From assembly GCF_009931695.1 (NCBI RefSeq), contig NZ_CP048000.1, positions 4,916,501 to 4,980,500 of the forward strand: a stretch of 64,000 bases of DNA. Reading direction: 5' to 3'. This stretch comes from Anaerocolumna sedimenticola. GTDB lineage: Bacteria; Bacillota; Clostridia; Lachnospirales; Lachnospiraceae. Below, piece after piece: positions 1-64,000 of this stretch (position 1 is the stretch's first letter; each line of letters opens with the position of its first letter). Both the position numbers and the translations under genes were made by a program. The notes under the pieces are model-generated. The model did not search any database and had not been told where the DNA came from. It saw only the letters and a list, made by a program, of their open reading frames with translations.

Positions 1-332
1 TCACACGGATATAATTTTTCTATCTCTTTATACATGGATGGTTCTATAAGATTCATTTTAAATTCTATTTTCTGATTTTTGCAGTATGCAATCAGCCATT
101 CCAAAGCCTGTTTTATATTACCGCCACCCATTGGGAATGCAAAATAGTTTTCATTGTCTTTCATAAATTTTATGAAAAGCATATCTTTTTCAATTGCAAA
201 CCGGGTATTATAAACATCTGACCACAAAATCAAATTTCCGGCACTATAATCACATGCCCTATGTTTATCCTTTTCCAAATATTTTTCTATAATATCTCTA
301 TCTTCAATGGTTAATTTCTTGAACTGATCCAT
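1..332 (-). CDS. DUF2156-type protein, N-terminal part, cut by window edge
   Basis: The reading frame starts at an ATG at 332 and stays open to base 1, giving 110 residues without a stop. The start (MDQFKKLTIEDRDIIEKYL) and the later WSDVYNTRFAIEKDMLF and FPMGGG segments resemble the DUF2156 family, a GNAT-like fold related to the C-terminal domain of phosphatidylglycerol lysyltransferases. A GAGGT ribosome site sits about 7 nt before the ATG. The rest of the gene lies outside the window, so substrate and full length cannot be judged. The upstream gap holds two short dyads that could be its operators. Family assignment is from recognition only. Confidence 0.72.
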   Translation of the reverse strand, partial: MDQFKKLTIEDRDIIEKYLEKDKHRACDYSAGNLILWSDVYNTRFAIEKDMLFIKFMKDNENYFAFPMGGGNIKQALEWLIAYCKNQKIEFKMNLIEPSMYKEIEKLYPC

Positions 333-461
333 AACTTATACCTCGTTGATTTGATTTTTTCTTTTTATCTTTGGAATCTTTTAATCATGCTCTTTCGTTT
401 ATAATTCTCATAATTGTTCTACACAATGTAAATCTTATAAAATTAATTGAAACCAGATAAC

Positions 462-520
462 ATATCGATATTTATCAATCTAAATGCCATTATAAGGAAC
501 ATATTGATAATTGTCAATAT
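462..520. promoter_or_regulatory. Two dyads between arsR-like gene and DUF2156 gene
   Basis: Bases 501-520 form an inverted repeat with 7-bp arms (ATATTGA / TCAATAT) around a 6-bp spacer. A second palindrome, ATATCGATAT, lies at 462-471 next to TTTATCAAT. The TATTGATA half-site style is reminiscent of ArsR/SmtB operators. The sites lie downstream of the arsR-like gene but upstream of the DUF2156 gene, so they could control the latter. This is a suggestion, not a recognised box. Confidence 0.35.
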
Positions 521-563
521 ACAAACCAAAGCTTTTTACCACTTTGATAAATCCCTTTATATA

Positions 564-875
564 TTATTTACAAAAACAACTTAATGTTCCATCCGAATCA
601 CTGTTTGAAAATTTATCCAGAATTTCTTTTAAATCTTCGAACTTACTTTTGTTTATAGAATAATGCATCCATTTACCATCTTTTCGTACATTAACAATCG
701 AGCTCTCACAAAGAATTTTCATATGATAGGATAATGTAGATTGCGTAATTTGTAATTTCTCCAGTATTACACAGGCGCAACGTTCACTTCCCAATAGATA
801 ATCTATAATCAATAACCGGTTAGGGTCGGAAAGAGCTTTAAATAATAATGCATATTCATTATATTTCTCGTTCAT
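564..875 (-). CDS. ArsR/SmtB-family metal(loid)-sensing repressor
   Basis: This 103-residue winged-helix repressor has the usual ArsR start (ALSDPNRLLIIDYL), a recognition helix (TQSTLSYHMKILCES) and a beta-wing ending KDGKWMHYSI. Cys33 and Cys35 (ERCACV) lie where arsenic-responsive ArsR proteins carry their thiol site just before the DNA-binding helix. A second pair, Cys100 and Cys102, ends the protein and could add a ligand. Such repressors leave DNA when they bind As(III)/Sb(III) or thiophilic metals. An AGGTGA ribosome site precedes the ATG. No arsenic pump or reductase is next to it, so the target is unknown; the DUF2156 gene downstream is one candidate. Confidence 0.85.
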   Translation of the reverse strand: MNEKYNEYALLFKALSDPNRLLIIDYLLGSERCACVILEKLQITQSTLSYHMKILCESSIVNVRKDGKWMHYSINKSKFEDLKEILDKFSNSDSDGTLSCFCK

Positions 876-1059
876 AATGTCACCTCATATTAATTCGGAA
901 CTATATATCATATTAAGGGTTCGTAACGAAACTGTCAATACCCCCAACCCTTTACTCTCAAATCAATATAATAAAAGAAACCAATATTTTTATAGTAGTC
1001 TCCTGTTTTATCGAAATAAAATTTATTCTATTCTCTTTATAAAATATTTTTTTCTTTAA

Positions 1060-1122
1060 TTTACTATATTTTTTGTTTAATTTGCTTCACTTTTTGTTTG
1101 AGTTGCTGTACTTTTTGTATTT
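1060..1122. repeat. Three imperfect 21-bp tandem repeats in a 386-bp gene-free gap
   Basis: Three units at 1060-1080, 1081-1101 and 1102-1122 share the pattern TTTGCTxxACTTTTTGTTTxA. They lie upstream of the first LysM hydrolase. The rest of 876-1261 is AT-rich, with one perfect 12-bp palindrome (ATTGTTAACAAT at 1162-1173) and no credible gene. Confidence 0.5.
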
Positions 1123-1261
1123 TATATACAGTTTTATACATTTTTGCACATAACATCCTCTATTGTTAACAATTCGATATATACCCAACTGTCATTCTAG
1201 TTTAGAATAGTAGTACAGGAATTGCTGCCACAAATAGAACACCAACCAAAAGGAGGTACCT

Positions 1262-2083
1262 ATGAAGAGATTTAGAAAAGCCGCTGTTTTTGCATTTGGA
1301 TTGATATTATCCATTACAATCAGTTCCACAACTGCATCGGCAGCTGACTATACTATTCTTAAGAATGATACACTATACAAAATTGGTCGCTTATTTGACA
1401 CTCCTGTAAAAACCATAAAGTCAGATAACAATCTGAAAACCAATACCCTTTATCCCGGTCAGGTTATTGACGTGAAGGCAAAAACCTACAAGGTTAAGAA
1501 AGGGGATACCCTGTTCCTCATTGCAAAGAAGAGCAATGTTAACGTTGCTTCTTTAAGAAGAGCAAATAATAAATGGAACGATAAGTTAAAACCAGGTCAA
1601 AAGCTTATTTTGCCTGCTTCCAAATCAACAAGTAAAACTAAAAAAGCATCTGTAAAAGCAAGTACATTTTCTACGAAAGCAAAAACGTATGCAAGTAACT
1701 CAAAAGCAGTTATCTCATATACGCAAAAAGAACTGGATTTACTGGCAAGGCTAATAACGGCAGAAGCTACCGGACAACCTTATAATGCCATGGTAGGGGT
1801 AGGCGCAGTCGTCGTTAACAGAGTGCAAAGCCCGGATTGGCCTAATACCATAACAAAAGTTATTAATCATGTAGCAGGTGATTATTATCAGTTCACTCCT
1901 GTTAAAAACGGCTATATTAATAAGCCGGCATCCCAAACTGCTATTAAAGCCGCAAAAGCCGCATTAAAAGGAAGTGATCCGTCAAAGGGTGCTATGTTCT
2001 ATTTTGATAATACCTCGACGAATGCCTGGTTATGGTCTAAACCAATAACCGCAAGATACGGTATCATGGTTTTTGTTAAATAA
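1262..2083 (+). CDS. LysM-LysM-SleB-like cell wall (spore cortex) hydrolase
   Basis: The 273-residue secreted protein has a signal peptide (about 1-27, cleavage after TASA), LysM domains at about 29-71 and 74-119, a Ser/Lys/Thr-rich linker to about 152, and a C-terminal Hydrolase_2/SleB domain. The domain shows LITAEATGQPYNAMVGVGAV and VNRVQSPDWP; the Glu in ITAEA is the expected catalytic acid of this lytic transglycosylase fold. The family cuts cortex or vegetative peptidoglycan, with LysM giving wall binding. A very strong AAAGGAGGT site precedes the ATG. A close paralogue follows 171 bp downstream after a terminator, so each gene is probably transcribed on its own. The exact role (germination or wall turnover) is not shown. 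Confidence 0.9.
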   Translation: MKRFRKAAVFAFGLILSITISSTTASAADYTILKNDTLYKIGRLFDTPVKTIKSDNNLKTNTLYPGQVIDVKAKTYKVKKGDTLFLIAKKSNVNVASLRRANNKWNDKLKPGQKLILPASKSTSKTKKASVKASTFSTKAKTYASNSKAVISYTQKELDLLARLITAEATGQPYNAMVGVGAVVVNRVQSPDWPNTITKVINHVAGDYYQFTPVKNGYINKPASQTAIKAAKAALKGSDPSKGAMFYFDNTSTNAWLWSKPITARYGIMVFVK

Positions 2084-2103
2084 TGATTAAGGTTTAGAAA
2101 AAG

Positions 2104-2165
2104 GTTGTGTAAAATCATAACTACTCATCCTGATTGATGAATACGATTTTACACAACTTTTTTAT
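2104..2165 (+). terminator. Intrinsic terminator after first LysM hydrolase
   Basis: A perfect 13-bp stem (GTTGTGTAAAATC 2104-2116 with GATTTTACACAAC 2145-2157) is followed by a T-rich tract. Confidence 0.88.
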
Positions 2166-2254
2166 TTACCCGGGAGTAAAGGAAGAAATTGAATGCTATA
2201 CATATATAAGGGAATAGACATCTGGCTAATAATTTAAAATCAGGGAGGATTAAC

Positions 2255-3025
2255 ATGCATCTTTTAAAAAAAGGACAAGTTCTTACATTTGGCATTTTAT
2301 TTGCCTTAATACTCAACTCAGCAACAGCATTAGCTGCAGATTATACGGTCGTTTCCGGCGATTCTTTGTATAATATCAGCGTATTATTTAAGACTTCCAT
2401 TAACACACTAAAATCGGACAATCAGTTGAATACGGATATGATTTATCCCGGTCAAGAATTAAAAGTTCCCGCCAAAATATATACGGTTAAAAGCGGAGAT
2501 ACTCTTTACCTGATTGCAAAAGGTTTCGCTATTCCATTAAACTCACTACGTAAAGCAAATAATAAATGGGATGATTCCTTAATACCGGGTCAGCAGCTTG
2601 TACTGCCAGGAATCAACACAGCCGGTGAAACAATGAAAACTTATGATACGGTTATTCCTTATACTGCCGATGAGGTTAATCTGTTAGCAAGGCTGATAAC
2701 TGCCGAAACAACCGGTGAGCCATATGAGGCAATGGTTGCGGTGGGTGCCGTTGTAGTAAACCGGGTTAAAAGTCCGGAATGGCCTTCCACTATTACTTCT
2801 GTAATCAATCAGGTAGCAGGTGGATATTACCAGTTCACCCCTGTTAAAAACGGCTACATAAATAATCCTCCAACCGACGCGGCTTTAAGAGCAGCATGGG
2901 CAGCACTTTATGGCAGTGACCCCAGTAAAGGTGCCATGTTTTACTTTGATGACAGTTCTACAAACCAGTGGTTGTGGTCAAAACCCATAACCGCCAGAAT
3001 CGGCTCAATGGTTTTCGTCTACTAA
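2255..3025 (+). CDS. LysM-LysM-SleB-like hydrolase, tandem paralogue
   Basis: The 256-residue protein has the same plan as its upstream neighbour: signal peptide (cleavage near ALAA), LysM at about 28-70 and 73-117, a shorter linker, and a SleB/Hydrolase_2 domain with LITAETTGEPYEAMVAVGAV, VNRVKSPEWP and YYQFTPVKNGYINN. The two catalytic domains are very similar, while the linker here has lost most of the Lys-rich stretch, pointing to tandem duplication followed by divergence. GGGAGG precedes the ATG. It is flanked by its own terminator, so the pair is probably not one transcript. A role in spore cortex or septal peptidoglycan cleavage is inferred from the family. Confidence 0.9.
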   Translation: MHLLKKGQVLTFGILFALILNSATALAADYTVVSGDSLYNISVLFKTSINTLKSDNQLNTDMIYPGQELKVPAKIYTVKSGDTLYLIAKGFAIPLNSLRKANNKWDDSLIPGQQLVLPGINTAGETMKTYDTVIPYTADEVNLLARLITAETTGEPYEAMVAVGAVVVNRVKSPEWPSTITSVINQVAGGYYQFTPVKNGYINNPPTDAALRAAWAALYGSDPSKGAMFYFDDSSTNQWLWSKPITARIGSMVFVY

Positions 3026-3030
3026 ACGAT

Positions 3031-3079
3031 AAAAGGTATCTTGTTTACAGTAAATTACTACTGAACAAGATACCTTTTT
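3031..3079. terminator. Bidirectional terminator between convergent genes
   Basis: The stem AAAAGGTATCTTGTT (3031-3045) pairs with AACAAGATACCTTTTT (3064-3079). T-runs on both strands serve the LysM hydrolase and the convergent Crp/Fnr gene. Confidence 0.85.
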
Positions 3080-3228
3080 CTCTGTTATAAGATATTTTAA
3101 ACATTATAACTCTGATTTGGCAATCAAAAATCCACTCCGAATATCTATTTTGAATATACATACGCTTTGTATTCTTTCAAAACAATATCTATCGGACTTT
3201 GGACACCCAATTATAAATATATTCCAAA

Positions 3229-3927
3229 TTATCTGTACAAGTCTGCCGATAATTGTATCAGTACCTTTTCATCCAAAACCTCATACCTTTCATTTTCCTT
3301 AATCAATACTCCCATTAGGCATAATCCGTTTAAAGTCCTTAATAGGTGCCGGTAGCTTGTCCCTAAAAGTTCTGCTATCTCTGTCATATTCTCTTTAAAA
3401 ATAATCTTTGTCTTTCCACCGGAATCTTTTATCCTCTCTCCGGTTGTATAAATGTAACTAGCCAGTCTGTTCTCTAATGAATAAAGTAAATTAATGGAAC
3501 TATTTTTCGAGCAGCGGTATAATTTATCACCTAGGGAACCACAGATAAAACGCAGAAATTTAGCATCCTCCAGCAGTAAAACCTTAACTTTCTCTAAAGA
3601 CAAACCAATACAAGTCGTATCTTCTATAACCTGTATATTCGTAACTGCATTTGGTGAACCTGTAATCTCCAAGTCACCTAACACTTTAAATTCCTGATAA
3701 AAACATAGCAAAAGGGATTTTCCGTTACTTAAAGTAGTAAAAACTTTGGTTTTGCCGTTAACAAGAAAAAAAAGGTAATCCATTTTTTCACTATCCCTTA
3801 CGATAAATTCATTTTTCTTATAGAAAAACAATTCCATATAAGGCTTCATGTCTCTAGTAAATAGCTGATCCATATTAAATTCTGCAATGTATTTATCCAA
3901 TAATTTTTTGTCATTGATTTTTTCCAT
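3229..3927 (-). CDS. Crp/Fnr-family transcriptional regulator
   Basis: The 232-residue protein has an N-terminal cyclic-nucleotide-binding-like beta-roll (about 20-140, with FFYKKNEFIVRDSE and LVNGKTKVFTTLSNGKSLLL) and a C-terminal winged helix with MTEIAELLGTSYRHLLRTL. No Cys cluster typical of oxygen-sensing Fnr is present. It lies divergent from a paired DMT transporter, and a perfect 16-bp palindrome sits in the shared promoter, so it probably controls that transporter and itself. The layout matches YeiL-like regulators. The ligand is unknown. The ribosome site before this ATG is weak (AAAGGG about 15 nt away), so the start is less certain than for most genes here. Confidence 0.85.
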   Translation of the reverse strand: MEKINDKKLLDKYIAEFNMDQLFTRDMKPYMELFFYKKNEFIVRDSEKMDYLFFLVNGKTKVFTTLSNGKSLLLCFYQEFKVLGDLEITGSPNAVTNIQVIEDTTCIGLSLEKVKVLLLEDAKFLRFICGSLGDKLYRCSKNSSINLLYSLENRLASYIYTTGERIKDSGGKTKIIFKENMTEIAELLGTSYRHLLRTLNGLCLMGVLIKENERYEVLDEKVLIQLSADLYR

Positions 3928-3966
3928 AAGCTAGTATCAACACCCTTTATCCTTTTCTCTAATTAG

Positions 3967-3982
3967 TATGACATATGTCATA
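3967..3982. promoter_or_regulatory. Crp/Fnr-like operator in divergent promoter
   Basis: TATGACATATGTCATA is a perfect palindrome between the Crp/Fnr regulator and the DMT pair. Flanking ATTAG and CTAAT extend the dyad with a 1-nt offset. Half-site spacing fits Crp/Fnr dimers. Confidence 0.65.
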
Positions 3983-4062
3983 ACTAATCTCAACTTATTT
4001 ATGTTAAATTATTAATATAATATGGTTTATGTAAATACTTTGGTTATGGAGGTAATACCGCA

Positions 4063-4485
4063 ATGAATTATTTTATTTCCCTGATTATCGGAGTTATCAC
4101 TTCCGTTATGATTCTACTTAACGGAACTTTATCTGACACATATGGAAACTATACATCCACTGTACTGATACATGTGGTTGGACTCGTATCCGTTATAATT
4201 GTTCTGATCATAAGTAAAACAACTATAAAAGTATCCCGAAGTATTCCTATCTATTTCTATAGTGCAGGTTTTATAGGTGTTGCCACTGTGATTTTTACCA
4301 ACCTTGGTTTTATGAATCTTGGGGTATCCTTAACACAGGCATTAGGATTACTTGGCCAGACTGTTCTATCAATTATATTGGATCATTTCGGTTTAATGGG
4401 AATAAAACCTTCCAGATTCAAAGTAAAAAAGTTAGTCGGATTATGTTTTATTGCAGGAGGAATCCTGGTTATGACAATTTATTAG
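4063..4485 (+). CDS. DMT transporter half, DUF606/YdcZ family
   Basis: The 140-residue, very hydrophobic protein has about four or five predicted membrane helices and the short length typical of DUF606 (PF04657) proteins, which often occur as two adjacent genes forming a heteromer. Phrases such as NGTLSDTYGNYTSTVLIHVVG and ALGLLGQTVLSIILDHFG are characteristic. A GGAGGT site precedes the ATG. The second half starts 28 bp downstream with its own ribosome site, so both are one transcript behind the Crp/Fnr operator. The exported or imported small molecule is unknown. Confidence 0.82.
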   Translation: MNYFISLIIGVITSVMILLNGTLSDTYGNYTSTVLIHVVGLVSVIIVLIISKTTIKVSRSIPIYFYSAGFIGVATVIFTNLGFMNLGVSLTQALGLLGQTVLSIILDHFGLMGIKPSRFKVKKLVGLCFIAGGILVMTIY

Positions 4486-4513
4486 TAATTATTTTAGAGA
4501 AGGAGTAAATTTT

Positions 4514-4963
4514 ATGTTAATCATTTATCTATTACTTTCCTTTTTAGCGGGAGTATCCATTGTACTTGGCAGAATCATAAATGCACAGCTGGCAGAAAAA
4601 ATAGGTACCAAACAAAGTACCTTTATCAATTATATAACCGGATTAAGTTTATCAATTATTGTCTATCTTATCAGCAAAGACAAACCCATATTTTCCTCAG
4701 TCACCCGAAATATAGTACCTTTCTGGGCATATCTTGGGGGTTTGGCCGGAGTTGTAATTATTATGGCATCCAACTATGTAACACCCAGACTCTCTGCTTT
4801 TTATATAACACTGCTTATTTTTATAGGCCAGTTGTTTACAGGTATTTTGATTGATTATTTTATATTAAAGGAAATATCCATAGGCAAATGTATCGGTGGA
4901 TTTCTGGTCTTTATAGGTTTAACCTATAATCTCTGGATTGATAAAAAGGCGTCGGCAAGCTGA
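4514..4963 (+). CDS. DMT transporter second half, DUF606/YdcZ family
   Basis: The 149-residue partner of the preceding gene has about five membrane helices and DUF606 hallmarks (VLGRIINAQLAEKIGTKQST, FITLLIFIGQLFTGILIDY-like core). It differs enough from the first half to form a heterodimer rather than a copy. GAAGGAG lies 8 nt before the ATG. A 14-bp imperfect hairpin with no clear T-run lies at 4998-5034 and probably ends the transcript. Substrate unknown. Confidence 0.82.
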   Translation: MLIIYLLLSFLAGVSIVLGRIINAQLAEKIGTKQSTFINYITGLSLSIIVYLISKDKPIFSSVTRNIVPFWAYLGGLAGVVIIMASNYVTPRLSAFYITLLIFIGQLFTGILIDYFILKEISIGKCIGGFLVFIGLTYNLWIDKKASAS

Positions 4964-4997
4964 CACTATCTTACACGAGCGGATAGGGCAGCAACGT

Positions 4998-5034
4998 AAG
5001 CTGACAGTTTTGGTATTAATAAAACTGCCAGCTT
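4998..5034 (+). terminator. Hairpin after DMT pair
   Basis: AAGCTGACAGTTTT pairs with AAAACTGCCAGCTT with one mismatch. The T-tract is poor, so termination strength is uncertain. Confidence 0.5.
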
Positions 5035-5121
5035 ATAATTTATGCAAAAGTCAGGTTTACAGGAGTCTGGCGGCATATTGATAATCCGATTGTTTATATC
5101 ATTATCAGGCTAGTATTTAAT

Positions 5122-5676
5122 TTAGGATATCGATTTTACCATGGATGCAGCGGCCGCTTTTATTGCAGCAAGTTTATATTCCCTGTTCCATCTGTTTACC
5201 CCTATAAAATCATAAATTTTGGCACTTAAATGTCTGCATACTCTCTCCATTTGCTCTAAACAGCTTATCAGACCATTACCACTTCCGCCCGGAGAGGCAA
5301 TGAGTAGCACATTTTTATCTGCAAGCGCACTTTCTGAACCTTTGAAGGCCTCGCAGCGGCGGAAGCGGTCAAAAAATGCTTTCATAATTTCTGTCATATC
5401 TCCCCAATATACCGGAGTATTTAAAATTAATAAATCTGCTTCGGCTAACTTTGACTGAATTTCATTAAATCCGTCATCGCCATAGATGCAGGTATGTTTA
5501 TCACGGCAGGTGCCCCACCCATCACCGCACATAGCACAACGAGTGAGATTATAATCACATAATTTTATTACTTCACCCTCTGCACCGGCACTTATCACAC
5601 CGGCTAATGCAGCTTCTTCGCAGGAACAGGATAATCCCTCCCTTTTGGGTGTTCCGGAAATAATTAAAACTTTCAT
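5122..5676 (-). CDS. Flavodoxin-family NAD(P)H-dependent FMN reductase / iron-sulfur flavoprotein-like
   Basis: The 184-residue protein has the flavodoxin-like fold: LIISGTPKREGLSCSC binds FMN phosphate and NTPVYWGDMTEIMKAFFDRF forms the isoalloxazine loop. Cysteines at CAMCGDGWGTCRDKHTC resemble the compact cluster-binding stretch of iron-sulfur flavoproteins, although the spacing is looser, so cluster binding is uncertain. These enzymes move electrons from NAD(P)H or ferredoxin to flavin, quinones or nitro compounds. A nitroreductase follows upstream in the same orientation, which suggests a shared redox-detoxification role. Confidence 0.8.
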   Translation of the reverse strand: MKVLIISGTPKREGLSCSCEEAALAGVISAGAEGEVIKLCDYNLTRCAMCGDGWGTCRDKHTCIYGDDGFNEIQSKLAEADLLILNTPVYWGDMTEIMKAFFDRFRRCEAFKGSESALADKNVLLIASPGGSGNGLISCLEQMERVCRHLSAKIYDFIGVNRWNREYKLAAIKAAAASMVKSIS

Positions 5677-5770
5677 ACTACCTCTTTCTGAATCCTGGTA
5701 TTAAATGATTACTTAAAATAAATACGGGATTCCATTTTCTATTCTAAACAAAACAGGTTTTATATTTCTG

Positions 5771-6250
5771 TTAAAACCGATCATATGATATTAATTCACT
5801 TAAAGATTTTCTAGGTTTTGCCTCCGGACTTTCATCCGCATACCCAATAGCAGCCAAAATCGGAATCTCATAATTATCGGGAACATTAAGAATTTTTCTT
5901 ACAACTTCCCTTTCAAACCATCCAATCCAGCAGGAACCCAGCCCCTCATTCGTTGCTGCCAAGATAAGATGCTCCATGGCAATTGCCGTATCAAAAGCCC
6001 TGTCTTTTTCACAACAGGCTGCAACCAGAATCGGTGCGTCAAATAAAAAGTCCTGATGACATGCTTTGGAAGCTATCTCCCTTCGTATATTATCCTGCCT
6101 TACAAATATAAATCGATATGGCTGATGATTATTTCCCGATGGAGCTGCATTCATAGCTTCAAATAACCGCTGTAACACATCCTCCGGCACAGAATCCGTT
6201 TTATATTTACGGATTGCTCTTCTTAACGAAACTACCTTAGTAAATTCCAT
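5771..6250 (-). CDS. Nitroreductase-family protein
   Basis: The 159-residue FMN-dependent oxidoreductase has the classic N-terminus with SLRRAIRKYKTD, followed by NAAPSGNNHQPYRFIFV, AIAMEHLILAATNEGLGSCW and a C-terminal GYADESPEAKPRKSLSEL. The family works as homodimers, reducing nitroaromatics, quinones or flavins with NAD(P)H. It is shorter than the usual ~170-200 residues but retains the core. GGAGAG precedes the ATG. The 3' neighbour is the FMN reductase on the same strand, 94 bp away. Substrate cannot be told from sequence. Confidence 0.88.
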   Translation of the reverse strand: MEFTKVVSLRRAIRKYKTDSVPEDVLQRLFEAMNAAPSGNNHQPYRFIFVRQDNIRREIASKACHQDFLFDAPILVAACCEKDRAFDTAIAMEHLILAATNEGLGSCWIGWFEREVVRKILNVPDNYEIPILAAIGYADESPEAKPRKSLSELISYDRF

Positions 6251-6281
6251 TTAAACACTCTCCTTTTTAATTAAATATTTT

Positions 6282-6434
6282 ATAGGCATTTGCGAAACTA
6301 TATAGTTTTCTGAATATACCATACAATTGATACGAATTTCAGAGCTTCAGTTGCCCTATGGGCAAAATTCAGCTCTGAAATTGTATTAATTGCATGGTAT
6401 ATAGATACAATATGTGAGTTTCGCAATTACCTAT
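6282..6434. repeat. Palindromic ~153-bp repeat, copy A
   Basis: The element has 18-bp terminal inverted repeats (left end ATAGGCATTTGCGAAACT; right end reads ATAGGTAATTGCGAAACT on the minus strand). The interior is itself palindromic: ATATACCATACAATT near the left mirrors AATTGCATGGTATAT near the right, with a TTGCCC/GGGCAA hairpin at the centre. The whole element can fold into one long hairpin. Related copies lie at 23005-23155 and 60693-60846. It has no coding capacity and resembles a MITE. Confidence 0.8.
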
Positions 6435-6520
6435 AAATTATTTTAGTTAATGCCCTTCTCTAATATCCCTCATTTATTTAAGTACTTCCTGTTATTTTGC
6501 CTGGGTTTTATATGCAATAA

Positions 6521-7398
6521 TTATGTAGTAACTTTCGCTTTATCAAACATTTCATTTAATAATGCTGCCCCTAATATAAGAAACCCTCCGATTACCTGGG
6601 GAATGGTCATATTTTCCCCCAGAAAAATGTATGACATAATAATAGCTGAAATCGGATCTATATAACTTAAAATTGCTGTAGTCTGCCCATTCAGTTTATT
6701 TATAGATGTAAAATAGAGCAGATAAGCTAAACCTGTATGTATAATACCAACTATTATTAAATAAAGAATTGTTTTCCCGGACCACTCATGGATTGTAATC
6801 TTCTCTGTTAACAAAACATACGGCAATAAAACCACGGAAGCCGTACTTAGCTGGATTATCGTTGTCTCTAAACCGTTCAGGCCTTTCATAAACCTGTTTA
6901 ATAGAATAACTCCAGCATAAAGAACGGCAGCACAAAATCCATAACCTATTCCCACCATATGGTTCTTTCCATACCCCCTCCAACACCAATGAGTAAAAAC
7001 ATTCCGCTTACGGCGCCTGCTATACTTATGGTTTTAACCAGGGTTAAACGTTCTTTCAGAAAAATTGGGGCTAAGAACATAACAAAAACCGGTGCAAAAT
7101 AATAACTTAAAGTCGCATTGGATATGGTAGTATATTTATAGGCCTGAAATAAAAAGATCCAATTAAATCCAATTGCTGTACCGGACAGGATTAGAAATAT
7201 CAGGTTTGATTTAATCGCTTTCCAGGATAATTTTTGCCTCATAGCAAAACCGGCGGTAATTAAAAATATACTTCCTATACATCCACGTACCAGAGCAACC
7301 AGACTTGACGCCAAATCAATATTTCGTACAAACAGCCCAATACTGCCGAATATGAGCATTACAAATATTAAATTAATTTTTATTTGGGTATTTTTCAA
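6521..7398 (-). pseudogene. EamA/DMT-family transporter, split by a frameshift
   Basis: Two overlapping frames (7398-6946 and 6958-6521) together form one ~290-residue ten-helix EamA transporter. The N-terminal half carries NATLSYYFAPVFVMFLAPIFL; the C-terminal half carries YFTSINKLNGQTTAILSYIDP, the usual second EamA repeat. The first frame ends soon after LLIGVGGG, while the expected continuation GKNHMVGIGYGF is in the next frame. Adding one base to the five-C run at 6974-6978 (G run in the gene) restores a single frame. This could be a true null, a phase-variable tract or a consensus error. Such proteins export amino acids, nucleosides or other metabolites. Confidence 0.8.
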
Positions 7399-7442
7399 AA
7401 ATTATTATTTCCTTTCGTTCTTTTCAATCTAAACAATCAATG

Positions 7443-7497
7443 TGAAATTCCATTGTTGTATTTATAATACCATACCATTAATACAATTTCAGAATTT
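7443..7497. repeat. Remnant of palindromic repeat (half element)
   Basis: The stretch matches the right half of the 153-bp element read on the minus strand, sharing ACCAT, ATTAATACAATTTCAGA and the preceding GTATxTATA. Terminal repeats are missing. It lies in the 367-bp gap upstream of the DUF362 gene. Confidence 0.5.
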
Positions 7498-7645
7498 ATA
7501 AATCTAAAATATGATTTAAACACTTACCTAAAGTTCTTATTGACTTAATTATAACCGATGTATCATAACTTTCAAGTCATAATAATAAATCTGTAAAAAT
7601 ATTCTGTAAATTCATTTATTTTCTGTAAAATTTTAATTTCTTCAA

Positions 7646-7674
7646 TTGACATCTTATTGATTATATTCTATCAT
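7646..7674 (+). promoter_or_regulatory. SigA-type promoter of DUF362 gene
   Basis: TTGACA at 7646-7651 and TATCAT at 7669-7674 are spaced by 17 bp, 92 bp before the gene. Three TTCTGTAAA-like direct repeats lie just upstream (about 7591-7632). Confidence 0.65.
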
Positions 7675-7765
7675 CAGAGGTAAAGCAATTACAGGAAATT
7701 ATTCCAGTCTAATGCTTTATTAAATTAACATTAAATTACATATTTACTAAGAATGGAGAAAATCT

Positions 7766-8875
7766 ATGGAAACCTCAAAGGTATATTTTACGGATTTTAA
7801 AGCTACTTCAAATTGTAATCTTTTACAAAAATTAGATAAGCTGGTCAAAAAGGCAGGTATAACCAACATTGATTTTAATAATAAATATGCAGCAATTAAA
7901 ATACATTTTGGTGAACCTGGGAACCTTTCCTATCTGCGTCCCAACTATGCTAAAGTTATTGTAGACCTTGTAAAAAAACAAGGCGGCAGACCTTTTCTTA
8001 CAGACTGTAATACCCTGTATGTGGGTAGAAGAAAAAATGCATTGGATCACCTTGACTCTGCTTATGAAAATGGATTTAATCCTTTTACAACCGGCTGTCA
8101 TGTAATTATTGCTGACGGATTAAAAGGTACGGACGAGGCTTACGTGCCTATTGACGGTGAATATGTAAAGGAAGCTAAAATCGGCCGTGCCATTATGGAT
8201 GCAGATATTTTTATTTCACTGACCCACTTTAAAGGCCACGAATCAACTGGTTTTGGAGGTGCTCTTAAAAATATTGGTATGGGCTGCGGTTCCCGTGCAG
8301 GCAAAATGGAGATGCATAGTTCAGGAAAACCCAATGTGGATAAGGATATCTGTAAAAGCTGCGGTGCTTGTGTAAAGAATTGTGCCCATGATGCCATAAC
8401 ATTTGATGAGAACCGTAAAGCTGGTATTAACCATGATACATGCGTCGGCTGCGGCCGTTGTATCGGTGCATGTAATTTTGATGCCATCAATCCATGGGGC
8501 GATCAGGCAAATGATATTCTTAATTATAAAATTGCAGAATATTCATATGCCGTATTAAAGGACCGCCCACATTTTCATATCAGTCTGGTTGTTGATGTTT
8601 CCCCTAACTGTGACTGTCATTCCGAAAATGATATCCCACTTGTACCAAATATAGGTATGTTTGCTTCCTTTGACCCGGTTGCCCTGGATGCAGCCTGTGC
8701 AGATGCGGTAAATAAACAGCCTGTAATTGCGGGCAGCCAGCTGTCAAAAAAGAAACTGAACCATCATGATCATTTTACCGATATGCACCCAACTACAAAC
8801 TGGAAAAGTTCCATTGACCATGCTGTCAAGATAGGTTTAGGTAATAAAGATTACGAACTGATTACGATTAAATAA
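7766..8875 (+). CDS. DUF362-domain protein with two 4Fe-4S clusters
   Basis: The 369-residue protein has an N-terminal DUF362 domain (KIHFGEPGNLSYLRPNY, TDCNTLYVGRRKNALDHL, SLTHFKGHESTGFGGALKN) and, at about 190-240, two ferredoxin motifs: CKSCGACVKNC and CVGCGRCIGAC. DUF362 then continues to the C-terminus (FDPVALDAACADAV). The family is common in anaerobes and is thought to bind a redox or metal cofactor; its reaction is not established. The gene is monocistronic between a promoter at 7646 and a terminator at 8888. The start is supported by ATGGAGA seven nt upstream. Confidence 0.88.
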   Translation: METSKVYFTDFKATSNCNLLQKLDKLVKKAGITNIDFNNKYAAIKIHFGEPGNLSYLRPNYAKVIVDLVKKQGGRPFLTDCNTLYVGRRKNALDHLDSAYENGFNPFTTGCHVIIADGLKGTDEAYVPIDGEYVKEAKIGRAIMDADIFISLTHFKGHESTGFGGALKNIGMGCGSRAGKMEMHSSGKPNVDKDICKSCGACVKNCAHDAITFDENRKAGINHDTCVGCGRCIGACNFDAINPWGDQANDILNYKIAEYSYAVLKDRPHFHISLVVDVSPNCDCHSENDIPLVPNIGMFASFDPVALDAACADAVNKQPVIAGSQLSKKKLNHHDHFTDMHPTTNWKSSIDHAVKIGLGNKDYELITIK

Positions 8876-8887
8876 ACGGAATAGTTT

Positions 8888-8939
8888 AAAAAGTCTGTTT
8901 AAAAGAAAGGGTTATACCAATTCTTTCAAACAGACTTTT
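8888..8939 (+). terminator. Terminator after DUF362 gene
   Basis: AAAAAGTCTGTTT (8888-8900) pairs with AAACAGACTTTT (8928-8939), an 11-12 bp stem with a T-rich 3' arm. Confidence 0.8.
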
Positions 8940-9018
8940 ATATTATGAAACGGAACCTGTTGTAATTTATCTATCTCAAAACCATCATAGCCCTACGAAA
9001 TTTATCCAAATAAATAAT

Positions 9019-9552
9019 TTAATTTTCTTTATTTTTTTCATTGGCTCCAATATCAGTAATTCCTGATGTTTTTATCCGTTTATAAATAAAATCGGCAAAT
9101 GCCTGATAACCAAAGTTATAAACCAATGTAAATCCCAGTATCAGTATCAACTGTATTATAATTGCTCCGGGTATTTTTACACCAAAGATCGAGATGCCTA
9201 TCCCATAATTTAAAATGCATAAAAAAATTGTCTGTATTACAGAGCTAACCCCTACAGCCAGAAACTTATTTAATTTAAGATAGCTGGTAATCCCAAGTGA
9301 TACTCCAACCACACCATTTGTAAACAAAAACATCAATGCTTCATGGGAACTCACAAAGAGGACAAGAATCACAGTTACAACATAGGATAAAGCTCCTGAC
9401 ATAGGATTAGTCCTTGCTGCCGTATAGATAGGAATTGCGCTTAATATGGTAAGTAATGCAAAGGCCTCGGATAAAAAGAACGGAATTGATTGAAAAATCG
9501 TTGCAATCCCGGCCATTAAAGCTCCTATCACAATTATTTTTGTACGGTTCAT
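9019..9552 (-). CDS. Integral membrane protein, ECF S-component-like
   Basis: The 177-residue protein has about five or six predicted membrane helices and a short charged tail (KTSGITDIGANEKNKEN). Its length, the N-terminal MNRTKIIVIGALMAGIATIF and the succession of Gly/Ala-rich helices resemble substrate-binding S components of ECF vitamin transporters or DUF2232-like proteins. No ECF ATPase or T component lies nearby, which is normal for group II S components because they share a module encoded elsewhere. I cannot name the substrate. No adjacent gene suggests a function: DUF362 converges from one side and a nitroreductase is 148 bp upstream. Confidence 0.55.
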   Translation of the reverse strand: MNRTKIIVIGALMAGIATIFQSIPFFLSEAFALLTILSAIPIYTAARTNPMSGALSYVVTVILVLFVSSHEALMFLFTNGVVGVSLGITSYLKLNKFLAVGVSSVIQTIFLCILNYGIGISIFGVKIPGAIIIQLILILGFTLVYNFGYQAFADFIYKRIKTSGITDIGANEKNKEN

Positions 9553-9633
9553 ATATTATCCTTATTAAATATATTTATGGATTTATTATATGATTTTGTA
9601 TATGATTTGTTAAACAGCGTAAATAAAACCTCA

Positions 9634-9672
9634 ATCTGAATATACCATACAAAAACCTGGTTTCGTAATTGC
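9634..9672. repeat. Possible deleted remnant of palindromic repeat
   Basis: Short matches to the 153-bp family survive: CTGAATATACCATAC at about 9636-9650 and TTTCGTAATTGC at 9661-9672, as if the interior was lost. Evidence is weak on length. Confidence 0.35.
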
Positions 9673-9700
9673 TTTTTTATTATATATTATGATTGAATTA

Positions 9701-10219
9701 TTATAACGATTCATAAGAAACATAAGCTTCCAGTGGAAGCCTTGTTTTGATATGCCTGTCAGGTGATGCTGCTTCTCCCTCCGGATAACCGATTACCAAA
9801 ATACTTATCGGTTCCAGATTATCCGGTAATTGAAATTCTTCTCTGATCACATCCGGTTTAAAATAACATACCCAAACAGTTCCTAAGCCTAATTCCGTTG
9901 CTTGCAACATCATATGATCCGTTACAATACTGGTGTCGATATCATGGTATTTTTTACCGTCAAAGGGACGTGTCCATGACCGGTTAACATCTCCGCAGAC
10001 AATAATCGCTAATGGTGCATCGTATATACCGGCTGCTTTACTTAATTTCTCCAGACCTGTCTTTTCCTGTAAGACTATTAATTTCTGAGGCTGACAATTA
10101 GCAGCGGTTGGTGCAACAAAAGCCGCTTCCAAAATTTTATCCAGTTTCTCTTTCTCTACTTTCCTGTCCTGGTACTTTCTGCAGGAATATCTTGTTTTTG
10201 CAATATCAATAAAACTCAT
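9701..10219 (-). CDS. Nitroreductase-family protein
   Basis: The 172-residue FMN enzyme has IAKTRYSCRKYQDRKV at the N-terminus, APTAANCQPQKLIVL, TDHMMLQATELGLGTVWVCYF and a C-terminal GYPEGEAASPDRHIKTRLPL. It belongs to the short nitroreductases common in clostridia. It is divergent from an HxlR-type regulator, a standard arrangement in which electrophiles or quinones relieve repression of the reductase. Two palindromes in the 326-bp shared gap are candidate operators. Only about 35 residues of framework resemble the other nitroreductase at 5771, so the two are distant paralogues. Confidence 0.88.
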   Translation of the reverse strand: MSFIDIAKTRYSCRKYQDRKVEKEKLDKILEAAFVAPTAANCQPQKLIVLQEKTGLEKLSKAAGIYDAPLAIIVCGDVNRSWTRPFDGKKYHDIDTSIVTDHMMLQATELGLGTVWVCYFKPDVIREEFQLPDNLEPISILVIGYPEGEAASPDRHIKTRLPLEAYVSYESL

Positions 10220-10352
10220 TCTGTTACCATCCTTTCCTTTTATAAAGTTATCCTGGGTAATTGTGATACTATTTAGCTTCTGAAAATACTAATTTTATTT
10301 CTTAATTACCGATAGAAAACTATCCCTTTATTACAAGGTTTTATCATAACAA

Positions 10353-10466
10353 ATGTTCCAACGAACATGTTACGTTTGCCATGAATGATAAGATAACCTC
10401 TTGTATTTCATATATGAATTATGATATGATTTTATCACTATTTTTCTATTTAACAAGTATGTACTT
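10353..10466. promoter_or_regulatory. Candidate HxlR operators in divergent promoter
   Basis: ATGTTCCAACGAACAT (10353-10368) has perfect 6-bp arms, and AAGTATGTACTT (10455-10466) has perfect 5-bp arms. Both lie between the nitroreductase and the HxlR gene and suit a dimeric winged-helix protein. No further gene is seen in 10220-10545. Confidence 0.45.
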
Positions 10467-10545
10467 TATTGTAATATAGTATCCAAAAGGAAAGTGTAAA
10501 AAAGAAATTTAAAAGACCAAAATTCTTTCGAAAGAAGGTAAAACC

Positions 10546-10938
10546 ATGAATCAGGTAGAAAGTAACCACAGCCGTACTGCGGTCTGCACAGAAAAAAAAG
10601 AAAATACAGATAAATTAAGCAGTAAATATAATTGCCCTATTGAAGCCACCCTTGACTTAATTGGCGGAAAATATAAATCCATTATATTATGGCATTTAAC
10701 CAACGGAACGCTTCGCTTTAACGAATTAAGTAAAGTAATTCCCCAGGCTACTCCGAAAATGCTTACACAGCAACTACGTGAATTAGAAAATGATGGGCTA
10801 GTTAACCGTGTCGTGTATCCTGTCATACCTCCAAAAGTAGAATACTCTTTAACCGATTTCGGCAAGAGTATCATACCTATTTTGGATAGTATGTGTACCT
10901 GGGGAACCCGTTACTTGAGAGATTTTAAATGTGATTGA
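10546..10938 (+). CDS. HxlR/DUF24-family transcriptional regulator
   Basis: The 130-residue winged-helix protein has the HxlR signature CPIEATLDLIGGKYKSIILW, followed by TLRFNELSKVIPQATPKMLTQQLREL and the wing VVYPVIPPKVEYSLTDFGKS. The Cys at the start of the core (residue 30) matches the redox-active Cys of YodB/HypR-like regulators. It has a longer polar N-terminal tail (about 28 residues, with another Cys at 13) than most. It probably represses the divergent nitroreductase until electrophile or disulfide stress. GAAAGAAGG lies before the ATG. It converges on gguB, separated by a small hairpin. Confidence 0.9.
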   Translation: MNQVESNHSRTAVCTEKKENTDKLSSKYNCPIEATLDLIGGKYKSIILWHLTNGTLRFNELSKVIPQATPKMLTQQLRELENDGLVNRVVYPVIPPKVEYSLTDFGKSIIPILDSMCTWGTRYLRDFKCD

Positions 10939-10949
10939 ATAATCACATT
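10928..10949. terminator. Hairpin between convergent HxlR gene and gguB
   Basis: A perfect 9-bp stem (AATGTGATT / AATCACATT) with a 4-nt loop overlaps the HxlR stop codon. T-tracts are weak on both strands. Confidence 0.45.
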
Positions 10950-10968
10950 CTCACCCCTAAAGTCGTAA

Positions 10969-12129
10969 TTATTTATTTTTTTCTCTTTTTGAAACAACAT
11001 CAAAAATTACTGCAGCGAGTAATACGAGTCCTTTTACAACTTTTTGATAGTTAGCGTCTACACCCATAATACTCATACCTAAATTGATAACACCCATTAA
11101 GATAGCACCGATTACAACACCCGGAATGGTACCGATACCACCGTATGCAGATGCACCACCGATAAAGCAGGCTCCGATAGCATCCAATTCATAGTTGGTT
11201 CCGGCTGTAGGGTTTGCTGAATTTAAACGGGCAATCGTTACCATACCCGCAACAGCTGCTAAGACGGCTAAATTTAAATAAGCAATAAAATATACTTTAT
11301 TTGTATTGATACCGGAAAGTTTCGTTGCTTTTTCATTACCACCTACGGCATAGAAATAACGTCCGGCTGTTGTTTTAGAGGTGATATAAGCATAAATTCC
11401 AGTAATTACTCCTACCCATATTAAGACAGTTGGAATTCCTTTATATTGGGCAAGACGGAATGTGAATGCAAGAATGGCAATGCAGATAACTGCACCTTTA
11501 ACGATTACACCTGTAAGCTTCTCCAGTTCATAACCATTTTTGACTTTATTCATGCGGCTTTTTATAATAACAAAGACATAAATAAGACAACCTGCTATAC
11601 CTACAACCATACAGGTTAAGTTAAAGTTTTTCGGTCCTCCTAACACATCCGGTACATAGCTGTTAAATAAATTCAAATAATTATTTGGCATCGGGGCAAC
11701 TGTTAATCCCTTTAATACTACGTTGGAAAGCCCTCTGAATATAAACATACCGGCTAAAGTTACTATAAAAGGCGGTATTCTTACATAGGCTATCCAGAAG
11801 CCCTGCCATGCACCGATAAGGCCGCCGACTACAAGCATAACCAGTATACAGACAAATATATTCCATCCGCTGTTTACCATTAAGGTACCGCCAATGGCAC
11901 CAACGAAACAAACTACGGATCCTACGGACAAATCGATATTACCTCCGGTTAAGATACATAATAACATACCTGCTGCTAATATAAATACATATGCGTTCTG
12001 TGCAATTAAGTTATTTACATTTGGAGGCAACAGCATTTTACCATTGGTTACCCAGGTAAAAAATAATGTTACAAGCAGCAAAACCAGGACCATTGTATAT
12101 TTTTTCATTACTATTTTTGCGTTTTCCAT
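10969..12129 (-). CDS. gguB: Multiple-monosaccharide ABC transporter permease GguB
   Basis: The 386-residue integral membrane protein of the BPD_transp_2 family (XylH/RbsC/GguB type) has about ten helices. Signature stretches include GGNIDLSVGSVVCFVGAIGG, YVRIPPFIVTLAGMFIFRGL and DAIGACFIGGASAYGGIGTI. The length is closer to GguB/XylH (~390) than to RbsC (~320). It follows gguA by 2 bp on the minus strand and completes an ATPase-permease-binding protein set. The family imports D-xylose, galactose, arabinose or glucose; this set is named by similarity to Ggu and the exact sugar is unknown. Confidence 0.87.
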   Translation of the reverse strand: MENAKIVMKKYTMVLVLLLVTLFFTWVTNGKMLLPPNVNNLIAQNAYVFILAAGMLLCILTGGNIDLSVGSVVCFVGAIGGTLMVNSGWNIFVCILVMLVVGGLIGAWQGFWIAYVRIPPFIVTLAGMFIFRGLSNVVLKGLTVAPMPNNYLNLFNSYVPDVLGGPKNFNLTCMVVGIAGCLIYVFVIIKSRMNKVKNGYELEKLTGVIVKGAVICIAILAFTFRLAQYKGIPTVLIWVGVITGIYAYITSKTTAGRYFYAVGGNEKATKLSGINTNKVYFIAYLNLAVLAAVAGMVTIARLNSANPTAGTNYELDAIGACFIGGASAYGGIGTIPGVVIGAILMGVINLGMSIMGVDANYQKVVKGLVLLAAVIFDVVSKREKNK

Positions 12130-12131
12130 CG

Positions 12132-13670
12132 TTACTCTCCTTTACCTGATTTTAAAATATAGGACATAATCAATTCCTGTGATGCTTCCTCACTACTAAG
12201 TTCTCCGGCAATTTTTCCCTCATTCATAACATAGATACGGTCACACATACCTAAGACCTCAGGCAGTTCGGAGGAAATCATGATCACTGACTTGCCTTCC
12301 GCTACCAGGTTATTGATAATACAATAAATCTCATATTTTGCACCAACATCAATACCTCGGGTCGGTTCATCCAGAATTAAAATATCCGGATCTGCAAACA
12401 TCCATTTACTAAGCAGTACTTTCTGTTGGTTGCCCCCGCTTAAATTACCTACATTCTGTTCTACTGTGGTACATTTTGTATTAAGTTTCTGTTTATATTG
12501 AACGGCTACTGCATATTCCTTATCTTTATCTATGATGGAATTATTGCTGACCGCTTGAAGATTTGCCAGTGTGGTATTTATTTTAATAGGATTGCTTAAG
12601 ATTAAGCCGTTCCCTTTTCTGTCTTCCGTAACGTAAGCTAATTTTTTATTAATAGCCTCCTTTACGTTATTTAACTTCACTGCCTCTCCGTTAATTTTGA
12701 GATCTCCTGATATATTGGTTCCATAACTCTTACCAAATATACTCATAGCCAGCTCGGTTCTGCCTGCGCCCATAAGTCCGGATATCCCTACTACTTCACC
12801 GCTTCTTACATTTATGGATACGTTATCTACCACTTTACGATCCGTATACAAGGCGTGATAGACTGTCCAATCAGTAACTTCCATCTTAATATCGCCGATT
12901 TTTTTCTCTTTTCTTTTGGGAAAACGGTCAGATAGCTCTCGGCCAACCATTCCCTTAATAATCCTGGCTTCACTGATATTATCTTTCTTTTTATCCAAAG
13001 TCTCAATAGTAGCGCCGTCACGAATAATTGTGATTTTATCTGCTACGTAAGAAATTTCATTCAATTTATGAGAAATAATAATGGATGTCATGCCATTTTT
13101 TTTGAATTCCAAAAGTAAATCCAATAAAGCTTTTGAATCTGATTCATTTAAGGATGCGGTAGGTTCATCCAAAATTAATAGTTTTGCATTTTTAGCAAGG
13201 GCTTTTGCAATTTCAACCAATTGCTGTTTACCTACTCCTATATCTTTAACTAGAGTTCGGGAGGATTCTTTCAAACCTACGGTTCGAAGCAGGGTATCTG
13301 CCTTTCCATAAGTCTCATTCCAGTTAATTGCTGCCTTTTTTCCTCTTTCATTACCAAGAAAAAGATTTTCTCCAATGGACATGTAAGGAATTAAGGCCAA
13401 TTCCTGATGGATGATAACAATTCCTTTTTCTTCACTGTTCTTTATGTTAGAAAATTTACATACATCACCATCAAAGATAATATCACCCTCATAGGATCCG
13501 TAAGGATATATACCGCTTAACACATTCATTAGAGTGGATTTACCGGCACCGTTTTCCCCTACAAGAGCATGGATTTCTCCTTGTTCCACTTTAAAATTTA
13601 CATTATCCAATACTTTAACACCGGGAAAGGTCTTTGTAATATTTTTCATTTCCAGCAGTATTTTACTCAA
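12132..13670 (-). CDS. gguA: Multiple-monosaccharide ABC transporter ATP-binding protein GguA
   Basis: This is a double ABC ATPase of about 512 residues. The first half carries Walker [21 protein letters not shown], signature [13 protein letters not shown] and Walker [12 protein letters not shown]. The second half has the degenerate site seen in sugar ATPases ([16 protein letters not shown]), signature [14 protein letters not shown] and [18 protein letters not shown]. The longest frame begins at a TTG at 13685, but GGGAGGG lies 6 nt before a second in-frame TTG at 13670, which gives the usual start [16 protein letters not shown] therefore use 13670. It energises GguB with ChvE delivering sugar. 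Confidence 0.87.
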
Positions 13671-13692
13671 TTCATTCCCTCCCAATCTGAAT

Positions 13693-13721
13693 TACAGGCG
13701 AGTAATCAAGACTCGCCTGTA
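13693..13721 (-). other. Intercistronic hairpin before gguA
   Basis: A perfect 11-bp stem (TACAGGCGAGT / ACTCGCCTGTA, 7-nt loop) lies just upstream of the gguA ribosome site. With the larger hairpin at 13789 it probably protects or uncouples the chvE message from the less abundant gguAB message. Confidence 0.6.
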
Positions 13722-13788
13722 GAATATGATGACGATTAGCTGTGTAACAGATGATACATTATAAGTATCAAATGTATCTCGCTAGCAT

Positions 13789-13828
13789 TTTTTATGCAAT
13801 AGGGATGTCATTTCCTATTGCATAAAAA
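13789..13828 (-). other. 15-bp hairpin at 3' end of chvE
   Basis: TTTTTATGCAATAGG (13789-13803) pairs perfectly with CCTATTGCATAAAAA (13814-13828), three bases after the chvE stop codon. No U-tract follows on the minus strand, so it looks like an mRNA-stabilising or attenuating stem rather than a full terminator. Confidence 0.65.
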
Positions 13829-13831
13829 TTA

Positions 13832-14995
13832 TTACTGTAAATCTGCTTCTTTATAATATCCTGAATCAATTAACAATTCTTTATAGTTCGTAGCATCTGC
13901 AAATACCGGTTCACACAGATAAGTAGGAATAATTCCTGTACCATTATCATAAGACTCTGTATCGTTAACCGGTGCTTCACCGCCTTTCATGATGGCATCA
14001 ACCATTTGAACAGTCTGTTTAGCTAGTTCACGGGTATCTTTAAAGATTGACATGGATTGTTTTCCGGCAATCATATTTTTAACATTGGCGATATCACAGT
14101 CCTGACCGGTGATAACAGGATATTTTCCTGTGTAAGATGCTGCAAGAGCATTGGTTACACCAAGAGCGGTAGAGTCATTGGAGCAAAGAACAGCATCAAG
14201 ATTCGTTCCGTCACCATAGTTGGAAGCAATGATAGCATCCATTCTGTTCTGTGCGTTTTCAGTTGACCAGTTAGCAGTTGCAACTGCTTCGAAATCTTTC
14301 TGTCCGGATTTAACAACTAATTTTCCGGCTTCAATATAAGGATTTAATACATCCATAGCACCGCCGTAGAAGAATTTTGCATTGTTGTCTCCTGGGTCAC
14401 CAGTGAAGATTTCAATATTAAAAGGACCTGCTGCATTGTCTAAATCAAGAGCATCCCTGATATATTCGCCTTGTTTTGTACCAACCATATAGTTATCAAA
14501 AGTTGCATAGTATGTAACCGCGTCAGAATTCATAATCAAACGGTCATATGCAATTACAGAAATTCCTGCATCTTTTGCCTGTGTTAATACGGTTCCTAAA
14601 GAATCACCGTCGATAGAAGCGATTACTAATAATTTACATCCGTTTGCAATCATGTTTTCGATCTGGGAAACCTGAGTTGCAATATCATTACTTGCATACT
14701 GTAAGTCAACCTCATAACCTGCTTCGGTTAACAGTTTCTGCATATTATCACCATCTTGATTCCAACGCTGTAAATCTTTCGTTGGCATGGAAACACCTAC
14801 TAATCCTTTTTCCGTACTAGCAGCCGGTTCTTCCGCTGTAGCTTCCGGTGTTGTTTCAGCAGTTTGTTCTACTGTTGCTTCGGCTTCTTTGGTATCAGCC
14901 GGTGCACTTGTGTTTTTAGATTTTGTACCGCAGCCTGCAAGCATAGATGCGGCTAAGGTAAGAACTAACAAAACACCAAGCATTTTCTTTTTCAT
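13832..14995 (-). CDS. chvE: Multiple-monosaccharide-binding lipoprotein ChvE
   Basis: The 387-residue extracellular binding protein has a lipoprotein signal peptide with lipobox LAGC (Cys about 22), then an Ala/Glu/Thr-rich flexible linker to about 60. The Periplasmic_BP_4 domain contains GVSMPTKDLQRWNQDGDNM, QIENMIANGCKLLVIASIDG and SVIAYDRLIMNSDAVTYYAT, typical of XylF/ChvE. It hands sugar to GguAB. A GGAGGT site lies 8 nt before the ATG. Intercistronic hairpins downstream and a 380-bp leader upstream suggest separate, high-level expression relative to gguAB. Confidence 0.88.
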   Translation of the reverse strand: MKKKMLGVLLVLTLAASMLAGCGTKSKNTSAPADTKEAEATVEQTAETTPEATAEEPAASTEKGLVGVSMPTKDLQRWNQDGDNMQKLLTEAGYEVDLQYASNDIATQVSQIENMIANGCKLLVIASIDGDSLGTVLTQAKDAGISVIAYDRLIMNSDAVTYYATFDNYMVGTKQGEYIRDALDLDNAAGPFNIEIFTGDPGDNNAKFFYGGAMDVLNPYIEAGKLVVKSGQKDFEAVATANWSTENAQNRMDAIIASNYGDGTNLDAVLCSNDSTALGVTNALAASYTGKYPVITGQDCDIANVKNMIAGKQSMSIFKDTRELAKQTVQMVDAIMKGGEAPVNDTESYDNGTGIIPTYLCEPVFADATNYKELLIDSGYYKEADLQ

Positions 14996-15157
14996 AAAAA
15001 ATACCTCCTATTTTTTCATGTTTTAAACATGTTTTTGTTTACAAATAAACTATACCATAGATGAAATAGCATTATTTTTCGATTATCTGTATATTTTTTT
15101 CTGGATTTTTTTTATTTTTGTGCTAGAGCAAAGTTCCAGACCGCTGATACTTTCGCT

Positions 15158-15224
15158 CCTGAACGGATTGCTTCGCAATATTTTTTCCTTTCCGTGGGTT
15201 GCGATCCCACCGGTCAGGTTTTTT
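15158..15224 (+). other. Branched RNA-like structure in chvE upstream region
   Basis: CCTGAACGG (15158-15166) pairs with CCGGTCAGG (15210-15218) with one mismatch and encloses two hairpins, ATTGCttcGCAAT (15167-15179) and GTGGGttgcgatCCCAC (15194-15210). The plus strand then has six Ts (15219-15224), as in a terminator. Read on the minus strand it would lie in the chvE leader. I do not recognise the structure. The rest of 14996-15374 holds only AT-rich promoter-like DNA and the terminator at 15260. Confidence 0.4.
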
Positions 15225-15259
15225 ATCATATAGGACACAATTTCTTATAAGATAAAAAC

Positions 15260-15299
15260 AACCCGGACCTTAGCATTTTTTTGCTAATGTATCCGGGTT
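15260..15299 (-). terminator. Terminator of sensor / second binding protein operon
   Basis: AACCCGGA pairs with TCCGGGTT, enclosing a second stem (TTAGCA / TGCTAA). On the minus strand it is followed by GTTTTTATC. Confidence 0.8.
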
Positions 15300-15374
15300 A
15301 ATAATTAAAATTCTGCTTAGTCTAAGGGTATATTCTTAGATCCGCTGTTCTTACTTGTAAGGTTAAATTGCCGG

Positions 15375-16538
15375 TTATTTTTTGTCCTGTTCCTCTTTGG
15401 GTATATTTAAATAAACATCTTCCTCCAGGTGATAATCCCCGACAATAACCTCGTCCATATTATCTTTCGTAACCGCAATCGGTTCCAGTTTCTCATAAGG
15501 TACATCCTGCACACCGTCAAAAAAGGTATCTTTCGTTTCAACTTTTTCACCCTTTGCCATTGCTACCGCGTATTCCGCTGCCAGACTGGCCAATTTCTCG
15601 ACTGGTTTATATACCGTCATATTCTGGGTACCCTCTACGATTCTTTGGCAGGCATCCAAATCCGCATCCTGTCCAACCACGCAAATCTCCCCAGCCAATC
15701 TTCTCTCGGCCAGCGCTTTTATGGCCTGACCTGCCAGATTATCATTTCCGCACATGATACCATCAAATTTACTGCGTACCATAAGATATTCATTGGTTAC
15801 GGTAAAGGCTGTTTCCGGATGCCATCCTTCTGCGTATTCCGTTCCAATGACAGATAATTTCGTACCTTTAATGCCCTCTTTAAAACCGTCCATAACCAGT
15901 GAAACATTATTATCTGCCAAAGGTCCGCAGATCATTAAAATTTTGCCGTTAGAAGGTAAACTTTCTTTCATATAGTCTGCCATTAAGGCACCAACTTTTT
16001 CATTATCAAAAGATATATATAGGTCCACGCCGGAATTTAATACCAGACGGTCATAGGCAATTACTTTTATACCTGCTTTTTTCGCTTTGGTCACCGCATC
16101 GGAGATGCCCTCGGAATCAATTGCTATAACTACAATAACATCCATTTTCTTGTCAATAAAATACTCTATCTGTGATATCTGCTCCTTTAAATCCCCGTTG
16201 GCATTCTGTACATTCACTTCCGCTCCCAGTTCTTTGGATTTGGATACAAATACATCACGATCCCTTTGCCAGCGTTCCAAAATAAAGGAATCAAAGGTCA
16301 TACCGATTTTAATGGAGGCTTTCTCTTCCTTTTCCTTTATGACCGGTTCCTGGCCTTTTTTACTGCATCCGGCTGTTAAAATAACTATCAGAAGATACAT
16401 TAAGAGTAAAGCCGTCATTCTCACAATAACGCCCATGCTTTTGGGCCTTAAATCGTGAAGAATAGCTGCTTTTGCTATTCTTCTCAAGTCTCTTATTTCG
16501 AGACTTTTGGCTCGTATGTCTTTCGCGAGATAATTCAT
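15375..16538 (-). CDS. XylF/ChvE-like sugar-binding lipoprotein, second copy
   Basis: This sugar-binding protein is similar in plan to ChvE (IGMTFDSFILERWQRDRDVF, QIEYFIDKKMDVIVVIAIDS, VIAYDRLVLNSGVDLYISF). The lipobox LTAGC lies after a 34-residue basic N-terminal extension, so the signal peptide really begins at Met35 (16436) or Met41. The ATG at 16538 has a strong GGGAGGG site and overlaps the response-regulator stop by 4 bp, so I keep it, but 16436 is a serious alternative. The extension overlaps two perfect DNA stem-loops (7 and 9 bp), which favours non-coding leader. It is the last gene of the sensor operon; role probably ligand capture for sensing or transport. Confidence 0.8.
   Translation of the reverse strand: MNYLAKDIRAKSLEIRDLRRIAKAAILHDLRPKSMGVIVRMTALLLMYLLIVILTAGCSKKGQEPVIKEKEEKASIKIGMTFDSFILERWQRDRDVFVSKSKELGAEVNVQNANGDLKEQISQIEYFIDKKMDVIVVIAIDSEGISDAVTKAKKAGIKVIAYDRLVLNSGVDLYISFDNEKVGALMADYMKESLPSNGKILMICGPLADNNVSLVMDGFKEGIKGTKLSVIGTEYAEGWHPETAFTVTNEYLMVRSKFDGIMCGNDNLAGQAIKALAERRLAGEICVVGQDADLDACQRIVEGTQNMTVYKPVEKLASLAAEYAVAMAKGEKVETKDTFFDGVQDVPYEKLEPIAVTKDNMDEVIVGDYHLEEDVYLNIPKEEQDKK
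16441..16507 (-). other. Two tandem stem-loops between response regulator and second binding protein
   Basis: On the minus strand AAGTCTC/GAGACTT and AAGAATAGC/GCTATTCTT form adjacent perfect stems with 7-nt loops. They lie between the ATG at 16538 and the signal-peptide Met at 16436, and may mark an mRNA processing or attenuation site. Confidence 0.5.
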
Positions 16539-18133
16539 ACCATCCCTCCCTCTTTATATTCCGTAGGTGTTTTACCGGTGTATTTCTTAAAGATGCGGCT
16601 GAAATAATTAGGATCACTGTATCCCACTTCTCCGCAGATCTCTTTCATGCTTTTTTCATTATCCTGGAGTAATATCTTAGCTTTTTCAATACGGACATTA
16701 GTAAGGTATTCAATAAAATTGGTTCCGGTATATTCTTTGAATATTTTACTGAAATAATAAGGGCTGATATCCAACTCTCTGGAGATATCATCCAGAGATA
16801 TGTCTTTTTTATAATTAAGCAGGATATAATCCTGTGCTTTTTTTATCATGCTGTTAGAATTTTCTTCTTTCTTTATCACAATATTATGACAGGCTTCCGT
16901 TAACTTTGATACAAACCAGCTTTTTAATGCCGTGCTGTCCTTAAATTCAGTAACGGCTGCAAGATAATCCTCTCTTCCCGAAAATACATAGTTGGAACCG
17001 CCGCTTAAAAACACTTCATGTTCTGCAAACAAAACCAACTCCAATACTTTCAGTTTTACATTCATATCCCCCGATGGATACTTCTCAGTCATCCAGTCAA
17101 AAAATACATTGGCCTGCCTGATACAGTCTGCCGTATTTCCTTCTCTTAAGCTGTTTAAAATGGACTTTTCAATATCCACAGGATACCCCTCTTCATTATT
17201 GTAGCGAGGGGTTACATCATCCACATGAGCCACACTTCCCGTGGTATTTAATAAGGATTTTAAGGCTTCATTATAGGATTCCATAGATTCATTCAATGGC
17301 CGTATGGAGCCGATTCCGATACGGAAAGAGATGCCCAGGGTGTTTTTTAATTTACGTGCAAGATTTCTGGATTTCTCGATTAAGTCGATACGCTCATTAT
17401 AATCCAGCTTCTTATTTTCACAGGGAACGAAAACCGCAATCTTATTGGACATAATGGAGCCTATGATACAGGGATATTCTTCTTTTACCAGCTCTCTGAT
17501 CTTTTGATAGTTCATCTGGGTCTTTATGCTGGTTCCAACCGCGTTGGTCATATAATTACCTTTTTGGCTTTCTCCTGAAACCAGGGCAAGCATATAGCCA
17601 TATTCTTCCGTTATACCAAGCATATTCCGGTAATTATCGATATCCTCCGTAAAATGTTCCTGAAACATGATGGAATAAATAAAACCATTTTCAATAATCG
17701 GTACAACGATTTCAAGTTTTTCTTTAATCATTAAATCATTGCTTCTTTTTTCCCTGTTTTCATCTACCAGTTTCATTGCTTTCTCTAATACTTCCACGAT
17801 AACTTTCTGGCTTACCGGTTTATTCAGATATTCGATTACTCCTAAATTAATAGCTTTTTGAGCATAGTCAAATTTATCATAAGCAGACAGAACAATAAAA
17901 AGTATTCCAGGATTACTTTTCCGTATTTCTTTCATGGCATCGATTCCGTTAATTCCCGGCATTTGAATATCCATAAATGCGATATCAGGCCTGAAATGTT
18001 CCGCAAGTTCGATAACATTCCTCCCGGTTTTGGCAAACTCAACCTGGCATTTTCCTTTAAAATTCTTCTCAATAATAAATTGAAGAGATTCGATCACAAT
18101 ACCTTCATCATCTGCTAACATAATTTTATACAT
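16535..18133 (-). CDS. AraC-type response regulator (YesN family)
   Basis: The 532-residue regulator has a receiver domain at 1-120 (LADDEGIVIESLQ acidic pair, phospho-Asp in PDIAFMDIQMPG, Lys in EYLNKPVS), a long middle region of about 300 residues, and a C-terminal AraC HTH pair (about 430-530: ISLDDISRELDISPYYFSKI and GEVGYSDPNYFSRIFKKYTG). It is cotranscribed with its kinase, overlapping it by 8 bp or following directly depending on kinase end. By analogy to clostridial XylFII-LytS-YesN systems it activates the neighbouring sugar transporter when the kinase and extracytoplasmic sensor bind sugar. Confidence 0.9.
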   Translation of the reverse strand: MYKIMLADDEGIVIESLQFIIEKNFKGKCQVEFAKTGRNVIELAEHFRPDIAFMDIQMPGINGIDAMKEIRKSNPGILFIVLSAYDKFDYAQKAINLGVIEYLNKPVSQKVIVEVLEKAMKLVDENREKRSNDLMIKEKLEIVVPIIENGFIYSIMFQEHFTEDIDNYRNMLGITEEYGYMLALVSGESQKGNYMTNAVGTSIKTQMNYQKIRELVKEEYPCIIGSIMSNKIAVFVPCENKKLDYNERIDLIEKSRNLARKLKNTLGISFRIGIGSIRPLNESMESYNEALKSLLNTTGSVAHVDDVTPRYNNEEGYPVDIEKSILNSLREGNTADCIRQANVFFDWMTEKYPSGDMNVKLKVLELVLFAEHEVFLSGGSNYVFSGREDYLAAVTEFKDSTALKSWFVSKLTEACHNIVIKKEENSNSMIKKAQDYILLNYKKDISLDDISRELDISPYYFSKIFKEYTGTNFIEYLTNVRIEKAKILLQDNEKSMKEICGEVGYSDPNYFSRIFKKYTGKTPTEYKEGGMV

Positions 18134-19640
18134 TTGCTACCTCCCCAGGGTATACAGGAATATGAATGATTACTTCTGTTCCTTTATCCTTACCTTCACT
18201 TTTTATTTCCAAAACATCTTCCCGGTTAAAATAAAGTTTCAACCGACTGATTACGTTTACAAGTCCTACCCCGTTTGAATTATACGGTAAATCCGTATCT
18301 AATTTCTGTCCAGCCAGGATTTGTTCAATTTTATCCTGTTCTATCCCGATTCCGTTATCCGTTATACCAAGACAGATGTCATTTTCACCACGGTATAATG
18401 ATATTTTTATAATCCCGTCCCAATTAATACCGCGGATCCCGTAATTGACGGAATTCTCTACGATTGGCTGAAGTACCATTGCAGGTATCTGGGTATTTAA
18501 AAGAGTTTCATCGATTTCCCTTTCAAAATTAATATCACCGGAAAAACGTACATTTAAGATATAAATATAACTTTCCACCAAACGTACTTCATCTGCAATG
18601 GTCACCACCTGATCCATTTTGTTCATGTTGTACCGGAAGAATTCCGCCATATGTTCTATGAACAGACAGGTTTTATCCGCACCCTCCATCATGGCAAGCT
18701 GTGCTCCGGCATTTAACGTATTAAAGAGAAAATGGGGATTAATCTGTGCCTGGAGATATTTTAACCTGGCATCCTTTAAATGCCCCTCCATACGCAGTTC
18801 CTTTTCCTTTAATACCCTCTCTTTTTCCATGTTATCCCGAATCTGTTCGATATAAACCCTTATATTAAGAACCATCTTATTAAAAGCATTGGATACTACC
18901 CCTACCTCATCCTCTGACTCCACTTCTACCGGATCAATATATAATTTTCCTTTTGATACTTCATTCGCAACTTTAGCTAAATTATTTAACGGCTTTGTAA
19001 TGGACCTGGTAAGTAAAATAATTAATCCTATATTAATTACGGCAATGATAATTAATATGGAAGTACTGATAACTTCCATATACCGAAGAGTATTTAACAT
19101 TAATTGATAACTTACGGAATTATATTTAAATTGTTCATTATTCAGACTGTATATAAAGGCATTGATATCTTGAAATGCTGTTTTGGCAACTTCATAATTA
19201 TCTTTATATTTTTCTACGTTCCGCCCCCGCTTTGCCTGTATGGTATCAAAAGCCGTATCCAGATAATTTTCCGACATGTTTTTTATATTCTTTTCCATTA
19301 AAAGCATCTCATTATCGGTAATGCTTACATTCAGTTTATCCAGTAATTTCCGATACTTTTGTTCATTTCTGTAATAAGAATCAATGGCATCCGAACTTTT
19401 TGTATTTAAATAATCTGTCATACTGTTTTGCAGGTCATTCAGGGAATCTGACAATTCATTTAAATTGATATTACTGATATATACCTCGTCAATTTTACCC
19501 ATCATCTGATTCATGTTAAAATACATAATAAAATTAACAATCAGCATAATAACCGAAGTAAATACAAAAACTGTTGTTAATTTCCACTGCAGGGAGAGTT
19601 TATTCCATTTAATACGCATCAACTGATTTCTATTTTTCAT
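18126..19640 (-). CDS. Sensor histidine kinase, YesM/LytS type
   Basis: The ~504-residue membrane kinase has a first TM at about 18-40, an extracytoplasmic helical domain of about 140 residues, a second TM near 190-210, HAMP at about 210-265, then the His_kinase motif QAQINPHFLFNTLNAGAQLA (phosphoacceptor His) and HATPase boxes QPIVENSVNYGI and ITDNGIGIEQD. The longer frame starts at 19658, but GGGGGG lies 5 nt before the internal ATG at 19640, so I use that. The upstream membrane-anchored sugar-binding protein probably supplies ligand recognition. Confidence 0.88.
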   Translation of the reverse strand: MKNRNQLMRIKWNKLSLQWKLTTVFVFTSVIMLIVNFIMYFNMNQMMGKIDEVYISNINLNELSDSLNDLQNSMTDYLNTKSSDAIDSYYRNEQKYRKLLDKLNVSITDNEMLLMEKNIKNMSENYLDTAFDTIQAKRGRNVEKYKDNYEVAKTAFQDINAFIYSLNNEQFKYNSVSYQLMLNTLRYMEVISTSILIIIAVINIGLIILLTRSITKPLNNLAKVANEVSKGKLYIDPVEVESEDEVGVVSNAFNKMVLNIRVYIEQIRDNMEKERVLKEKELRMEGHLKDARLKYLQAQINPHFLFNTLNAGAQLAMMEGADKTCLFIEHMAEFFRYNMNKMDQVVTIADEVRLVESYIYILNVRFSGDINFEREIDETLLNTQIPAMVLQPIVENSVNYGIRGINWDGIIKISLYRGENDICLGITDNGIGIEQDKIEQILAGQKLDTDLPYNSNGVGLVNVISRLKLYFNREDVLEIKSEGKDKGTEVIIHIPVYPGEVANV

Positions 19641-19654
19641 ATAACCCCCCTGTT

Positions 19655-20698
19655 TCATTCTGTTTCCGTGGTGCTATTGTAATATTCTGAAACATTAAGA
19701 GAGGTAATTAATTTCGTATCAACCGGCAAATATTCACTGACATGTCCAGTTAGGGAATACTCTTCCAATGCTTGTACACACAGACTTCCCATCTGCTCTG
19801 TATCTACGGAAATAGAGGAATATATAATGCCTTTTTCGATGGCACTTAAAATATTTTCAGAATCATAGTATCCTATTATATTTATTTTTCCTACTTTATT
19901 ATGGTCTACCACCGCCTGATATGCACACCGGGTATAAGTTGAATCCAGGCATATCATAATATCAGGTACATTTTCCGAATCCATAATAATATCCCGGATT
20001 GTTTCCTCCGGACTGAAATCATCTTCATTATTTACAACAACCGCTTTTATTTCCATTCCATGGTTTTTACCAAGGGTTTTTTCGATGGTTTCCCTTATTC
20101 CCAGCAGGATAATGTTCTGACTGCTGTCGGGACTGTTTTCATCTACTAATACAAAAATCCTCTTTGTATTCTGATTACGCAGTTTAAGTACCTGTTTTCC
20201 ATATTCCTGTCCCAGATTATAGCTGTTAATGCCGACAAAACACTGGCGTATACTATTGCTGGAATCTTTCAAAACCGTAATTACGGGAATCCCCTTATTT
20301 ACTGCTTCATTAACCAATTCCCTGGTTTTATACTCGCCGTCACCTTCCAGAATAATTCCATCCACGGCAGCATCAATTGCCATTCTCATTAGTTCATCTT
20401 TATTATAATCGGAAAACAGTTTATTTCCAAAACGTTCCACATATATACTCTGCTCTTTCCCTTCCTTTAATGCACCCATATAAACTTCATTCCAGAAATC
20501 CTGCTCCCGGTTATTAGAAATAAAAGCATAATGTTTTTCATAAATGTCGTATCTGTTTTTTTGTGTCTCTTTAAATCTACTATTAAAATATTGAAAACTG
20601 AAAATTGTCACTAATACCATGAGAATGGTATTCCCTAATATAAAGAAAGAGGAAATTTTATGTTTATTTTTATGTGTTTTACTTTTTTTATCTTTCAT
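19655..20698 (-). CDS. Membrane-anchored periplasmic-binding-type sugar sensor
   Basis: The 347-residue protein starts with a basic tail and an uncleaved hydrophobic anchor (SSFFILGNTILMVLVTIFSF), then a Periplasmic_BP_4 domain: AIDAAVDGIILEGDGEYKT, KGIPVITVLKDSSNSIRQCF and GINSYNLGQEYGKQVLKL. No lipobox is present. It is the first gene of a sensor-kinase-regulator operon. This order matches the clostridial XylFII-LytS-YesN arrangement, in which XylFII is an extracytoplasmic co-sensor for xylose. The sugar here is not known. Overlap with the kinase frame is a few bases. Confidence 0.83.
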   Translation of the reverse strand: MKDKKSKTHKNKHKISSFFILGNTILMVLVTIFSFQYFNSRFKETQKNRYDIYEKHYAFISNNREQDFWNEVYMGALKEGKEQSIYVERFGNKLFSDYNKDELMRMAIDAAVDGIILEGDGEYKTRELVNEAVNKGIPVITVLKDSSNSIRQCFVGINSYNLGQEYGKQVLKLRNQNTKRIFVLVDENSPDSSQNIILLGIRETIEKTLGKNHGMEIKAVVVNNEDDFSPEETIRDIIMDSENVPDIMICLDSTYTRCAYQAVVDHNKVGKINIIGYYDSENILSAIEKGIIYSSISVDTEQMGSLCVQALEEYSLTGHVSEYLPVDTKLITSLNVSEYYNSTTETE

Positions 20699-20864
20699 GG
20701 TTTCCTCCCTTTGAACAGTTTTGACAAAACTTTAGGAATACCTTTCTGTTTTATATAGTTTATTAACAAAATTATGTGATAGTAATTATTATAACAAAAC
20801 TGAATGGTATGTCAATAAAGGGGTTTACATTATAATTATTTTCCAGCTTGGTTTGTTCTAAATG

Positions 20865-20897
20865 AAAAACCTTCGGATATTTTCGTCCGAAGGTTTT
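20865..20897 (-). terminator. Terminator of lactate/Etf operon
   Basis: AAAACCTTCGGA pairs perfectly with TCCGAAGGTTTT (12-bp stem), with a T-run on the minus strand after the stem. The remainder of 20699-21009 shows only promoter-like AT-rich DNA for the sensor operon. Confidence 0.85.
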
Positions 20898-21009
20898 ATT
20901 TGATACTGTATATTACTTTCGATTACTTTATAAGTTAATTATCCAGTCAGAAATGTACTTGCTGCTAATCGGTAATTTCTTAAATTCGGCATTATTTAGC
21001 AGTCCTTTA

Positions 21010-21387
21010 TTACATCTGGCAAACCTTATGAGGATTTAAGATATTTTTTGGGTCAAAAGCTCTTTTGATTCCGCGCATAATTTCTACGGTGGCAGGATCC
21101 ATTGCTTCCATTAAATAAGTTTTCTTAGCGTACCCGATTCCATGTTCACCGGAAACCTGGCCGTTTAATTCTCTGGCTTTGCCGTAAATCTTGTCCATGG
21201 CAGCTTTCATTCTCTTCTCCCACTCTTCTTCCTTTAAATCATCTTTTAATATATAAGCATGGAGATTTCCGTCACCTGCATGACCGAAACTCTTTATTCG
21301 GACATTTACTTCCTTATATAAGCCATGAATATATTCTACCATTTCATTAACACAGCTTCTGGGTACTACCACGTCAACTTCGTCCAT
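21010..21387 (-). pseudogene. D-lactate/glycolate dehydrogenase, C-terminal fragment
   Basis: Only 125 residues remain of a FAD-linked oxidase that is normally about 460 long. The fragment covers the C-terminal cap domain: MDEVDVVVPRS, VRIKSFGHAGDGNLHAYIL and GQVSGEHGIGYAKKTYL, ending with DPKNILNPHKV. The N-terminal FAD-binding PCMH domain is absent. The frame runs back past the ATG as TTY-M and then meets a stop about five codons upstream, exactly where EtfA sequence begins. An internal deletion joining etfA to this gene explains both truncations. In the intact family this enzyme couples lactate oxidation to EtfAB and NAD+. Confidence 0.85.
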
Positions 21388-22174
21388 GTAGGTGGTAGAT
21401 CACTTTACTGCTTAATTTATCAGTATCGATTTTACATTCCACAATTTCACCGGATTCTTCTACCTCTCTCTCCGGTGCATCCATAACTTTATAACGAACG
21501 GTCGCCATCTGAGGTCTGTGGTTCGGAGTCAGTATCTGAGCCATGATATTTCCGCCAAAAGCCGGTCTGATCTGTACTAAATCCGTATTTTCATTAATAT
21601 CAAGGATGGTGCAATCCGCCGTCAGTCCGGTTTTTAATCTGGCCGCCAGCCTGGGTGCCAGCTGGCGTCCGACAGGGGTAGCTCCCATTAATATAGCAGT
21701 TGGTTTTACGTGGTTCACAAAGTCTTCAAATACAGCAGTATAGGGCTCCATGATGAAACGTGCTAATTGTTTTTGATCATAAACATATACTTTATCTACC
21801 TTATAATGAAGCAGTTCACGGCATTCTTTTGTTACATCGCTTCCCATCATGATTGCATAAACCGGGTGATGAATCTTTTCTGCCAATTCTCTGGCTTTTC
21901 CGATTAATTCATATGTTACCGGGTGAATCACTCCGTCGATATGATCTACATAAACTGCAATACCCTTCCAATTTTCTTTATCTATCGCTTCTTTTGATTC
22001 TTCCACATATTCAATAGCACCGGCTGGACCTTTTTTCACACACAATTTACACATTTTACAGGCTGCATTAATAAGCAGTTCTCCGTTTGTTTCTTCCATT
22101 GCTCCAAAGGGGCAAATACTGATTACTTCCTGTATATTTCCTACCTTAGTTTGGTTAATTACTAACTTTGCCAT
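21374..22174 (-). pseudogene. etfA: EtfA (LctC-type, ferredoxin-fused), C-terminally truncated
   Basis: The 266-residue frame has an N-terminal ferredoxin-like stretch (ICPFGAMEE, CKMCKLCVKKGPAG), as in the LctC-type EtfA of lactate dehydrogenase-Etf complexes, then the Etf alpha domain I (YVDHIDGVIHPVTYELIGKA, MGATPVGRQLAPRLAARLKT, RPAFGGNIMAQILTP). The protein stops after DKLSSKVIYHLHGRS. The C-terminal FAD-binding domain (about 130 residues) is missing, so bound FAD and electron transfer would be lost. The last few codons are already dehydrogenase sequence read in another frame. Confidence 0.85.
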
Positions 22175-22185
22175 GCTTATTCCCC

Positions 22186-22974
22186 CTATACAAATTTTAA
22201 TTCCCGTAATTTATTAAATAATATTCCAGTAAGTTCTTCCCCGGTTCCGTGATGGATTTCTCTGTGTGCATTGACCTCCGGAGGAAAGATACGCTGTACC
22301 TGCGTAGGTGAACCGTTAAGGCCGTAATGAAGTTCATTCTGATCATCCAAATCTGCCAGGCTGATTACAGTGATTTCACGCTCCTTGGTTTCCTGTTTTT
22401 TTACATAGGATGGAAGTCTTGGCATAAAAATATCTTTATCTACGGTAAGAAGGCAGGGGAACTGTATTCTGGTTATTTCAATATCGTGAATCATATCCAT
22501 TTCCACTGTTATATCAAACTCATTTATCTCCACTATCTTTGATACGTTGGATACACATGGAATGTTAAGCCATTCGGAAACCTCCGGTCCTACCTGAGCC
22601 GTATCTCCATCCGTAGTCTGTTTTCCGCAGAGGATTAAATCAAACTCTCCCATAGTTTTAATTCCCTGAGAAAGAGTGTAACTGGTTGCCAATACATCCG
22701 CACCGCCGAATTTTCGGTCAGAGATTAATACTCCTTTATCAACTCCCATTGCAAACGCTTCACGGATTACCACGGCTGCCTGTCCGGGACCCATTGTAAG
22801 TGCATAGATGCTTCCTCCCATTTGCTCACGTATTCTGAGTGCAGTTTCAATGGCATATAAATCATAGGGATTCATTTTGGATTCCACACCGTTTCTTTTT
22901 AAAACTCCGGTAACCGGATCCACCTCCACCTTATTGCTGTCAGGTACCTGTTTAATGCATACTAAAATATTCAT
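22186..22974 (-). CDS. etfB: Electron transfer flavoprotein beta subunit (LctB-type)
   Basis: The ~262-residue EtfB has the standard MNILVCIKQVPDS start, NPYDLYAIETALRIRE, the signature LILCGKQTTDGDTAQVGPEV, and EYNIPCVSNV-like and FPCLLTVDKDIFMPRLPSY segments. The longest frame starts at a GTG at 22983, but AAAGGTG lies just before the ATG at 22974. In Lct complexes EtfB binds the bifurcating FAD and NAD. It should pair with the truncated EtfA next door, so the complex is unlikely to function as read. The palindromic repeat copy B sits between it and lctP. Confidence 0.92.
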   Translation of the reverse strand: MNILVCIKQVPDSNKVEVDPVTGVLKRNGVESKMNPYDLYAIETALRIREQMGGSIYALTMGPGQAAVVIREAFAMGVDKGVLISDRKFGGADVLATSYTLSQGIKTMGEFDLILCGKQTTDGDTAQVGPEVSEWLNIPCVSNVSKIVEINEFDITVEMDMIHDIEITRIQFPCLLTVDKDIFMPRLPSYVKKQETKEREITVISLADLDDQNELHYGLNGSPTQVQRIFPPEVNAHREIHHGTGEELTGILFNKLRELKFV

Positions 22975-23004
22975 ACTTTTCACCTTTCCCTTTTATTAAT
23001 TCTT

Positions 23005-23155
23005 GATCATTGCGAAATTACAATATTGTATCTATATGCCATGCAATTAATACAATTTCAGAGCCAAATCTGTCCCGGAAGGCAAATGAAGCTATGAAAT
23101 TCGTACTAATTGTATGGTATCTTCAAAAAACTAAATAGTTCGCAATTGCCTATAG
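23005..23155. repeat. Palindromic ~153-bp repeat, copy B
   Basis: The element is in the opposite orientation to copy A, between lctP and etfB. The right end (CGCAATTGCCTATA) is well kept and the left end (TCATTGCGAAATTA) is degenerate. Internal arms ATGCCATGCAATTAATACAA and TACTAATTGTATGGTAT are preserved. It could fold in the lctP-etfB transcript. Confidence 0.75.
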
Positions 23156-23180
23156 CTCTGTTTATTCTCTGGTAAATTAA

Positions 23181-24779
23181 TTACCCTAATAACTGGGCTC
23201 CCATATAAGTTAAGAGACCTACAATTCCTAAAAATAAGAGATAATATTTAAAAGTACCTTTTAAAAGCACACTTTCTTTACCCTGTAATTGAACCGCTGC
23301 AACAGCAACCGCGATACTTTGAGGAGAAATCATTTTTGCCGTAATGGCTCCTGCCGTATTGGATGCCGAAATCCAGACCTGGTTCAGATTGAGAGCTGCT
23401 CCGGTTTCAGCCTGTAAACCGCCGAATAATACACTGGCGGATGTACCGCTTCCCGTTACAAAAGTCCCGATAGAGCCAAGAAGCGGAGCAAATAACGGGT
23501 AAAAAGATCCGGTAACGGTAACAAACATAAGAGACATGGAAGCTATCATTCCGCTGTAACCCATTAATTTTGCTGTAGCCATAATAGAGATAATGGTTAC
23601 TATTGTCTTAAACATCTGAATCATAGTCTTTTTCAATACGGTAATCATTTCGAAAAAACTCGCTCCCTGCAATTTCCCGCCTAAAAAAGCAGCAAGAATA
23701 ATCCATAATCCGGGAGTGGTCAGCCAGGAGAAAGTATACGGAACAGCATCTTTTCCGGTATATATATTCACGGATGTTTTCACACTTGCCAATAATTCAT
23801 TCAGCGGTGCAATTAATTTAGACGTTCCGAGTAAAAACAGGAAGATTAAAATAAAAGGGCTCCAGGCTATAAGAGCTTCTTTTCCGGTTATTTTATTTTT
23901 ACTTTTCACTTCCAGACAATATTCGGAATTTATATCTTTTTTACCGAATAACTTAGCCGCACCTGCCGTACACAACATGGAACAGACGGAACCGATTACG
24001 ACAGGCAGTTCGGCACCAAGAAATTTTGCTACCAGAAATTCAGGAATTAAAAAGGTTAACCCGGATATAAGGGTAATTAATCCAATACCTTTAAATGGAT
24101 TTTTTGATCTTCCTGGATCTGAATTTCCTGTTGTACTTCTTTTGATCTCTTTTCCTTTTTCCGTTTTCCCTGTTAAATATACCAGGATAAAAGGTGTTAA
24201 TAAAATCAAAGGTGCCAGCAAAATTACGGTATCGGTAGATAATCCGAACACATCAAGGTCTGTAATCTTGGCTAATGTTGTGGTGGGTATTCCGATAGAT
24301 CCAAATGCGGTTGGAGTTGCATTGGCTATCAGGCAGACAATTGCAGCAAATACCGGATTAACCCCCAACCCCCACAGCATACTTGCCGGTATGGCAACTG
24401 CAGTGCCAAAACCTGCCATTCCCTCCATAAAACCTCCGAAGCCCCAGGCGATAATCAATACTAATACTCTTTTATCATTTGTGACACTCGCTAACATCTT
24501 TTTGATCATTTCCATCTTACCGGTTGCAAGACATATGTTGTAAGTAAAAATAGCGGCAATAATTACAATAATTATCGGCCATATAGCCAGGGCACTTCCC
24601 TCCGCCACAGCCGTGATACTGTCAGGTAACGGCATTTTCCATACGGTAACTGACAGTATATATGCAATAACCAGTGCTATGGCACATGCTTTAAATCCGG
24701 GGATTTTAAAAGCAGTTAAGGCCACAATCAGCCAAATGATCGGGAGTAATGCTAAAATAAATGCAACCGTCATATTCAT
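23181..24779 (-). CDS. lctP: L-lactate permease family transporter
   Basis: The 532-residue, very hydrophobic protein of the lactate permease (PF02652) family has about 12-14 helices. Hallmarks include GFGGFMEGMAGFGTAVAIPA, CLIANATPTAFGSIGIPTTT, GSIGTFVTGSGTSASVLFGG and SASNTAGAITAKMISPQSIA. It moves lactate (or glycolate) with protons. It is first after the GntR regulator and before the Etf/dehydrogenase genes, so it probably feeds that pathway. It starts at ATG 24779. Upstream are two TGGT-N3-ACCA operators for the regulator. Confidence 0.92.
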   Translation of the reverse strand: MNMTVAFILALLPIIWLIVALTAFKIPGFKACAIALVIAYILSVTVWKMPLPDSITAVAEGSALAIWPIIIVIIAAIFTYNICLATGKMEMIKKMLASVTNDKRVLVLIIAWGFGGFMEGMAGFGTAVAIPASMLWGLGVNPVFAAIVCLIANATPTAFGSIGIPTTTLAKITDLDVFGLSTDTVILLAPLILLTPFILVYLTGKTEKGKEIKRSTTGNSDPGRSKNPFKGIGLITLISGLTFLIPEFLVAKFLGAELPVVIGSVCSMLCTAGAAKLFGKKDINSEYCLEVKSKNKITGKEALIAWSPFILIFLFLLGTSKLIAPLNELLASVKTSVNIYTGKDAVPYTFSWLTTPGLWIILAAFLGGKLQGASFFEMITVLKKTMIQMFKTIVTIISIMATAKLMGYSGMIASMSLMFVTVTGSFYPLFAPLLGSIGTFVTGSGTSASVLFGGLQAETGAALNLNQVWISASNTAGAITAKMISPQSIAVAVAAVQLQGKESVLLKGTFKYYLLFLGIVGLLTYMGAQLLG

Positions 24780-24874
24780 TTTTTGCTCCTATCTACCTGC
24801 AAGCAGGGAACTTTTGTCGTATCTCTCAGCTTAGTTTCAATTGGATTGCATTTTTTAATCACGTGATTTTTTGT

Positions 24875-24969
24875 AAATTGGTAGGACCAATTTTGAAGTA
24901 AAAAAATAAACAGGAGAGTTTTGTAACACCCCTGCTCCACCAATCAAGTTTAAATTGGTAGGACCACTT
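24875..24969 (-). promoter_or_regulatory. Two FadR/LldR-type operators upstream of lctP
   Basis: AAATTGGTAGGACCAATTT (24875-24893) is a perfect 8-bp dyad with a 3-bp centre. A second copy AAATTGGTAGGACCACTT starts at 24952. Both fit the TGGT-N3-ACCA consensus of FadR-subfamily GntR repressors and lie between lctP and the divergently useful GntR region. About 77 bp separates them, which would allow looping. Confidence 0.75.
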
Positions 24970-25044
24970 TTGTAGCTTTATTATACTTTTCTTTTTTATC
25001 CCTGTCAACGAACGACAATTTTTTAACAAGTGATTTGTGATAAA

Positions 25045-25769
25045 TTACTTTTTCAGGTTAATATTTATTAATTTATCACTATTTAACTGCAATTTTTCGT
25101 CAATTATACCAAAATGTTTGTTAATTGCTTCATAAGCAAGATTTTTATCTCTGTTTATCAGGCTTTTAATCATTTCCGTATGGGCTTCTTTTAGTTGCAG
25201 TTTACTGTCATTTGAGCTTAGTATCTCTCTTCTCAAATCAACAATAAACTGGTCAATTAACTCAGAAAGGGCCTGAAGAATGTCTACAATCAATGTATTA
25301 TTGGAGGCTATGGCAATATTATAGTGTAGTTTCTTATCTAAAATTACATTATTCTCTTCCGTTTCATGCTCCAGTTTGCTGTTTATTTCATCCAGTTTCT
25401 TAATATCCGCAGTTGATATATTATCTATGGCCAATAAAAGTGCCTGCAGCTCAAGGCCGCGTCGTAATTGGGATATCTGCTGGTAATTGATTTGATTTAA
25501 TAAAAACATCATTGACATGGATTCTACCAGATTATTTTCAAAGTTACCGGTTAAATAATTACCTGCACCTTGCTGACTTGATATTACACCCATAATATCC
25601 AAGGTACGGATTGCCTCCCGTACGGAATTACGGCTAACCCCAGAATCATGGAAAGTTCTCTCTCAGCGGGCAGTTTTCCCCCCATACTTAATTTACCATC
25701 CCGGATCTGGTTTTTAATATAATCGATTACCTTAATATAAGATTTTTTATGCAGCTCCTTATCTTCCAT
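25045..25769 (-). pseudogene. FadR-subfamily GntR regulator (LldR-like), frameshifted
   Basis: Two frames (25769-25584 and 25602-25045) form one ~240-residue regulator. The first carries the start of the winged helix (LPAERELSMILG); the second resumes at DIMGVISSQQGAGNYLTGNF and the all-helical FCD ligand domain. Between them the other frame reads VSRNSVREAIRTL, the expected recognition helix. Adding one base to the four-C run near 25637-25640 (G run in the gene) rejoins them. If intact, it would repress lctP-etf until lactate binds. It precedes lctP on the same strand, with two matching operators. Confidence 0.82.
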
Positions 25770-26039
25770 CGGTATCTCTCCTTGTCTATTCTTTCATTTC
25801 ATTTTAACGGGATGTTTCATAAAAAGCAAATATTTTCTATTTTTATGTGCATTATAATATTTATCAGAAAATATATTATTTTTCATTACTGTTAAAAGAA
25901 AGTGTGTTTTTCTCTCTTCCTCCGATTATAGGAACACTTTAGTATGAAAACCATCTTCTGGACATTTTTTTATCTATGTATTAAAATAACAATTATCTTG
26001 TGTATAATTATATACTCAGTAAAGAAAGGAATCATTAAG

Positions 26040-27005
26040 ATGAAACAGGTAAATTGGGGTGTTTTAGGAACTGCAGATATTGCCAAAGGATGCGTAATTC
26101 CTGCTATTATACAATCGAAAAATGGTAATTTATATGGGATTGCCGGAAGGAATAAAGAGAAGACAGATACTTTCTTAAAGACATATGGATTTGAAAAAGC
26201 TTATTACAGCTATGATGATTTATTGGAGGATGAAGCTATTGAGGCTGTTTATATTCCACTGCCAAATACTCTCCATAAGGAGTGGGTATTAAAAGCTGCT
26301 GCCAGGAAAAAACACATATTGTGTGAGAAACCGTTGTCCGGATCCGAAAAAGACGTAATAGAAATGGTACAAGCCTGTGAAGATGCGGGTGTTTATTTTA
26401 TGGAGGCCTTTGCCTATTTACACAGTCCTATAGTAAAATCCATAAAAGAAGCTCTGAATTCCGGTGTAATCGGAGAACCAAGATTTATTGAGACGACTTT
26501 CTTAACACCAAAACCAAAAGATAATGACATTCGCTTAAGAAGAGATACCTTAGGCGGAAGTATTTATGATTTGGGCTGCTATAATGTAAGCTTAATTTTA
26601 TCACTTCTTGGTGAAGAACCCAGTAAAGTAAATGCTCTGGCTAATTTTACCGATGAAAAAATAGATGATTTCACCGCAGCATATTTAGAATTTCCAGGCG
26701 GCTGCAGAGCATCCATAGTAACCGGGATGTGTGCGAATCAAAGAGGCGATCGTTATTATATCTATGGTACAAACGGGACAATTGAAGCGCCGGTTCCATT
26801 CAATGCCAGCGGATTATTAAAGTATTACATCCACACAGAGGACAGCACCAGGGAAGTTACGGCAGAGGTGCCAAATAATTATATGCTTGAGGTTGAACAG
26901 CTTGACAGATGTATCAGGGAGCAGGAACAGCCTTATGTCACTCATGAATTTTCTATCAAAACCGCCCGAACCATGGATAAAATTCTTTCCATTATCGGTT
27001 ATTAA
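26040..27005 (+). CDS. Gfo/Idh/MocA-family oxidoreductase
   Basis: The ~321-residue NAD(P)-dependent oxidoreductase has an N-terminal Rossmann motif (WGVLGTADIAKG), the conserved catalytic EKP motif (HILCEKPLSGSEKDV), FMEAFAYLHSPIVK and a C-terminal GFO_IDH domain with LGGSIYDLGCYNVSLI. The longest frame starts at 25944 and would add a hydrophobic 32-residue extension, but AAAGGAATC before the ATG at 26040 and family length support the shorter start. Such enzymes act on sugars or polyols, for example 1,5-anhydrofructose, inositol or aldose derivatives. No neighbour fixes the substrate; it is followed by a hairpin. Confidence 0.88.
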   Translation: MKQVNWGVLGTADIAKGCVIPAIIQSKNGNLYGIAGRNKEKTDTFLKTYGFEKAYYSYDDLLEDEAIEAVYIPLPNTLHKEWVLKAAARKKHILCEKPLSGSEKDVIEMVQACEDAGVYFMEAFAYLHSPIVKSIKEALNSGVIGEPRFIETTFLTPKPKDNDIRLRRDTLGGSIYDLGCYNVSLILSLLGEEPSKVNALANFTDEKIDDFTAAYLEFPGGCRASIVTGMCANQRGDRYYIYGTNGTIEAPVPFNASGLLKYYIHTEDSTREVTAEVPNNYMLEVEQLDRCIREQEQPYVTHEFSIKTARTMDKILSIIGY

Positions 27006-27016
27006 ATAATTTAAAT

Positions 27017-27057
27017 CTGTCAGGATGCATAAAACGCAGTTTTGGTCATCCTGACAG
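27017..27057 (+). terminator. Hairpin between oxidoreductase and MATE genes
   Basis: A perfect 11-bp stem, CTGTCAGGATG with CATCCTGACAG, lies between convergent genes. T-tracts are short. Confidence 0.6.
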
Positions 27058-27096
27058 AGTGTTAGGATTAAATTGCTTAAATCGTGTTCCCTCTAT

Positions 27097-28452
27097 TTAT
27101 ATTCTTGCAAAACGCTTTCTGGTATACATAATATAATATATAATAAATAGTACGGAAGTAGTAAACCATGTCAGCGGATAACTAAAGATTACGGTTTCAA
27201 TATTCGGCCATATTGGTACAGCGACAAAGATCCACAGAATACGTAAAACGCATACCCCTAAACAGGTTAATATCATCGGTATAAAAGCGCTTCCCATTCC
27301 TCTTAAAGAACCGGAAAAAATTTCTATGGAAACATAAGTGAAATAAGTCGGTGCCAGAAAACGTAATATTTCCATTCCCTTGTTTATAACTAACTGGTCT
27401 TTGGTAAATAACTGAAAGATATAAGAACCTCCAAATGATAAGACAATACTTAAACTTACGGCTGAAGCCATAGCCATAACAAAACATACCCTGATTCCTT
27501 TTTTAACCCGGTCGTTTTTACCTGCACCAAAATTCTGACCGACAAAAGTCGTTACGGAGATACCAAAGGATCCCATGATCATCCAGAAGATACCGTCGAT
27601 TTTACCATATGCTGTCCAGGCCGCTATGGTATCCGTACCAAACTGGTTTACGGTGGATTGGATTAATAAATTGGATAAGGAATACATAAGTGACTGGAAA
27701 CCTGCGGGTATGCCGATATGTATGATTTTGGCCAACATTTCTTTATGGAAACGGATTTTATTTAAATACAGGCGATAACATTCATTTGTCTTAATTAAAG
27801 TAAGACAAACCAGAACTGCACTGAAGAATTGTGATATAACCGTTGCAACGGCCGCACCCACAACACCCCATCTGAAATATAAAACAAACAGAAAATCCAA
27901 TGCAATATTTAATAAGCAGCTAAGTATCAAAAAGTATAAAGGTCTTCTGGAATCACCAATTGCTCTTAATATACCGGCCCCAATATTATATATGAGGTTT
28001 GCAATCATACCGCAGAAATAAATCCGCATAAAAACCAGAGAGTACGGCATAATTTCATCCGGGGTATCCATAAGTCTTAAAGCTGCCGGTGCTCCAAGAA
28101 TACCGATAACCATAATAACGGCGCCGCCTGTAATGGCAAGCATGATAGCCGAATGAACTGCTTTACTTACGTCTTCATACTGCTTTCCACCGTAATATTG
28201 GGAAATAGTAACTGTCGCACCGGTTGATATTCCAATAAAACATCCTACAAATACATTTATAATAGCCGAGGTTGTACCGCCAACCGCCGATAAAGCTTCT
28301 TTTCCTACATATTGTCCTACGACAATAGCATCTGCCGTTGTATAAAGCTGCTGAAAAAAAGTACCAAACAGCAATGGAAAGAAAAAGAAAAGCAACTGCT
28401 TCCAAATGACTCCTTCTGTAATACTATATCTGCTTGACTTGTTCTGCCTCAT
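27097..28452 (-). CDS. MATE-family efflux transporter
   Basis: The 451-residue protein has 12 predicted helices in two MatE repeats: FFFPLLFGTFFQQLYTTADA and VVGQYVGKEALSAVGGT at the N-terminus, and FGISVTTFVGQNFGAGKNDR in the second repeat. It is of the NorM/DinF-like clostridial type that exports drugs or metabolites with Na+ or H+. AAAGGAG precedes the ATG. It stands alone between a convergent oxidoreductase and a divergent tiny gene. 28453-28731 is AT-rich with no recognised feature. Confidence 0.9.
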   Translation of the reverse strand: MRQNKSSRYSITEGVIWKQLLFFFFPLLFGTFFQQLYTTADAIVVGQYVGKEALSAVGGTTSAIINVFVGCFIGISTGATVTISQYYGGKQYEDVSKAVHSAIMLAITGGAVIMVIGILGAPAALRLMDTPDEIMPYSLVFMRIYFCGMIANLIYNIGAGILRAIGDSRRPLYFLILSCLLNIALDFLFVLYFRWGVVGAAVATVISQFFSAVLVCLTLIKTNECYRLYLNKIRFHKEMLAKIIHIGIPAGFQSLMYSLSNLLIQSTVNQFGTDTIAAWTAYGKIDGIFWMIMGSFGISVTTFVGQNFGAGKNDRVKKGIRVCFVMAMASAVSLSIVLSFGGSYIFQLFTKDQLVINKGMEILRFLAPTYFTYVSIEIFSGSLRGMGSAFIPMILTCLGVCVLRILWIFVAVPIWPNIETVIFSYPLTWFTTSVLFIIYYIMYTRKRFARI

Positions 28453-28731
28453 AATTAGCTCCTTTGCCTTCGTATACTTTTTAACACCTGATAGTAAATT
28501 ATACCCGATTATTATAACAGTTTCAATTATTTCAGTTTAATAATTTTGTATTACAAAAAGTGGTTTTAATTACTTGTTAAAAACAATTAATTCACCAATC
28601 TTTCCCATAATACATAAAATAACAATCTGGTAATTTCAAAATTTTTTTCTCAATCAAAAAATATGCATCCCATAATTTCTTTGAATCTGTTTATACTATA
28701 GATAAACTCAAGGAAAGAAAGGAATTTATAT

Positions 28732-28887
28732 ATGGACAATAATAAAAACAGAATGAAAGACAGAGAAAAAAGCAATCCTGAACTTAGAAAAATGAAACCT
28801 AAGGAAAATGCAGATGTTGGGATAGAAAACGGACAAATCATTGGTGTACACGAAAGAAAACATGAAAAAAGAAGATCTGAGAAATAG
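28732..28887 (+). CDS. Small Lys/Arg/Glu-rich protein, 51 residues, unknown function
   Basis: This short frame has an excellent GAAAGGAATT ribosome site seven nt before its ATG and a terminator overlapping its stop codon, so it is very likely a real gene. The product (starting MDNNKNRMKDREKSNPELRK) is about 45 percent charged, with no Cys, no hydrophobic segment and mostly disordered character; only VGIENGQIIGVHERK breaks the pattern. Charged small proteins like this occur in spores of clostridia, but I recognise no family. A structured repeat begins 40 bp downstream. Confidence 0.65.
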   Translation: MDNNKNRMKDREKSNPELRKMKPKENADVGIENGQIIGVHERKHEKRRSEK

Positions 28888-28899
28888 ATCTGTTTTTTT
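28873..28899 (+). terminator. Terminator overlapping the small gene stop
   Basis: AGATCT pairs with AGATCT (7-nt loop) and is followed by seven Ts. The short stem makes it weaker than others here. Confidence 0.65.
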
Positions 28900-28926
28900 A
28901 GAAATGATTGAGACTTATCATAACAA

Positions 28927-29191
28927 CGCGAAAGCAAAGTGAGAATTAGCAAGCTTGCTTGCAATAATTCGAACGCGCACGCGAACCGAAGAAACTCGCA
29001 AAGCGTGTTTCTTCCGGTTAGAGATTTTTATCACATTTTAGGGTATCAAAATAGCATGTGATTATTATCCAACAGAGACACGTTCTCACTCGTTTGCCGC
29101 ACATAGCGGTACCTAAGGCCGTGGCAAATAAGTGATTCTGCCACAACTTAAGTACCGATGGCGGCAAACGGTCTCTTAATGGATTAATAAT
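28927..29191 (+). repeat. 265-bp structured repeat, copy 1
   Basis: The sequence recurs as its reverse complement at 37146-37410 with about nine mismatches by eye. It is nested palindromes: GAAGAAAC/GTTTCTTC, GTTTGCCGC/GCGGCAAAC enclosing GGTACCTAAG/CTTAAGTACC and TGGCA/TGCCA. An outer pair, TGTGATTATTATCCA with TGGATTAATAATCACA, continues here to about 29228 with TTATCACAT/ATGTGATAA. No coding potential is evident. The remaining 29229-29575 contains no convincing gene; a short minus-strand frame is discussed under findings. Confidence 0.85.
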
Positions 29192-29575
29192 CACACGCTA
29201 GTCTTTTACAAATCTATGTGATAAACATTCAAGATTTCTGAGGCGCCGTCCTAAGTCATTTTGCCGATAAATTCGGCTTCTATTACAACTTGTGATTGCC
29301 TTAAGTAAATCTCCCGATTTTCGTGTATCTACCAGTTATCCGTATCTTATACTCACCATGATATCAATATATAATTCAGACAAGTGTGACATTGTACTCT
29401 CCCCTTCGTTAACTGGAAACATTTCACGTATAGTCAATGATTTTTCAGTATTATATAATATCCATGCAGGGCTAAAATAGTCCGCGTGCGTCAGCTTCTT
29501 AGCGGGTAAACCAACCTATACAGCTTGCTTTCGCAAAAAATATAATGCCACAGGAAAGGCAGACGGGAGAGACAT

Positions 29576-31000
29576 ATGAAAAAAGTGGGGGTAATTTTAC
29601 TTATATTTTCACTTATCGTTAGTATTTTTCCAAAAACAGCATTCGCTGCAGAAAATACTAATTTTGATCAGGAACTGGTACAATACTTAAATGAGGTCAG
29701 TGGGGAAAGAGGATTTGAGGTAACGAAAGAAGACATTGAAGCAATCCTTTCCACATATGATGAAAAGCTTGAAGATTTTGATTCGGTGGCGGACTTAAAG
29801 AGTTCCCTCGGAGAAGTCATTAAGTCAGATTTTAGTAACTTAGCAGGAATTTATGAAGACAATGATTTAGACCAGGAGAAACTTCAGCAATTACTTAAGG
29901 ATAATGGTGAAACCTTAGATGATTATATTTATCTGAATGACCTGGTATTTGCCGTTTATTTTTATCAGGAAGACGGTGAATTTGTAAGAGATCCGGATTT
30001 TGACCGGAAATTCACAGAGTATTTAACGAAAATCAGCAGCGAAAGAGGTTTTGAAGTAACAAAAGAAGCTGTTGTAGCTGCTCTGGCAGGTTATGATATG
30101 AGTTTGGATAATTTTGAAACCGTTGAAGAAGTAAGTGATTTCTTAGGAGAGGTTATTAAAGCCGATCTTAGTAATCTGGATTATATTTATGAGACTTATG
30201 ATCTGGATAAAGAAGCACTTCTGCAATTATTAAAAGACAATGGGAAAGATATCAATGATTTTATATTCCTGGATGACATAGAGGAAATTGTCTGGTCATC
30301 AAATGGGGGCGAGTTCCCTGATCTCGATGATGTTCTTGGCGAGATAACTTCTATAATGGGGAAAATAGGTCTCACCGAAGGTGAATTACAAAATCTTATG
30401 AATTATTTTCTATCCATGGAAGACTATTTCTCGAACCCTGCATTAGAAGAACAGTTAGATGCCATAGGAAACCGCTTATTACCTTTTTATGACTTAGCAG
30501 ATGCCAAGCAGCTTACCAACGAACAGATTTCTGAATTAGCTTCCATCTATGAAGATTTACTGTCCTTCTTTAAGCTGAATGCTGATTTAACCCTTAAAAC
30601 AAATGGTAAAGAGACCTCCATATCCTTTGAAAAATTATTTCAGATGTTAAATAATAAGGAGTTAAAAGACTTTAACCTAATCGTGGAATTACGCGGTTCC
30701 GATTCCCAGTTACTTGCTGATTTTAATATTTCAAGTGATATATTCGGAGAAGTAGTTGACGTAGTAGAAGATTCTACTGAAGGTGTAATCAATGCAGTAG
30801 ATAAACCTGCTGTTACCAAGCCGGTAAAATCAAAACCGGAAGTTAGAACCGTAAAAGGCGGAAAACTGCCAAAAACCGCTTCCGATTATTTACCTAATGC
30901 CTTAATCGGTCTTTTCTTCGTTATCACAGGAGTTGTACTATACCGAAAGCCAAGGAATGAGAAAAATGAAATTATCAAAGAAAGCACCCAAGTGGAATAA
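29576..31000 (+). CDS. Processed acidic surface protein with LPxTA sorting signal
   Basis: The 474-residue, strongly acidic secreted protein has a signal peptide (about 1-24, AFAA), then two tandem ~105-residue repeats (about 28-130 and 132-236) each starting with a YL..(V/I)S.ERGFEVTKE motif and containing SLGEVIK or FLGEVIKAD and LLKDNG. A helical middle and beta-like segment (about 250-400) follow. The C-terminus has LPKTA (431-435), a hydrophobic helix and a positive tail, a sortase signal. This matches the processed acidic surface protein family (acidic, LPxTA), which is normally beside its own sortase, as here. GGGAGAG precedes the ATG. Confidence 0.88.
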   Translation: MKKVGVILLIFSLIVSIFPKTAFAAENTNFDQELVQYLNEVSGERGFEVTKEDIEAILSTYDEKLEDFDSVADLKSSLGEVIKSDFSNLAGIYEDNDLDQEKLQQLLKDNGETLDDYIYLNDLVFAVYFYQEDGEFVRDPDFDRKFTEYLTKISSERGFEVTKEAVVAALAGYDMSLDNFETVEEVSDFLGEVIKADLSNLDYIYETYDLDKEALLQLLKDNGKDINDFIFLDDIEEIVWSSNGGEFPDLDDVLGEITSIMGKIGLTEGELQNLMNYFLSMEDYFSNPALEEQLDAIGNRLLPFYDLADAKQLTNEQISELASIYEDLLSFFKLNADLTLKTNGKETSISFEKLFQMLNNKELKDFNLIVELRGSDSQLLADFNISSDIFGEVVDVVEDSTEGVINAVDKPAVTKPVKSKPEVRTVKGGKLPKTASDYLPNALIGLFFVITGVVLYRKPRNEKNEIIKESTQVE

Positions 31001-31652
31001 ATTTGTATTTTTTCGAATCTTTTCATTCATTATTATCATATCCGGTTTAAGTTTTACAGCAGATAATCTGTTTAAGTTTTCAAAAGGCTTTTTTGCTACC
31101 GGTAATGATGGATATATATCAGCAGCAGATACTTTAGATATGGAAACCAACGATGAGACTAAAAACAAAGTAATATCCAAAGCTTCTGATGATGATTCAA
31201 AGAATACAGGTTCTGATGACACAGCATTATATCCCGTTCGACCGACAATGGGTGAGAACATTGGAGAATTATATATTCCAAAAAAAGATGCTACCCTTCC
31301 AATATATGAGGGTACGAATGAGGATGAACTGGAAAAAGGTGTTGGACATTTTGCAGAAAGTGTTTTACCCGGTGAAAATGACAATACGGTATTAGCCGGT
31401 CATCGCGATACCGTATTTCGAAAACTTGGGAAAGTAGGAAAAGGTGATTTACTTATAGTCCGTACTTCTGCCGGAGAGTTTAAATACAAAGTGAAAAAAG
31501 TACGAATCGTTGATAAGGAAGACCGCACCGTTATAGTTCCAAAACCAGGTGCGACTCTGACTGTCAGCACCTGTTATCCCTTTGACTATATTGGCTCCGC
31601 TCCAAAACGTTATATTCTTGTAGCCTATCTTGCTGATGAAACCTTGAATTAA
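30966..31652 (+). CDS. Class D-type sortase dedicated to the LPxTA protein
   Basis: The ~228-residue sortase has an N-terminal membrane anchor (FRIFSFIIIISGLSFTA), an acidic Ser/Asp-rich linker, and the catalytic beta-barrel: IGELYIPKKDATLPIYEGTN, His in NTVLAGHRDTVF, Cys in LTVSTCYPFDY and Arg in APKRYILVAYL. The longest frame begins at 30933 inside the surface-protein gene; AAGGA lies 10 nt before the ATG at 30966, which fits. It overlaps the surface-protein gene by about 35 bp, so the two are translationally coupled. It should cut LPKTA between Thr and Ala and anchor the acidic protein to the wall. Confidence 0.88.
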   Translation: MKLSKKAPKWNKFVFFRIFSFIIIISGLSFTADNLFKFSKGFFATGNDGYISAADTLDMETNDETKNKVISKASDDDSKNTGSDDTALYPVRPTMGENIGELYIPKKDATLPIYEGTNEDELEKGVGHFAESVLPGENDNTVLAGHRDTVFRKLGKVGKGDLLIVRTSAGEFKYKVKKVRIVDKEDRTVIVPKPGATLTVSTCYPFDYIGSAPKRYILVAYLADETLN

Positions 31653-31670
31653 TAAGTTCATATTGCAAAG

Positions 31671-31704
31671 GAAAACTCAAGACTATTGAAAGCTTGAGTT
31701 TTTC
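31671..31704 (+). terminator. Terminator after sortase
   Basis: GAAAACTCAAG pairs with CTTGAGTTTTTC, a 10-bp stem with a T5 tract. Confidence 0.8.
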
Positions 31705-31761
31705 TTTGCTTTAAACAAAACACAGGTATAAAATTCCAGATTAGATATGTTAATTAAATAA

Positions 31762-32214
31762 TTATTGTGATAAGTTAATAAAATCATTCATCAGCGTATG
31801 AATTTTTATTATTGTTCCTATTAAGATAATACGCACCATTTTCTTCTTCCCATTATATGAATAAGAAAATGTAACTTTGCCATATTGATTGGAGTTCACC
31901 AATTCTATCATTCTATTACAGATATTTTCAGCTTCTTCATTTTCAACATCTGAATAATCATATATCGAACAAACTGAATTTTCATTTTTAACCTCATTAG
32001 ATAAATAATAAAAAACTATTCCGTTTTTTTTGCTCTGAACACTCTGATTTACAAAATCTACTTTTAAAAATTTTTCTATATCATTGGCAGTAAATCTCCA
32101 TACACCGTCTACTTTTTCGCCGGATAAAAAACCTTGAATAATATAATTTCTAAGTGTTCTTGTAGATAACATTGTCATTACAGACAAGTCATCAATAGTA
32201 AAATACTCTTTCAT
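31762..32214 (-). CDS. Helix-turn-helix (MerR/excisionase-type) protein, function unknown
   Basis: The ~150-residue protein starts MKEYFTIDDLSVMTMLSTRT, an excisionase/MerR-like HTH with the wing LSGEKVDGVWRFTANDIEKF. The second half (about 65-150) has no recognised fold but ends with a hydrophobic segment (RIILIGTIIKIHTLMNDFI). The longer frame from 32247 would begin inside a perfect palindrome; AAGGGG before the ATG at 32214 gives the better start. The palindrome is probably its own operator. It converges on the sortase gene and could regulate the surface-protein locus, though that is only positional. Confidence 0.65.
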   Translation of the reverse strand: MKEYFTIDDLSVMTMLSTRTLRNYIIQGFLSGEKVDGVWRFTANDIEKFLKVDFVNQSVQSKKNGIVFYYLSNEVKNENSVCSIYDYSDVENEEAENICNRMIELVNSNQYGKVTFSYSYNGKKKMVRIILIGTIIKIHTLMNDFINLSQ

Positions 32215-32241
32215 ACAAAACCCCTTTTCTTTTATTTGTTT

Positions 32242-32262
32242 AACCATATAAACTATATGGTT
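32242..32262. promoter_or_regulatory. Perfect dyad upstream of HTH gene
   Basis: AACCATATA and TATATGGTT form 9-bp arms around AAC, 28 bp before the HTH gene ATG. It is probably an autoregulatory operator. The rest of 32263-32603 is AT-rich with no gene or clear motif. Confidence 0.6.
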
Positions 32263-32603
32263 ATTATAAAAAGAATTAGAGGTTATTTCAATTTGAAAAG
32301 TACCATGTTTTTCCTATCAATAAAAATTCATAGAGGTATTAAAGGTTTAATCGGAGTTTCTATCGTGTAAGCATAAATTTACAATCTAACATCATAACTT
32401 TCACGCCTACATCATAGATATTGATCCACAAAATCATAACTAGCCTACCTCTTTTACCTCATCCAATTCTTCTGCCTTTAAATTCAAAGAGAAGATTGTT
32501 TAAGCTACTGTAATATACTGAACAACGTTAAAATTACCATCTTTTTATATTATAATAGAGAAATGAAATTTCATAGTCTGAGGAGAAAGAGCGTTGCAGC
32601 CTT

Positions 32604-34988
32604 CTATTCCAAGACCGGCATTTTAACCAATACTTTATATACCATATCCTTTTTTACATCTTTGACAATACCGCCGTCTGCTAACTTGCCGTCTACATAA
32701 ACTTCCGTTGCCTCAATTCCGGATTCCCTTTTTATTTCAATCTGAAGTTCTGCTCCTCTGAAATTACGGATAACACTTGCTTCCTGCCAATGGGATGGTA
32801 GTTTTGGATTAATGCTTAGCCCGTCTTTTATTCCCTTTAATCCAAACAAACCATCCGTCAGGCAGCGGTAATACCAGGATATAGTTCCGGTATTAAATAA
32901 ATGGCTGGAACGTCCGGCGGTACGCGGGAATTGTCTGTAAGCTCCACGATAATAATTTGGTATAAATACTGGTAACTGTCCTCTTCTGATGATATCTTCC
33001 ATATCCGGTCCCGGAAGCATCTTACGGAGTAAACGGTAAGCATTATCATTTTCCCCTACGGTATACAAGGCATAGATATAAAAGGCGGCGGCATGATTAT
33101 AAACCGCACCGTTTTCTGCTGTTCCCGGATGTTTCTGGGTTACACGTCCAACATCTTCACGCATGGATGTATAAGAAGGTGCCAGTTTTTCAACACCATA
33201 AGGAGTTTCAAGCTGCTCTGCTACGGATTTTAATATTTTCTCTTTCTTGCTTTCATCTGCTGCTTTGCATAATAAAGACCACCCCTGGGGATTAATAAAT
33301 ATCTTTCCTTCTTTATCTTTACTGATACCAAAAACCACATTGTCATCCGTTATACCACGGCCGTACCATTCTCCATCCCATAAATATTTATTGATTATTT
33401 TGTTAGACTTATCAGCCTCTAAGCGGAACTCACTGCTAACCAAACTTCTGCCGTTTTGTTCACAGATATCAGCCCAGATAATAAAAGCATAGGCAGAAGC
33501 CATAGTAAGCCAGCCGGATACACCTTTTCCTTTATACCCTACCATATTCATAGGGTCACACCAGTCACCCTGTTTAATATAATTAAGGCCTCGGCCATCA
33601 CGGTCACTGATTAACCAGCGCATTGCCCTGTCGATATGCTCGTTAACAGTCACTTTTTCCTTATTATCTGCAAATGGCACTAATTCATTTAAAATAGTAG
33701 AATCCCCTGTTTCTTCCAGGTATGCTCCGATACAAATCGGAAGCCATACGCAATGATCCGTATGGGGAACCTGGTTAATGTACTTTAATTCCGCATCTTT
33801 GTGTAAAAGAATACCATCCGGCATTGCACCGTTTTCATTCTGCTGGCTTAAAGCATGAAGAAAGGCAGCTCTTGCAATTTGGGGTTTAATATAACTCATA
33901 CCCATATTATCCTGCAGGTAATTTCTGGTCTGAGGGTCAGTCGTAAGCCGGTTGGTAATGCCGTGGTAATACATTTGTCTTGGCAGCCAGTGATTTACAA
34001 AGTTATCAAGATCCTGATCCGGTGTATTTATCTGAATACATCCTTTTCCTTCCGCTATATAATCCGCATACTCTTTTTCAGCCAGGCGGAAACCGTCCTT
34101 GCCATTTTGGTCCTTATCTAAGAAATATTTAAAACGGATAGAATCAATCTCTTTCTCATCCTTGGCAGGGCCGAATAGGAAACGGTATTCCTTTTCCTCA
34201 CCCGGTTTCATATCTAACTTATATTGAAAAACACAGACCGGCATCTCATATCTGGAATCCCCTTTTGCTAATTCCTCTTCCAGCACCGCAGACGGCATTG
34301 TAATACCGCCCTCTCCCTCAAACGCTTCTTCACTGACTTCCCAGGAATATGGCTTTTCTTCTGCTAAAAGATATGTCTTATCACTGAAATTCTTTATTGT
34401 TGCATAATCCTGATATTTCTGATAAGGTGAAACGGAAGAACATACAATGCTTTGTAACTCTTCGTTATATTCACCGCTTTGGTTCATCCAGGACATGTAC
34501 CCTACTGTAAAATATGGATAAATACTTATTTTTCGATTCTGTTTTGACAGATTGATAACTTTTACCCGCCACATCTCTGCTACATCAGCTTTGGGCAGAC
34601 TGAGACTCATTTCAATTACAATGTCTCCGCTTTGCACTCTCCATTTGATATCATGTTTACCTACTGAAAATTTATACTGATCCGGTAGTTTACGCACTGG
34701 TTCATAAGGTGCTGAAAAAACTTCACCGCTAACCTCATCTTTCACAAAAACAAACCGGCCGGGATGATTGATATAATACGGCTGCTCCGGCTGCATAAAG
34801 GATTTTGCCTCCATATTAGGGCCATGAGAGTATTTTGCAGGTTCCGGCTGCATAAACTGTGCCACTGCATAACCCCTGCAATTCACCTGAATCATCATCT
34901 TTTCATTCCATAAAAACCCGGTTGCCTTAGGTAGGCTTGTGGGACTGGTTAGTTCATAATAATTATTGTCTTCTGTTGCTCCAATCAT
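32604..34988 (-). CDS. GH94-family glycoside phosphorylase (cellobiose/cellobionate-type)
   Basis: The ~794-residue protein has an N-terminal beta-sandwich (Glyco_transf_36-like, about 1-270), a helical linker, an (alpha/alpha)6 barrel and a C-terminal beta-sheet. The barrel has NRLTTDPQTRNYLQDNMGMS, VPHTDHCVWLPICIGAYLEE and KQGDWCDPMNMVGYKGKGVS; the Asp of GDWCDP is the expected catalytic acid. The closest remembered relatives are GH94 enzymes of the cellobionic-acid or NdvB-like type, not classical cellobiose phosphorylase. They split beta-glucosides with phosphate inside the cell. TGGAGG six nt before the ATG at 34988 fixes the start over the longer frame at 35009. A cre-like site upstream suggests CcpA control. 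Confidence 0.82.
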   Translation of the reverse strand: MIGATEDNNYYELTSPTSLPKATGFLWNEKMMIQVNCRGYAVAQFMQPEPAKYSHGPNMEAKSFMQPEQPYYINHPGRFVFVKDEVSGEVFSAPYEPVRKLPDQYKFSVGKHDIKWRVQSGDIVIEMSLSLPKADVAEMWRVKVINLSKQNRKISIYPYFTVGYMSWMNQSGEYNEELQSIVCSSVSPYQKYQDYATIKNFSDKTYLLAEEKPYSWEVSEEAFEGEGGITMPSAVLEEELAKGDSRYEMPVCVFQYKLDMKPGEEKEYRFLFGPAKDEKEIDSIRFKYFLDKDQNGKDGFRLAEKEYADYIAEGKGCIQINTPDQDLDNFVNHWLPRQMYYHGITNRLTTDPQTRNYLQDNMGMSYIKPQIARAAFLHALSQQNENGAMPDGILLHKDAELKYINQVPHTDHCVWLPICIGAYLEETGDSTILNELVPFADNKEKVTVNEHIDRAMRWLISDRDGRGLNYIKQGDWCDPMNMVGYKGKGVSGWLTMASAYAFIIWADICEQNGRSLVSSEFRLEADKSNKIINKYLWDGEWYGRGITDDNVVFGISKDKEGKIFINPQGWSLLCKAADESKKEKILKSVAEQLETPYGVEKLAPSYTSMREDVGRVTQKHPGTAENGAVYNHAAAFYIYALYTVGENDNAYRLLRKMLPGPDMEDIIRRGQLPVFIPNYYRGAYRQFPRTAGRSSHLFNTGTISWYYRCLTDGLFGLKGIKDGLSINPKLPSHWQEASVIRNFRGAELQIEIKRESGIEATEVYVDGKLADGGIVKDVKKDMVYKVLVKMPVLE

Positions 34989-35073
34989 AATATTCCTCCA
35001 TTCCTGCATTTGATTTTTGTGTGTCTTAAATTATGTGCCGGTAATTAGGCAGATACACAAAATTAATAGTTTC

Positions 35074-35085
35074 GAAAGCGCTTTC
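35074..35085 (-). promoter_or_regulatory. cre-like CcpA site upstream of GH94 gene
   Basis: GAAAGCGCTTTC is a perfect palindrome matching the core of the catabolite-responsive element, about 86 bp upstream of the GH94 start. Confidence 0.65.
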
Positions 35086-35110
35086 TGTTTAAAGCCGATT
35101 TCTTTTTTTG

Positions 35111-35124
35111 TTACCATTTGGTAA
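35111..35124. promoter_or_regulatory. Palindrome TTACCATTTGGTAA
   Basis: Perfect 6-bp arms with a 2-bp centre lie 26 bp upstream of the cre-like site. It could be the operator of a LacI- or GntR-type regulator of the GH94 gene; none is encoded nearby. Confidence 0.45.
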
Positions 35125-35285
35125 TTATTTGCAAACCTCAAATTTTTTATATTATAACAAATTTATATCAAATTGTATACCGTTTGAATGAATGAAACAA
35201 AATATCATTAAAAATAAGTAAAAAATGAGTATTAAAAATAAACACTAAAATTCTTTCTGTTCCCAGCCTATTTCACAAGGAATGA

Positions 35286-35314
35286 TTGACAGAAACTCAA
35301 ATCAGCATTATAAT
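35286..35314 (+). promoter_or_regulatory. Consensus SigA promoter of rex-lysR operon
   Basis: TTGACA (35286-35291) and TATAAT (35309-35314) have ideal 17-bp spacing. Transcription would begin near 35321, giving a leader of about 110 nt. Confidence 0.8.
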
Positions 35315-35339
35315 ATCGATATTCGGATACTGATATATT
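35312..35339. promoter_or_regulatory. TATCGATATT-type dyad overlapping the rex promoter
   Basis: AATATCGATATT (35312-35323) is a perfect palindrome overlapping the -10 box and is followed by ATACTGATATATT. The same composite site, TATCGATATT-N2-(A/G)ATAC(C/T)GATATA, occurs at 54936-54961 upstream of nfnA. The position suits repression. Confidence 0.6.
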
Positions 35340-35349
35340 CAAAAAGTAT

Positions 35350-35429
35350 TAGTGAAAGAAAATATAGTTAAGAAAAGGATGCCGTATAAGATTTTATAAT
35401 CTATTTTTCTGGCAGTGGGACTGTAAAAT
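35350..35429 (+). promoter_or_regulatory. Compact redox-leader RNA upstream of rex (copy 1)
   Basis: The leader shares GTGAAAGAAAATATAG and GGxTGCC with the hydA and nfnA leaders and ends in GGCAGT. AGAAAATATAG (35357-35367) can pair with CTATTTTTCT (35401-35410) with one bulge; the enclosed TGCC (35380-35383) can pair with GGCA (35411-35414) outside the stem, an H-type pseudoknot. It lacks the two extra hairpins of the larger copies. Confidence 0.5.
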
Positions 35430-36086
35430 ATGAACGATTTTAACGATTCCCCCATTTCAATTTCAACACAGGCATTGGAGCGTATGCCTTATTATCTTCA
35501 ACATTTAAAGCAGCTTCAAAAAGAAGGGATTACCGTCATTGCCTCACCTGCAATTGCAGCAGATCTTTCCTTGAATGAAGTTCAGGTAAGAAAGGATTTA
35601 GCCGCTGTCAGCACTTCCAAAGGAAAGCCCAAATCCGGATTTATCATATCCGATTTGATTTATAATATGGAAAATATATTGGGATACCATAATGTGAAAG
35701 ATGCTGTTTTAGTAGGTGCCGGTTACCTTGGCAGTGCACTTCTTTCCTATAAAGGATTTGATAGCTGCGGAATGCATATCGTTGCAGCTTTTGATATTGA
35801 CGATACGATTGTAGGCACCGAACTATGCGGTAAAAAAGTCTTACCGGTTAATAAGTTAAGCGGAATGTGCAGACGTATGAATATTCATATCGGTATTATC
35901 GCAGTACCGGAAGACCAGGCTCAGACAGTATGTGATCAACTTGTTGCCGGCGGCATTCTGGCAGTCTGGAATTTTGCCCCGGTTCATTTAAATACACCGG
36001 AAACCATTATGGTAAAGAATGAAAATATGGCTGCTTCTCTGGCTATTTTATCAAAACACCTACAGGAAAAAATAAAACAATCGTAA
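35430..36086 (+). CDS. rex: Redox-sensing transcriptional repressor Rex, first copy
   Basis: The 218-residue Rex has an N-terminal winged helix (ISTQALERMPYYLQHLKQLQ, NEVQVRKDLAAVS) and a Rossmann domain (AVLVGAGYLGSALLSYKGFD, HIVAAFDIDDTIVGTELCGK), ending with VWNFAPVHLNTP. Rex binds NAD(H) and leaves its operator when NADH rises. Phe/Tyr changes in the dinucleotide loop (GAGYLG instead of GAGNLG) are minor. It leads a two-gene operon with a LysR regulator, behind a consensus promoter, a dyad and a structured leader. A second Rex is encoded at 57640 in the hydrogenase operon; the two are diverged paralogues. Confidence 0.92.
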   Translation: MNDFNDSPISISTQALERMPYYLQHLKQLQKEGITVIASPAIAADLSLNEVQVRKDLAAVSTSKGKPKSGFIISDLIYNMENILGYHNVKDAVLVGAGYLGSALLSYKGFDSCGMHIVAAFDIDDTIVGTELCGKKVLPVNKLSGMCRRMNIHIGIIAVPEDQAQTVCDQLVAGGILAVWNFAPVHLNTPETIMVKNENMAASLAILSKHLQEKIKQS

Positions 36087-36107
36087 ATTAAATGGAGGTA
36101 CACAGAT

Positions 36108-37046
36108 TTGAACACATTATATTTTAAGTATGCTGTTGAAGTTGAACGCTTAGGATCTATTACTCAGGCGGCAGACAACCTCTATATGGCTCAGCCTAAC
36201 TTAAGCAAAGCAATCAAAGAACTGGAGGACAGTCTTGGTATCTCCATCTTTAAGAGGACCTCAAAAGGGGTTATCCCCACTGGGAAAGGTGCGGAATTTT
36301 TAAGATATGCTAAAAATATATTAGCTCAGATGGATAAAATAGAAGCATTAAACACTTCTGAAGAGTCAGGAAAGCAATGCATCAATATCTCCATCCCACA
36401 TGGAAGCTATATTGCAAAAGGCTTAACCAGCTTTGTTTCCGAGTTAGACCAGGATAAAGAGATCGTCATTAATATTAAAGAAACCAATTCCATGGAGGCA
36501 ATTAATAATATAATATACGATAAATTTGATTTGGGGATTATCAGGTATCAATGTATTTATGAAAATTACTTTTTTAATTATCTTGCAGAAAAAGATTTCA
36601 GTTATGATCTCATATGGGAATATGAATATCTGGCTGTAATGTCAAAGAATCACCCTTTAGCGTCCTTAAAAGATATTCATTATGGGGAATTAAGCAAATT
36701 CATGGAAATCACCCACGGAGATATTTCTGTTCCTTATATTACCGGTGGTGACACGAAAAAGATCAAAGAACCCAATCCATTAAAAAAGAGAATCTATGTT
36801 TATGAACGCTGCAGTCAGTTTGACCTGCTCTCCCATATTCCAACCACATTTATGTGGGTATCACCGATTCCGGAGGATTTACTGGAGCGTTACGGCCTCA
36901 TTCAAAGAAAGTGTTATGTACCCAATCACCAATATAAAGACGTCCTTATCTACCCAAAGGGTTATAAATTCACTCCACTTGATAAAAAATTAATCGATAA
37001 AATTTATGAAGCTAAAAATGAAGTAGCTTTTCGTGAGTATTGTTAA
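36108..37046 (+). CDS. LysR-family transcriptional regulator
   Basis: The 312-residue LysR protein has an N-terminal HTH (EVERLGSITQAADNLYMAQP, NLSKAIKELEDSLGISIFKR) and a substrate-binding domain from about 90 to 300. It starts with TTG at 36108, with GGAGGT ten nt upstream, 21 bp after rex, so both are cotranscribed. The effector domain has NETNSMEAINNIIYDKFDLG-like features but no motif identifying the ligand. Coexpression with Rex suggests a redox- or fermentation-related regulon, for instance the dyad sites shared with nfnAB. Confidence 0.88.
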   Translation: MNTLYFKYAVEVERLGSITQAADNLYMAQPNLSKAIKELEDSLGISIFKRTSKGVIPTGKGAEFLRYAKNILAQMDKIEALNTSEESGKQCINISIPHGSYIAKGLTSFVSELDQDKEIVINIKETNSMEAINNIIYDKFDLGIIRYQCIYENYFFNYLAEKDFSYDLIWEYEYLAVMSKNHPLASLKDIHYGELSKFMEITHGDISVPYITGGDTKKIKEPNPLKKRIYVYERCSQFDLLSHIPTTFMWVSPIPEDLLERYGLIQRKCYVPNHQYKDVLIYPKGYKFTPLDKKLIDKIYEAKNEVAFREYC

Positions 37047-37145
37047 ATTTAAAGGCATGTTAAGAATAACTTCTATCGCTCTGATTTTAGAATTCTGTTT
37101 TTTCACAACACTTTTCATATACATTAAAATAATGCAGATTACTTT

Positions 37146-37410
37146 ATTATTAATCCATTCAGAGACCGTTTGCCGCCATCGGTACTTAGGTTGTGGCAGA
37201 ATCACTTATCTGCCACGACCTTATGTACCGCTATGTGCGGCAACCGAGTGAGAACGTGTCTCTGTTGGATAATAATCACACGCTATTTTGATACCCTAAA
37301 ATGTGATAAACATCCCTAACCGGAAGAAACACGCTTTGCGAGTTTCTTCGGTTCGCGTGCGCGTTCGAATTATTGCAAGCAAGCTTGCTAATTCTCACTT
37401 TGCTTTCGCG
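37146..37410 (-). repeat. 265-bp structured repeat, copy 2 (inverted)
   Basis: This is the reverse complement of 28927-29191, about 97 percent identical by eye. It lacks the extra right arm that copy 1 has to 29228. It lies between the LysR gene and a bidirectional terminator. The other part of 37047-37490 contains no gene. Confidence 0.85.
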
Positions 37411-37415
37411 GAATG

Positions 37416-37452
37416 AAAAAGGGCCCGCATTTAGTGCGACAGCCCTTTTTTT
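37416..37452. terminator. Bidirectional terminator beside repeat copy 2
   Basis: AAAAAGGGC pairs with GCCCTTTTT, enclosing CGCATTTAGTGCG. T/A runs flank both sides, so it can end the rex-lysR transcript and the opposing two-component operon. Confidence 0.85.
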
Positions 37453-37490
37453 ACTTTGATACACCAAAAAAAACTCAAAATTACACCGGA

Positions 37491-38933
37491 TTAGAATAAA
37501 ATTTGTTTTCGGTAATCACTAGGAGAAATTTTGAACTCTTTGCGGAATACTTTTGCAAAGTAATTATTATCATAATATCCAACCTGCTCAGCAACATCTG
37601 TAATAGGCATTTGAGTTTTCTCTAAGTATTCCTTTGCTTTTATTAAACGAATATATTCCAGGTATTTTACTACGGTCATGTTTTCCTTTTTCTTAAAATA
37701 ATGTGACAGATAGCTGGGAGAAATATAAAATTGTTTTGCCAAATCATTCAGAGAAATATTCTCATTAAAGTGATTCTGTAAGTAAATACAGATTTCGGTA
37801 GATAAATCCTTTGTTTTCTTAATTTTATTTATATCCTCGATTAATTTCTCACCCATACTGCATAAAGAATTTGTAATTTGCTGGTAAGTGTATTTGACCA
37901 AAGCAAATGGAAGCATACCTCTATTAACATTTTCCGGAACATGCAAATCATTTTTGTTATATTGATTTATTATAAATAAGATAACCTGTTGATAATAGGC
38001 ATTCAGTTGAACGGTATTCTGAGTTTTATATATCTCATCCATTCTGCTGCAGATCTGTTTATGTAAAATTTCGGTATTTCCATGTTCCACTGCATAGTTA
38101 AGGATTTCCAGATTTTCCACCTTATATTTTTTCTCCTGATTCGTATTGATACATATATATTCACATCTCCGAAAAAATCTAAGGTTAAGTGTGCATTCAA
38201 TATTATGCATTACCTGCTCAAAATTATCCTGGTTCAGATATTGACTGATAAATATTCCTTCATTTTTCCTATTAAAGTTTTTACTTACTTTTACCAATTT
38301 TTCATTCATAATATACTTATTGGAAAAGTAAAAAAGGCTTAGTGACTTTTCGTCTTTAAATAGAATTCTCTCTAAATTACTGATCTTTTTAAGATTTAAA
38401 TATAAATCCGCAGCCTCATAACTATTAATAAAATTATTATTCTGACAGCTGTATACAAGAAGTATAGTCCCGTTAAGTACTTCGCCTGATAAACTCTCTT
38501 TAAATTCATCACAGTATATGTCTTCTTTGCATGATAGTAAATTCTCTGATTTTTCTTTATTTAATAAATCAATGGCCTTTTTTAAAATTTCCTCAAATTC
38601 TTCCGTAACAATCGGTTTTTGAATATAATCAAAAACGGAAAATTGTATTGCCTGTCTCATAAACTTAAAATCACTGTATCCGCTGATAATAATAAATTTA
38701 GTCTTGTTATTAGGGTCTTCTTTTGCTTCTTTAATAAATTGAAACCCATCTTTGTCAGGCATATTAATATCCACTAAGAAGATATCCGGGCTATATTTAT
38801 AATAAAGTTCTAATGCTTCGTCTCCATTACTGGCAAATCCTTTAATTTCGATATCATAGGAAAATGCTATAATTCTTGCTTCCAAACTTTTTTGAACGTA
38901 ATATTCATCTTCTGCTATACAAATTGAATACAT
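37491..38933 (-). CDS. AraC-type response regulator (YesN family)
   Basis: The ~480-residue regulator has a receiver domain (ICIAEDEYYVQKS acidic pair, phospho-Asp in IFLVDINMPDKDG, Lys in YIQKPIV), a middle region of ~250 residues, and two AraC helix-turn-helices (ISLNDLAKQFYISPSYLSHY and AEQVGYYDNNYFAKVFRKEF). GGGAGTGATAACG before the ATG at 38933 supports this start over 38942. It sits 5 bp after its kinase. The target genes are probably the methyltransferase or glycoside genes upstream on the same strand, but this is only proximity. Confidence 0.88.
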   Translation of the reverse strand: MYSICIAEDEYYVQKSLEARIIAFSYDIEIKGFASNGDEALELYYKYSPDIFLVDINMPDKDGFQFIKEAKEDPNNKTKFIIISGYSDFKFMRQAIQFSVFDYIQKPIVTEEFEEILKKAIDLLNKEKSENLLSCKEDIYCDEFKESLSGEVLNGTILLVYSCQNNNFINSYEAADLYLNLKKISNLERILFKDEKSLSLFYFSNKYIMNEKLVKVSKNFNRKNEGIFISQYLNQDNFEQVMHNIECTLNLRFFRRCEYICINTNQEKKYKVENLEILNYAVEHGNTEILHKQICSRMDEIYKTQNTVQLNAYYQQVILFIINQYNKNDLHVPENVNRGMLPFALVKYTYQQITNSLCSMGEKLIEDINKIKKTKDLSTEICIYLQNHFNENISLNDLAKQFYISPSYLSHYFKKKENMTVVKYLEYIRLIKAKEYLEKTQMPITDVAEQVGYYDNNYFAKVFRKEFKISPSDYRKQILF

Positions 38934-38938
38934 CGTTA

Positions 38939-40680
38939 TCACTCCCTAATAGGTATCCGTATTTCAGTTTTTGTTCCATAATGTAAATTGGTTTCCATCA
39001 TAAAATCACATTCATTTCCATACTGTAGAAAAAGCCGGTAACATGTATTCATAATACCGATATGTCCGGAATATTGTACCTTTTGTCCGCTTTTTATTCG
39101 TTTGATTTTATCCTGCAGCTCCAAGAAATCTTCCTCTGGAATGCCATCGCCGTTATCAATAATATCAACATATAATTGATATTCCATTTTTTTAATAACA
39201 ATGGTTAAATTATTATCTATTGGTTTTTCCCTAAAACCATGCTTAATGGAATTTTCAACAATAGGATGAATTATAAATTTTAAAATGGATAAGTTCATTA
39301 CTTCATCATCTATCTCGTAGGAAACTGTCAGTTTTCCATTTCTGCATTGAATAATAGCCAAGTAATTCTTAACGTAGGACAATTCTTCTTTTAGTGATAC
39401 AAAGTCTTCATCTCCCATATCATATCGATACATTTTTCCAAGCATTTCGCAGAAACGAACTGCTTTCATTTCCTGGCCTGACAGTATCATACCATTCATT
39501 ATTTCAAGTGTATTACATAAAAAATGAGGATTGATCCGCTGCTGTAAAATTTTAAGTTCAGCCTCCTGCCTCAGTTTGTCTTTCATCCTGTTCTGCTGTA
39601 TCAGATTCGATAATGCGGTTGACATTTCATTAAAACCATCGATCATCTGTCCGATTTGATCATTATAACGATTTGGTATTGTGATTCCAAACTGATTATT
39701 CCTTATTTTCTTCATGGCATTTGTACATAGGACTATGGGCTCAGTTAAATATCTTAAAAAAGAAGGGATATAATAAGTAAAATAATTACAACCGGCGGCA
39801 AAATAAGAAAGGCATAAATATATTTGCTGAAAGTATCAAATAAAGGCCTGTTCTTTTTAAAAATCCAAACATTCCAATGACCATTCATTAATGTATTTTT
39901 ATATACTATATACCCATCTTTCTTAATTACTTTATCTGCCATTTCTTGATTTAGGATTCCGGTAATATCATCTGTATTGTCAAAATTGGACAGCACATAG
40001 TTACCATATTCATCTCTAATGATAATATATTCATCAACCGATGCTGCTTCCCGCAAAAAATCAAACTGATTATATCCCAGATTTACAGCATAATAACCAA
40101 GTAACTTAAAATTATAAATACTGTTTACAAGATAATAGACAGAGATAGACCTTTTCACCGTATTGTTAGTAAATAATCCACCTCCCGAATAATCAATATA
40201 TTTATGATCTTTAAGTAATTTTCCATACCACGCCTCGTGTGTAATACTGTAGCCATTTTTCAGCTTAAAACTATTATTATTCTTTACGAATTTATTGTCC
40301 TTTGAAATGATGACACAATTCATATCATTATTAATGGTCGAAATGCTATTTAAAAAGTGTGTAGCATTTGCTTTATATAACTGATAATCTGCCTCAGAAG
40401 AAAACATAGTTTTGCTCAGCAGCTGCTGTGCCCACTTACTGCATACCACCGTATAGGAAGTCATAAACTGTTCATTCATAAATGTGTCCAATAAATCTTC
40501 TGCCCTATGATAATCTGCAGTCAATAATGCTTTGGTATCCCGAATCTCACGCCGGCTGAAAATAAAAGTAATAACAGTAAAACAAAGGATAAATATGATA
40601 GTAAAAGTGAATAAAGCTAAATATGTAAATTTCCAATTTAAATTTAGCTCCTTTTTATTATTCCTGACTCTTTTCATCAT
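38939..40680 (-). pseudogene. YesM-type sensor histidine kinase, frameshifted
   Basis: Frames 40680-39754 and 39715-38939 form one ~580-residue kinase. The first has an N-terminal TM (about 17-40), an extracytoplasmic sensor domain and a second TM (ILPPVVIILLIISLLF). Adding a base to the A6 run at 39756-39761 (T run in the gene) lets it continue as LRYLTEPIVLCTNAMKKIRN into HAMP, the phosphoacceptor motif QQRINPHFLCNTLEIMNG and HATPase boxes HPIVENSIKHGF and DIIDNGDGIPEE. It would phosphorylate the adjacent YesN regulator. Its signal is unknown. Confidence 0.85.
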
Positions 40681-40765
40681 ATAATTAGTACCCTTCTTTC
40701 AGTAATTAGCCAGCTGTTAAGTTTTATTTTCCATGGTAAAAGATGAATTATGAATTTATTTATTT

Positions 40766-41424
40766 TTAAAGTTGAGTTTGTAACGCACTTCGCATAGTAA
40801 TCGCTTTTTTAGCAGTCTCCGCTGCAGTGGCTGCATCCGGAGTATAAAAATCTGCTCCGATTTGTTTTGCATAATTATCATTAACCGGTGCACCGCCAAC
40901 CATAACAATGTATTTATCCCGGATACCTTTTTTATAAGTATGTCAATGATATCTTTCATATTGGACATTGTTGTTGTAAGTAAAGCAGACATGCATATAA
41001 TATCGGCATCTTCTTCTTCCGCCTTATTAACAAACACTTCAGCATCAACATCTATTCCTAAGTCTATGATTTGAAACCCTGCACCTTTTAGCATCATAGA
41101 AACAAGATTTTTTCCTATATCGTGCAAATCGCCTTTAACTGTTCCAATTACAGCTTTTCCCAATGGTTGATTCCCAATTTCTGCCAATATAGGTTCAAGG
41201 AGCGAAAGTCCGGCATTCATAGCTCTGGCTGCGACCAGGACTTCCGGTACAAAAACTTCATTATTTTTAAATTTTTCGCCAATACAGGACATACCAGCAA
41301 GTAATCCCTCATTTAATATTTTTTTTGGATTCTCTCCTTCATCCAGTAATTGTTGTACTAATACTTTTACCTGTTTCGCTTTTCCTTTTTGTAATGCAGT
41401 TGAAATCTCCTCAATAATAGTCAT
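40766..41424 (-). pseudogene. Corrinoid (B12-binding) protein of a methyltransferase system, frameshifted
   Basis: The protein has a helical cap domain (about 1-85) and a B12-binding Rossmann domain with GTVKGDLHDIGKNLVSMMLK; His101 of DLHDIG is the lower cobalt ligand. The frame as given ends in unrelated residues after IIDILIKK. Adding a base to the T6 run at 40928-40933 (A run in the gene) restores GIRDKYIVMVGGAPVNDNYA and a normal end at 40766. Such proteins (MtaC/MtbC/MttC-like) carry the methyl group on cobalt between two methyltransferases. A UroD-type methyltransferase follows nearby. Confidence 0.88.
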
Positions 41425-41731
41425 ATTTAAGTCCTCCTTTTGTATTTAACGTACCAGACACACCTGGGCATTTTTTTTGTTAAAGTTCAGGTAATTATTT
41501 GTATATTCATCCCATTTTATATATAAATAAATATTTGACAATTAAAATACTAAGCCACAAAACTTTGGATTGATAACACCTGATATTTGATAGATTATAT
41601 AAGTAATTATATAATTTTTTAAAAAATCTTTGTGTATTAATTTTAGGTTTCATGTATTTATTTCAGGTATTTTGTGCTATTATTATAGTATTACATATAA
41701 TGACTTAATTTTATATTGGATGGTGTAAGAA

Positions 41732-42985
41732 ATGCAACAGCCTTTAATGTATTCCTTTGTAGAAAAAAAGCAATTAAATGAGATGATGGTGACTTTCCAG
41801 GAATGCCTGGATTTACCAATCCAGGTTATTGACGATCAGGGTCTAATTTTACAGTCTTGCGGTAAATTGAACTTTTTTTGCAGCAAGTTTCAGCACTATT
41901 TACCTATGGATGATACTTGTGAAAAGCTACATATTAATGCCAGTAAAAAAGCAATAAATTTAGGAGAAACCTATATTTTCTCCTGTCATGCAAACTTAAA
42001 TCATATCGTGTTCCCATTACTGAACAACAAAGTTTTTCTGGGTTCCATTTTAGTAGGACCTTTTCTTATGGATTATCCTGATTCAATCCTGTTTCAGGAT
42101 ATAGCGAAACGCTATCAGATTCCAACAAGTAATCTTTTGGATTTGTATGATGAAGCCAGAAATATAAAAATACTTACCCCAAAATTGGTAACCCAGGTCA
42201 GCAAGTTATTATATTATCTGTTTTCTAATCTTATAACAGAGAGTAAGCAGCAGTTAATTATGAATAAAGGGAAATTATATCAACAGGCTAAAATAAATGA
42301 ATCCATTCAGATGTATAAGTTTAATAAGACGGAATCCGATACTCTTTATCCTTATGAGAAAGAAAAAGAACTGCTTACAAAAGTGAGAACTGGCAATATT
42401 CAGGATGCCAAGGGAGTTTTAAATGATTTACTGGGTTATGTTTTTTTCTCAGCCGGCAGCAGCCTTGATATAATAAAATCACGTGCCGTTGAACTGTGTT
42501 CTCTTTTGTCACGGGCTGCAATAGAAGGCGGGTCACCTTCAGATACTATATTAAAAATAAATAATAATTTTATAAAAACACTACAACAGATTACCAGTTT
42601 TGATAACTTATGCTTTAAGTTACAAGAAATCGTGGAAGCATTTATGGAATCCATGTTTATATCTGTACCCACGAAACAGAATGAAATCACAAAAAAAGCG
42701 ATCAATTTTATAGCAAAAAATTTTGCAGATGATATTACACTTGAAAATGTGGCAGAACATGTCCATCTAAACCCTTCTTATTTTTCCACCATATTTAAGC
42801 AGTACACGGGTTCATCCTTTAAAGAGTATTTAAACATGGTAAGGATTGAAGAAAGTAAACGGCTGCTTGCCAATACGGATTACTCTATCATTGACATAGC
42901 AGTCGCTACTGGTTTTGATAATCAAAGTTATTTTTCTAAGGTTTTTAAGAAATATACCGGTTTATCACCGAGACAATACCGATAA
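41732..42985 (+). CDS. PocR-domain AraC-family activator
   Basis: The 417-residue regulator has an N-terminal PocR ligand domain (about 10-170: LDLPIQVIDDQGLILQSCGK, NLGETYIFSCHANLNHIVFP), a middle helical region and a C-terminal AraC HTH pair (ITLENVAEHVHLNPSYFSTI, VATGFDNQSYFSKVFKKYTG). PocR domains bind small metabolites such as 1,2-propanediol or methanol-type substrates and often control corrinoid-dependent pathways. It is divergent from the corrinoid gene and convergent with the MtaA-like gene, so it probably activates them. The 307-bp gap 41425-41731 has only AT-rich promoter DNA. Confidence 0.88.
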   Translation: MQQPLMYSFVEKKQLNEMMVTFQECLDLPIQVIDDQGLILQSCGKLNFFCSKFQHYLPMDDTCEKLHINASKKAINLGETYIFSCHANLNHIVFPLLNNKVFLGSILVGPFLMDYPDSILFQDIAKRYQIPTSNLLDLYDEARNIKILTPKLVTQVSKLLYYLFSNLITESKQQLIMNKGKLYQQAKINESIQMYKFNKTESDTLYPYEKEKELLTKVRTGNIQDAKGVLNDLLGYVFFSAGSSLDIIKSRAVELCSLLSRAAIEGGSPSDTILKINNNFIKTLQQITSFDNLCFKLQEIVEAFMESMFISVPTKQNEITKKAINFIAKNFADDITLENVAEHVHLNPSYFSTIFKQYTGSSFKEYLNMVRIEESKRLLANTDYSIIDIAVATGFDNQSYFSKVFKKYTGLSPRQYR

Positions 42986-42986
42986 T

Positions 42987-44363
42987 TTAGTTTTCACCGG
43001 TTAAATATTTATTCCTTTTCAGATCTGCCGCTGCCTTAAAACATGCAGTTAACTCAGTATTATCCGGAAGAATACTGACATACTTTATAATGCCGTCCAC
43101 AACGATAGTGGGTACGTTTGTTGCTCCTAATTTAAGCATACAGGCTATACCCTCCTTTTGTTTAATTTTATGTTCAATTACCTTTACTTTGTCTCCTAAC
43201 GGCAAAGCTGATGTTAACACAGCTTCCATTGTGTATTGGCAAGCGGCACAGCTCTCTGAATCAAGTGTAATACAATCCACAATTACCTGCTTTTCATTTG
43301 AATAGTCGGGAAGTTCATAGTCTGTAATATTAAGAACTTCATTCTCATCAAAAATATCAGTCATATTACCCAGGACTGTACTGGTAATTGCTTTAACATT
43401 CTCTATAGGAGTAGCATAAGGCATGTCACAACCCGGTGATAAAATAAATCCTTTTGTTCCACCAATAGTCATACAGTTCTTTGCATCATTTACATTATCC
43501 ATTCTTGACCCGAATAACATGGTGAGGGTCAATTTAATATTGCCTCCTACAGATACACCATAAGGTTTGCAGGTCTCAATAACATATTCCAGCGGAATAT
43601 TCTCATCAATAGAGATATTGTCCGGCTTAGTCCTGCACATTACTTCAATATTGCGTTTTGCATTACCGCAGACAAAAAAAGAGGATCCCTTTTTCTGTTC
43701 CCTGATATATTCCATTACAGAACTTACATAGGGCGTTACAAATTCATCAAAATTATCCGGTGAGATCTGGGATGTCATAGGATCGACAACTGCAATAATA
43801 TCACACCCGGCTTCCATATACATTCTGGCAGTATTAATACATACCTTTTTACAAAATTCCATTAAACTTTTCACATCATCCGGCTCATCTAACATTTCAT
43901 AGAAAATTTCTGTACCTTTTAAATGAAGAGCCAGGGTAAAAGGACCGGTAATCAGACCATAAATTGCAATTTTCTCTCCCAAAGCCTTAACAATTCTCCT
44001 GGTTGCTTCCAAAGCGACAGGGAACCTGCCGTCTTTCTCTGTAGGGACTTTGAGGTCTTTAAGTTGAACGCCTTCCTCCAGTATATGACTTGATACTGCC
44101 GGCGGATTATCCTTAGCGTAGATTAATTTGCACCCCATAGCTTCTGCTTCTAGCTGCAAATCAAATAAAGCCGGCAGTCCATCCGGCTGATACAGTTCAT
44201 AAGCCCTGGTTACACCCTTAACGATAAGATCTGCATTCTTAAAATATTCTTCTGTGTCAGCATTAATTAAGCTCGCTGCATGACATCCAACAAAAGGTAC
44301 CCATGGAATTCTCTCTACCTCTTTGTTATAGAGAGCATCTAATACTAACTGTTTTGAATTCAT
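42987..44363 (-). CDS. UroD-type corrinoid methyltransferase with C-terminal thioredoxin-like domain
   Basis: The ~458-residue protein has an N-terminal UroD barrel (about 1-345: VERIPWVPFVGCHAASLINA, IYGLITGPFTLALHLKGTEI, GGTKGFILSPGCDMPYATPI) as in MtaA/MtbA/CmuA. The usual HxCG zinc motif appears as FFVCGNA, so the His is replaced by Phe while both Cys (VCG and PGC) remain. A C-terminal ~100-residue thioredoxin-like domain follows, with SCAACQYTME and NVPTIVVDG. AAAGGAG nine nt before the ATG at 44363 is preferred to the frame start at 44414. It probably moves a methyl group between a cobalt corrinoid and a thiol or cofactor. Confidence 0.85.
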   Translation of the reverse strand: MNSKQLVLDALYNKEVERIPWVPFVGCHAASLINADTEEYFKNADLIVKGVTRAYELYQPDGLPALFDLQLEAEAMGCKLIYAKDNPPAVSSHILEEGVQLKDLKVPTEKDGRFPVALEATRRIVKALGEKIAIYGLITGPFTLALHLKGTEIFYEMLDEPDDVKSLMEFCKKVCINTARMYMEAGCDIIAVVDPMTSQISPDNFDEFVTPYVSSVMEYIREQKKGSSFFVCGNAKRNIEVMCRTKPDNISIDENIPLEYVIETCKPYGVSVGGNIKLTLTMLFGSRMDNVNDAKNCMTIGGTKGFILSPGCDMPYATPIENVKAITSTVLGNMTDIFDENEVLNITDYELPDYSNEKQVIVDCITLDSESCAACQYTMEAVLTSALPLGDKVKVIEHKIKQKEGIACMLKLGATNVPTIVVDGIIKYVSILPDNTELTACFKAAADLKRNKYLTGEN

Positions 44364-45353
44364 GACTACTTCTCCTTTTCTTTTGTATATTAATCTGGCA
44401 TCCATCAAAATCATTATAAATCATGGGCTTTTTATCAAATACTGATTCCCAGGCATTCAGGATTTCTTTTTTAAAACCTGCTGTATTCTTCCCTACAATT
44501 GCTAATTTACTTGTAGTAAGTATATCCTTAATTCCAGGTTCTGCTTCAAATATTTTGACATCACCATCTACGACATCTACCTGCCACCAACCGTTGTTGC
44601 TTTTTTTCATAAATCCTTTTATTCGAAAGGAATAATTTTCTATAATCTGTATGAATTTTTTAATTTTTTCTTCCATAAATATCTCGTCACTTTCCAAAGA
44701 ATACGTAGCCGGGCGATTGCTGGTCCGGTTGCTGGTTTCACCGAGATATCCGTTATCAATCAGCTTTTCCTCCAGAACAGGTATTGGTACTTCAGAATAT
44801 ATGGTTTTATAAATAAATGCAGATAAATTAATCCCATGAATCTTTTTTTCAATTTCCATAACCATAGACTGGTCTGCCTTATCTATTTTATTAATAATGA
44901 TAAAGTTACTGGAAGCAATTTGATTCTGTACAGGTGCTAATACCCGTACAAGTTTTAAGAAGTTTACACTGTCTACAATACAGACTGCACCTTTATAGTT
45001 CAAAGACCTGTATGTCTTATTTTTCAATTCATCTAAAATCTGGTGCATATTAGAAGGATCTGCCATACCTGAATTCTCAATTAACAAAAGATCAATATCC
45101 GATTTAGAAAGTTCAATTAATGCTTTTACAAAACTTCCCTTAAGACAACTGCAGAAAATAGATCCATTATTTATCTCAATTAGCTCAATACCCTCCTTTT
45201 CAATTAATCTGCCATCAATTCCTATACTGCCGAATTCATTTATCAGAACCCAACCTTTCTACCCACCAGGTTTTTCAGCATATTTTGTAAGAAAGTAGTT
45301 TTTCCGGAACCTAAAAATCCGGAAATGAGATATAAGTCAATTTTTTTTTCCAA
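44326..45353 (-). pseudogene. COG0523/CobW-type G3E GTPase, frameshifted
   Basis: The N-terminal part reads LISGFLGSGKTTFLQNM (Walker A) and stops after VGRKVG. One extra base in the C3 run at 45249-45251 (G run in the gene) lets it continue as LINEFGSIGIDGRLIEKEGI and NNGSIFCSCLKGSF, then LLLIENSGMADPSN, IINKIDKADQSM (NKxD) and a CobW C-terminal-like domain. The CxCC motif is reduced to CSC. The start is TTG at 45353 or ATG at 45371. It overlaps the UroD gene by 38 bp. COG0523 GTPases insert or handle metals; here it may serve the corrinoid or zinc methyltransferase. Confidence 0.8.
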
Positions 45354-45735
45354 TATATATTCCCCTTTCATAATATGAATACTCTAGATGATTTTTAAGG
45401 AGTATCCAAAGTTTTTACCAGAGTTTATATATATTATAATTAATTCACTTTTTTAACAATTGTAATAAATTTATAGTATTATTATTTTTTTAGTCTAATT
45501 ACATAATCTTTAATAACTTAATACACTTTTCTTCTGTTTTTTCTTTATTTTTAACTATATATTTTATAGAAATAATATATCTTCAATATTTAAATTTATA
45601 TTTACTATAACAAATCCAAAAATATTACAAATATCCAATAATAAGAAACACTATTATCTATTGTAATTATGTTTTAGTCAAAATTTATATTACATAAAAA
45701 TTTTTACGAAAAAAATTGTAATTACATTTTACGCA

Positions 45736-45779
45736 GAAACAACGGCTGCTGACTCGTTTCAGCCAGCAGCCGTTGTTTC
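45736..45779 (-). terminator. 16-bp hairpin after UroD-like gene
   Basis: GAAACAACGGCTGCTG (45736-45751) pairs perfectly with CAGCAGCCGTTGTTTC (45764-45779). The minus strand then becomes AT-rich without a clean T-run. The rest of 45354-45857 is very AT-rich with no gene seen. Confidence 0.7.
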
Positions 45780-45857
45780 GTATATATTCAGTTTTAGTTC
45801 GAATAAAAATTCATCTTACCAACATCATTTGAAACAGTAATCTGTTGTAATTTAAAT

Positions 45858-47098
45858 TCACCCGCCATAATTTCTAGCCAATTCCATCGCTATTCTTTCC
45901 CATTTAATCAAATTCTCAGGATGAAAAGCAACACTGCTTATATCCTTAAGTACTAAATCAAAAGAACAGCCGTTGCGGTAACAAGCATCAAAAATGTGTG
46001 TTAATTCACTGCGTATAGCCCTTCATCCACATTAGGTATTGCTACTGCTGCCGGATTCGCTTTGGCTGCCATAACATATTTCTTTCCAATACACTCAGCA
46101 GCGATATCAAAATCAGCCCAGGGCGTGACAGATATTTTCCTCAAGTTAGGTATTTTGGATACAATATCAATCTGATTATGCAAAGGTTCACAACACCCAT
46201 AGTACACCAGCCCGAATTGTTCCATAGCCCTGCACATATAAGGAATATCAAACTCATTCCTGGCTTCTGGTGACGCAGACGCAAAAACCTGTGCTGCTCC
46301 TCTCCCCCACACATCCTTAGCTTTAAAATGTGTTCCGTCAAAATTTTTCGATGGTAAATCATCCGAATAAGCCGTGGTACTGTGTACCGTATCCTGATAA
46401 CCTTCAAATAAATTTAATTCCTCATACTGACGTACTTTATCAATAAAAATTGATGTTAGTTTCTCTGCAATATCATGCATATACTCCGGACGAACCAGCA
46501 AATCAATCAGTGTATTTTCAACACCATGCAGTTGGGCAACATCATCCCAGAGAGTGTCAAATACCCAACGGTTACCGGTCAGCTTTACGGGAATAATATC
46601 ACCAATCATGTTTGCAATCAGATTATAACGTCGTTCCGACTCTTCTTTATCATAAGTAATGACTTCATTATGTAAAAGTTCCAGACAGGACTCATCTTCC
46701 ATCTGATCAATAAATTTATGGGAAACAATGTTATTCTCAGAATTTGTAGAAACCGTTTCTTCATTAATCTGCAATCCAATACCTGTTGTATGTATAACTT
46801 TACTAACTCCGATGAAAGGAGGGATTATCATATCGCCAGGAATATACTTCCATTTATAGAGTGTCTGCCTTATATATCTTTCTACGCTTTTAAGATATGG
46901 ATCTTCGCATTGCAGGGTTAATTCACCGTTTTGATTTAGTTCGTTCCAGGGCAGTTCATCTATTAATATTACAGGGCGGACCATATGTAAGTCTACCACT
47001 GCTTTATGCAGTTCTTTCCGTTTTAGATTCATATCATCATTTGCTGCCACAGCGAACTCCCTGGACAATTTTCTTAATATTTGTTCATCATGTGTCAT
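45858..47098 (-). pseudogene. UroD-like methyltransferase-family protein, frameshifted near its end
   Basis: The frame from the ATG at 47098 (AGGAGG upstream; the TTG at 47110 is too close to it) encodes a UroD/MetE-like barrel with ELPWNELNQNGELTLQCEDP, WVFDTLWDDVAQLHGVENTL, DVWGRGAAQVFASASPEARN and a Cys/His-rich GCCEPLHNQIDIVSKI. It ends early at 46001. One added base near 46012 (a single G in place of two) restores the frame as RSELTHIFDACYRNGCSFDL to NYGG at 45858, another ~50 residues. Proteins of this type often accompany glycoside operons; a role in methyl transfer is likely but unproven. Confidence 0.75.
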
Positions 47099-47154
47099 AG
47101 TAAGTATCAACCTCCTAATGTATTTATCAAACTTTGGGAAGCTCGCCCTATAAT

Positions 47155-49255
47155 TTAGGCCGTTATAAAGATACTCCGTGCATCATTATCTGAAGTACTG
47201 ATGCTTATCTGTATACTGCCGTTCTCTTTGCGTTCCCAGTCATTGGTTCCTATTATATTTACTTTTATGTCTGGATCTATAGGTTGCGTTAAATAGGAAT
47301 AGGTCCAGACCATCTTGTAAAAATCCCAATCATCCCATTCCCGCTTTTATAATCTATTTTTTCATATATTTCCAGGTTCGACCCAATAGAACCGGTATTT
47401 ACCGGATAATTTTCTACTACAGCTTTCGCAACTTTTTTATATGACTTTATAAAACTGCTTATTACATTTATCTCCTTTACGCTAAGACCTAACAAATCGC
47501 CCCATATTCCATTTCCGCCAAGTGTCATAGAAGTCATTGCGTTATTCCGGACCACAGTTGGTCCATCAGGGAAGAAATGTGCCAGAAATAGTATGGAAGG
47601 AATGAAAAATCATACAGTAAATTCTGTCTGCATATTTTTGACCTCATAACTCCCGGAAAACTAAATACATTCATAAAAGGCTCCATGAACACTTCTCTCT
47701 CATTTCCAAATAGCCGTAAATTCTGAGGTAATTCAAAATCCTTTGCATAAGGCCCATTATTAACATGAAAATACTTTCCAACAGAAAGATATCCTAAACC
47801 GACAAAACGCTTTTCTTCCGTAATATCATAATCTACTATAACATCAGGGCATAGTAATGCAACTTCTTCAACAACATGTATCATACTTAGCCCCATTTGA
47901 TAGCTGTAACAATCCAGCCTTTCCTGTACCGAATTATTCTCCCCGCCATGATGGTGTTTCGTACTTTGACATCCATATTGTCCCACTGCATCCCATTTAA
48001 AATAACTGACGCCCATTTTGTGATACATATTTACCATAACCTGTATTAAATAATCAGAGTATCCCGATGCCAGACAAACCTCATAACTCTCTTCTGTTTC
48101 CCAAATATTTCCCAAGTTCCTAAAACCATTATGTTCCTCAATTACATATTCAGGATGCTCTAAAAATATTTTGGATGTTTTGGCAACCGCAATTGGATTT
48201 AACCATAATCCAAGCTTCATACCATAGGAATTCAGTTTTTCATATATTGGCGCAAGTCCCCTGGGAAAACGGTTACTATCAACTTCCCAATCACCGGTTT
48301 TTTGATACCATCCGGTATCTAATACAAAAACATCGATTCCTAATTGATGCGCCACTTCAATCTCTTTTAGCATATGTTCTTCATTCATAGCAGAAAGATA
48401 GGACTCGTTCTTAAAATTCCGGTTACGTTCTTGATTATTCCAGGTATTATAATATATATATGGAGCTCTGGAAGCATTGTGAAGACTAATATATTTTAAG
48501 ATAAATTCTCTATAATATCGAAACATATCCTCCATATTACCTTCACAGACTGCAAATTCAAACCAGCAGGTCAGAAAAGGATTTTCAGAAGTAACTTTTT
48601 GACCTGAATAATAATTACCTTTTTTCGCAAGCAGCATAATGCTTAGTCCACCAAAATTTTTTATTTCAAATTCCAGATACCCGTCAGGATATTCCGCACC
48701 GTGTTCGTAAGCCATTAAAACACAATCCGTATCGCTGCATGCAAGAACTATCGGACCTACAACAGAAATTTGCTGTTTTTCAATATTGGTATTAATGGTA
48801 TGCAAATATGGATGATAACTATGAACAATTGGGTTAAAATCTGCAAACTGTAATTCAGCACAGTTGTTAATATTTTTATCTATTTTAATAGATGTATAAC
48901 ATATGGCATCTTTACCTTTGTTTTTTGTTAAGACAACTGAGTCAGAGCTGCTTAGTTTATATCTGTATTTTATGACTGGTGAATTTGGGAATACCCTTAG
49001 CTGAACATATAAATCCAGTAACTCCCCACTCTTATATAATACTGTTATCTCTTTTCCGCCATTATTTAAATGCCTTTCATCTTCTATAGATACAAAGCGG
49101 AATTCATTTTCTCTATATTCTTTTCCATTTATTTCAAATACCGGCAGAGATAATGCATATCTCTTTTTCTTATGGGTAATTACCTCTAAAAGGTATTCAT
49201 CTTTTCCATAACTTAAAATTGCATTATTTTCCAAATTGACACATAGCTCTTTCAT
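47155..49255 (-). pseudogene. GH36-like alpha-galactosidase-family glycoside hydrolase, two frameshifts
   Basis: The ~700-residue enzyme has an N-terminal beta-sandwich and a TIM barrel with VFVLDTGWYQKTGDWEVDSN, RFPRGLAPIYEKLNSYGMKL, LGLWLNPIAV and SYFKWDAVGQYG (nucleophile Asp expected). The first frame ends at ISSLMDQLWSGITQ; an added base in the G3 run at 47569-47571 gives ISSPDGPTVVRNNAMTSM and TLGGNGIWGDL. A second added base at 47310-47311 restores WTYSYLTQPIDPD and a terminal beta-domain ending at 47155. GGGGA supports the ATG at 49255. It probably releases terminal hexose from an imported glycoside; the exact linkage is unknown. Confidence 0.78.
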
Positions 49256-49274
49256 CAAAATCCCCATATATTAC

Positions 49275-49607
49275 TTAATTTTGATTAATGATTAGGGCTA
49301 TTAATTCAATTGGTTCATTGGTACGATTGTAGACAGCATGGCCAGAACCGTGAGGTGTAACCAAAATATCCCCAACATGAGCTTCCATTTCCGTCCCGTT
49401 ATCATCCATAACACAGCAGCCTTTTGCAACATAAAAAGATTCCATTTCTCCCTCATGTTCATGATAAGCTATGCTGCAACCAGGTTCAATTGTAATACGT
49501 GCATACATCCGGCCTTTATTATATAATTCTTCCGGTTCCTGCAGAAAATGCAGATGGACACCATCCTCTCCGATATGGATCCGTTGTTCTTCTATTTTAT
49601 GAAACAT
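49275..49607 (-). CDS. Small cupin-domain protein
   Basis: The ~110-residue single-domain cupin has the metal-binding motif ITIEPGCSIAYHEHEGEMES (two His and a Glu) and a second motif GDILVTPHGSGHAVYNRTNE (His). The ATG at 49607 has AAAGGATG seven nt upstream; the longer frame from 49649 lacks one. Small cupins act as sugar isomerases, epimerases or dioxygenase-like binding proteins. It lies between GH36-like and GH63-like genes in the same direction, so it probably handles the released sugar. Confidence 0.85.
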   Translation of the reverse strand: MFHKIEEQRIHIGEDGVHLHFLQEPEELYNKGRMYARITIEPGCSIAYHEHEGEMESFYVAKGCCVMDDNGTEMEAHVGDILVTPHGSGHAVYNRTNEPIELIALIINQN

Positions 49608-49682
49608 AATATCATCCTTTCTTTCAGAATCATAAAAAGTTAACACCATACTATTAAGTTCTGAATCGACACTCAGTATAAT

Positions 49683-51395
49683 TTATAATAAATATTCATG
49701 TGCCATAACAAGGAATACACTTGACGTCCAGGTGTAAGCTCTGTCCCTTAATCCAATTCCTGTGAGGGCATCAAAATTTTCAGCACATCCACTCTTTTGA
49801 ATCATACCGCAGAACTTATTTGCTACATTCTTCACCAAATCAGTTTCACCGCATTTATAAAGTCCATCCAATAAAATCATGGTGCTTGGAGCCCAAATTG
49901 GTCCCCTCCAGTAACCATCCGGTTGATAGTATTTACTTTTAGGACTTTCTGTAGCATATCCATAATCCGTTAAGAATTTATCACTTTTTAATACTTCAAT
50001 CATATTTTTACGTATTTCAGCGGGTAAACGATTTCCCAGTACAATTGATTCATAAAGTATTAAGCTGTCATTCTCAATGATTTCGTGAGTAGTATTCTTT
50101 ACCGCTTTGGGAAGGCCGTTTTGAAAGCAATGTTTCAGCATAATCTGAAGCATATTTTCGGATTTAAGCTGCCACATTTCAGCTTCTTCCTCTTTCTTCA
50201 ATTGCTTTGCAAGTTTTGCAAGTACTTCCATCTGTAAAATCAGAAATGCTTGTAATTCCGGCAGTTCCACCGGAGGCAAAATTCTAAAAGCAGTGGAATT
50301 ATCCCACCCGGAATCATTACCGTGATTATATTCACATATACCGTCATGGTCATGATCACGGTATGAAAGCCACCAATTTGTCCACTTGGTTATTCGGTTA
50401 TATGCTTCTGCTGCCTGTTCATCCGTTAATTTCATATGCTCCATCATCTTTGATAAAGCCCAGCCGTGTATCGGCGGCTTACAATAATTCCAGACAATAT
50501 GTACGTCATTAACACTATCTGGTATTAATCCTGTCTTATCCTGAAAATCAAACATAAGAATAAATTGATCCCATGCCAGTTTTGCATTATTATAAGAAAG
50601 AGCTATTGCATTAAAGCAATGATCCCAGCTCCATACATTACACATCCAATTTTTTGACATATACATGGAATCTCTGGTAAGAAATCCATCCTTTCTTACA
50701 ATACTGGACCAGTTTATATATGATGCTATTTCATGTTCATTTTTAAATTGATATGGAACGCTTGGCATGGATTGTGAGAAATTCAAAAAATCTCTTTCCG
50801 TTTTTTCTTTACACTCTTCATATTGAAAAGCATCGTAAATTCCGTCCCATTCTGTTTCTACTTCTTTTAAAATAATTAAGAACTTTTTATCTTTTGGTGC
50901 AAAATTTATTCTGCTGTATTCTGCACTACTTTCGTTCCAAACCTGATCTATTTCTGTTATACCTTCCTGTGCCCAAATCAAATATCTGCAATTATTTTTA
51001 AAACAATTTGCCATGTAACGGGTTTGATCCTGACCTGTTATTTCATAAATGTAATCGTATTGGGCATTATTTGTTAAAAAATCTAAAGTTAAACTTACAT
51101 TTTCTCCAATACCCTTTAATAATATTGTATTTTCATCAGCAAAACATATTCTGATCTGATCCTCTTTCATTGTGATACATAGTTCCGCCGGCCTGGCTTC
51201 GCATACATATTCAACCATTTTATTATCTACCTTGGGAATCAATCTGGCAACGAAAGGTACATAAGACGAAGCATGGATTGTTCTTAAATATAATCCTGCC
51301 TCATTATTCTTTCCATGAAAATTAGCAGCATTGTCTGAAATCGCCATATAAGAACCGGATCTGCTAAATGGTATCTGCTTTAAGTCAAATTTCAT
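49683..51395 (-). CDS. MGH1/GH63-like (alpha/alpha)6 glycoside hydrolase
   Basis: The 570-residue protein has an N-terminal beta-sandwich (about 1-200) and a C-terminal (alpha/alpha)6 barrel with NWMCNVWSWDHCFNAIALSY, QDKTGLIPDSVNDVHIVWNY, DHDGICEYNHGNDSGWDNST and YWRGPIWAPSTMILLDGLYK. The WDH and NDSGWDNS motifs with acidic residues and the WRGPIW motif are characteristic of the GH63/mannosylglycerate hydrolase-like group. No signal peptide is seen, so it is cytoplasmic. It is the first enzyme gene after the sugar ABC transporter and probably hydrolyses the imported alpha-glycoside. Confidence 0.83.
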   Translation of the reverse strand: MKFDLKQIPFSRSGSYMAISDNAANFHGKNNEAGLYLRTIHASSYVPFVARLIPKVDNKMVEYVCEARPAELCITMKEDQIRICFADENTILLKGIGENVSLTLDFLTNNAQYDYIYEITGQDQTRYMANCFKNNCRYLIWAQEGITEIDQVWNESSAEYSRINFAPKDKKFLIILKEVETEWDGIYDAFQYEECKEKTERDFLNFSQSMPSVPYQFKNEHEIASYINWSSIVRKDGFLTRDSMYMSKNWMCNVWSWDHCFNAIALSYNNAKLAWDQFILMFDFQDKTGLIPDSVNDVHIVWNYCKPPIHGWALSKMMEHMKLTDEQAAEAYNRITKWTNWWLSYRDHDHDGICEYNHGNDSGWDNSTAFRILPPVELPELQAFLILQMEVLAKLAKQLKKEEEAEMWQLKSENMLQIMLKHCFQNGLPKAVKNTTHEIIENDSLILYESIVLGNRLPAEIRKNMIEVLKSDKFLTDYGYATESPKSKYYQPDGYWRGPIWAPSTMILLDGLYKCGETDLVKNVANKFCGMIQKSGCAENFDALTGIGLRDRAYTWTSSVFLVMAHEYLL

Positions 51396-51453
51396 TATAA
51401 TATCCCCTTTTTCCGAATAAATCGTTAAAACTACTATTATATATTTTTCTGAG

Positions 51454-52280
51454 TCAACCTTTCAATCCAGAGAAAGATATTCCTTCTATAAAGTAGCGCT
51501 GTGCAAAGAAAAATACAATTATCATAGGAATAATGGCTACGGTTGATGCCGCCATAAGTAAATTCCAGGAACCCGTATATTGCCCAATAAATATCTGTAA
51601 ACCAAGTGACATGGTTTTTAAATAATCTTTATCCAGATATAATAAAGGTCCCATAAAATCATTCCAGGTACTCATAAAAGTAAATACACCTACAGAACAT
51701 AATGCCGGTTTCGCCATAGGCAGTACGATACGTGAAAAAATCACCAGATAGTTAGCCCCGTCAACCAGGGCAGCTTCATCATATTCCTTCGGAATCCCTC
51801 TTAAAAACTGACATACCAGAAAAATATTAAATGCATTTCCGAAAAATGCAGGTAAAATCAAAGGCCAGTAAGTATTATATAAACCTACGCTCTGCCAAAG
51901 AATAAACTGGGGATCATAATTACCGTATAAGGTATCATCATGGTAGAAAGAATCATTGCAAACCAGAAATTTTTTCCTTTAAAATTAAATCTTGCAAACC
52001 CAAATGCAATAAAACTGGAACTTGCAATCTGTCCGATAACATTTACTACAACCAAAAATATGGAATTTTCAAAATATCGTAAAAACGGAGCACGCTTAAA
52101 TGCAAGTACAAAATTATCAAAGCTGTACGATGATGGCATCCATTGAATGGGCATCGACATAATTTCCCTATCAGACATAAATGAACTTCTTACCAGCCAA
52201 AAGAATGGAAAGATCATTATGAGCGAAAGTAAAACCAAAGCCGCCATGCTGAATTTATTACTGAGTGATTTCATTTTCAT
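51454..52280 (-). pseudogene. Sugar ABC transporter permease (MalG/MsmG type), frameshifted
   Basis: Frames 52280-51885 and 51861-51454 form one ~275-residue permease. The first ends MMIPYTVIMIPSLFFGRA; an added base in the G4 run at 51909-51912 (C run in the gene) gives QFILWQSVGLYNTYWPLILP and continuity with AFFGNAFNIFLVCQFLRGIP. The EAA loop is IPKEYDEAALVDGANYLVIF. It has six helices and ends KG. It starts one base inside the upstream permease stop. It pairs with the MalF-type partner at 52280-53191 to import the oligosaccharide or glycoside. Confidence 0.88.
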
Positions 52281-53191
52281 TATTTATCTCCTCCTGTTTC
52301 GTAATAAACCCACTTATTCGATGTAGAAAATATCACTAACGTTAAAGCACCGACTATAACAAATAAAATCCAGGATAATGCAGCTGCATAACCCATTCTT
52401 CCGAACTTAAATGCATTACGGTAAATTAACAAGGAAAAGAACAGACTTGAATCCGCCGGGCCGCCGTCCGTCATAATATAAGACTGGGTAAATGTCTGAA
52501 GACAGCCAATGGTAGTCATGACAACGTTATAAAAGATAATTGGTGTCATAAGCGGTATCGTTATATGACGGAATGTTTGCCTGCCCTTTGCCCCGTCAAT
52601 TTTTGCTGCCTCATATAATTGGGGAGACACACCCTGGAGACCGGCCAGATAAATAATTACCGTATTTCCTGCACCCCATACGGCCATTACAGCCAGGCAG
52701 GGTATAACACTATTGGGCCCATATATAAAATTCTGGGTAGGCAGCCCCGTATTACGTAAGATACCATTTAATAAGCCATAGGTCGGATTATAAATATACA
52801 TCCATATTGCAGCACTGGCTACAACCGGAACAATGGAAGGAATATAAAATATCGTCCTGGCTAAGGAGATTAACTTTACTTTCATATTCAGAAGCATGGC
52901 AACAAGAAACGAAACAGCTACAACTAACGGTACAGTTAATACAGTGTAATATGCCGTAACTTTTAAAGACTTCCAGGTTAGTTTATCACCGAAAGCTTCT
53001 GCATAGTTTTTTAGTCCGATAAATTTCATAGGTGTAATAATGTTCCAGTCCATGGTACTAATATACAGACTATAGAGCATAGGGCCCAGACTAAAACATA
53101 AAAAGCCAATAATTCCAGGAGTGATAAAAATATAACCCCATTTTAAGTTTGATTTTACCAGATTATTTTTTATAGGTTTATTTTTATTCAA
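52280..53191 (-). CDS. Sugar ABC transporter permease (MalF/MsmF type)
   Basis: The 303-residue six-helix permease of the CUT1 family has the EAA loop QLYEAAKIDGAKGRQTFRHI, preceded by WGAGNTVIIYLAGLQGV. The N-terminus (LKWGYIFITPGIIGFLCFSL) is the usual first helix. It heterodimerises with the permease at 51454-52280. No ATPase lies in the window, as is common for CUT1 systems that share a central MsmK-type ATPase. An intercistronic hairpin separates it from the abundant binding protein gene. Confidence 0.92.
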   Translation of the reverse strand: MNKNKPIKNNLVKSNLKWGYIFITPGIIGFLCFSLGPMLYSLYISTMDWNIITPMKFIGLKNYAEAFGDKLTWKSLKVTAYYTVLTVPLVVAVSFLVAMLLNMKVKLISLARTIFYIPSIVPVVASAAIWMYIYNPTYGLLNGILRNTGLPTQNFIYGPNSVIPCLAVMAVWGAGNTVIIYLAGLQGVSPQLYEAAKIDGAKGRQTFRHITIPLMTPIIFYNVVMTTIGCLQTFTQSYIMTDGGPADSSLFFSLLIYRNAFKFGRMGYAAALSWILFVIVGALTLVIFSTSNKWVYYETGGDK

Positions 53192-53216
53192 AAGTACACC
53201 ACCTTGTCATCTTTAA

Positions 53217-53267
53217 TAACAGCCACTCACCTGCACTAACTTTAATGCAGGTAATGAGTGGCTATTA
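53217..53267 (-). other. Intercistronic hairpin after binding-protein gene
   Basis: AGCCACTCA pairs with TGAGTGGCT, with an inner CTGCA/TGCAG stem. On the minus strand it lies between the binding-protein stop and the permease start, where it would favour accumulation of the binding-protein message. Confidence 0.75.
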
Positions 53268-53290
53268 TTATTAGTTTTTATGTAGTTATG

Positions 53291-54727
53291 TTATTTCCAA
53301 GAACCTTCCAGCTTAGACTTAAGTGTATCTTCCACTTCCGCCATTGTTTCTTTTGCTGATTTAGAACCCAACCAAACCAGATCCATTGCAGGCACCAGAG
53401 TCTCGTCCATGATAGTGGAAAAATTCTTTAGTGTTACATTTTCACCAACACGGGATGCACCTGTTAAAATACCGGATGAGACTTCAGCCATTGTCGGATC
53501 ATAAGCTTTGTTCCAATTAGCATATTGTTCTGATGACGGATCCAGTGTTGTTTTTGTACTTGGAAGAGTTCCAATACCTACTCCTGTATCAAGAGATACT
53601 TGTACGGTATTATCAAAATCAGCCATAAAATCAAGGAATAATGCAGCTTCATCCGGATGCTCTGTTTTAGCAGACATTGAGTAAGCAGCAGACCAAACCA
53701 TATTGCTGGCCGCAGCTCCGTTTGATGTAGGAATCTGGGTAATACCAACATCAAATTTTTCTTTAGTAAAGTTACCGAGCAAAAATGTTCCGCCTATAAA
53801 CATACCCAGCTGTCCATTCATTAACATAGCTGATGTATCGGAAAATGCGCTGTCCATTACACCGGCCGTAGGTGCACATTGGTGAACCAGGGACAAATCT
53901 GCAATCGACTGAAGAGTATTGATAGCTGCATCAGAAGTAATATTTAGAGCATCACCGGCATCATTGGCAATTGAAGTACCGCCTGAATAAAGCAGTGGTA
54001 ACCAATAAATCCAGCTGTTTGTCATAGTAGTTCCGAACTGTGTGCAGCTGTTATAATCAAATCCAGAATCTTTTGGTCCTTTTCCATTTACATCTTTTGT
54101 CATAGCAATTGCTGCATTAACATATTCATCCCATGTCCAGGGTTTTGTTGCATCAGTACCGGGAGCTTCAATTCCGGCTGTTTTAAGCATATCTTTATTA
54201 TAATATAAAACGATTGTTGTGGAACCGTAATTAATACCATAAAGCGCATCGCCGCTCTTATAAAGCGCAGTATCAATCCATTTATCATCAGGATTGATAT
54301 TCATTTTCTTGAACTCCGGAGCCAGGTCTGCAGATACACCGGAACTGCCCCAGTCATTAATAAGGTATTCATTTAAGTAATATACATCCGGAAGCGTATC
54401 GGCAGCTACCAATGTATTCAATTTGCTTAAATAGTCACTTTGTGCAATATAGGTAGGTTCTACATTAATATTTGGATATTTCTTTTCAAAAGCTTCAATT
54501 AATGCATTTCCCATCTCCTGTTCTGCATCTGCCCACCAGGAGTAGAAAGAAATAGTTACTTTCTCGTCGCTGCCTCCATTCGTGTTTGAATCTGCTGTTG
54601 AACTTGAAGAACCCATAGTGGCATTGGTACTGTCTTGTGTACCTTTGGAGTTACTGCATGCTGATAATGAAATTATCATAGCAGCAGACAGTAGAATGCA
54701 CACAGCTTTTTTAATTGTCTTATGCAT
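53291..54727 (-). CDS. Extracellular sugar-binding lipoprotein (MalE/MsmE type)
   Basis: The ~478-residue SBP_bac_1 lipoprotein has the lipobox SLSAC (Cys about 24), a Ser/Asn/Thr-rich linker, then KVTISFYSWWADAEQEMGNA, DTLPDVYYLNEYLINDWGSS and YYNKDMLKTAGIEAP. The longest frame from 54880 adds a spurious N-terminal stretch; AAAGGAAAGG before the ATG at 54727 fits the signal peptide. It captures the oligosaccharide for the two permeases. It is the first gene of a minus-strand operon that continues through GH63, cupin and GH36 genes to the UroD-like gene. Confidence 0.9.
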   Translation of the reverse strand: MHKTIKKAVCILLSAAMIISLSACSNSKGTQDSTNATMGSSSSTADSNTNGGSDEKVTISFYSWWADAEQEMGNALIEAFEKKYPNINVEPTYIAQSDYLSKLNTLVAADTLPDVYYLNEYLINDWGSSGVSADLAPEFKKMNINPDDKWIDTALYKSGDALYGINYGSTTIVLYYNKDMLKTAGIEAPGTDATKPWTWDEYVNAAIAMTKDVNGKGPKDSGFDYNSCTQFGTTMTNSWIYWLPLLYSGGTSIANDAGDALNITSDAAINTLQSIADLSLVHQCAPTAGVMDSAFSDTSAMLMNGQLGMFIGGTFLLGNFTKEKFDVGITQIPTSNGAAASNMVWSAAYSMSAKTEHPDEAALFLDFMADFDNTVQVSLDTGVGIGTLPSTKTTLDPSSEQYANWNKAYDPTMAEVSSGILTGASRVGENVTLKNFSTIMDETLVPAMDLVWLGSKSAKETMAEVEDTLKSKLEGSWK

Positions 54728-54897
54728 ATTGTCCTTTCCTTTCTTATAAAATTCATTATTTTGTAATTTTTGTACTATCAGTTTAGCACTTTTATGGAGA
54801 ACCTTATAGTAAAATTTTATTAATACAATAGTAAAATTGTGCTGTATTTTATTTATTCTTTTTTGGAGAAATAATAGCATAGACAGTTATTCCATAT

Positions 54898-54917
54898 TAA
54901 GGTGATTCATCACCTTA
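54898..54917. promoter_or_regulatory. 20-bp palindrome upstream of sugar transporter
   Basis: TAAGGTGATTCATCACCTTA is perfectly palindromic with 9-bp arms. It lies about 170 bp upstream of the binding-protein ATG and could be the operator of the glycoside operon. Confidence 0.5.
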
Positions 54918-54931
54918 GTATGATATGCCTT

Positions 54932-54961
54932 AGTATATCGATATTACAATACCGATATACT
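54932..54961. promoter_or_regulatory. TATCGATATT-type dyad upstream of nfnA
   Basis: The 13-bp arms AGTATATCGATAT and ATACCGATATACT (one mismatch) share the composite site found at the rex promoter (35312-35339). It lies between the divergent sugar transporter and nfn operons, so either could be the target. Confidence 0.6.
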
Positions 54962-55076
54962 GATTTTTATATAACGGCACAAAATCTTAACGTTTGCTTG
55001 AATATTTTAACATACTGTCTGTTCATTAATTTTGTATGATTTTTTTATGTTAAACTATATGCATCTATATCCATTC

Positions 55077-55108
55077 TGGCATATCGATAACAGTATATCG
55101 ATATGCCA
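55077..55108. promoter_or_regulatory. Perfect 13-bp dyad upstream of nfnA
   Basis: TGGCATATCGATA and TATCGATATGCCA flank a 6-bp spacer. It contains the same TATCGATA core as the two dyads at 35312 and 54932. Confidence 0.65.
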
Positions 55109-55136
55109 TCTTTATATTACAAGATAAAATCAGAGT

Positions 55137-55154
55137 TTGTTAAAATAATAACGA
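55137..55154 (+). promoter_or_regulatory. Candidate Rex operator upstream of nfnA
   Basis: TTGTTAAAATAATAACGA matches the clostridial Rex consensus TTGTTAA-N4-TTAACAA at all seven left and five of seven right positions. It lies about 245 bp before nfnA, before the leader RNA. Confidence 0.5.
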
Positions 55155-55245
55155 TAAAATACAATCAACAAGATGTATCACACAGTTACGTCTTTAATAG
55201 GCATACTGTAACATTTACGGTCGCCTAAGCGGCCATGTTGCGTTC

Positions 55246-55398
55246 GTGTGAAAGAAAATATACTTAAAGGAAGGAATGCCACATTAAGATTCTTTCGCAC
55301 TTTTTATTTTTGACAATAGAATGCATGTCTTATCTGAAATCTATTGTTTGTGGCAGTAACACATCTGCGAGCAGATGTGTTATGCAATGGGTATTAAT
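55246..55398 (+). promoter_or_regulatory. Pseudoknotted redox-leader RNA upstream of nfnA (copy 2)
   Basis: Helix A: GTGTGAAAGAA (55246-55256) pairs with TTCTTTCGCAC (55290-55300). TGCCACA in its loop (55277-55283) pairs with TGTGGCA (55349-55355) outside, a pseudoknot. Helix D (ACAATAGA 55313-55320 / TCTATTGT 55340-55347) lies between, and helix E (AACACATCTGC / GCAGATGTGTT, 55358-55381) follows directly before the GGGT ribosome-site region and the ATG at 55399. The same elements in the same order precede hydA. I do not recognise a known riboswitch class. Confidence 0.7.
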
Positions 55399-56241
55399 AT
55401 GAATCAAATAATAAAAAAACAAATATTAAATCCCACGGTTACATTAATGGAGATTGATGCACCCATGATAGCCAAAAAAGCTGAACCGGGTCAGTTTATC
55501 ATTCTTCGTGTGGATGAAAACGGTGAGAGAATTCCATTAACGATTGCTGATTATAACCGTGAAAAAGGTACGGTGACCATTATTTTCCAAATCGTAGGCG
55601 CGTCAACAGAAGCCTTAAATCACTTAAATACGGGTGATTATATTCAGGATTTTGCAGGACCTTTAGGAAAAGCAACGGAAACAGAAGGTTTAAAGAAGGT
55701 TGCCGTAGTAGGCGGCGGTGTTGGTTGTGCTATCGCTTATCCGGTAGCGAAAAAACTTCATGAACAAGGCTGCGAAGTACATTCTATCGTAGGTTTCCGT
55801 AATAAAGATTTAGTTATCTTAGAAGAAGAATTTAAAAATGCCAGCAGTAAACTGGTATTAATGACAGATGACGGCAGTTACGGAGAAAAAGGGCTGGTAA
55901 CCGATGCACTTAAAGCATTAATTGAAGACGGTAACCAATATGATACCGTAATCACCATAGGACCACTTATCATGATGAAGTTTGTATGCAGCTTAACAAA
56001 AACATATGGAGTTAAAACCATTGCCAGTATGAACCCGATTATGATTGACGGAACCGGTATGTGCGGCGGCTGCCGCTTAAGTGTCGGTGGTAAAACCAAA
56101 TTTGCCTGCGTAGACGGACCGGATTTTGAAGGCTTTGAAATAGATTTTGATGAAGCTATTGCCCGCTCATCCATTTATAAACCATTTGAACTTAAAGCTC
56201 ATGAAACGTTATGTAATCTATATAAAATGGAGGTGAAATAA
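55399..56241 (+). CDS. nfnA: NADH-dependent ferredoxin:NADP+ oxidoreductase subunit NfnA
   Basis: The ~280-residue subunit has an N-terminal ferredoxin-reductase-type FAD domain (AEPGQFIILRVDENGERIPL), an NAD-binding domain (VAVVGGGVGCAIAYPVAKKL) and a C-terminal 2Fe-2S Cys cluster (MCGGCRLSVGGKTKFACVDG). The longer frame from 55375 would run into the leader RNA; I use the ATG at 55399. With NfnB it forms the electron-bifurcating complex that couples NADH and reduced ferredoxin oxidation to NADP+ reduction, located in the cytoplasm. It is first in nfnA-nfnB-rex-hydC-hydB and lies directly behind the structured leader and a possible Rex box. Confidence 0.9.
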   Translation: MNQIIKKQILNPTVTLMEIDAPMIAKKAEPGQFIILRVDENGERIPLTIADYNREKGTVTIIFQIVGASTEALNHLNTGDYIQDFAGPLGKATETEGLKKVAVVGGGVGCAIAYPVAKKLHEQGCEVHSIVGFRNKDLVILEEEFKNASSKLVLMTDDGSYGEKGLVTDALKALIEDGNQYDTVITIGPLIMMKFVCSLTKTYGVKTIASMNPIMIDGTGMCGGCRLSVGGKTKFACVDGPDFEGFEIDFDEAIARSSIYKPFELKAHETLCNLYKMEVK

Positions 56242-56242
56242 C

Positions 56243-57637
56243 ATGCCGAATATGTCTCTCATTAAAAATGAAATGCCTGCCCAGGCACCCGAGATAAGAA
56301 ATAAAAATTTCCTGGAAGTAACTTTAGGTTATACAAGAGAGCAGGCAATCGATGAAGCAAAGCGCTGCCTTAACTGTAAAAATAAACCTTGTATCGGCGG
56401 CTGTCCGGTACAGATTCATATTCCGGAATTTATTGAAGAGGTTGCAGAAGGTAATTTTGAAGCTGCTTATGAGATTATTACACGTTCCAGCTCCCTTCCC
56501 GCCGTATGCGGCCGTGTATGTCCTCAGGAATCCCAATGCGAACAGAAATGTGTCCGCGGTATTAAAGGGGAAGCTGTTGCTATCGGAAGACTGGAACGTT
56601 TCGTAGCGGATTATCATAATGGGGGCAGTATTGCTAAGGCAGTGAAACCTGCTTCTAACGGACATAAAGTAGCTGTTATCGGTTCCGGCCCCTCCGGACT
56701 TGCCTGTGCCGGAGACTTAGCGAAAAAAGGCTACGAAGTTACCGTATTTGAAGCATTACATCTTGCAGGTGGGGTTTTGGTATACGGTATTCCTGAATTC
56801 CGTCTTCCAAAAGCTATTGTGCAGAAAGAAATCAATACCTTAAAAGAACTTGGTGTTGAAATCGCTACTAATGTGATCGTAGGTAAAACCTTAACCATAG
56901 AAGAATTAAAAAATGAATACGGATTTGAAGCAGTCTTTATCGGTTCCGGTGCGGGACTTCCAAGATTTATGAATATACCGGGAGAAAACCTGAAAGGTGT
57001 TTATTCCGCCAATGAATTTTTAACCAGAGTTAATCTTATGAAAGCATACAATTCCGATAGCACCACACCAATACAAAAAGGAAAAAAAGTAACGGTAGTG
57101 GGAGGCGGAAATGTTGCCATGGATGCTGCCAGATGTGCAAAACGTCTGGGTGCAGATGTTACTATCGTTTACCGACGTACGGAAAAGGAACTTCCGGCAA
57201 GACTTGAGGAAATCGAACATGCCAAGGAGGAAGGAATTAACTTCCTGTTTTTAACCAATCCCCTTGAAATTAAAGGAGATGAAAATGGCTGGGTTTCCGG
57301 AATTCGCTGCCAGGAGATGGTCTTAAGTAAACCGGACGAATCCGGACGTGCAAAACCAATTCCTTTAGAAGACAGTGATTTTGATGTGGAAACAGAATGT
57401 GTCATTATGTCAATAGGTACCTCTCCAAACCCTCTCATCAAATCAACTACCAAAGGACTTGAAACCCAAAGATGGGGTGGAATTATTGCAGATGAAACTA
57501 CCGGATTAACTTCTCTTCCCGGAGTATATGCCGGAGGTGATGCCGTAACCGGTGCAGCTACGGTAATCCTAGCCATGGGTGCCGGAAAGGCTGCGGCAGC
57601 TGCTATGGATACGTACATTAAAAGCAAAGGGGAATAA
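56243..57637 (+). CDS. nfnB: NADH-dependent ferredoxin:NADP+ oxidoreductase subunit NfnB (GltD-like)
   Basis: The 464-residue subunit resembles glutamate synthase small chain. The N-terminal cluster region has CLNCKNKPCIGGCPVQIHIP and CGRVCPQESQCEQKC (two 4Fe-4S). Two Rossmann motifs follow: VIGSGPSGLACAGDLAKKGY for FAD and VVGGGNVAMDAARCAKRLGA for NADP(H). It ends with VYAGGDAVTGAATVILAMGA. GGAGGT precedes the ATG and it starts one base after nfnA. Pairing with NfnA rather than a GltB large chain, absent here, supports the Nfn function over glutamate synthase. Confidence 0.92.
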   Translation: MPNMSLIKNEMPAQAPEIRNKNFLEVTLGYTREQAIDEAKRCLNCKNKPCIGGCPVQIHIPEFIEEVAEGNFEAAYEIITRSSSLPAVCGRVCPQESQCEQKCVRGIKGEAVAIGRLERFVADYHNGGSIAKAVKPASNGHKVAVIGSGPSGLACAGDLAKKGYEVTVFEALHLAGGVLVYGIPEFRLPKAIVQKEINTLKELGVEIATNVIVGKTLTIEELKNEYGFEAVFIGSGAGLPRFMNIPGENLKGVYSANEFLTRVNLMKAYNSDSTTPIQKGKKVTVVGGGNVAMDAARCAKRLGADVTIVYRRTEKELPARLEEIEHAKEEGINFLFLTNPLEIKGDENGWVSGIRCQEMVLSKPDESGRAKPIPLEDSDFDVETECVIMSIGTSPNPLIKSTTKGLETQRWGGIIADETTGLTSLPGVYAGGDAVTGAATVILAMGAGKAAAAAMDTYIKSKGE

Positions 57638-57639
57638 TC

Positions 57640-58278
57640 ATGATTTATAAGTCCATTTCCACGCAAACATTACAGCGGCTTCCAATGTATCTGAATTACC
57701 TGAAATCTTTGCCTGATAATCAGATTTTAAATATTTCAGCTACAACGATCGCCGAGGCATTAAAGTTTAATGATGTGCAGGTAAGGAAGGATTTAGCAAT
57801 AATTAGTTCCGGCGGCCGGCCGAAAATTGGATATATTACGAAAAACCTGATCTTTGATATAGAAAAATTCTTAGGTTACGATGATGCAGACAGTGCTGTT
57901 ATAGCCGGTGCCGGAGATTTAGGCCGTACTCTTCTCTCCTATGACGGTTTTTCCAAATATGGCCTTGATATTATTGCCGCATTTGATGTGAGAGAGGATA
58001 TTATCGGTACTACTATTAATGGTAAGAAAGTACTCTCCTCTGATAAGCTGAAAGATTTATGCGGCCGTATGAAAGTCCGTATCGGAATAATAGCCGTACC
58101 GGCATCGGAAGCGCAGGAAATCTGTAATTCCATGGTAGAAAGCGGTATCCTTGCCATCTGGAACTTTGCGCCGGTTAATTTAAATGTACCGGACAGCGTT
58201 CTGGTTCAAAATGAAGATATGGCCTTTTCACTGGCTAAGTTATCCAAAAGTTTATCAAAGAAATTGTGTCTGAATTAG
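57640..58278 (+). CDS. rex: Redox-sensing transcriptional repressor Rex, second copy
   Basis: The 212-residue Rex has an N-terminal winged helix (ISTQTLQRLPMYLNYLKSLP, NDVQVRKDLAII) and a Rossmann domain (AVIAGAGDLGRTLLSYDGFS, DIIAAFDVREDIIGTTINGK). It lies 2 bp after nfnB and inside the hydrogenase operon, a common position in clostridia, where Rex controls hydrogenase, Nfn and butyrate or ethanol genes according to NADH/NAD+. It is clearly diverged from the Rex at 35430, so the two may have different operators. The long plus-strand run from nfnA through hydB suggests one regulated unit. Confidence 0.92.
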   Translation: MIYKSISTQTLQRLPMYLNYLKSLPDNQILNISATTIAEALKFNDVQVRKDLAIISSGGRPKIGYITKNLIFDIEKFLGYDDADSAVIAGAGDLGRTLLSYDGFSKYGLDIIAAFDVREDIIGTTINGKKVLSSDKLKDLCGRMKVRIGIIAVPASEAQEICNSMVESGILAIWNFAPVNLNVPDSVLVQNEDMAFSLAKLSKSLSKKLCLN

Positions 58279-58332
58279 TAAGCTCATCATGTAATTTAAT
58301 AAAAAAAGTTCATTTTCAGAATGGAGGATTAT

Positions 58333-58809
58333 ATGAACGAAACATTTGACTACAAGGTTATCGATGGAATCATCGATGAGCTTGGAAGTAAGCAAAGTGC
58401 TATTATCGCTATTTTGCAGAATATCCAGGAGTACTACCGTTACCTGCCGAAAGAAGTATTTCCTTATCTCTCGAAAAAACTTGGAATCAGCCAGGCTAAA
58501 ATATACAGTGTGGCGACCTTTTATGAGAACTTCTCTCTGCAGCCAAAAGGTAAATATGTCATCAAAGTTTGTGACGGAACTGCCTGTCATGTAAGAAAAT
58601 CAATTCCGATTTTGGATAGACTTCGTAAAGAACTAGGTCTTTCGGAAATAAAAGCCACTACGGATGATTTATTATTTACGGTTGAAACAGTATCCTGTCT
58701 TGGTGCCTGCGGACTTGCTCCGGTACTTACCGTAAATGACAAAGTATACCCTGCCATGACACCGGATAAAGCTACGGAACTTCTGAATGAATTAAAGGAG
58801 GAACAGTAA
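58333..58809 (+). CDS. hydC: Bifurcating [FeFe] hydrogenase subunit HydC (NuoE-like)
   Basis: The ~158-residue thioredoxin-like 2Fe-2S protein of the NuoE/HoxE family has the helical N-terminus (AIIAILQNIQEYYRYLPKEV, LGISQAKIYSVATFYENFSL) and four cluster cysteines in CDGTACHVRKS and SCLGACGLAP. The ORF begins at 58321, but GGAGG lies inside those first codons and gives the ATG at 58333. It overlaps hydB by 1 bp (TAATG). It is the small electron-transfer subunit of the HydABC complex, which splits electrons between ferredoxin, NAD(H) and H2. Confidence 0.93.
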   Translation: MNETFDYKVIDGIIDELGSKQSAIIAILQNIQEYYRYLPKEVFPYLSKKLGISQAKIYSVATFYENFSLQPKGKYVIKVCDGTACHVRKSIPILDRLRKELGLSEIKATTDDLLFTVETVSCLGACGLAPVLTVNDKVYPAMTPDKATELLNELKEEQ

Positions 58810-60683
58810 TGCTTAACAATAGAGAAGATCTAGTAAAACTTCGCAGTACCTATGAAACAAGCCTTACTGCGGAAGAGAAAAAAATACTGGTTTGCGCCGG
58901 TACCGGATGTATCTCCAGCGGTTCCATGGAAATATATGACCGTTTGACTGAAATTTTAAAAGAACAGAACATCCCTTGCGACCTAGAGCTTCAGGAAGAG
59001 CCTCATGGGAATGCCATCGGAATGAAGAAAAGCGGATGCCACGGTTTCTGCGAAATGGGCCCTCTGGTAAGAATTGAGCCACAGGGTTACCTCTATACGA
59101 AAGTTAAACTTTCCGACTGTGAGGAAATCGTTGAGAAAACCATTAAAGAAGGAAAACACATCGAACGTCTGGCTTACCAGAAAGGCGGTACAATCCATAA
59201 AAAACAGGATGAGATTCCATTTTATAAAAAACAGACCCGTCTGGTATTGGAACACTGCGGACATATTGATGCTACTTCCATTTTTGAATACCTTGGAATC
59301 GGTGGTTATACTGCATTTGAAAAAGCTCTGTTTGATATGAGTGCGGATGACATTATTAATGAAATTTCAGAATCCAACTTAAGAGGCCGCGGGGGCGGCG
59401 GTTTCCCTACCGGAAGAAAATGGGCTCAGGTAAAACGTCAGAATACGGAACAGAAATATATCGTATGTAATGGTGATGAGGGAGATCCCGGTGCATTTAT
59501 GGACCGAAGCATTATGGAGGGTGACCCTCACAGAATGCTGGAGGGAATGATGATTGCCGGCCTTGCCTGCGGTGCAAGTGAAGGTTACATCTATGTACGT
59601 GCGGAATATCCTATGGCAGTAAGCCGCTTAAAAACTGCTATTACACAGGCAAATGAACTTGGGTTGTTAGGGGATCATATCCTGGGTACGGATTTTAGCT
59701 TCCATCTACATATTAACCGGGGTGCCGGTGCTTTTGTATGCGGAGAGGGAAGTGCCTTAACTGCTTCTATCGAAGGTAACAGAGGTATGCCGAGAGTAAA
59801 ACCTCCAAGAACCGTAGAACACGGGCTATTTGATAAACCTACCGTATTAAATAACGTAGAAACATTTGCAAATGTTCCTCTTATCATTTGCAACGGTTCC
59901 GACTGGTATAAAGGAATCGGTCCGGAGAAAAGTGCCGGAACTAAAGCATTTGCTTTAACCGGAAATATTGAAAACACTGGTCTCATTGAGGTGCCTATGG
60001 GCACTACCTTACGTGAAGTTATCTTTGACGTTGGCGGCGGTATGAGGGACGGCGGTGAATTTAAAGCCGTACAAATCGGCGGACCATCCGGTGGGTGTTT
60101 AACCAAAGAACACCTTGATCTGCCTCTGGACTTTGATTCTCTGAAAAAAGCGGGTGCTATGATTGGTTCCGGCGGTTTGGTAGTTATGGACAGTAATACC
60201 TGTATGGTGGAAGTTGCCCGTTTCTTTATGAATTTTACCCAGAACGAATCCTGCGGTAAATGTGTTCCCTGCCGCGAGGGTACGAAGCGGATGCTTGCTA
60301 TTTTGGAACGTATCGTAGAGGGTAATGGCCAGGATGGTGATATCGAACTTCTTCTTGAACTGGCAGATACCATTTCCTCCACTGCACTTTGTGGTCTTGG
60401 TAAAACTGCTGCTTTCCCGGTAGTAAGTACCATTAAGAGTTTCCGTGAAGAATATGAAGCTCATATCTATGAAAAACGCTGTCCGGCCGGAAGCTGCCAG
60501 AAATTGAAAAAGATTCAGATTGACCCGGATTTATGTAAAGGTTGTTCCAAATGTTCCAAATCCTGCCCTGTTAATGCTATTTCCGGTAAAATCAAAGAAC
60601 CGTTTAAAATTGATGAAACAAAATGTATTAAATGCCAGGCTTGTATTTCAACCTGTCCATTCCACGCTATTAAGGAAGATTAA
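58809..60683 (+). CDS. hydB: Bifurcating [FeFe] hydrogenase subunit HydB (NuoF-like)
   Basis: The 624-residue flavoprotein has an N-terminal 2Fe-2S thioredoxin-like domain (VCAGTGCISSGSMEIYDRL, KSGCHGFCEMGPLVRI), the NuoF FMN/NADH domain (LRGRGGGGFPTGRKWAQVKR, VCNGDEGDPGAFMDRSIMEG, AGAFVCGEGSALTASIEGNR), a SLBB domain, the 4Fe-4S motif ESCGKCVPCREGTKRM, and a C-terminal pair of 4Fe-4S motifs (CKGCSKCSKSCP, CIKCQACISTCP). The length and domain order match HydB. It carries NAD binding and FMN for electron bifurcation. Downstream are a palindromic repeat and the second leader, then hydA. Confidence 0.95.
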   Translation: MLNNREDLVKLRSTYETSLTAEEKKILVCAGTGCISSGSMEIYDRLTEILKEQNIPCDLELQEEPHGNAIGMKKSGCHGFCEMGPLVRIEPQGYLYTKVKLSDCEEIVEKTIKEGKHIERLAYQKGGTIHKKQDEIPFYKKQTRLVLEHCGHIDATSIFEYLGIGGYTAFEKALFDMSADDIINEISESNLRGRGGGGFPTGRKWAQVKRQNTEQKYIVCNGDEGDPGAFMDRSIMEGDPHRMLEGMMIAGLACGASEGYIYVRAEYPMAVSRLKTAITQANELGLLGDHILGTDFSFHLHINRGAGAFVCGEGSALTASIEGNRGMPRVKPPRTVEHGLFDKPTVLNNVETFANVPLIICNGSDWYKGIGPEKSAGTKAFALTGNIENTGLIEVPMGTTLREVIFDVGGGMRDGGEFKAVQIGGPSGGCLTKEHLDLPLDFDSLKKAGAMIGSGGLVVMDSNTCMVEVARFFMNFTQNESCGKCVPCREGTKRMLAILERIVEGNGQDGDIELLLELADTISSTALCGLGKTAAFPVVSTIKSFREEYEAHIYEKRCPAGSCQKLKKIQIDPDLCKGCSKCSKSCPVNAISGKIKEPFKIDETKCIKCQACISTCPFHAIKED

Positions 60684-60692
60684 AAAAAGAAT

Positions 60693-60846
60693 ATAGGTAA
60701 TTGCGAAACTATGTAGTTTTTCGAATATACCATACAATTGATACGAAGTTTATAGCTTCAGTTGCCCTCCGGGGACAAATTCGGCTCTAAAATTGTATTA
60801 ATGGCATGGTATATAAGATTCAATATTGGAGCTTCGCAATTACCTA
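60693..60846. repeat. Palindromic ~153-bp repeat, copy C
   Basis: The element has well-kept ends (ATAGGTAATTGCGAAACT; right end CTTCGCAATTACCTA) and the internal palindromes seen in copies A and B, with a TTGCC/GG(G)CAA-like centre. It inserts 10 bp after the hydB stop and ends 25 bp before the hydA leader, so it separates hydB from hydA in an otherwise continuous gene run. Confidence 0.8.
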
Positions 60847-60870
60847 AGAGAAAAATAGTATGAGAGGTAA

Positions 60871-61024
60871 GAGTGAAAGAAAATATAGATAAAGAAAGGT
60901 TGCCACAAGGTGATTCTTTCACTCCTTTTTATCTATGACAATAGAGTGTTTACTTTGTCTGCATTCTATCGTATGTGGCAGTAACATATCTGCTTGCAGT
61001 TGTGTTATGCAATAGGTGTAAAAT
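60871..61024 (+). promoter_or_regulatory. Pseudoknotted redox-leader RNA upstream of hydA (copy 3)
   Basis: Helix A: GAGTGAAAGAA (60871-60881) pairs with TTCTTTCACTC (60914-60924), 11 bp perfect. At its second pair this copy has A-T where copy 2 has T-A, a compensatory change. Loop TGCCACA (60901-60907) pairs with TGTGGCA (60974-60980). Helix D (60938-60948/60962-60972) and helix E (AACATATCTGC / GCAGTTGTGTT, 60983-61006) match copy 2 in position. AGGTG then precedes the ATG by 6 nt. An extra pairing, ATAGAT (60885-60890) with ATCTAT (60931-60936), may compete with helix A. Confidence 0.72.
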
Positions 61025-62728
61025 ATGAATACGAATAATTATATGATAATAGACGGAATGCCGGTTGAAATAAACGGAGAGAAAAATCTTCTGGAAGTCA
61101 TTCGCAAAGCCGGTATAAAACTGCCTACTTTCTGCTACCACTCTGAATTATCCATATACGGTGCCTGCCGTATGTGTATGGTTGAAAACGAGTGGGGAGG
61201 ACTGGACGCCGCCTGTTCCACACCTCCCAAACCGGGTATGCAGATTAAAACCAATACCCAGCGTCTTAGAAAATACCGCAAAATGATCCTGGAATTACTT
61301 TTGGCAAACCACTGCAGAGATTGTACTACCTGCAACAATAATGGAAAATGTAAGTTACAGGATCTGGCTATTACCTTTAATATCGAGGGCGTACGCTTTC
61401 CTAATACGGCTGCGGAACCTAAGATTGACGATTCTTCCAATTGTATTACAAGAGATCAGAACAAATGTATTCTCTGCGGTGACTGCGTACGTATGTGCAA
61501 TGAAATCCAGAATGTCGGTGCAATAGACTTTGCTCACCGTGGTTCCAAAATGACCATAAGTACTGCATTTGACCAGCCAATTGCTTCTTCCCCCTGTGTA
61601 GGATGCGGTCAATGTGCGGCAGCATGTCCTACCGGTGCCATCGTTGTTAAAAATGATAAAAACAAAGTATGGGAAGCCCTGGATGATAAAAATGCGAAAG
61701 TTACGGTTCAGATTGCTCCTGCCGTGCGTGTAGCTATCGGCAAAGAATTAGGTCATTCCAATGGAGAAAATACCATAGGTAAAATCGTTGCTGCCTTAAG
61801 ACGTATGGGCTTTGACGAAATCTATGATACTTCCACCGGTGCCGATTTAACCGTTTTGGAAGAGTCCAATGAGTTTTTAAAACGGTTGGAAGCAGGTGAT
61901 AACAAGATGCCGCTCTTTACTTCCTGCTGCCCTGCCTGGGTAAATTTCTGTGAAAAAAATTATCCGGAATTGCTTCCTAACGTTTCTACCTGCCGTTCTC
62001 CGATGCAGATGTTTGCTTCCGTAATTAAAGAACAGAACAAAACTTCCAGCAGAAAACCTGTCCATGTAGCTGTAATGCCATGTACCGCTAAGAAACAGGA
62101 AGCAGCCAGGGAGGAATTCAAAGTAAACGGAGATCCGAATGTTGACTATGTTATTACTACCCAGGAATTGATTCAGATGATAAAAGAATCCGGTATCGTA
62201 TTTGCAGATTTAGAACCGGAGGCAGTGGATATGCCATTTGGAACTATGACCGGAGCGGGTGTGATATTCGGTGTAACCGGCGGGGTTACGGAAGCCGTAT
62301 TAAGACGTCTTTCTTCCGATAAATCTTCTACTTCTTTAATGTCAATTGCTTACCAGGGTGTTCGCGGTATGGAAGGTGTTAAAGAAACCAAAATTATGTT
62401 TGGTGACAGAGAACTTCGTATTGCCATCGTCAGCGGTCTTAAAAATGCAGGTGATTTAATTGAAAGCATTAAAGCCGGTGAGCATTATGACTTTGTAGAA
62501 GTAATGGCTTGTCCGGGCGGCTGTGTCAGCGGAGCAGGTCAGCCTTTCACTTCCCAGGAAGAAAAAGAAAAACGCGGAAAAGGACTTTATTCTGCTGATA
62601 AATTATCAAATATTAAACGTTCTGAAGAAAACCCTCTGATGATGTCCTTATATAATGGTCTGTTAAAAGGCCGTGTGCATGAGCTTCTGCATGTTCATTA
62701 TGCAGACAGCGTTAAGGAGGATAAATAA
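61025..62728 (+). CDS. hydA: [FeFe] hydrogenase catalytic subunit HydA
   Basis: The 567-residue protein has an N-terminal plant-type 2Fe-2S domain (CYHSELSIYGACRMCMVE), a His-Cys3 4Fe-4S motif (HCRDCTTCNNNGKC), two 4Fe-4S motifs (CILCGDCVRMCNEI, CVGCGQCAAACPTGAI) and the H-cluster domain with all three signatures: TSCCPAW (FTSCCPAWVNFC), MPCTAKKQEA and EVMACPGGCVSGAGQP. This makes it an M3-type HydA of a multimeric, NAD-linked enzyme with HydB and HydC. It is cytoplasmic and oxidises or makes H2 with electron bifurcation. Its own leader RNA suggests control separate from hydCB. Confidence 0.96.
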   Translation: MNTNNYMIIDGMPVEINGEKNLLEVIRKAGIKLPTFCYHSELSIYGACRMCMVENEWGGLDAACSTPPKPGMQIKTNTQRLRKYRKMILELLLANHCRDCTTCNNNGKCKLQDLAITFNIEGVRFPNTAAEPKIDDSSNCITRDQNKCILCGDCVRMCNEIQNVGAIDFAHRGSKMTISTAFDQPIASSPCVGCGQCAAACPTGAIVVKNDKNKVWEALDDKNAKVTVQIAPAVRVAIGKELGHSNGENTIGKIVAALRRMGFDEIYDTSTGADLTVLEESNEFLKRLEAGDNKMPLFTSCCPAWVNFCEKNYPELLPNVSTCRSPMQMFASVIKEQNKTSSRKPVHVAVMPCTAKKQEAAREEFKVNGDPNVDYVITTQELIQMIKESGIVFADLEPEAVDMPFGTMTGAGVIFGVTGGVTEAVLRRLSSDKSSTSLMSIAYQGVRGMEGVKETKIMFGDRELRIAIVSGLKNAGDLIESIKAGEHYDFVEVMACPGGCVSGAGQPFTSQEEKEKRGKGLYSADKLSNIKRSEENPLMMSLYNGLLKGRVHELLHVHYADSVKEDK

Positions 62729-62729
62729 A

Positions 62730-62999
62730 ATGCTTGAACTTAGTGTCTGCATAGGAAGCTCCTGCCACTTAAAGGGTTCCTATAATATAATACAGCTCTT
62801 TCAGCAAATGATTGAAGAAAATGCCTTACATGATAAAATCGATTTTAAAGCTAATTTCTGTATGAAAGAATGCCAGGGCACCGGTGTTGCAGTCTCCTTA
62901 AACGGAACTGCCCACCATGTACAACCGGAAAATGCCCGTGAATTTTTTAAAAATACAATTATGCCTAATTTAAAAATGCCTAAATCAAAGAACGAATGA
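62730..62999 (+). CDS. Thioredoxin-like 2Fe-2S ferredoxin-domain protein
   Basis: The 89-residue protein has the NuoE-like C-terminal cluster fold: SVCIGSSCHLKGS and NFCMKECQGTGVAV supply the expected cysteines (CxxxxC and CxxxC). It starts at an ATG at 62730 with GGAGG eleven nt upstream, one base after the hydA stop, so it is cotranscribed. Small proteins of this kind follow hydA in many clostridia and presumably shuttle electrons to or from the complex. No other domain is present. The longer overlapping frame from 62673 is inside hydA. Confidence 0.88.
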   Translation: MLELSVCIGSSCHLKGSYNIIQLFQQMIEENALHDKIDFKANFCMKECQGTGVAVSLNGTAHHVQPENAREFFKNTIMPNLKMPKSKNE

Positions 63000-63195
63000 A
63001 TTTAAAGGATTACCTGATTATAGGAATAAACAAATTTAAATACGCCTATATTTAAATTTTAAGTCTATGCCTTATAGAATACTATAATAGATAGGAAAAT
63101 CACTTTAAAGAAGTAAGAAACATAGTAAATCTATGTTGCAACGTTCAAAATAATGTTCGCTAAAACAATTTTTTAACCTCTGTTAATATATATAG

Positions 63196-63253
63196 AAAAG
63201 CCGCACTCCAGGTAAGAAACGAAAATTATTTCTTATGGGAGATGCGGCTTTTT
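63196..63253. terminator. Terminator of hydrogenase operon and VOC gene
   Basis: AAAAGCCGCA pairs with TGCGGCTTTTT with additional inner pairing (AGAAA/TTTCT). T-runs on both strands suit the convergent genes. The preceding 63000-63195 is AT-rich, with a TATAAT at 63083 and an ACATAG/CTATGT hairpin near 63120 but no gene. Confidence 0.85.
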
Positions 63254-63326
63254 GCTATTATCTTTCCTCTTAAATAAACTATCCTTGACAGTAATGCTTT
63301 CTATGCTGGCCGTTTTAATTTCACTT

Positions 63327-63788
63327 TCAATTATTTAATTCTCTAACTTTCCAGCTCTGCAGTTCTATAATATTTCCCTCCGGATCCTTTGCATATACAA
63401 AAACGGCCTGTTTATCCGGATAATCCGCAGTAACTACGCCTCCAACCTGCCCTCCGCCGGCTTTTAAAATTTCTTTTAGAGTAACTTCAACATCATCCAC
63501 TTCAAATGCCAGATGAGCTATTCCATAAGTATTAATAAGGGCTTCTTCTCTGTCATACATACTGTCATAGGAAAATATCTCTAATGTAGGATGATCTTCC
63601 CCGTATCCAGGCAGGCAAAGATGTTCACCTACAATGTGTGCTTCCTGGATTCCTGTTAGCTCATCCAACCATTTCCCTTTTAAATCTCTGCTTTCACCTA
63701 TGCTTTTACAATGCAGTACCTCTTTATAAAATTGAATCAGCTTAGTATAATCTCTCGCTATAATATTAGTATGTACATATCGAAACAT
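63327..63788 (-). CDS. VOC-superfamily (glyoxalase/dioxygenase-fold) protein
   Basis: The 153-residue protein has two beta-alpha-beta-beta-beta repeats: FRYVHTNIIARDYTKLIQFY with the first metal-ligand His, HPTLEIFSYDSM and IAHLAFEVDDVEVTLKEILK (His), then VFVYAKDPEGNIIELQSW (Glu). The ligand set His/His/Glu fits a metal-binding VOC enzyme such as a lactoylglutathione lyase-like or dioxygenase-like member; length fits. GGAGGT precedes the ATG. The exact substrate is unknown. Confidence 0.87.
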   Translation of the reverse strand: MFRYVHTNIIARDYTKLIQFYKEVLHCKSIGESRDLKGKWLDELTGIQEAHIVGEHLCLPGYGEDHPTLEIFSYDSMYDREEALINTYGIAHLAFEVDDVEVTLKEILKAGGGQVGGVVTADYPDKQAVFVYAKDPEGNIIELQSWKVRELNN

Positions 63789-63835
63789 CTGTTTTACCTC
63801 CTTAGAAAAATAATTAACAATATAACGATTAAGGT

Positions 63836-64000
63836 TTAATCTATGAATTTTATTGTTTTAGCAATACTCTGAATGTTATTTTTATCTGCATACATGATAA
63901 AGAAATAATATTGATTTCCATTATTTTTTAAAACCTTTGGATATTTTATAATAACCTCCGCCTGATTATTAAATTCTTTTACCTGATCTTCAGACGGTAT
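63836..64000 (-). CDS. C-terminal 54 residues of an unidentified protein, cut by window edge
   Basis: An open minus-strand frame runs from the window edge to a TAA at 63836. The visible end (IPSEDQVKEFNNQAEVIIKY then PKVLKNNGNQYYFFIMYADK) is a mixed alpha/beta tail with no motif I recognise. It is oriented towards the VOC gene, so both may share a transcript. The frame is the only long open one at this end, and its codon use is like its neighbours. Confidence 0.55.
   Translation of the reverse strand: MPSEDQVKEFNNQAEVIIKYPKVLKNNGNQYYFFIMYADKNNIQSIAKTIKFID

Follow-up and report, generated by a model that had tools for sequence, protein, structure and literature searches.

The Shine-Dalgarno (SD) helix is taken to form with a contiguous segment of the mRNA. 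Translational riboswitches with pseudoknots carry, like the leaders described here, a pseudoknotted 5′ leader that adjoins the RBS. Interspersed repeats of the REP, BOX and MITE type are short, dispersed, structured, and present or absent between relatives, as are these leaders. The pneumococcal BOX and RUP elements are short interspersed repeats of this sort according to the accessible part of PMC3049150. The accessible part of PMC3014915 describes the "split" TIRs of T4 genes 38 and 25, where structure shortens the SD-AUG spacing from 22 to 5 nt and from 27 to 11 nt, and that of PMC4679880 describes TAACTGA repeats standing just 5′ of start codons in the Beggiatoaceae.

The leader of the hydrogenase gene hydA of Anaerocolumna sedimenticola (Lachnospiraceae) belongs to a family of pseudoknotted 5′ leaders that is dispersed and specific to its lineage. 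The family, its place before genes and its fold are near certain. The leaders are probably translation-initiation modules in which a split SD would be rejoined by the fold, a reading drawn from sequence comparison. The window analyzed is a stretch of 64,000 nucleotides, positions 4,916,501-4,980,500 of the single 5.5-Mb contig of this genome (labeled G000), and its features are collected in Table 1.

Table 1. Positions in the window of the three leaders, their parts and the genes that follow them
Feature	Position	Strand	Basis or remark
hydA leader, whole (SD-like left flank to base before ATG)	60863..61024	+	R1 and sequence reading
hydA leader, P1 5′ strand GAGTGAAAGAA, pairs with 60914-60924	60871..60881	+	letters checked; P1 covariation in 101 own-genome matches
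hydA leader, AGAAAGG in loop L1, proposed upstream SD half (16S tail positions 6-12)	60893..60899	+	complementarity
hydA leader, PK 5′ strand TGCCACA, pairs with 60974-60980	60901..60907	+	PK pair counts
hydA leader, P1 3′ strand TTCTTTCACTC	60914..60924	+	letters checked
hydA leader, optional hairpin insert in L3 (P1 3′ to PK 3′)	60940..60973	+	similar inserts by eye, e.g. L005, L151, L156, L176
hydA leader, PK 3′ strand TGTGGCA	60974..60980	+	letters checked
hydA leader, hairpin P3	60981..61008	+	P3 has the most double changes among helices
hydA leader, AGGTG, proposed local SD half (16S tail positions 1-5)	61014..61018	+	duplex -6.2 kcal/mol
hydA, FeFe hydrogenase	61025..62728	+	family models
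nfnA leader, whole	55238..55398	+	R1 matches and sequence
nfnA leader, P1 5′ strand GTGTGAAAGAA, pairs with 55290-55300	55246..55256	+	letters checked
nfnA leader, L1 half, variant AGGAAGG	55268..55274	+	letters checked
nfnA leader, PK 5′ strand, pairs with 55349-55355	55277..55283	+	letters checked
nfnA leader, hairpin P3	55356..55383	+	letters checked
nfnA leader, local half GGGTA	55389..55393	+	local duplex -3.8 kcal/mol
nfnA gene	55399-56241	+	family models
rex leader, degenerate (no P3, broken P1)	35342..35429	+	R1 34.9 bits, E 1.4e-5, filters off
rex leader, L1-like GAAAAGG	35372-35378	+	letters checked
rex leader, 4-bp PK	35380-35383 with 35411-35414	+	letters checked
rex gene, standing alone with decayed leader	35430-36086		family models

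The earlier note, made from the letters of the window, had described a shared leader in front of hydA, nfnA and rex, and the sequences that it quoted are present at the positions it gave: GTGAAAGAAAATATA, GGxTGCC and TGGCAGT are common to the three leaders. The 11-bp helix enclosing TGCCACA, which pairs outside the helix with TGTGGCA, is present in the hydA copy with corresponding parts in the nfnA copy, and the compensatory change from A-T to T-A is found at 60872/60923 in hydA and 55247/55299 in nfnA. The likeness is beyond chance, the hydA (77.9 bits, 60863-60989), nfnA and rex leaders all being recognized by model R1, which was built from 31 clean aligned copies, none from the window, and describes P1 and P3 only, with the PK left out. 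The match ends early in the hydA leader because of an insert in L3, and the nfnA leader gives two matches, 55238-55337 (67.0 bits) and 55338-55403 (30.0 bits), because of an L3 insert of its own (within 55310-55348). Two conserved hairpins had been claimed; the last of them, P3, is general, but the other is the L3 insert, which is optional. The rex copy is weaker, as had been said, but decayed rather than compact.

The best family model for hydA is hydrogenase group A6, under its cut-off, and the general group A model is over its cut-off. Between nfnA and hydA stand nfnB, a second rex, and hydC-like and hydB-like genes. The window encodes two Rex paralogs, at 35430-36086 and at 57640-58278, the latter between nfnB and the hyd genes. 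The hydC-like ORF with an ATG at 58321 has almost no SD (-1.0 kcal/mol), and its true start may be elsewhere. A marginal R1 match upstream of the nfnA leader (55049-55124, plus strand, 17.8 bits, E 0.06) may be due to chance or be a very old copy. Just 5′ of the hydA leader, at 60696-60844, is a repeat whose two ends are perfect 12-bp inverted copies of each other, GGTAATTGCGAA and TTCGCAATTACC; a repeat of this kind also stands inside leader copy L001.

The three leaders of the window are members of a large family. Exact matches to the 15-mer GTGAAAGAAAATATA number 18 in the 5.5-Mb genome, where the reversed control has 1; allowing one mismatch raises the counts to 48 and 9. The 15-mer was also found in 13 of 15 same-genus genomes. 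Among the 18 exact matches one (L002) has no leader following it, one (L001) is a leader broken by another repeat, and the remaining sites were read as leaders. Model R1 detects 100 copies at E <= 1e-3 in the own genome, where 150 candidates were scored, and leaders in all 15 same-genus (Anaerocolumna) genomes, from 3 up to at least 149 copies each. Farther out, with no more than 18 candidates per genome scored, R1 detects them in at least 18 of 200 genomes of the family; it detects them in 8 of 295 genomes of the order and in 1 of 398 genomes of the phylum, which is the own genome itself. The leader family is therefore lineage-bound. The copies are old, with nearest-copy identity at most 0.88 (median 0.83) among the 78 copies above 60 bits. 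The leader pattern also occurs on contigs assigned to distant taxa, in a Bacteroidales MAG (L248) and a Pelosinus MAG (L268), and these contigs are probably misbinned.

Neither the window nor 12 further loci with leaders or related modules gave a gathering-level match to a described class in Rfam 15. The sub-threshold hits, to snoRNAs and viral pseudoknots, are at chance level (best E 0.77). In the open-licence PMC literature we found no description of the family, including the accessible parts of PMC5171806 (a TSS map of C. phytofermentans), PMC8632094, PMC11109978, PMC2864571, PMC3014915 and PMC4679880. Shorter relatives exist. In genomes G055, G120 and G164 a short form (L097, L107-L109, L327-L343) consists of a P1 hairpin and P3 with no L1 motif or PK, often with AGGAG or AGGGG before the ATG. 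Other loci, L299, L308, L310 and L311 (5′ of hydA-like genes) and L313-L318, carry hairpin modules without the L1 motif between an old SD and a new one before the ATG; one such module is GCCCGC..GCGGGC with GGAG after it. In some cases these modules and leaders form chains. The L1-less hairpin modules and the leaders form a wider class of SD-adjacent inserts.

From 5′ to 3′ the leader consists of an H-type pseudoknot, the hairpin P3 directly after it, and the start codon. The pseudoknot is made by the interleaving of P1, of up to 12 bp, with the PK of about 7 bp. Covariation on aligned homologs backs the compensatory changes first noticed in the hydA and nfnA copies. In 101 own-genome matches 90.0% of cells pair and 19 of 28 pairs have double changes, with a covariation score of 0.251 against 0.121 (sd 0.005) for shuffled and 0.026-0.064 for slid alignments; in 82 matches from other genomes the figures are 93.6%, 23 of 28, and 0.266 against 0.121 shuffled, both alignments being fitted to P1 and P3. 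As the copies are related by descent, counts over them lack independence, and the strong p values make the case look better than it is. Taken alone, the PK has 17 double-change cells in the own genome against 5.2 (sd 1.9), a count reached in none of 500 shuffles. In the other-genome set its score shows no excess (0.069 against 0.064, reached in 89 of 500 shuffles), and its double-change cells number 6 against 2.2 (6 of 500 shuffles); either the letters hardly vary there or the copies are misaligned. Both interleaved helices of the pseudoknot are held by compensatory change, with the PK alone not significant in the other-genome set. Individual copies in other genera, read by eye, have exchanged the PK wholesale while keeping the pairing: GCAAACACAAA with TTTGTGTTTGYGC in L101 and L114, TGCCC with GGGCA (G144), ACCACA with TGTGGT (L110) and TGTCACA with TGTGACA (L414).

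Additional hairpins accompany some copies. Two optional inserts recur in L3, a AATAGAATGC..GCATTCTATT hairpin and a TGTGAAACTTGTTTCACA hairpin, in L005, L151, L156, L176 and in L003, L012, L028, L033. P1 is often preceded, at a distance of about 10 nt, by a GATGCCGC..GCGGCATC hairpin (L062, L065, L068, L144, L030 and L077 of G000), which is perhaps the terminal part of an older module, perhaps an extra stem with a function.

The leaders stand immediately before start codons. In 87 of the 100 copies a sense ORF of 60 codons or more has its ATG between -14 and +10 nt relative to the end of the element, a count favored a little by the slight overlap of the last R1 positions with the start codon. 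The same rule applied on the antisense strand, outward from the 5′ end, succeeds in 2 of 100, and at random sites of a relative in 180 of 2000. Under a looser rule 97 of 100 copies have a start, 94 of them ATG. A small upstream ORF beginning in ..GGATGCC was considered and rejected: its ATG is missing in many copies (GGTTGCC, GGCTGCC, GGAGCC; by eye).

The genes behind the leaders have no obvious common theme. Family models identify rbfA, pyrH, nusB, nrdR, apt, ispF, ribF, leuD, accC and miaA, and further pheS, cysS, ispG, mnmE, galE, hemL, deoB, cinA, the C-terminal part of a transketolase, and flhA, these 20 having been picked as recognizable-looking rather than at random. The named genes are unrelated, and the set, for which 97 ORF N termini were viewed, is not one that a single ligand could explain. 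The three redox genes of the window are a small part of a leader set of about 100 genes.

Orthologs differ in whether they carry the leader. Of six hydA orthologs (87-100% identity) two have it, one has a degenerate form, and three have none: the leader is full in G000, divergent in G006 (with L1, a CTGCC:GGCAG PK and P3, by eye), degenerate in G011, and absent from G012 (97%), G005 and G002. A second hydA-like gene is preceded in G003 by GGAGGttaaag-ATG and in G013, G004 and G010 by GGAGG, a different hairpin module, a second GGAGG, and the ATG. In G012, sampled as 1.2 Mb in 60 evenly spaced stretches, 17 orthologs (at least 60% identity) of leader genes were judged by eye to have an intact leader in 8 cases, a degenerate one in 3, and none in 4, with 2 unclear. 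At ispG, G012 reads ..tttatagaggataataaaGGAGagcttctttt-ATG and the own genome ..tttatagaggattgcaaaGGGTATTTG-[leader]-ATG; here the left flank of the leader is apparently the former SD. Left flanks generally resemble an SD, with a median of -4.2 kcal/mol compared with -1.4 kcal/mol for sequence lying further 5′ (p = 4e-11). The presence or absence of leaders at orthologs, together with the SD-like left flanks, suggests that the leaders spread by being inserted between the SD and the AUG.

The transposase family Y1_Tnp occurs in 7 of 15 same-genus genomes; the search, made for Y1 only, found no Y1 transposase (PF01797) in G000, G011 and G012, and mobilization of the IS200/IS605 kind by such an enzyme was rejected for its absence from these three. 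An origin from phages or plasmids was also rejected, one canonical copy having no match in phage and plasmid collections. In the IMG/VR contig IMGVR_UViG_2585428173_000002 (L296), two stacked copies stand before a gene at about 360-450, on what may be the host flank of a provirus.

Two unpaired segments of the leader are conserved. AGAAAGG in L1 is exact in 58 of 100 own copies and has at most one mismatch in 91 of 100 (best of 30 offsets), and the logo has GGGTG or GGGTA shortly 5′ of the ATG, GGGTG lying 5-7 nt after P3 and 6-10 nt before the ATG. In 21 sequences from outside the genus they are the best conserved of the unpaired segments, at 1.26 and 1.39 bits per column; the remaining loops and linkers have 0.46-0.80. 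GAAAGG is kept in L1 in 20 of the 21. From the L1 motif to the ATG is 47-143 nt, with a median of 83, in the 77 own copies with exact GAAAGG and an ATG start, and 114 nt separate the two proposed halves in the hydA leader.

Both segments are complementary to the 3′ tail of the 16S rRNA, and to parts of it that do not overlap. The own 16S gene ends GGATCACCTCCTTTCT.. (one site found). With the tail CACCUCCUUUCU numbered 1-12, AGAAAGG matches positions 6-12 (CCUUUCU-3′) and GGGTG positions 1-5 (CACCU). The 16S tail of E. coli is shorter. Best duplexes were computed for 87 intact copies (with L1, P1 and PK) from the 126 elements with a start, out of 150 given (100 own, 50 other); the remaining elements comprise 34 without L1 and 5 in neither class. 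The local segment uses positions 1-5 in 48, 82, 84, 82 and 89% of the intact copies and position 6 in 34%. For L1 the figures are 98, 98, 99, 99, 99, 92 and 74% at positions 6-12 and 72% at position 5, and in no copy does it use positions 1-4. In a relative, ordinary genes center on positions 4-8 (469 of 656 with a duplex of -6 kcal/mol or better). The footprints of L1 and the local segment share one base or none in 58 of the 87 copies (none in just 21) and more than one in 29. Duplex energies in the intact copies are -6.2 kcal/mol for the local segment, -8.8 for L1 and -16.5 for the two joined. The register is normal: the base pairing with C4 is at -9 or -10 from the ATG in 59 leaders, and ordinary genes peak at -9. 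The same partition of the tail repeats in 67 of 82 other-genome matches, the other 15 being short or without the motif. The energies of L1 and local duplexes do not compensate for each other among intact copies (Spearman -0.13, p 0.22), and since the 16S tail is invariant, pairing with it gives no covariation signal.

The local SD is stronger where the structure is lacking. Its median energy is -9.1 kcal/mol in 678 ordinary genes, -6.2 in the 87 intact leaders and -7.35 in the 34 L1-less copies (intact versus L1-less, p = 5e-5), the last contrast being confounded by lineage, as 81 of the 87 intact copies are from G000 and 29 of the 34 L1-less ones from other genera. Within the window, nfnB (-13.6 kcal/mol) and hydB (-12.0) have strong local SDs, and the values for the second rex and hydC are -8.7 and -1.0, against -3.9 (rex), -3.8 (nfnA) and -6.2 (hydA) behind the three leaders. 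Relatives that lack or have lost the structure have the stronger local SD in 9 of 10 comparisons with an intact leader here (Wilcoxon p = 0.006), four of the ten being at hydA and the relatives being classed by eye; the tenth relative is G011, whose degenerate hydA leader keeps a weak local SD (-3.8). A weak local SD is also found in some short forms without L1 (L094, L113, L346, L413).

We propose that each copy would stand between the old SD and the start codon of its gene. P1 and the PK would form the H-type pseudoknot, whose loop L1 would present AGAAAGG to the last seven bases of the 16S rRNA, and after the PK and the self-folded P3, GGGTG would pair with the five tail bases that precede them. 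The fold would loop out the intervening RNA, so that two halves, neither of them a full SD, abut and offer a nearly continuous 12-bp partner to the whole tail in normal register to the AUG. For this the two halves would have to pair at once on the ribosome, and translation would depend on the fold. A role at translation initiation, as the earlier note had suspected, is likely, and the leaders may also regulate. Whether the leaders amount to a new way of starting bacterial translation, in which an inserted element rejoins a split SD by means of a pseudoknot at about 100 genes per genome, among them genes of essential type such as pyrH, pheS and cysS, we regard as evenly balanced. The chances are likewise about equal that an inserted element would in this way stay harmless or even become useful, in effect a translational bypass without splicing.

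Other explanations bear on the same observations. GGGTG by itself reaches about -6 kcal/mol and could act as a weak SD, so that it may be the sole SD pairing, with the A-rich AGAAAGG loop serving as a landing or standby site, possibly for S1, that would raise the local ribosome concentration; the two halves would then never pair together. L1 is indeed A-rich, and a nested model predicts greater openness for it (0.74) than for the remainder of the leader (0.46; n = 67), but a standby site has no need of an exact match to just that part of the tail that the local segment leaves free, nor of GAAAGG in nearly all the sequences beyond the genus, and we consider this explanation rather unlikely. It is less likely still that the leaders are a global translational switch. 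GAAAGGA could be masked, and with it the SD half, by pairing with the P1 3′ strand TTCTTTC, and a ligand, ion, protein or change of temperature might shift P1 and the PK to this hairpin, which can be drawn in the consensus from the letters and is mutually exclusive with P1. However, the downstream genes are no coherent set, and the loops besides the two SD halves are poorly conserved, unlike a ligand pocket.

A selfish repeat, whose hairpins would act at the DNA level in transposition and whose place before genes would merely be harmless, accounts for the high copy number, the tandem copies in G192 and G120, the presence or absence at orthologs and the SD-like left flanks; many dispersed copies of variable occupancy are what MITE or REP elements have. 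It does not account for the strict sense orientation and register to the AUG or for the conserved SD halves, the copies are old and diverged, and the Y1 transposase, the one kind searched for, is missing from G000, G011 and G012, all of which makes it very improbable. The redox riboswitch of the earlier note, which was to sense NAD(P)H, a flavin or another redox metabolite, has almost no probability left. All three copies in the window precede redox genes, the conserved structured 5′ leader is real and its belonging to no known riboswitch class was borne out in Rfam 15; the covariance-model search that the note had proposed did find homologs, but before genes far beyond hydA, nfnA and rex. Because the roughly 100 downstream genes are so diverse and the leader is patchy at hydA itself, this reading was rejected.

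The split SD is a clear and testable claim. If halves 50-140 nt apart can be joined by a fold, a new term has to enter start-site prediction, RBS design and models of 30S loading, and in these genomes about 2% of genes (100 of roughly 5,000, an estimate from genome size) would have been misread as having a weak RBS. The leader family is also an example of how inserted DNA may be maintained before essential genes.

The leaders share features with several known systems. From riboswitches with pseudoknots they differ in having no coherent regulon, ligand-like conserved loop or Rfam match. From repeats of the REP, BOX and MITE type they differ in their fixed orientation, which depends on the gene, in their register to the AUG, and in carrying parts of the RBS. 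They resemble the Beggiatoaceae TAACTGA repeats in being a repeat family that precedes the starts of numerous unrelated genes, at sites where an ordinary SD is uncommon; however, as far as the accessible part of PMC4679880 goes, those are short tandem heptamers without a covarying pseudoknot or complementarity to the 16S tail. In arrangement they resemble T4 genes 38 and 25 as described in the accessible part of PMC3014915, where RNA structure likewise lies between SD and AUG and helps initiation. Here, too, covarying helices separate the two, but a complete SD upstream with none nearby is not what the leaders have, L1 taking positions 6-12 of the tail and the local segment 1-5. In T4 the SD is upstream and its distance to the AUG is shortened, whereas in the leaders the intervening fold is a pseudoknot with a hairpin, occurring about 100 times in one genome, and the SD itself seems to be cut in two.
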